Part shown: one piece after another, positions 1 to 20,162 of the stretch
How the letters are laid out: each line of letters starts with the position of its first letter
How positions within the stretch are numbered: the first letter of the stretch is position 1
Source: a virus
DNA: 20,162 nucleotides
Direction: 5' to 3' (one strand)
IMG/VR virus record: IMGVR_UViG_3300024346_000670
Span: 1 to 20,162 of that record
Position numbers and translations under genes: made by a program
Notes under the pieces: generated by a model
The model's input: the letters and a program-made list of their open reading frames with translations, nothing else
What the model was told of the DNA's origin: nothing
Databases searched by the model: none

Positions 1-74
1 GTCTTTATAGCGATCACTTCTTTCTCCAAATTGTCGATTCTTTGATGCGCTGATGCTACGGTTCGCTTGTCCAC
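1..74 (-). CDS. Small coiled-coil-like protein, cut by the window edge
   Basis: Only the first 24 codons are present. The GTG start at 74 is preceded by GGAG with a 7-base spacer, the best ribosome binding site in this gap. The visible product begins MDKRTVASAHQRIDNLEKEV and continues as a charged, helical stretch. Short phage proteins with a similar beginning often sit just after the tail fibre genes and before lysis genes, and some carry a C-terminal membrane segment, but that part lies outside the window. The function is not established; a holin or lysis accessory is only a positional guess. The preceding gap (75-106) holds the ribosome binding site and a weak 5-bp AT inverted repeat. Confidence 0.55.
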   Translation of the reverse strand, partial: MDKRTVASAHQRIDNLEKEVIAIK

Positions 75-106
75 TGAAGTTCTCCTACCAGAAATAGCAT
101 ATTTTA

Positions 107-343
107 TCAGACGTTTGGTTTCTTAGGCCAATCCTCTGGGTTCAGCTGAGGCCAGTTTGCATGATTGGGAAGGTCACGCAGGGCTTGCCTGTAACCAACA
201 TACGCATAGCGAGTCTGCTGATTTACATCAGAGAGTTGCGTCCAGTCACTCAAACTTAATTCTAAATCACGGTTATCACGATAAAAGGTAGCAAGCCCCT
301 CATCATCCATTCCGTGATCATCTACGATATGTTCGCCGTCCAT
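107..343 (-). CDS. Phage tail assembly chaperone-like protein (78 aa)
   Basis: This small acidic protein resembles the phage tail assembly chaperone family (the Phage_tail_APC type) found at the end of fibre operons. The recognisable part is the C-terminal half: an RDN-L-L-SDWTQL motif, a helix with YRQALRDLP, then a Trp/Pro-rich end (NWPQLNPEDWP). Family members are thought to help fold or attach tail fibres. The ATG at 343 directly follows the TAA of the upstream gene and is served by GGGAGG five bases away, so the two are likely translationally coupled. Its place after three small fibre-type genes fits a dedicated fibre-folding factor. The family call rests on motif recognition, not a search. 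Confidence 0.7.
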   Translation of the reverse strand: MDGEHIVDDHGMDDEGLATFYRDNRDLELSLSDWTQLSDVNQQTRYAYVGYRQALRDLPNHANWPQLNPEDWPKKPNV

Positions 344-937
344 TTAAGCCTCCCATACTTTAGTTGCTTGCATACTGAGTTGTGTCCACCAAATAGTAGA
401 AAGCCTATCTATCACTAATTTTTGTGGAACAGTTGTTGTCTTTGAGCTTGCAATGAATCTTCCGTCAACTGGATATGCAGAAGATGTTGTGTTAATTCCT
501 TTCTCGCCCCAAATCATATGTCTACCAGAAGGATCAACCCTGACACATATATCGTACCAAGCACAAATAGTATTATTTCTTAAAGCCTCATTTGTTTGGT
601 TGTTCCACATATGCGGAATCCATATTTCATGGTCGCCCCACCAGTTAGACCCGTAATCTGCTCCTGCCCAGTGATAAAAAGTACTTGCGTAGAGGCGTAC
701 ATTAGAGTTGCTCCATCTGCAATCATTGTTATTGGAGTCCGTAAACTTGATGCCTCCCATTGAAGACCGGCTACTTATATATGTATTGTACATAAAGTAT
801 ATTCTGATCTTGTATACACCGTAGCCGCCATTAAAATCTAGCGTTCGCAGATATGCAGACGATGAGGTATTCTGAGATGTTTCAGCTAGCTCAAACTCAT
901 ATTCTGGTTTTATGCCTTTGCCATTAAATATAGCCAC
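344..937 (-). CDS. Putative receptor-binding or fibre-tip protein C (197 aa)
   Basis: Function not recognised from a named family. The product is beta-rich and full of Trp, Tyr, Asn and Ser, with no signal peptide, membrane segment or coiled coil. It starts with GTG at 937, preceded by AAGGAAGAG four to five bases upstream. The N-terminus reads MAIFNGKGIKPEYEF; the middle has strand-like aromatic stretches (KIRIYFMYNTYISS, then SNWWGDHEIWIPHMW). Size, composition and position match the two genes before it (950-1501 and 1494-2102), all lying between the S74 fibre and the tail chaperone. I infer a jelly-roll or lectin-like tip domain that binds host surface structures. The DNA is clearly AT-richer than the capsid genes, as is common for host-range genes. 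Confidence 0.55.
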   Translation of the reverse strand: MAIFNGKGIKPEYEFELAETSQNTSSSAYLRTLDFNGGYGVYKIRIYFMYNTYISSRSSMGGIKFTDSNNNDCRWSNSNVRLYASTFYHWAGADYGSNWWGDHEIWIPHMWNNQTNEALRNNTICAWYDICVRVDPSGRHMIWGEKGINTTSSAYPVDGRFIASSKTTTVPQKLVIDRLSTIWWTQLSMQATKVWEA

Positions 938-949
938 TTATCTCTTCCT

Positions 950-1501
950 TTATGACAAAGCTACATCTCTGATTTTTGTCAGCCTGTAATTAAAGTTTGC
1001 GCTTGAACCTTGCGTACTATTACTGTGATACATATAAAACTTGCTTACTGGGGCAAACCCATTATTGGTAGAATTTTTCATCCTAAAAATGGCATGAGAT
1101 TGGTACGAAAAGCTAGCTAAAATATCAAACCAACTTACGGTAGAAGGGCTAGCAGTCCCGTAATTGTAAATTATTAAACGGACAGTAGACCAGTTTGTTA
1201 TGCTTGGGCCAAAACTAGTAGTGGGCGTATGCGTTATATTCCCAGTGGTCCCGGTAGGTGAATATGTCACACTGCTGTCCCTTGTTGTCAGGCCAGTGAA
1301 TCTAACTAAGTTGTAATATTTCCTTAAATTGTTATTACTGCTATCTCTAAAATTGAAATAAAACCGAGTGCCTGCCAATGTTGGCTTGTAATTCATTTCT
1401 AAGATACTTACCGCATTGTCTGGAATATTCTCAACCAAAACTTCACTTGCAGAAGAATCTTCGCTTAATGTAGCAATCCCAGATGAAACTAATTCAACCA
1501 T
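950..1501 (-). CDS. Putative receptor-binding or fibre-tip protein B (183 aa)
   Basis: Second of three similar-sized beta-rich proteins. An in-frame ATG exists at 1546, but the start at 1501 is chosen because GGGGAG lies seven bases upstream and the overlap with the previous gene shrinks to 8 bases. From that start the protein reads MVELVSSGIATLSEDSSASE. The middle contains a strand-turn-strand pattern (RFYFNFRDSSNNNLRKYYNL) and later VRLIIYNYG; the C-terminus has FNYRLTKIRDV. This layout, with alternating hydrophobic strands and an RL-x-I-type last strand, recurs in small phage fibre-tip sandwiches. Exact function is unknown; host-receptor binding or fibre capping is inferred from position. 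Confidence 0.55.
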   Translation of the reverse strand: MVELVSSGIATLSEDSSASEVLVENIPDNAVSILEMNYKPTLAGTRFYFNFRDSSNNNLRKYYNLVRFTGLTTRDSSVTYSPTGTTGNITHTPTTSFGPSITNWSTVRLIIYNYGTASPSTVSWFDILASFSYQSHAIFRMKNSTNNGFAPVSKFYMYHSNSTQGSSANFNYRLTKIRDVALS

Positions 1502-2102
1502 GAAGTAGCTCCCCATCTTGATACATTTGCACATCAAATTCTTCAAAAGTAGCGGAATCTGTTATGTAAAACTGAATCCTTTGTACGGTGTTTGTGTTAC
1601 TGCTTGTGTACCCTGAAAAAGGAGACAAAAACAAAGTCCCAGAAACAAAGTTTGTCATCGCAATAAGATTAGTAGCATTGTCAGAGTTTGAATATATGTA
1701 ATCGTGTTTAGCGTGGAATGAAGGCCACAGCTTCCCGTCTCTTGCATAGTTGTGCAAAGTTAAATCAAGGCAATGATGGGGGACGCTTGTATTTGCAGTG
1801 GCATAATATCGAGTAAGGTACATATAAGAGTTACCTGAGTAAGAATTACCTGCATCGGTATTTGTATATTGAAAATTCGTTCTATTATTCCTGAAATACC
1901 ACATTTGACTTGAGAAGTCGTTTGCTACATAGCATCTTATATACATGGTGCTTCTATTTGTCTTGGGCTTCCAATTAACTCGAAAATTCAAAGTTGTTTC
2001 AGTAAAGTCAGATAAGTTAAAGCCCCAGTTAGTAGATGTAGTGCCTTGAAGCTGACTTATAACTGAAGGAGCTAATCCGTTTGCCTTGTATGTGGTAGCC
2101 AT
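1494..2102 (-). CDS. Putative receptor-binding or fibre-tip protein A (202 aa)
   Basis: First of the three small beta-rich genes after the S74 fibre. Its ATG overlaps the fibre's stop in a TAATG junction, so translation is probably coupled to the fibre. The protein begins MATTYKANGLAPSVISQLQG and is rich in Thr, Asn, Ser, Tyr and Phe. Strand-like segments include TLNFRVNWKP, STMYIRCYVAND and VQRIQFYITDSATFEEFDV. There is no catalytic motif, membrane segment or coiled coil. Overall layout (short N-terminus, beta body of about 170 residues, final F-x-V/x-Y strand) resembles the next two genes, although sequence identity between them is low by eye. A fibre tip or accessory receptor-binding subunit is inferred. 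Confidence 0.55.
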   Translation of the reverse strand: MATTYKANGLAPSVISQLQGTTSTNWGFNLSDFTETTLNFRVNWKPKTNRSTMYIRCYVANDFSSQMWYFRNNRTNFQYTNTDAGNSYSGNSYMYLTRYYATANTSVPHHCLDLTLHNYARDGKLWPSFHAKHDYIYSNSDNATNLIAMTNFVSGTLFLSPFSGYTSSNTNTVQRIQFYITDSATFEEFDVQMYQDGELLHG

Positions 2103-4753
2103 TACTCAAAACCCTTCAATCGGGTGACTTCATTTTTCAAATCGTCAATCTGAGTCTGCTGTTCTTTAATCGCCTCAATGAGTAGGCCGACCATGTTTGC
2201 GTAGGCGACTGACTTGATGCCTGTCTCTTCGTTCTCTGTAACGACTTCTGGTAAGACTTTCTCTACCTCTTGAGCGATGACTCCTGCATGGCGTGTATCG
2301 TCGTCAGTATCAGTTCTGTTGAAGGTTACGCCACGAATAGCTTGGACTTTCTCTAACGCATCTGGAATCTGCTCGATGTTGTCTTTGATACGCTCATCGG
2401 AGTTGACTGTAAGGTCGTTAACAGAGACTACGGAGGATGCGCCAATGGTGAATTTTAATGTATCAGCAATAAAAAATTCTGTCTTAGAATCATTAGTATG
2501 CTTGATAGCCCAGTTACCACCTTCGTCTAAAATACCTATTTCATTAGAATTAGTAGCGTAAATACTGCCTCTGTCTGTACCGTTCCCGGTACGCATATGT
2601 AAACGAACAGTGCTACTCTCATCATTAATTGAGGCTCCATCATCTTCAGTTCTGATCTTCCACAGACCATTGTAGTAAAGCCAAGTGTTTTGATTTTTCC
2701 GACCGTAAACAATTTGTTCGCCATTTTCATGTTGCATGGCAAAGTCAGTACTAGCCGCATAGATTTTTAGTCTGCCATGAACAGACCCAGCATTATCTGC
2801 TAATTCAAGTTCTGTATCACCATTACCCCTGATTCTGACATCAGTACCTTCCTCATTCCGTATTTGTAGATAGCCGCTGTTAACCCATTGCATATAGGCT
2901 TTGCGAGTCGAACCTTCGTGGAATGAGACGTAAGGACTTGAAGAAGATATAACAGCAACCTGACCGCTAGAGGATGCCGAAGTGCCTCCTGCTAAGACTT
3001 TACTTCCCGCATAAGCAATGCCTGATAGGTAGAGGTCTTTGAAGCGATGTGAACCCTTGCCTAAATCAATAGCCGCATCTCTTGCCGCACCGCTAGAATT
3101 TCTTGGCTTAACTGAATCTTCTGCTGAATCAAAAAATAAGCCGGTATCTCCAGAGCCAATAGTCAACCCAGATGCAGTAGTACCAATCGACCCGACTGTT
3201 GCGCTATTACTGCGTATATCAATAATAGTGCCGTCTTCAGTTCCGCTAGAACCAGTACGGTTAGCAAGTAAAGGCGCACCCGCTGATTTGGTTTGTTGTA
3301 TTTGACCGGACGCAATCAAAGTGCCTTCAGTGCCTAAAGTAGTAACAGTCTTACCAACTAGCAAGTTACCACTGGAGTCGATGCGCATGCGTTCCGCACT
3401 ATTAGCTTTGAACGCAATACTTCCAGTACCCGGACGGTATATTGCTTCTGTCGCACCAACTGCTGAACTATTTTGAGCAAACTGATAAGTGTCTGCAAAA
3501 GACTTGCCTGATAGGTAGAGGTCTTTGAACCTATACGTTGCTCCGCCTATATTCATAGTAGCATCTGCTCTAGAGCCGTTATTCATTGGCTCTACTTGAG
3601 TACCAGAGCTTAAAAATAGTCCCGCACCACTAGAATTTGTAAAATACAATCTTGTGCCACTATCAACACCAATCGACCCGACTGATGCGCCGTTTTTGTA
3701 AAACTGTGCAATATTGCCGTCAGTTCCCGTCCGATTAAGATACGCTACCGATCCTGAGTTAGCTGTTGACTTATATGCGGCACTTTGAATTAAACCAAAT
3801 CCAATAGCAGTTCCGTTGTCATTTGCATTTCCCGCACTATTATTATTCGGAGATGTATCAGTAGTACCAATTAGCACGTCACCACCGGAGGTGATGCGCA
3901 TGGTTTCAACGGTATCGTCAGTATTTTTGAATATTAAGTTTTTATCTCTATCTGAAGTTAAACTAGCATGTGCGTAGTCAACCGTTGTATTAGTGAACTT
4001 TAAAGACGTTGTTGTACCAGATGTTGTGCTTGCGTTTTGTATTCGCAAACTATTATCGCCACCTGCATTAATGCCAGAGATATGTAACTGTGCATCTGTG
4101 AAATTACTACTCGTCCCAATCCCTACGTTACCACTGTCATCAACTCTTACTGATTCTGAGTTGCCTGTGAAAACAACAAAGTCAGTATCAGATGCCACAC
4201 CAATACGGCAATTTGCATCATTAGCAGAACCAGATGCTTGGAATCCAATTTGAGCATTAGGCCCACCATCGTTTTTGAACGATGCAACAGTCGCTCCTAA
4301 GCTACTCATTGAAACTTGTAATGGTCTATTTGGACTCGTCGTCCCAATACCTAACGACTCAGCACTCGCATCCCAGAAAAACTTTGCAGTTGCGCCAGTG
4401 TCTTCGTAGAAGGAAATGTCTCCGTTTGATGCTATGTGAAATCGAGTTGCTGTGTTATCTACATCGTATAAATATAAATTTCCATCGTTTGTCCCGATAT
4501 AAAATTCATGTTCGGTATTCTTTATTGAAACATTGACCCCTGTTGCGGCAGTTCCATTAAAAGTTGATATAACTGAAGAACTGCTATCAACAGTCAACCC
4601 ATCAGCCGTGACTGTGCCTACGTCAATATTATCGCCAGACTCGTACTTGTTCTGCTGAAGCTCAACAAAGTTGTTATCTAACTCATCATTAGTCAGAGGA
4701 GCGTTATTATTGGTTACGCCCGTTGCCGTAGTTTGGCGGGTTTTAATAGCCAT
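2102..4753 (-). CDS. Tail fibre with C-terminal peptidase S74 chaperone (883 aa)
   Basis: This is a trimeric-type tail fibre or spike. Residues 1-36 form a short attachment region (NAPLTNDELDNNFVELQQNK), common at the start of phage fibres. The shaft is built of repeated beta modules with E-x-M-R-I/V-x-S-x-G-x-L/V-x-G hallmarks (SGGDVLIGTT, SSGNLLVGKT, DSGNVGIGTSS). Two copies of a 162-residue unit both end in RFKDLYLSG near residues 409 and 571. The C-terminal 99 residues are a peptidase S74 (endosialidase-type intramolecular chaperone) domain: the Ser785-Asp786 dyad in NSDERIKDNI, then HAGVIAQEVEKVLPEVV and a final coiled coil. In known members this domain folds the trimer and cleaves itself off before the Ser. 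GAGGAG upstream supports the ATG at 4753. Confidence 0.9.
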   Translation of the reverse strand: MAIKTRQTTATGVTNNNAPLTNDELDNNFVELQQNKYESGDNIDVGTVTADGLTVDSSSSVISTFNGTAATGVNVSIKNTEHEFYIGTNDGNLYLYDVDNTATRFHIASNGDISFYEDTGATAKFFWDASAESLGIGTTSPNRPLQVSMSSLGATVASFKNDGGPNAQIGFQASGSANDANCRIGVASDTDFVVFTGNSESVRVDDSGNVGIGTSSNFTDAQLHISGINAGGDNSLRIQNASTTSGTTTSLKFTNTTVDYAHASLTSDRDKNLIFKNTDDTVETMRITSGGDVLIGTTDTSPNNNSAGNANDNGTAIGFGLIQSAAYKSTANSGSVAYLNRTGTDGNIAQFYKNGASVGSIGVDSGTRLYFTNSSGAGLFLSSGTQVEPMNNGSRADATMNIGGATYRFKDLYLSGKSFADTYQFAQNSSAVGATEAIYRPGTGSIAFKANSAERMRIDSSGNLLVGKTVTTLGTEGTLIASGQIQQTKSAGAPLLANRTGSSGTEDGTIIDIRSNSATVGSIGTTASGLTIGSGDTGLFFDSAEDSVKPRNSSGAARDAAIDLGKGSHRFKDLYLSGIAYAGSKVLAGGTSASSSGQVAVISSSSPYVSFHEGSTRKAYMQWVNSGYLQIRNEEGTDVRIRGNGDTELELADNAGSVHGRLKIYAASTDFAMQHENGEQIVYGRKNQNTWLYYNGLWKIRTEDDGASINDESSTVRLHMRTGNGTDRGSIYATNSNEIGILDEGGNWAIKHTNDSKTEFFIADTLKFTIGASSVVSVNDLTVNSDERIKDNIEQIPDALEKVQAIRGVTFNRTDTDDDTRHAGVIAQEVEKVLPEVVTENEETGIKSVAYANMVGLLIEAIKEQQTQIDDLKNEVTRLKGFE
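3020..3684 (-). repeat. Two copies of a 162-codon repeat in the S74 fibre
   Basis: Two blocks of exact DNA identity recur at the same offset of 486 bases: a 24-base block at 3020-3043 and 3506-3529, and a 17-base block at 3182-3198 and 3668-3684. In protein they are RFKDLYLSG at about residues 409 and 571, and a VGSIG strand 50 residues earlier in each copy, with related flanks (ANRTGSSGTEDG and LNRTGTDGN). This is an in-frame duplication of one shaft module, partly diverged in between. Confidence 0.8.
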
Positions 4754-4775
4754 TTAAAAACGCTCCTCGTTCTAA

Positions 4776-5222
4776 TTAAGACGCAGTTAGGGTAATCGTC
4801 CATGTAATGGTCATGCTATCGGCGGCGGCCTTGTTGATAACATCGAAAACCACATGGCAGAGCATATCGCCCGCTGAAGACGCATTAAAAATGCCAGCCT
4901 CAACCAATGCGCCTGTACCAGTACCCGCTGAATATGAAGCAACATACTCAATGGTGTTAGTGGATACAGTGGTAGATGCAAGCGCAACACGCGCCAGTTC
5001 AGTACCAAGGGTTGTGTCCCCTGCCGCAACAGCAGTGCTATTTGTCCCAACCGCCATGTGCGACATAACGTCTTGGCTCGTGCCTTCCATCCGCGAACAG
5101 ATGAAGTTAAGGCCATCGTTGACGACTAAGTTCTCAGTCGTTTGCTCGTGAATAACATTGCCGTCTTTGTCATGAAGGACAATTCCGACCCGTCCACTTA
5201 GTTTCAAGCTATCTTGTAGCAT
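4776..5222 (-). CDS. Phage virion or tail-fibre-associated protein (148 aa)
   Basis: A small beta-rich phage structural protein of a type often found just before fibre genes. The N-terminus (LKLSGRVGIVLHDKDGNVI) looks like a docking strand pair. The body has an M-x-VGT-N patch (MAVGTNSTAVAAGDTTL), then VALASTTVS, a Y-x-A-S-Y-x-AGTGTGAL motif and EAGIFNASSAGDMLCHVVF, ending in TITWTITLTAS. The EAGLFN/IFN-like motif recurs in small phage tail or head fibre proteins. The ATG at 5222 has AGGAGA upstream, partly inside a hairpin with the stop codon of the preceding gene. No enzymatic motif is visible. It probably decorates the tail tip or joins the fibre to it; the precise partner is inferred only from position. 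Confidence 0.65.
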   Translation of the reverse strand: MLQDSLKLSGRVGIVLHDKDGNVIHEQTTENLVVNDGLNFICSRMEGTSQDVMSHMAVGTNSTAVAAGDTTLGTELARVALASTTVSTNTIEYVASYSAGTGTGALVEAGIFNASSAGDMLCHVVFDVINKAAADSMTITWTITLTAS

Positions 5223-5224
5223 GG

Positions 5225-5242
5225 TGTTCTCCTATTAGAACA
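5225..5242 (-). promoter_or_regulatory. Hairpin spanning stop codon and ribosome binding site
   Basis: On the minus strand TGTTCT and AGAACA form a 6-bp stem with loop AATAGG. The stop TAA of the repeat protein lies in the left arm and loop, and the AGGAGA ribosome binding site of the 148-residue protein lies in the loop and right arm. A ribosome finishing the first gene would open the hairpin, so it may couple translation of the two. The stem is short, so this is tentative. Confidence 0.4.
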
Positions 5243-6581
5243 ATGAGCCGGTAGTCCCGACATAGTTTTCAGCAAAATACGTCATCGTATCAACGTAATC
5301 TTGCTTCTCATACGCGCCTGACTCCGTGAAATTAGCAGAGTCGGACGGGTTCTTACCCACTGATTTTACCTCTGAATCAGATGTAGAACCAATGTTTGTA
5401 AGATTCTTGAAGAATTGTGCGTTCTGGTCATCATCGACTGCCGCACCATTCACATCGTCTGTGACATAGATCGTCTCAGTAAATGATCGGGTAAACGCCA
5501 CAACTCGACTAAACGACTCAGTAACAGAGCCAGAGTCAGTCAGTGTCTTAGATAGATCAACAACGTGCAGATCAGCCAATGACCCTGAGTCGGATGGGTT
5601 CTTGCCTACATTGAATACAGGGTCATCATCTGTGAATGAGCCAGAGTCATCCAGAACTTTACTTGGGCTGTTTGAAATACTCTCCGCTACGCTTGATGAG
5701 TCAGACTGAGTACTACCATAGGATACAGCGTGATCGTCCGTTAGAGAGCCTATATCAGCCTGTACAGAGCTAAATGACACTTCATGCGCTTCAGCTACGC
5801 TTGATGCGTCGGATAACGACTTCCCTACGCCAAACTCCTGTGTTTCAGTAAGATTGGCTGAGTCAGATGGAGCCTTGCCAAAGTCCACAGTATTAGAGTC
5901 TGTGAGCGCACCGCTGTCAGTAGCAATCTTCCCATACGCCAGTGAATGAAGATCGGTGATGCTTGATGCGTCTGATATTGGCCCCCTAACAAACGCAATG
6001 GCATGAGCCTCTGCAACCTGTGCCGTGTTGAGACGTATCTTGTTGTACGTCATGTTCTGATCGTCTTCGATGGTAGCGTTACCATCAATGTCATCAGTAG
6101 CGTTTACTGTGTCAGATAAAGACTTGCCGAATGAGAACACTGCCTGTTCTGTAAGGTTAGGAAACTCGATTGGATTCTTGCCATACGCAATCGTGCTGTC
6201 ATCTGATACTGAAAAAGCGTCTGTCTCTGGCTTAGATACAGACTTAGCGGCTAGTTGTGTAACGCCAATCGACTCTGACTCATTCTTGCCGTAATCAACT
6301 GCATGCTCATCATTAAGGTCTGCGGAGTCAGATGGATTCTTGCCGAATAAAAGAGTGAATATCTGGGACACAGACACATTGTCCTGAGTCCTTAATATCT
6401 CAATGAACCGGCCAATAACAATCGCAACTTGGAGTTGTGCGGCAGTAACGGATGCAGAGATTCTGCTAGCAGTGATCGATGCGAGGACTCGCCCTGCTGA
6501 TATGGCGGCCTTTACCCTACCAGCGGATATTGCGGCTAGTATTCTCTTAGCAACAATAGCCGCCGATAGGCTCAAACTCAC
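5235..6581 (-). CDS. Ser/Asp-rich 18-residue repeat protein, putative tail fibre (448 aa)
   Basis: Not a member of a family I can name with certainty. Residues 1-60 carry short 8-9-residue hydrophobic repeats of AAISAGRV type. Residues 79-425 are a regular array of 18-residue repeats, consensus GKxxSDSxSLTDxHxVxY, with GK or SK at 80, 98, 116, 134, 152, 217, 235, 253, 307, 326, 344 and 409. Two units hold a related 29-residue insert (TDDIDGNATIEDDQN; TDDVNGAAVDDDQN). The C-terminus has an aromatic YFAENYVGTTGSLF tail. The array is strongly acidic and lacks cysteine, suggesting an extended beta structure, possibly metal-binding. The GTG start overlaps the upstream stop (GTGA). Position between the tip protein and the fibre genes suggests a tail fibre or tip extension. 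Confidence 0.6.
   Translation of the reverse strand: MSLSLSAAIVAKRILAAISAGRVKAAISAGRVLASITASRISASVTAAQLQVAIVIGRFIEILRTQDNVSVSQIFTLLFGKNPSDSADLNDEHAVDYGKNESESIGVTQLAAKSVSKPETDAFSVSDDSTIAYGKNPIEFPNLTEQAVFSFGKSLSDTVNATDDIDGNATIEDDQNMTYNKIRLNTAQVAEAHAIAFVRGPISDASSITDLHSLAYGKIATDSGALTDSNTVDFGKAPSDSANLTETQEFGVGKSLSDASSVAEAHEVSFSSVQADIGSLTDDHAVSYGSTQSDSSSVAESISNSPSKVLDDSGSFTDDDPVFNVGKNPSDSGSLADLHVVDLSKTLTDSGSVTESFSRVVAFTRSFTETIYVTDDVNGAAVDDDQNAQFFKNLTNIGSTSDSEVKSVGKNPSDSANFTESGAYEKQDYVDTMTYFAENYVGTTGSLF
5300..6345 (-). repeat. Array of 18-codon repeats
   Basis: About 15 units with an 18-residue period, consensus GKxxSDSxSLTDxHxVxY, inside the 448-residue protein. The period is exact for runs of units (starts at residues 80, 98, 116, 134, 152 and again 217, 235, 253, 271, 289, 307). 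Two 47-residue units contain a 29-residue insert with the shared core TDD-x-x-G-x-A-x-x-DDDQN. Confidence 0.85.
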
Positions 6582-6913
6582 TGGAAGTCTTCTCTCATTA
6601 AGAAGCTAAGTGTTTCATACACCGTTTCACGGGTTCCGCCGTTGAATAGAACCTCAATTTCGCCCTCATATTCACCAGCATCAAGGTCAAGGTTCCCTGC
6701 GGCAAATACAAAGATACAAATCCCATCTGCCGCTTGTTCTGACGTGCCTTGATTGGTCAGCGAGAATAATACAGTTTCAGAGAACTTTCTGCGGAAATGT
6801 AGACTGACTGTCGCATCCGATACATCGACGGCATCGCCTGTGTCGCTACGGGTTACAGTTGCCTTGATCTGGGGTGCTGTATCCCCTTGTACGAGTTTGA
6901 TTGGATCAGCCAT
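6578..6913 (-). CDS. BppU-like N-terminal domain protein, putative baseplate/tip component (111 aa)
   Basis: A small beta-sandwich-like protein, MADPIKLVQGDTAPQIKATV, followed by a DAVDVSDATVSLHFRRK strand pair and an EGEIEVLF strand near the end. The GDTAP-x-I and VDVSDATV-x-x-x-FR pattern matches the domain at the N-terminus of baseplate upper proteins of lactococcal phages (BppU_N type), also seen as free-standing phage proteins. In those systems it anchors receptor-binding parts to the tail tip. A GTG three codons upstream (6922) is possible, but the ATG at 6913 sits behind AGGTGGA with a normal spacer and one base after the gpJ-like stop. It may link the tip protein to the repeat protein that follows. 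Confidence 0.6.
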   Translation of the reverse strand: MADPIKLVQGDTAPQIKATVTRSDTGDAVDVSDATVSLHFRRKFSETVLFSLTNQGTSEQAADGICIFVFAAGNLDLDAGEYEGEIEVLFNGGTRETVYETLSFLMREDFQ

Positions 6914-6914
6914 A

Positions 6915-9900
6915 TCATCCACCTAAGTAAATACAAGCGATTTGTTTAACCTCATCAGCGGATGCAAAGGTTACATTCTCGCGTGACTTAGCTACCGTGT
7001 ATGAGCGAATTATATCATCACTCTGCTTCATACCCTTACCCTGCATATCAGATGCGACAATTAAGTCTCCAACAGAGATATTACCTGCCTGACCACAGAC
7101 GTTGATCTTACCTTCACCAATAGAGTTGATCTTGATGGTTTTATACGTCTCAAACAGATGCTCATGCTCTGCTTTCAGCACCCATTCTCCGCCCTTGTGT
7201 ATTCTATTTTTTGATGAGAATGGCGCATCTTCTCCAAGTGCGGCAGGGACGAATCCTCCGCCAAGATCACCTGCAAACACTCCGATCACTCCGGTCTGGT
7301 TTGCCTGACTTGAGATAGCAACCGATGTAATTGCGTCATTGATCGTTGGGGCCGCCTTGACCTCAATATCAATGAGAATATCACCCAACTCTGGACTAAT
7401 TCCCTTCTCTATCAATCCATCATGTGACGCTGTAAATGGCCCTGCTGTACCTACGTTGGTGTATATCGAATAAGATGAACCCTGAGTTGCTATTGCAAGG
7501 AAAACGTCGGCTGAAACTCCATCTTCAACGTACAATGGTCTGCTACTTTTAACTACCCCGCCGTTAGACGAGTAAGTTGCAAAGGAGCTAGTATCTTGAG
7601 TGATCCTGAATGTTGTAGACGTTAGTACAGTGATTGTTGAGTTTTCATCGTTCAATCCTGTCCATCCACCTGTAAAACCAGACAAGTAGACAATATCATC
7701 GTCATTCAAATTGTGCGTTGTGCTTGTAGTGATTACGCAAGGATTTGCGCTCGTCGCCCCAGATACATTGATAGAGTTGATGTTGCCAACCCTAAATCTT
7801 CCACCCTGAGAAAAAGACCCTATTTCTGCCCTGACTGGAGCTTTGTCTGCGCTGAGATTATATCCACCAAAGAAATTCCCAGCATAATAAAAATTATTAG
7901 CGGCATCCGACTCGGTATGCGCTTGAAGAGCAGGGCCGCTTTCGGCATAAGCGATAATGCCTCCAGTCTGATCTTGATATGACTTTCCGCCTAGAGCAAA
8001 TTCAGATTCCTCAAAAACACCTAAACTTGTATCTACTGGGCCAAGGAAGAACTTATATTCAGGGTTGCTTGGAGTGCCTAGAAAGTCGAAATTCGTTCTA
8101 GGCTTCAGCTTACCAACTGGCTCCGATTGATCTTTGATCGACTCGCCGGTAAATTCGTCCCTGCCTAGATTACCAATGCTCATCAATCGTTCTGTTGAAT
8201 AGGCACTTTTTTGCCCGAAGATATTTACGATTGCGTACCTAAAGCGATATGTAAACCCTGTTCTATAACCGTAAATCTGAAGCAATGGAGTATCTTTATG
8301 AAATGAAAACCAATCAGAGCTTTGCTCTCTATACTGAACGTCATAATAGTCGACGTATTGATACGAGCTTTCTGGAGCCTCAAACTTAACAAATTTTCTT
8401 ATTGCGCCATCTGCATCACTGACTTCCTCCAACGATGGAGTGCCAACGGAGAGCGCAGGGAAAGCTACATCGGCAGGATCAACAAAAGCTGGCGAACTCA
8501 ACGCATCAACTTCGCTCAATACTTCCCAAGGGTATGCTGTTGCGTCATGCTCAAATAACTGGAACGAGCAAGTTGAATCAAGATTGATAGACATTGCCCG
8601 ACATTTGAATTGCTTGTTTGTGAACCCTAGAGCTGGATAGTTGAGTAACACCAAGTCACCAACTTCAACTTTGATCGTCGATGAATCTGCTGTGAACGAT
8701 ACAGATAAACTCTGCTGTCTTGACGACAACACTGCCACACGAGCAATATCACGAGCTTGATAGACCGCTGTAATGGTTGGCAGATCAAGCTGTAGCTCTT
8801 GCTCAATCCCGTTGTCTTCAGCCTTGTATGTAGTGTATTCCGATGAGTCTTTCTCTGGATATGCAATTTCATCTGGCTGAAAATTAACATCTTTGTTCGC
8901 AAACTTTGCCACGCATCGATTGTACCTCTGCTTCCGTCCAATAGACGAAACATCAATGTCACTAACAATGTTGCTTTCATCAAATGTAAGAGTGGAGCTT
9001 GCAGGATCGTCGTCAATGACTAGCTTATATTTTCCATTACTGAAGGGAAGCATTCCGCGCATACCCTTCAGTAGCGCAGTTGTGTTATTAAAGATCGACT
9101 GTCCTGTATCGAGGACGGCATTACAGAGGTAGATAGACTGATTTGAGCCGCCGGTATACTCAGTTACGGTTTCATCGCAAAAATCCGCACCATCAGCAAT
9201 ACCCTGCTCATCAATCTCGTTGTACGGTATACCCTTCCCGTACAGGTCATCGGTTAAATAATCTCTAAGACAAAGTGCTGGATTGTCACTCCACTCCCAT
9301 GTGGATGCATCATTTGAGCGATGCGTTGAAGTGCCTAGCCCCGAATCATAGACAGTAGATGTGCTGTCTTTTCTTGGATCGTAAATTTTTCTACCACGAA
9401 CCTTTGCAGTAATTGTAGGCAATCCTCTAAAAACATCTGCATCGAATACAATCTTGATTCCCAAATAAGCGACTCCACGCAATCGATGCGAAGAAGTCCA
9501 TGAAGGTGCGCTCGTTAATACAGTGCTGGCAGTTTGATCCGAAGCCCCTAGTTTTTTATCGATAGTGACAAGACCGCTGTATTTTGAGTCTGTTGAAATT
9601 ACGTCGTCGATATAAATATCACCAATCGAATCAACCGGCCCCTCGCATAGTACAAGGCAAACATATAAATCTTTGTTGTCTGTCCCTGCTGTCTCAACGA
9701 ATACTCTAGTTCCGCCAACTAAACGTTCGCCGTAAATTAAAGGTATAGGCTGGTCATTCGCTTGCTTGTTGACCAAGAATCCTTGTTGCTGACTGCCAAA
9801 ATCAGGCAGTTCAGGTATCTCGACAAACCATGAGATAACATCGCCAACAAGATCAAGAGCAAAATCGACTGTATCTTTGACTGCTCCAAGAGGATTATTA

Positions 9901-9923
9901 AATAACTTCTTGAAAAAGCTCAC
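6915..9923 (-). CDS. Tail tip / host specificity protein, gpJ-like (1002 aa)
   Basis: This is the large central tip protein. Residues 1-35 form an amphipathic N-terminus with a hydrophobic core (FALDLVGDVISWFV). Residues 55-225 have the tip-protein layout: QPIPLIYGERLVGG, a CEGPVDSIGDIYIDD segment, and NPALCLRDYLT at about 214-224, a strong landmark of gpJ-type proteins. Residues 500-585 look like a fibronectin III domain (YDVQYR then FRYAIVNIFG). Around 725-790 is a small beta barrel (NPCVITTSTTHNLNDDDIVY), common in phage tail proteins. The last 90 residues have GDLIVASDMQGKGMKQSDD and SYTVAKS, a C-terminal domain shared by many phage tip proteins. The GTG start overlaps the preceding TAG by one base. 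It is expected to close the tail tube and take part in receptor recognition or ejection. Confidence 0.85.
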   Translation of the reverse strand: MSFFKKLFNNPLGAVKDTVDFALDLVGDVISWFVEIPELPDFGSQQQGFLVNKQANDQPIPLIYGERLVGGTRVFVETAGTDNKDLYVCLVLCEGPVDSIGDIYIDDVISTDSKYSGLVTIDKKLGASDQTASTVLTSAPSWTSSHRLRGVAYLGIKIVFDADVFRGLPTITAKVRGRKIYDPRKDSTSTVYDSGLGTSTHRSNDASTWEWSDNPALCLRDYLTDDLYGKGIPYNEIDEQGIADGADFCDETVTEYTGGSNQSIYLCNAVLDTGQSIFNNTTALLKGMRGMLPFSNGKYKLVIDDDPASSTLTFDESNIVSDIDVSSIGRKQRYNRCVAKFANKDVNFQPDEIAYPEKDSSEYTTYKAEDNGIEQELQLDLPTITAVYQARDIARVAVLSSRQQSLSVSFTADSSTIKVEVGDLVLLNYPALGFTNKQFKCRAMSINLDSTCSFQLFEHDATAYPWEVLSEVDALSSPAFVDPADVAFPALSVGTPSLEEVSDADGAIRKFVKFEAPESSYQYVDYYDVQYREQSSDWFSFHKDTPLLQIYGYRTGFTYRFRYAIVNIFGQKSAYSTERLMSIGNLGRDEFTGESIKDQSEPVGKLKPRTNFDFLGTPSNPEYKFFLGPVDTSLGVFEESEFALGGKSYQDQTGGIIAYAESGPALQAHTESDAANNFYYAGNFFGGYNLSADKAPVRAEIGSFSQGGRFRVGNINSINVSGATSANPCVITTSTTHNLNDDDIVYLSGFTGGWTGLNDENSTITVLTSTTFRITQDTSSFATYSSNGGVVKSSRPLYVEDGVSADVFLAIATQGSSYSIYTNVGTAGPFTASHDGLIEKGISPELGDILIDIEVKAAPTINDAITSVAISSQANQTGVIGVFAGDLGGGFVPAALGEDAPFSSKNRIHKGGEWVLKAEHEHLFETYKTIKINSIGEGKINVCGQAGNISVGDLIVASDMQGKGMKQSDDIIRSYTVAKSRENVTFASADEVKQIACIYLGG

Positions 9924-10486
9924 TACGCTTTACCCCACTTCAAGTCCTTGACGGAATTAGCTGAAAACTCAAACCCCAAGTCAGTTGAATAAAGCTCTCG
10001 CTGTGATGATGAATTAGTTCGTCTACCGCCCTTTTTCTCAAAGTCAGCCCAATGACTATCAGCAGTCAAAGTGATTACTGAATTATCGCCTTCCTGAAAA
10101 CTGAAGCTGGATAACAAACCTTTGAACAGAAGGATTGGTGCGCCTACAATTCCGTATGATGCGCTTGTCGCGCAGAGGTAATAAAAAACATCGCCGTTAT
10201 TCCAATTTTGAGTAAGCAAATCACTTGCAAATGAACCTGTGGCGTTACTCAATGTAATATTGAATTGTTGGTTCTGTAATGTTCCGCTTTGCCCAGAAGC
10301 ACTTATGTCCACCAAAAGCTCTGAGGATTCATAAGTCTCGCCATCATAAACCAAGTCAATCGGATTGCTGGTGTAATACCGTACCGTAGGAGTGTCTGTA
10401 TCTACCTCAATACTTATTAAATGTGCAATCCCTGAGCTGTTAGACTGGAGCGCAGAGAATGTAGAGGCATTGATCGTTCTTGCCAT
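9923..10486 (-). CDS. Minor tail / tip hub protein (187 aa)
   Basis: This small tail protein sits directly before the gpJ-like gene, where tip hub proteins are found. Its N-terminus (MARTINASTFSALQSNSSG) leads into IEVDTDTPTVRYYTSNPIDLVYDGETYES, the 'strand, YT, DGETY' pattern of phage minor tail proteins related to the DUF2163 and lambda gpL-like groups. The C-terminus holds GGRRTNSSSQRELYSTDLGF and DLKWGK, a conserved end in these proteins. In lambda gpL this region carries an iron-sulfur cluster, but the cysteine pattern for that is absent here (a single Cys, in LCATSAS). The ATG overlaps the previous stop as TAATG, and its own TAG overlaps the gpJ start, so all three are likely translated together. 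Confidence 0.65.
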   Translation of the reverse strand: MARTINASTFSALQSNSSGIAHLISIEVDTDTPTVRYYTSNPIDLVYDGETYESSELLVDISASGQSGTLQNQQFNITLSNATGSFASDLLTQNWNNGDVFYYLCATSASYGIVGAPILLFKGLLSSFSFQEGDNSVITLTADSHWADFEKKGGRRTNSSSQRELYSTDLGFEFSANSVKDLKWGKA

Positions 10487-11061
10487 TATAAAGACTCAAT
10501 AAAATCGACTTCGATATTGTACTGGTTATTAGCATTTACCTCATAAGATTGAATGTCATTTGCCAGACGAACCTTAAACGCCACGTTGTTGTAGGTAACA
10601 GCGGCATTGTTGGCAACATCAGCAACGAGCGCAGGATAGATCGTCAATGTGCCATTCCCAGATAAGTCTTCTGTAACCATGTAGACCTTGTTATGCCCTG
10701 CAAACTTAACTAAGTCTCCCCTGAGCAAACTTTGCCCTACAAGTCCATCAACAGCAATCGTCTTATCGCCCGCTGTATGCGCTCCGTTAACTAGAACACT
10801 GCCCGACGCAGTGCCACGAGTGGAGCCAATCTCTGTTGGCTGTATGTCAAACTCGCCAAATCTTCCGCCCTGAGAAATGATATATGCACTGACAATACCA
10901 GCTTCAGACTTTGTTAGACGTTCATAGCTAGCAGTAAACTCCCAGCGTTGCGCTCCGATTGCACGAGCCTTGATCTTTCCGTTGATCGACTCTGATGTGG
11001 TGACAAAGTTATTCGACCTGAAATTGATCGACTGAAACTCTGGATCAGTTGGGTAAGTCAT
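10486..11061 (-). CDS. Minor tail protein with inserted beta domain (191 aa)
   Basis: Located straight after the tape measure gene, in the place of distal tail or gpM-like proteins. The N-terminal part (residues 1-80; RWEFTASYERLTKSEA, GGRFGEFDIQP) and the last 30 residues (YNIEVDFIESL) form a typical minor-tail frame. Between them, residues about 84-164 form a separate domain (GDKTIAVDGLVGQSLLRGDL, VKFAG, then EDLSGNGTL and NNAAVTY) that closely resembles residues about 229-310 of the major capsid protein in this window. I read this as a small beta barrel exposed on the tail surface. The ATG overlaps the tape measure stop (ATGA). Its exact position in the tail tip is inferred. Confidence 0.65.
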   Translation of the reverse strand: MTYPTDPEFQSINFRSNNFVTTSESINGKIKARAIGAQRWEFTASYERLTKSEAGIVSAYIISQGGRFGEFDIQPTEIGSTRGTASGSVLVNGAHTAGDKTIAVDGLVGQSLLRGDLVKFAGHNKVYMVTEDLSGNGTLTIYPALVADVANNAAVTYNNVAFKVRLANDIQSYEVNANNQYNIEVDFIESL

Positions 11062-13082
11062 ACAAGTGCCTTCCTACCGCGATTATTCATTGCTTGGTTA
11101 ATCATACCAATAATCATGCCTCGACGCTGTTGTAACAACTGGTCAAATCCTGATGCGTCTGTTGCCGTGATATTAAATGAGACGCTGACGTTTTGTGTAT
11201 TGCTAGTAGATTCTGGACGCAGTTTTTCGTTAGGTATGATCCTGCCGCTAGACCCCATAGTCAGAACTTCTGGCCCGCGCTCCCCGACAACATAGGATTC
11301 ACCGCCTCTAACCTGTCCGCCTAATGCCCTACCAGAGAGTGATTTAGTAGCGTACGATGCGCCCGCCGCGATAATGACACCAGCCGCCGCCGCACCCAAT
11401 ACTGGGCCGACAATGGGGATTATCGCTAACGATTTATATGCCGCCATCGCCGCACCGTACGAATCGGAAATAATCTTTGCCGCATTCTCGCGCTTTTCCT
11501 GATTCATCAGGTTCACGCCGACTCTGAATCCAGCCTTTTGCTTTTCAGACTTACCCTTCATCAATTTGCCTTCAAGGCCAAGCAATGATTCATTTAAGTT
11601 GGTGCGCTGTTCAAGCTCGCGGTTGTCTTGCCGTGCTTGTATCTCAGCCTTGACCCTACCATTCTCTTCAGCGTCCGCAATCTGCTTCTTAGCATATTCC
11701 GCTTCATTTCTACGAACAATTTCAAGCTGTACTTGTTTCATCTGTTCTTGATTGAAGTTTAATTCTTTGGCTTCTCTGAGCAATTTTTCTGTTTTAGTTT
11801 CGCTCTTAAACTGAGCCAAAAATTCTTTCTGCTGTTCAATGAGCTTCTGCTTTTGGCCGTATATTTCTTTTAAGACTTTAACCGTGCCTTTTTGCTCTTC
11901 AGATAAATCTTTCTGCGCGGCTTTCTCATCTTTCGCAGATTGGATAGCGACCAATCTAGCCTTGTGTAGTTTTAGTTCATCGCCAGTAAGCCCCATTGCA
12001 ACGGCTCTTTGAATCTCCATTTCGATCCAAGACATTCTGGTTGCACCAGCTTGCTCTTTCGTTTTGGCAATTAGTGCTTCTCTAGCTTTTCTTAGTGCTT
12101 CTGCCTGTGCTTCCGCTTCTTTCTCGACTTGCTGTTGCTTCTCGTAAGCCTTGACTGCCTCTAACTGACGGCGTAATTGATTTTGTAATGAAATGCCAGC
12201 ACCGTCTCTAGCGGCTTCTAGTATCTTTAATTCGATGGCTGTCTTGCCAATAGCATTAAATTCGTCGTCGATGGTTTCAACTAAGGCCATCAAATTCTCG
12301 CGCTTTTCTTTAACCTCTTTGGTTTCTTCTTTGCGCTTGCCCGTTAGAATATCGAATTGAGTTTGCAATTCTTGCTGTAACTTGAGCTGATCTTCTAAAG
12401 CATTTCTATTAGTTATGACAGCTTCCGCGCTATCAATATACGATGCCGTTAAATCCTTATTCCCTTTAAAAATCTCTTTGCCTGACTCTATAACTCCGGT
12501 TGATCCATCTCGTAGCTCATAGAATCGCTCTACTGCATCTGCCTGAGTCTCCCCTAAGCTCTCAATCGTATCTCTAACAGTCGCTAACTCTCTCCGTAGC
12601 TCTGCTAGTTTCGCGCCTTTTGCCGCTTCGGAAAGGGCTGATAAATCTCCGCTATATTCCTTGAGCTTCTTTTTAGATTCTGTGATTGCTTCATTGGCGG
12701 CAAACAATGATCGAATGAACGGCCCACCGATCAGCGCACCGATAGCCAAGATCGCACCGAAAGCCGCACCAGAAGGGCCGAAGATCGCCGCAATTTGCGG
12801 GCCTTGTTGCGCGAATACACGAACAGCATCCGTGCCAGATTCAAGCTGGACTGCAACGTCTTGTATCTGTACGGATAATTGACCAGTAGTATTTGTTAGG
12901 GCGGATGCCGCCCCACGGTATCCTTTCAAGAGAGGCGGGCCTTTGCGAGCTTGGGCGTTCATCCCGTCCAAGCCATTTCCAGCGGCTTCTGCGGCTTTCT
13001 TGAGTCGTGTAAGCTCTTTCTGTGCGGCCTTAGTGCCTACTGTCTCAATCGCAATCTGTAGCTTTTCAATATCTGTCGCCAT
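11058..13082 (-). CDS. Tape measure protein (674 aa)
   Basis: The tail length tape measure protein, which runs through the tail tube and sets its length. Long charged coiled coils (about residues 130-525) are bracketed by hydrophobic segments: IAAIFGPSGAAFGAILAIGALIGG near 98-122 and SLAIIPIVGPVLGAAAAGVIIAAG near 552-577. The C-terminus carries the landmark ALGGQVRGGESYVVGERGPEVL and SSGRIIPNEKL, seen at the end of many lambda-type tape measures. At about 0.15 nm per residue this predicts a tail near 100 nm. A GTG three bases upstream (13085) is possible, but AAGG is better spaced for the ATG at 13082. No lytic transglycosylase or peptidase motif is visible. It follows its chaperone pair, the usual order. 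Confidence 0.9.
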   Translation of the reverse strand: MATDIEKLQIAIETVGTKAAQKELTRLKKAAEAAGNGLDGMNAQARKGPPLLKGYRGAASALTNTTGQLSVQIQDVAVQLESGTDAVRVFAQQGPQIAAIFGPSGAAFGAILAIGALIGGPFIRSLFAANEAITESKKKLKEYSGDLSALSEAAKGAKLAELRRELATVRDTIESLGETQADAVERFYELRDGSTGVIESGKEIFKGNKDLTASYIDSAEAVITNRNALEDQLKLQQELQTQFDILTGKRKEETKEVKEKRENLMALVETIDDEFNAIGKTAIELKILEAARDGAGISLQNQLRRQLEAVKAYEKQQQVEKEAEAQAEALRKAREALIAKTKEQAGATRMSWIEMEIQRAVAMGLTGDELKLHKARLVAIQSAKDEKAAQKDLSEEQKGTVKVLKEIYGQKQKLIEQQKEFLAQFKSETKTEKLLREAKELNFNQEQMKQVQLEIVRRNEAEYAKKQIADAEENGRVKAEIQARQDNRELEQRTNLNESLLGLEGKLMKGKSEKQKAGFRVGVNLMNQEKRENAAKIISDSYGAAMAAYKSLAIIPIVGPVLGAAAAGVIIAAGASYATKSLSGRALGGQVRGGESYVVGERGPEVLTMGSSGRIIPNEKLRPESTSNTQNVSVSFNITATDASGFDQLLQQRRGMIIGMINQAMNNRGRKALV

Positions 13083-13084
13083 CA

Positions 13085-13369
13085 CTAAACCTTATGCTTC
13101 GCAAGCTCCATAATCGCCTCAATCTCCCACGGATCAAGTACCCTACCCGTAAGCCGCATATAACTTTCAAGCTCCAACCATGTATGGTTTTTGAGCGATG
13201 TGTACGCTGTCCAGCAATCATCATGTTGCCATAATAGCGTTGGTGCATTTAGCAATTCTGGCGGTGTGACTCCGCGACTTTTCTCAACTTGTTTCAGGCT
13301 TTCATAACGACTGATTTTTGAACCTTCTGGGTAGCTATTTATGTAAAAACACCACTTCCCAAACGCCAC
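13085..13369 (-). CDS. Tail assembly chaperone, T part (expressed by -1 frameshift)
   Basis: Second half of a lambda gpG/gpGT-type chaperone pair. The reading frame is open back to the slippery site at 13399-13393, so a -1 shift adds HKRLIDEF before VAFGKWCFY and yields a fusion of 222 residues. A free-standing start at GTG 13369 is possible but has no clear ribosome binding site, which argues that frameshifting is the main route. The product contains SLKQVEKSRGVTPPELLNAP, an HDDCWTAYTSL helix and a MELAKHKV end. In lambda, the T domain recruits the tape measure and the tail tube subunit during assembly. Its stop lies three bases before the tape measure ATG at 13082. Confidence 0.75.
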   Translation of the reverse strand: MAFGKWCFYINSYPEGSKISRYESLKQVEKSRGVTPPELLNAPTLLWQHDDCWTAYTSLKNHTWLELESYMRLTGRVLDPWEIEAIMELAKHKV

Positions 13370-13380
13370 AAACTCATCAA

Positions 13381-13752
13381 TCAGTCGTTTATGAAATTTT
13401 TCCTATCAAGTAAGAAAGCAAAGATTTGGTTCACTACATTCGGAGAATTTTCGCACAGCCAAAGAGCATTCTCTTTTGAATACTTAAATGGCTTACCACC
13501 CTTCTGCAACTCCTGCCAATCAATAATGATTGAAGCAATCATCGGCCACAGATATTCATGGTCAAATAAATCTATGCCTTCTTCACCTTCGTGTTTCCTT
13601 CTTTGCTCCTTCTGAGCCTGTCTCCATGCTTTGGAATCCAAACCTTTGACCAGAAAGATTACATCCTCTGGTTCCCCAGTTGCCGTATTCACGAGCTGAA
13701 ACTCCGCTCCAGACTCGTGACTCTCAACCGTCGCCAGTTGATTTATGTCCAT
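13381..13752 (-). CDS. Tail assembly chaperone, G-like (123 aa)
   Basis: First half of the tail assembly chaperone pair, lying between the tail tube gene and the tape measure gene, as lambda G does. The protein is a compact alpha/beta chaperone-like sequence: MDINQLATVESHESGAEFQL, a VIFLVKGLDSKAWRQAQKEQ segment, a helix rich in charge (RRKHEGEEGIDLFDHEY), and an aromatic end NQIFAFLLDRKNF. FLVKGLDS-x-x-W is typical of the phage chaperone group. The final codons contain A AAT TTC, where ribosomes can slip -1 into the T frame. ATG 13752 sits at the end of a hairpin whose loop and right arm carry the AGGGGG ribosome binding site. Without the shift the product ends with IND at the TGA. Confidence 0.8.
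   Translation of the reverse strand: MDINQLATVESHESGAEFQLVNTATGEPEDVIFLVKGLDSKAWRQAQKEQRRKHEGEEGIDLFDHEYLWPMIASIIIDWQELQKGGKPFKYSKENALWLCENSPNVVNQIFAFLLDRKNFIND
13393..13399 (-). other. Programmed -1 frameshift heptamer A AAT TTC
   Basis: Read on the minus strand with the zero frame of the G-like gene, the codons are AGG AAA AAT TTC ATA. The heptamer A AAT TTC is an exact X XXY YYZ slippery site: after a -1 shift, AAT re-pairs as AAA and TTC as TTT. The new frame runs without a stop into the T part. The zero-frame stop (TGA 13383-13381) comes three codons later. No strong downstream pseudoknot was recognised by eye. G/GT frameshifting in tail chaperones is well established in lambda and many long-tailed phages; use of this site here is inferred. 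Confidence 0.85.
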
Positions 13753-13771
13753 AAAACCCCCTAGGTTTTAT
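13751..13771 (-). promoter_or_regulatory. Hairpin overlapping the G-like gene ribosome binding site and start
   Basis: On the minus strand an 8-bp perfect inverted repeat, ATAAAACC / GGTTTTAT, encloses the loop TAGGG. The Shine-Dalgarno sequence AGGGGG is split between loop and right arm, and the last two arm bases are the first two of the ATG at 13752. It could lower translation of the chaperone relative to the abundant tail tube protein just upstream, or act as a weak terminator after the tube gene. The stem is mostly A-T, so strength is uncertain. Confidence 0.5.
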
Positions 13772-13780
13772 TGTTGATAA

Positions 13781-14698
13781 TTATGCAGGTGTACGAGTAA
13801 TGACGAGCTGTGAAGCATCCGCAGAACTGTACAAAGCAACAAAGTCCATGCTGACCGTTACCGCACCTTCCCCTGAAACGTCCGGCTGACCAGAATTGAA
13901 CTTAACCTTAGTTAAATCGATGATGTAATCATTCCCCGCTGTGTCTGTCAGTGTACATACAACGTCAGACTCAGTTTCGTTAATGAACTTTTCATACAAC
14001 GTCTTGCTGTCGAAATAAGTAGTTAGCGTACCAGTTACGCGAGACTTGCCAATCGAAGGGCGGCTAGTTGTGTCAGCACCTACCGAGAACAAAGGCTCCA
14101 GACCATTCTCAATCGAAATATCGAGTGCTGTGACTGTTGCGATTGACGAACCACCTTCATTGATCGATCCAGTAAATGAATCAAAAGGTGTGTTGCCAAT
14201 ATCAGCAGAATAGGTTGATGAAGCAACTTCAGCAGTAGCAAGTGCTAAATCCTGACCTACAACTCCGAAAGTAGTGCTAACCATAGCATTTGGACTGATC
14301 GACATACTCATTGTGTTGAACTCACAACCTGTATAGCGATGAAACTCTGGAGTTGCCAAATCTGCGAACTTACGCTCAAGGGTGAAAGAACGACGAGTTG
14401 TGCCTGTTTTTAGGACGTTAGTTGTCCAAGTTCCGCACATTACAGCCTCAAGAATGTCGTCAAATGCGCCGTATTCTAATTCAGCGGAAACATCCCCTGA
14501 AACAGATTTGTTGCCATGACGAAAATCTTCGACCTGCCGGTCACCGCGCAGTTTCTCTGATTCAATGCCATCTTTTGACAAAGCCAAAGTCGTTCCTGTG
14601 TGCGGTAAAGGAGTCCAAGTCGGTGTGCTTGGAGTAGTTCCATAGGTACTCTCTGCAATAAAGTGCAGGGAATGTTGTGCGCCGTTTGCGATAGCCAT
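13781..14698 (-). CDS. Major tail (tube) protein (305 aa)
   Basis: The protein that polymerises into the tail tube. The N-terminus MAIANGAQHSLHFIAESTYG, followed by TPSTPTWTPLPHTGTTL, matches the phage tail tube family of the Phage_tube_2 type: a 'GTTP-x-x-P-x-x-x-LP' stretch, then GNKSVSGDVSAELEYGAFDDIL and a core of beta strands. FRHGNKSVSGD and SFTGSINEGGSSIATVTALD are further landmarks. At about 300 residues it is the usual size for this family. TAGGA upstream supports the ATG at 14698. It lies between the tail terminator and the chaperone pair, the standard order in long non-contractile tails. No contractile sheath gene is seen, which supports siphovirus morphology. Confidence 0.85.
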   Translation of the reverse strand: MAIANGAQHSLHFIAESTYGTTPSTPTWTPLPHTGTTLALSKDGIESEKLRGDRQVEDFRHGNKSVSGDVSAELEYGAFDDILEAVMCGTWTTNVLKTGTTRRSFTLERKFADLATPEFHRYTGCEFNTMSMSISPNAMVSTTFGVVGQDLALATAEVASSTYSADIGNTPFDSFTGSINEGGSSIATVTALDISIENGLEPLFSVGADTTSRPSIGKSRVTGTLTTYFDSKTLYEKFINETESDVVCTLTDTAGNDYIIDLTKVKFNSGQPDVSGEGAVTVSMDFVALYSSADASQLVITRTPA

Positions 14699-14703
14699 TT
14701 TTC

Positions 14704-15111
14704 CTACCTCGCGTCAGTATAAGTTTGAAAATCGACTGTCACTGGCACGAAATGAAACGCACCCTCAGTCACAGCAGGATCAATCGAAACAGATCGAATC
14801 CTGACATTTAGACCATTATAAGACAAAACAGTGCCTCTCTTAAAATGATCTGCCACAGAATCAGGAATCGTAGAACGCCCTGCCCCTGCTGGGTAAACAA
14901 CATCTATTTGATAAATGCCGTTTGTTTCATCCTTGCCAGTAGAGCCAAGCCCTGCTTGTACTGTTCCTGTTGGTAGAAAGGATGGACTCAAAAAAGTTTG
15001 ATTTGCCTCTGGCTCAAACTTTGTATTCGGCCAAGCGATAGAATATCCGCCACTCAGTGTCGATAACCTACCATCTAATGCCGCCTGAAGATCATTGAAA
15101 TGAGTAGCCAT
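14704..15111 (-). CDS. Tail terminator-like protein (135 aa)
   Basis: A lambda gpU-like tail terminator (DUF4128-type family), which caps the tail tube and stops its growth. The sequence shows the family pattern: N-terminal helix (HFNDLQAALDGRLSTL), IAWPNTKFEP, then FLSPSFLPTGTVQAGLG, GIYQIDVVYPAGAGRS and a final beta strand pair. About 135 residues is the usual size. The ATG overlaps the upstream stop as TAATG. It sits at the junction between the neck gene block and the tail tube gene, exactly where tail terminators are expected. Confidence 0.8.
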   Translation of the reverse strand: MATHFNDLQAALDGRLSTLSGGYSIAWPNTKFEPEANQTFLSPSFLPTGTVQAGLGSTGKDETNGIYQIDVVYPAGAGRSTIPDSVADHFKRGTVLSYNGLNVRIRSVSIDPAVTEGAFHFVPVTVDFQTYTDAR

Positions 15112-15554
15112 TAAACAGCTCCCCCAGCTCGTATTTTGGAGATTAGCTTTCTAATGTTAATCCTAACCATTCCTGCCGGAGCTTGCTTAGAGAACCCATT
15201 GACAGTCTTGCCTGTTGGATTCTTTGGAGGACTTGGATACAAGCCATATTCCACAACCCTCGCATATGGAAGATTATTAGCCATGTAAAAAGTCTGCCCT
15301 AATTTTAAAGAGTCAACGGTTTTATTGATTCTTGCAATGGACTTTTTGCCACTACGGTCAACAGACTTGGTTCTACCCTGCGGGAAATTTCCCTTGGATG
15401 CATACCAATTATTGATTAGCAGACCTTTATCTTTAGGGGTTTGCCTGATGATTGCTCGTGCAGTTACGCCAATTAAGTTTTTGACGCGCTTTTCCGCTTT
15501 ATCAATAATCCTTGCAGTAGCACCTTCCAGCCTTTTCCCAAACTTACGACTCAC
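15111..15554 (-). CDS. HK97 gp10-like neck / tail completion protein (147 aa)
   Basis: Matches the HK97 gp10-like family of neck or tail completion proteins. Visible landmarks are a basic N-terminal helix (MSRKFGKRLEGATARIIDKA), ARAIIRQTPKDKGLLINNWY (the T-P-x-D-x-G-x-L-x-x-x-W pattern), YMANNLPYARVVEYG, and a basic C-terminus. In the family it acts at the head-tail interface, joining the tail terminator to the neck. GTG start at 15554 overlaps the upstream TGA (GTGA), and the stop overlaps the next ATG. The strongly basic charge fits contact with DNA or neighbouring acidic surfaces. Position between head closure and terminator genes agrees with this role. Confidence 0.85.
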   Translation of the reverse strand: MSRKFGKRLEGATARIIDKAEKRVKNLIGVTARAIIRQTPKDKGLLINNWYASKGNFPQGRTKSVDRSGKKSIARINKTVDSLKLGQTFYMANNLPYARVVEYGLYPSPPKNPTGKTVNGFSKQAPAGMVRINIRKLISKIRAGGAV

Positions 15555-15901
15555 TTTCTCACCTGCAAGTTACACGCTAGTACAGTACCAGCCGGTTGAA
15601 TGTTAGATACTGCAACAACTCGAAAGTTTTGACTATCAAGAGATACAGTATCTCCTACTTGATAAGCATGGCCTTCTGCTAAGACTCGACGATCACCAGC
15701 CTCAATGTTATCTAAGGTTAGCTCTTCGGCAGAATAATCAAACACGCAAGCATACTTTGTAAACGTAGAAGTGGTCTGCGTCTTTTGACCTGTGGTTGCG
15801 TCATACGCCCCATCCGACGTACGAGTGAACGTCAACTGCCTCCCGAACTTCTGGAGCAAGGCTCCAGCACTATTCTGTAACGCAGTGTAATTGAAGCTCA
15901 T
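15551..15901 (-). CDS. Head closure / head-tail joining protein (116 aa)
   Basis: A small beta-rich neck protein of the gpFII or SPP1 gp16-like kind. It begins with a helix (MSFNYTALQNSAGALLQKFG), followed by RQLTFTRTSDGAYDATTGQK, where 'T-x-x-G-x-Y-D-x-x-T-G' is typical of head-tail joining proteins. Next come a strand with CVFDYSAEEL, a GDRRVLAEG turn and a DTVSLDSQNFRVVAV barrel. The size of 116 residues fits. The ATG at 15901 overlaps the connector gene's stop (ATGA), and the TGA overlaps the next GTG. In this family the protein seals the portal channel and forms the surface on which the tail docks. Assignment relies on motif layout and gene order. Confidence 0.75.
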   Translation of the reverse strand: MSFNYTALQNSAGALLQKFGRQLTFTRTSDGAYDATTGQKTQTTSTFTKYACVFDYSAEELTLDNIEAGDRRVLAEGHAYQVGDTVSLDSQNFRVVAVSNIQPAGTVLACNLQVRK

Positions 15902-16374
15902 AGCCTTCCTACGACAGTCGCCGGTTGTACCAGTTTACTCAACGCAGAGGTAAGTGCAGGTGTGATCGTACGGTTCTCGCTATTATCAGCGTATTGAATC
16001 TCAATATCACCGATCTTCTCGCGGATTGTCCTGCGATCTTGGTTATTTAGTTCTGAATACCCGTCTGATTCGACTTTAACAGCCTCGTACACGGCTCTCT
16101 TCACTTGGGAAGGTATTTCCGTCGCATCAGCATAATAGCCGTCTATGAGGGCTTCTGTGCGCGGCCATTGGAGGAGTTGATTCTCATTGGCTTTGTTACC
16201 AATGAACACTAATTGTTCAAAGTAATCCATTGCACGAAGCACATAGCGTTCAAGCACTGTGTCTGAATCTGACGCACTAATCCCTCGTGCGTTCGCCCAT
16301 GCGCGATAATCAGCTAGGGTAATGTAAGAATTAGCCCCAGAAACGACTGACCCATCTTCGACTACAAGTGCCAT
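15898..16374 (-). CDS. Head-tail connector / DnaT-like protein (158 aa)
   Basis: A head-tail connector family protein that databases often name 'putative DnaT-like ssDNA-binding' because of distant similarity. The recognisable landmarks are an N-terminal VVEDGSVVSGANSYITLADY (family pattern: ED-x-x-x-x-x-ANSY-x-x-x-x-x), then AWANARG, an RAMDYFEQLVFIGNK segment with QLLQWPRTEA, and IPSQVKRAVYEAV. In phage gene order this is the first connector after the capsid genes, binding under the portal. It is helical with a beta tail and has no enzymatic motif. The ATG overlaps the upstream small gene's stop (TAATG). I favour the adaptor role over DNA binding on the strength of position. Confidence 0.8.
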   Translation of the reverse strand: MALVVEDGSVVSGANSYITLADYRAWANARGISASDSDTVLERYVLRAMDYFEQLVFIGNKANENQLLQWPRTEALIDGYYADATEIPSQVKRAVYEAVKVESDGYSELNNQDRRTIREKIGDIEIQYADNSENRTITPALTSALSKLVQPATVVGRL

Positions 16375-16547
16375 TATTCTACCTCTTTGAACCCGCCGGA
16401 TTTGTATGCCGGAATCATTGACTCGTGTGCATACGCAACTCTGCCGTCAGCGTGAACCATCTTTGTCGTCCCTTTCGGGGCAGATGTAGTTTCAACGACA
16501 ACCTCTTCTTCGACAGCTACTTCTTCAACCACGTCTTTCTTAGCCAT
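16374..16547 (-). CDS. Small protein, paralogue of the next upstream gene (57 aa)
   Basis: A short gene with a good ribosome binding site (AGGGA before the ATG at 16547) and coupling to both neighbours (TAATCATG upstream, TAATG downstream). The N-terminal third is acidic and valine-rich (MAKKDVVEEVAVEEEVVVET). The C-terminal half, MVHADGRVAYAHESMIPAYK followed by SGGFKEVE, matches the C-terminus of the adjacent gene at 16550-16729. Similar 'MVHPDGR...H...YK-x-GG' endings recur in small phage proteins near capsid genes. Function is unknown; a head decoration or connector accessory is possible. The opposite charge of the two N-termini (acidic here, basic in the neighbour) is notable. Confidence 0.75.
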   Translation of the reverse strand: MAKKDVVEEVAVEEEVVVETTSAPKGTTKMVHADGRVAYAHESMIPAYKSGGFKEVE

Positions 16548-16549
16548 GA

Positions 16550-16729
16550 TTATGCTTCCCTGTAACCGCCTGATTTGTAGTCCTCAACCATTGATGGATG
16601 AACACTTGCTTTTCTGCCCTCGTCATTAACCATCGTGACAAGCGCATTGGATTCTTTCTTCGGAGCCGCCTTCTTAACCGCTGGCTTCTTAGCCGGAGCT
16701 TTCTTTGCGGTAGTCTTTGATTCTGCCAT
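16550..16729 (-). CDS. Small Lys/Ala-rich protein with MV-GR-H-YKSGG tail (59 aa)
   Basis: The ATG at 16729 is chosen over the in-frame ATG at 16744 because GAGGAAG lies a normal distance upstream; the longer start sits at the edge of the U-tract of the terminator. The N-terminal half (KTTAKKAPAKKPAVKKAAPKK) is a histone H1-like lysine/alanine/proline tail with no fixed fold. The C-terminal half, TMVNDEGRKASVHPSMVEDYK followed by SGGYREA, is a small domain shared with the next gene. The basic tail suggests nucleic-acid or capsid-interior binding, but this is inference. It lies immediately after the capsid terminator, so is probably expressed less than the capsid gene. Confidence 0.75.
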   Translation of the reverse strand: MAESKTTAKKAPAKKPAVKKAAPKKESNALVTMVNDEGRKASVHPSMVEDYKSGGYREA

Positions 16730-16745
16730 CTTCAGCTTCCTCATC

Positions 16746-16768
16746 AAAAACGGGGGCCGAAGCCCCCG
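16746..16768 (-). terminator. Rho-independent terminator after the major capsid gene
   Basis: On the minus strand: a 7-bp perfect stem CGGGGGC / GCCCCCG closed by a TTCG tetraloop (exceptionally stable) and followed directly by five T residues. It starts 7 bases after the capsid stop codon. Strength is expected to be high but may be incomplete, since the neck and tail genes continue in the same direction, so it probably lowers downstream expression relative to the capsid or is overridden by late antitermination. The next gene's ribosome binding site lies just beyond the U-tract. Confidence 0.9.
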
Positions 16769-16774
16769 CTACTT

Positions 16775-17920
16775 TTAGCCAACCAATGTGGCAATGAAGT
16801 CAGACTTCCAAGCCTTGACACCCCAAGATGCCGCAACTTCGATCATAGTCTTACGATAGCCCTTATAAACACGGACTTCAAAGACCAATCCTGAAACTGG
16901 GTCTTGAACTGTTAAAGCGTCGTCTGCTGTGTCTCCGCCCTGTGGTACTGCTGGCGCACGAACCGCCAACTCAAGAGCGCGACGATGGAACGCAATGTTC
17001 GCTGTGTAGCTGTCGCCCACAGTGATCGCGTCGTTGTCAGCTTCAGCCGCAGTCAGACCAGTTCCGCCGATGACGAATGAACCGCCAGACAGTGCTGTGT
17101 TGACAACGTACTGAGTTGATGTACCTGCGAAAGTCACAATGTCACCTGCAAGGATAGTTCCTGAGCCAGTGTCAGTTGCGATTGTCGTATCACCAACAGC
17201 AGATGAAGCGTCGTTCAGCAGGTAGCTACTACCAGTACCCTTGGTGTGAGTGCCGACTTGTGCAGACTCGCGGATGCCCAGACCTTGGAGGTCTAGCAAA
17301 ACGCCCTGACGCAGGAGGTCAGTTCCACCAGCAGTGTTTGCTTGCTGGAGCTGTGCCAACTGACGCAAGTTAGTTCCTGCGAGAGTGTTCATCACGAGTG
17401 ATACCTGACCATCGTTCTGTGGCATACCGTTGTCGATGAGGATTTGGCGAATCTCAGCAATCTCTGAGAAGTTAGAGCCAAATGGCGTTGTGCCAGCAGT
17501 ACCGAACGCACGAGAAGAGTTCGTGTAGGCTTCTTCCCACAAGTCTTGCTCCATTTCGTTTGTAAGAGTACGCATTGCCTGAGCAATCTGGTCACCATAC
17601 ACAGTCTCGTAGCCGATACCGTTGTTCAAGTGGAGAATGTCTTCACCAGTGTACGGAATCTGTACTGCACGAGCGTTTGTGATGCTCAGAGTCTTGTTAT
17701 CAACAGTCTGATCGGTTCCTTCTGGAACTGTCATAGACTCTGATACGTCAACTGCTGTTGCTTCGCGTGTGAATGATGCACGAACTACGTCACCCTTCGC
17801 CGCTCGCTCTGAGCCGTTAGAGTTGATAGTAGATGCAGGAATGAAGCCTACAAGCTCCCGTCCTACCACGTCGGCGGCTTTGTAAATGTCTGCCGCAAGA
17901 TCCGTTAATACGTTAGCCAT
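16775..17920 (-). CDS. Major capsid protein, P22 coat-like (381 aa)
   Basis: The main shell protein, of the P22 gp5-like group (HK97 fold). The N-terminus MANVLTDLAADIYKAADVVG followed by RELVGFIPAS is a clear family match, as are VSESMTVPEG, TNARAVQIPYTGEDI, the W in MEQDLWEEAY and the final GYRKTMIEVAASWGVKAWKS. Residues about 229-310 form an inserted beta domain (GTGSSYLLNDASSAVGDTTI, ILAGDIVTFAG, NTALSGG, NDAIT), in the place where P22 coat carries its I-domain, and similar to a domain in the minor tail protein at 10486-11061. The ATG at 17920 has AAGGAGAGG upstream, the strongest ribosome binding site in the window. It follows the scaffold gene and is followed by a terminator. Confidence 0.92.
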   Translation of the reverse strand: MANVLTDLAADIYKAADVVGRELVGFIPASTINSNGSERAAKGDVVRASFTREATAVDVSESMTVPEGTDQTVDNKTLSITNARAVQIPYTGEDILHLNNGIGYETVYGDQIAQAMRTLTNEMEQDLWEEAYTNSSRAFGTAGTTPFGSNFSEIAEIRQILIDNGMPQNDGQVSLVMNTLAGTNLRQLAQLQQANTAGGTDLLRQGVLLDLQGLGIRESAQVGTHTKGTGSSYLLNDASSAVGDTTIATDTGSGTILAGDIVTFAGTSTQYVVNTALSGGSFVIGGTGLTAAEADNDAITVGDSYTANIAFHRRALELAVRAPAVPQGGDTADDALTVQDPVSGLVFEVRVYKGYRKTMIEVAASWGVKAWKSDFIATLVG

Positions 17921-17931
17921 GTGGCCTCTCC

Positions 17932-18606
17932 TTAATCATTAAAAACTTTACCGCCTTCCTTGAAGAACTGAGAGCGTTGGCCCTGAGATAGTGCTTCAAA
18001 TTCAGTACGGCTGATTTGTCGATTGCCCACATCGGCCCTGCCTTGTGAACGAGTGGCCCCGCCACCAGTTGCTTGGATTCCATCGACTAAAAACGGAAAA
18101 TCGTTCTTCACCGTAGTCACCAAATCATCGAGCGAACTGACTGTCAGTTGACCTGCGTCATCAGTCACTCTAATTTCTCCATCTAAAAGTGTGAGCCTCT
18201 GGCTCAACTTTTCTTCCAATAATTTTGCCTTACTTACGTCTTTTGTCAACGTAGAAGCAATCTTTGTGGCCTCCGACTGAACTTTTTGTCGGGTAGCCAG
18301 ATGATTCATTTCTTCGATTTTTTGGCGTAAGGTGTCGGCTTCTTGCTTTTGACTTTCGTAGAGTTCTTGGTATTGCCCGTTTTCTTGAGCATACCTCTCT
18401 TTTTCAACTCTGGCCTTGGCATCTAACTCCTCCTTCGCTCGTTGCGCGGCTTTCTTCTCTGCCAGCAACTCGTCGTTCTTCGCCTTCAATCCCGAAACTT
18501 CTTCCGCGATTTTCTCTTCTAGACTCTTATCCAGAGTCTCCTTGAACTTATCGGCCAGTTGTTGCTTGACCGTATCGTCCAGTTCTACTTCATTCAAAAA
18601 TTCCAT
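17932..18606 (-). CDS. Scaffold protein (224 aa)
   Basis: An acidic coiled-coil protein placed directly before the capsid gene, as scaffold proteins usually are. It guides procapsid assembly and leaves or is degraded before DNA packaging. Residues about 10-125 are a continuous heptad-rich helix (KFKETLDKSLEEKIAEEVSG, LLAEKKAAQRAKEEL, YESQKQEADTLRQKIEEM). Residues 125-175 look less helical (LLDGEIRVTDDAGQLTVSSL), and the Gly/Gln/Arg-rich C-terminus (GGGATRSQGRADVGNRQISR) ends with FFKEGGKVFND, likely the capsid-binding end. The ATG at 18606 is preceded by AGAGGTG. No protease motif is present, so processing, if any, relies on another gene. Confidence 0.85.
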   Translation of the reverse strand: MEFLNEVELDDTVKQQLADKFKETLDKSLEEKIAEEVSGLKAKNDELLAEKKAAQRAKEELDAKARVEKERYAQENGQYQELYESQKQEADTLRQKIEEMNHLATRQKVQSEATKIASTLTKDVSKAKLLEEKLSQRLTLLDGEIRVTDDAGQLTVSSLDDLVTTVKNDFPFLVDGIQATGGGATRSQGRADVGNRQISRTEFEALSQGQRSQFFKEGGKVFND

Positions 18607-18646
18607 GCTTCACCTCTAGCTTGGCACGTTGAGTCTCGGACTCCAG

Positions 18647-19693
18647 TTACAATTTTAACCTATTAAACACTTCAGGTTCGACTTTTCTTAACTCGTCGAG
18701 CGTCAGAGTTTTCCCTGAATCGTCAACGAACTTAGAAAGATTTAAGCCCCCGCGACGAAACAACCGTCCTCGCGTGACTCCTAATACTTCATCTTGAAAG
18801 GATGCTGGCTGTCTAATCAACCATGATTCATACGTTGTGGCCTGCCTGACCTTTGTCTTACCTTTTGCGCCTTCTGCTGTGCGAGGCTTTGGCTTTTTTA
18901 CCTTATCCTCGAACCCCGCCTTCACTACCGGAGTGATCGTCGAGCGACAGTTGAAGTGCGCCGGAGGCTTGGGCGACTTTTCGGGATCATCCGTCAATGG
19001 ATATATTTTTCCATCTCTCCCCGCGCAAATGATTGACGTGCGAGAGTCGAGGACAGCAACCCACTCATATCCATCGAACAGACCAATATTTTCTTGCAGG
19101 ACAGTATCTCTCGTTTTCACGGACACATGATTGCTGATCGTGCGGATCATCGAACCTGCTTGCTTCTTGTGTAGTCCGGTAACAGATTCAGCTCGCCGTC
19201 CGATCTGAAAGTTGTCTTCCCGCATCGTCACACCATCTCGTATGGCTTGCATCAACTGAGTGGTCTTAGTTTGCCGGAAGGCATTTACCACTCCGCGCAC
19301 TGTTGCACCAGCCACTCCAGCGAGTAAAACTTCAGCAAAAACAGATAGTTCCGTGCTAAATGCAGAAGGTACTGTAATATCTTCTCCGATGATTCGACTG
19401 AGTAATCCTGCGTTCCAATCTGTTTCCTGAGCCGCTAATTCCCGTGCATCATCAGCAACTTTATCTGCCAGAGCTTGATATTGCTCCTCGGCAAACAGTT
19501 GGACTTCATCCATGAATCGGTTCAAACGCGCAAGGTCAAGATCGGTCAACTCCTCATTGCGAAGCTCATCCTGAATCATCTCTTTGACACGATCTACATA
19601 TTGCGACGCTTCTTTCTCACGCCCAGCGGCATACCTTAATATGAATATTTGATGCCTTGTTATGGCATCTTGTATGTCGTCAGAGAGTGCCAT
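18647..19693 (-). CDS. Minor head protein, Mu gpF / SPP1 gp7-like (348 aa)
   Basis: A head morphogenesis protein of the Phage_Mu_F family, which binds the portal and enters the procapsid in small numbers. Residues 216-251 hold the full family signature: DSRTS, Cys223, RDGK-x-YPL, and PPAHFNCRS with His246 and Cys249. Cys and His residues in this motif are the family's conserved core, possibly metal binding. The N-terminal half is helical and charged. The C-terminal part (TTYESWLIRQPASFQDEVLG, then LFRRGGLNLSKFVDDSGKTL and LTLDELRK) is also typical. The ATG follows the upstream stop by 3 bases. A 40-base gap to the scaffold gene holds a ribosome binding site and a weak inverted repeat at 18631-18643. 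Confidence 0.88.
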   Translation of the reverse strand: MALSDDIQDAITRHQIFILRYAAGREKEASQYVDRVKEMIQDELRNEELTDLDLARLNRFMDEVQLFAEEQYQALADKVADDARELAAQETDWNAGLLSRIIGEDITVPSAFSTELSVFAEVLLAGVAGATVRGVVNAFRQTKTTQLMQAIRDGVTMREDNFQIGRRAESVTGLHKKQAGSMIRTISNHVSVKTRDTVLQENIGLFDGYEWVAVLDSRTSIICAGRDGKIYPLTDDPEKSPKPPAHFNCRSTITPVVKAGFEDKVKKPKPRTAEGAKGKTKVRQATTYESWLIRQPASFQDEVLGVTRGRLFRRGGLNLSKFVDDSGKTLTLDELRKVEPEVFNRLKL

Positions 19694-19696
19694 CGA

Positions 19697-19984
19697 CTAC
19701 CATTTGGTTTTATCCGCCCAATATGCCGCAGACATTTTGCCCTTGGCGATGTTCTTTGCATGACGTGCCTTGAATGATGCACGTTTCTTTTTCATGGCTT
19801 CTGACTCACCGGCCTTTGGTTTACCTGCGGTCTTCGCACCCTGTTCTCCGAATCGGATGGTCTTCATCTTATCACCGACTTTTGCGACAACGACGTGTGA
19901 TTTTTTCGGATGACTTGGTGTTCGCTTGGGTTTGTTGAATCCTGTTACCCCTGCGCGAGCGAGTCGAGGGTCTTTCTTAGCCAC
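19697..19984 (-). CDS. Small basic phage protein of unknown function (95 aa)
   Basis: A lysine-rich protein starting with GTG at 19984 and overlapping the upstream gene by 8 bases. The sequence MAKKDPRLARAGVTGFNKPK, then PKKSHVVVAKVGDKMKTIRFGEQGA, and the C-terminus FKARHAKNIAKGKMSAAYWA resemble a conserved small protein that recurs in phage genomes, often near terminase and portal genes. I recognise the pattern but not a demonstrated function. KTIRFGEQG looks like a beta strand pair in an otherwise disordered, basic protein. DNA or RNA binding is plausible from charge (about one third of residues are Lys, Arg or His). No signal peptide or membrane segment is present. Confidence 0.75.
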   Translation of the reverse strand: MAKKDPRLARAGVTGFNKPKRTPSHPKKSHVVVAKVGDKMKTIRFGEQGAKTAGKPKAGESEAMKKKRASFKARHAKNIAKGKMSAAYWADKTKW

Positions 19985-20162
19985 GAGTTGCCTTCCTTAC
20001 AGCCTTTCTTTCGGCTGGTGTGTACTTGGCTGTTTGCTTTCCGGACTTGGTTGCTTTGTTTTTAGCTTTACTTCCGGCGGCTTTTTGACCGGCTGATAGT
20101 GATTCCCGTGCCTTCTTCGGAAGATAGCGAGACTTACCTTCTTTGCCAGTGTAGTCCCAATC
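19977..20162 (-). CDS. Small Lys-rich protein, start outside the window
   Basis: The 5' end is cut by the window edge; 61 codons and the TAA stop are visible. The fragment reads DWDYTGKEGKSRYLPKKARE, then SLSAGQKAAGSKAKNKATKS and GKQTAKYTPAERKAVRKATRG. A KEGK-x-RYLPKKA-x-x-x-LS block followed by a basic tail and a YTPAERKA end is typical of a small family of conserved, highly basic phage proteins. Function is unknown. It overlaps the next gene by 8 bases, so the two are probably translated together. Both lie upstream of the minor head gene, where portal or terminase genes are expected nearby. Confidence 0.7.
   Translation of the reverse strand, partial: DWDYTGKEGKSRYLPKKARESLSAGQKAAGSKAKNKATKSGKQTAKYTPAERKAVRKATRG

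Follow-up and report, generated by a model that had tools for sequence, protein, structure and literature searches.

Frameshifting in the tail-assembly chaperone gene is among the most widespread recoding events of phages, and its slip sites look irregular from one phage to the next. The best point of comparison for the locus described here is gpG/gpGT of phage lambda (PMC5009743), with which it shares the position between the tail tube and tape measure genes, the −1 direction, a predicted slip just before the G stop codon, a T frame that lacks a start and, in this contig, a heptamer of the X XXY YYZ type. It differs in the slip site, which is A AAU UUC here and G GGA AAG in lambda (PMC7618472), and in a conserved covarying stem downstream, of which we found no description for lambda-type sites in the openly readable literature. 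For tail chaperones, the same literature yielded no description of an A AAU UUC site or of a conserved stem 3' of the slip site. With its slip site, 6-nt spacer and downstream stem the locus also resembles the bipartite −1 signals of viruses; the differences are a stem of 6–10 bp that closes a loop of about 62 nt, a relaxed X base and a bacterial virus as the carrier. As far as the motif names of PRFect (PMC10885494) tell, AATTTT and GGTTTTT of the relatives appear to fit its 'twofour' and 'twofive' motifs, and the window itself the classical 'threethree' motif. In the data of that study, most of the annotated frameshift overlaps lack the strict heptamer, in agreement with the relaxed X seen here.

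Closer in sequence are isolated phages of Pseudomonas, Xanthomonas, Acinetobacter, Stenotrophomonas, Janthinobacterium, Variovorax and Vibrio, which carry the same T family. Acinetobacter phage DMU1 and Pseudomonas phage PaMx11 have a homologous T domain (PF23812), the same gene order and a −1 overlap, but in phages of this type the slip site is T TTT TTC, located one codon later, and the downstream hairpins are different ones. The GenBank record of DMU1, a distant relative, already lists gpG together with a joined gpGT, so that the frameshift of this family is known in principle. Tail-chaperone frameshifting itself is well known in phages; the novelty lies in the stem and in the precise slip codon.

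The sequence analysed, called the window below, is the whole 20,162-base virus record IMGVR_UViG_3300024346_000670; its relevant features are collected in Table 1. Two overlapping frames lie between the tail tube and tape measure genes, as in lambda G/GT, and the genes follow each other in the order tail terminator (phrog_179), tube, G, T, tape measure and then distal tail protein. The lambda-like order that a first-pass annotation of this DNA had proposed is borne out by matches to PF18906, phrog_313, PF23812 and PF06791. G belongs to the tail assembly chaperones of phrog_313 (E = 4.6e-10). A Pfam search with G gave no family at E ≤ 1, and homology to lambda gpG is not supported by it; tblastn with G alone against isolated phages gave no matches. 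G would be lambda-like in mechanism, while a kinship in sequence with the G family of lambda finds no support. T is a member of PF23812 (Phage_TAC_18; E = 3.3e-10), with a score of 40.4 bits against a Pfam gathering cut-off of 27. Elsewhere in the window, the major head protein (16775-17920, minus strand) and the distal tail protein (10486-11061, minus strand) have a domain of about 85 residues in common (38% identity, E = 4e-10), as would result from the insertion of a single small domain into each of them.

Table 1. Features of the chaperone locus and its neighbours in the window.
Feature	Position	Strand	Details
Tail tube protein (Phage_tube_2)	13781..14698	-	PF18906, E = 1.3e-57
G-like tail assembly chaperone ORF, 123 aa, zero frame	13381..13752	-	ATG at 13752, TGA at 13383-13381
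T-like open frame, -1 relative to G	13085..13402	-	open from 13402, stop 13087-13085
Slippery heptamer A AAT TTC	13393..13399	-	in-phase X XXY YYZ; family core AAT TTY = 13398-13393
6-nt spacer between slip site and universally paired stem core	13387..13392	-	alignment and RNAalifold
Stem, 5' arm	13379..13386	-	alignment columns 14-21; pairing to 13388 in the window
G stop codon TGA	13381..13383	-	inside 5' arm of stem; position kept in 76/79 distinct sequences
Stem, 3' arm	13309..13316	-	alignment columns 84-91; pairing to 13307 in the window
Tape measure protein (TMP_2)	11058..13085	-	PF06791, E = 1.1e-10; phrog_1538

The 3' end of G reads CTT GAT AGG AAA AAT TTC ATA AAC GAC TGA in the zero frame, with AGG at 13404-13402. 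TAG at 13405-13403 blocks the −1 frame on the upstream side and TGA at 13383-13381 terminates the zero frame; any slip is therefore confined to the 22-nt overlap between them. The first-pass annotation had placed an exact X XXY YYZ heptamer here, three codons before the stop; the codons AGG AAA AAT TTC ATA confirm it, in phase and separated from the G stop by three sense codons. Likewise, the −1 frame is open through T as had been claimed, and the predicted G–T fusion comprises 120 + 102 = 222 codons. In-phase XXXYYYZ heptamers occur at 15 of the 6348 codon positions in the genes of the window (0.24%), and the chance of meeting one among the approximately six possible positions of the overlap is about 1.4%. 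Conservation is a stronger support for the slip site than this estimate. A run of overlapping in-phase heptamers (GGGAAAT, AAATTTC and TTTCCCG) is also present in the neck/completion gene at 15393-15381 on the minus strand, remote from any overlap of frames; it is probably due to chance.

Two scans of viral contigs gave 80 further loci, which together with the window amount to 60 distinct sequences; a scan of genome contigs found no relatives. In 57 of the 60 the G frame stops at +7, counted from the T codon at 13390. The six bases of the slip site are AATTTT in 53 sequences, AATTTC in three (the window being one of them) and GTTTTT in four, while at the first heptamer position A occurs in 38, G in 11, C in six and T in five. 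An in-phase slippery sequence is thus conserved in the relatives, with the strict XXXYYYZ pattern in only 38 of 60, and the conserved element of the family is the AAU UUY core (rarely GUU UUU or GGU UUU) and not the full heptamer. The heptamer had been called canonical, which is correct for this contig but not for the family, where the X base is unconserved. The comparison with relatives, for which a lack of both heptamer and overlapping frame had been named as refuting, comes out in favour of the frameshift, with one qualification: the −1 overlap and a slip codon of the YYY type are present in all of them, but A at the first base is missing in 22 of 60.

Two further scans provided a held-out set of 20 new distinct sequences with T identities to the query down to 34%. 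In all 20, G ends at +7, the slip codon is TTT and the six core pairs of the stem described below are intact; the codon that precedes TTT is AAT in 18 and GGT in two. The −1 relation, the overlap and the slip codon are present in 79 of 79 distinct sequences, again down to 34% T identity. In L066, L070, L072 and L034 (DMU1), the G frame passes +7 and runs for about 100 nt over T, which creates a longer stretch read in two frames.

Codon usage at the end of G is unusually fixed. When 60 G genes are aligned by codon, four of the five codons under the strongest synonymous constraint, out of 125, are numbers 123, 124, 125 and 127, with codon 126 in sixth place. Asparagine at the slip site is encoded by AAT in 56 of 56 cases, compared with an AAT:AAC ratio of 150:151 elsewhere in G, and phenylalanine by TTT in 57 of 60, compared with a TTT:TTC ratio of 108:160 elsewhere; other conserved Phe columns prefer TTC. 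Synonymous constraint of overlap codons is in part expected from dual coding, without any slip signal.

The natural variants map the predicted slip to the Phe codon, the G stop being shortly downstream. In particular, five relatives have T AAT TTT, which puts UAA in the −1 frame directly before UUU, so that the −1 frame can be entered no earlier than at UUU and this codon has to take part in a slip. These variants are compatible with a tandem slip in which the P-site tRNA pairs poorly as well as with a slip of tRNA-Phe alone. The latter, a single-tRNA slip on U UUY in place of the tandem two-tRNA slip on X XXY YYZ, accepts the frameshift and is a rival on mechanism only; we consider it possible, if not the favoured option. 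It is favoured by the variation of the X base in the 60 sequences, by T AAT TTT, where a tandem slip would need the P-site tRNA-Asn to re-pair with UAA, and by the GGTTTTT and GGGTTTT variants, which retain just the U UU part. Against it, A at X is enriched (63%, compared with 19% A at third positions of G) behind codons as varied as AAA, CAA, GAA, GCA, GGA, AGA and CGA, as tandem slippage would favour. A at this position is thus probably favoured but not essential. The two modes lead to the same product. We suggest, tentatively, that the first base of the heptamer is dispensable throughout the family, even where it creates UAA in the new frame, and that the stem with its 62-nt loop may drive a tRNA-Phe-dependent slip at U UUY. 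An upstream Shine–Dalgarno-like stimulator was considered and rejected: the AGGA of the window is unconserved and the codons at this place vary (AGG AAA, GGC GAA, CGG GCG, GCC ...).

The conserved stem downstream of the slip site, an element absent from the first-pass annotation, was located using a gap-free alignment of the 60 sequences and RNAalifold. It comprises 10 bp in the window, where the RNA 3' of the slip site folds with −31.3 kcal/mol against a mean of −16.9 kcal/mol for shuffled sequences (z = −5.2); the mean folding z just 3' of the slip site is −3.5. An exhaustive helix scan over 351 columns ranks columns 14–19 with 86–91 first, with a summed covariation of 0.40, followed by a helix at 0.05. 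Columns 14–19 are paired in every sequence (79 distinct, 19 held out), and the minimum-energy fold holds this core in 56 of 60. The core starts 6 nt after the slip site, within the usual spacing of 5–9 nt between slip site and structure (PMC7618472), as in a bipartite signal. In the held-out covariation alignment, which consists of 19 sequences and the window with the near-duplicate L148 left out, 98.8% of the cells pair and the double-change cells exceed those in all 500 shuffles and all slid controls. An Rfam search of 12900-13900 gave no match up to E = 1. A pseudoknot or an inner hairpin in the loop was rejected, as the exhaustive scan shows no second covarying helix; the GG/CC pairs of columns 40–41 with 70–71 follow from conserved Gly and Pro codons. 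An outward extension of the stem towards the slip site was also discarded: the pairing of columns 12 and 13 that is seen in the window is shared by only four and 25, respectively, of 51 distinct rows.

The stem could be a by-product of protein constraint or a different RNA element, for example one that shields the G stop or the weak GTG from initiation, rather than a stimulator. This we judge unlikely. The two arms do encode conserved residues, R-L-I in the 5' arm and I-S-R in the 3' arm, and the constancy of the stem comes in part from the I-S-R constraint. However, the pairs 15–90 and 18–87, the columns of which are third positions of T codons, vary among G-C, A-U and G-U while A.C is never seen; such wobble–wobble compensation, with zero broken core pairs in 79 sequences, argues against a by-product. 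So do the exclusive use of AGY for Ser27 in the 3' arm in spite of TCN being the commoner serine codon, and the 6-nt spacing after the slip site. Among the T codons, 26 and 27, which lie in the 3' arm, are the second and fourth most constrained at synonymous sites. The independent changes behind the covariation are limited in number: on well-supported branches they did not suffice for strict sign tests to reach significance, and a tree simulation was therefore used. With the wobble columns evolving independently in the 79 sequences, the probability of seeing no A.C mismatch is about 0.009 and about 0.003 for the two pairs, at similar base counts, which also speaks against a by-product. A putative role as a stimulator thus remains our preferred reading of the stem.

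T has no good ribosome-binding site, as the first-pass annotation had stated. Its earliest ATG, GTG or TTG in the window is the GTG at 13369, 21 nt into the frame and with a 3-nt Shine–Dalgarno match, and this start is not conserved: in the 60 sequences the first start is at no fixed place (+21, +42, +84, +93, +135, +231 and others). The 79 distinct sequences thus have a −1 frame without a usable conserved start, as in lambda G/GT. Separate translation of T by re-initiation or coupling after the G stop, at this GTG or at a near-stop CTG or ATT and without any fusion, is very improbable. In its favour, 34 of 60 sequences have this GTG as their earliest T start, and many GenBank records annotate T as a separate shorter ORF. 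However, the GTG of the window is replaced by GTC, GTA or GTT in other relatives, in which the first start can be as far away as +135 or +231, while CTG changes to CTA, and ATT to ATC, ACC or GCT. The T residues ahead of any start (Leu3, Ile4, Phe7 and Val8) are invariant in the alignment, and a separate start would leave the fixed AAT TTY and the constraint at the end of G unexplained. Slippage of RNA polymerase on an A or T run, instead of slippage of the ribosome, is scarcely credible as the source of the fusion: the window does have a run of five A before TTTC, but this run is short and unconserved (GAATTTT, TAATTTT and CAATTTT in relatives), transcriptional realignment is associated with runs of more than seven A or more than eight T (PMC3711429), and the stem would be left unexplained.

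The G/T frameshift proposed in the first-pass annotation is therefore supported by the arrangement of the frames, by the slip codon in 79 of 79 sequences and by the lack of a conserved T start. Together with the overlap, the AAU UUY core and the covarying stem, all directly visible in the sequences, this makes it very likely, in our view, that the tail-assembly chaperone gene of this siphovirus contains a programmed −1 ribosomal frameshift signal of the lambda G/GT type with a putative stimulatory stem downstream. From this signal we infer the slippage, its rate, the stimulation by the stem and the roles of the proteins. The majority of ribosomes would read G as far as the UGA. A smaller share would encounter the stem 6 nt downstream while AAU and UUC occupy their P and A sites, and would slip back by one base, upon which tRNA-Phe would re-pair from UUC to UUU and reading would continue in the −1 frame to give the 222-amino-acid G–T fusion. 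By analogy with lambda gpG/gpGT, surplus G may coat the tape measure protein, while the rarer G–T may recruit tail tube subunits.

The isolated phages show how such a site can differ at larger distances. T TTT TTC is found in phase, one codon further on, in 11 of the 15 examined; in PaMx28 the T run is present and the G frame fails to join in the deposited sequence. Hairpins follow T TTT TTC in the distant phages L033, L118, L120, L121, L125 and L128 (for example GGGTCGAG...CTCGACC). A downstream stem may be general in the Phage_TAC_18 T family. The Vibrio phages R29Z and V07 (in the group of L117, L127 and L122) carry A AAA AAG a few codons downstream of the usual slip position, and the related phage AL-2 has no strict heptamer there and keeps the overlap. 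In L116, L117, L119, L123 and similar GenBank records, T is either given as a separate shorter gene that starts inside the frame or is unannotated.

The frameshift finding is right and ordinary in kind, and its noteworthy parts are the stem and the dispensable first base that we tentatively propose. T is mis-annotated as a separate short gene in public records. The family itself constitutes a natural series of slip sites, in which X is A, G, C or T and the P-site codon is AAU, GUU or GGU while the stem stays constant; this makes the needs of a bacterial −1 site directly testable.
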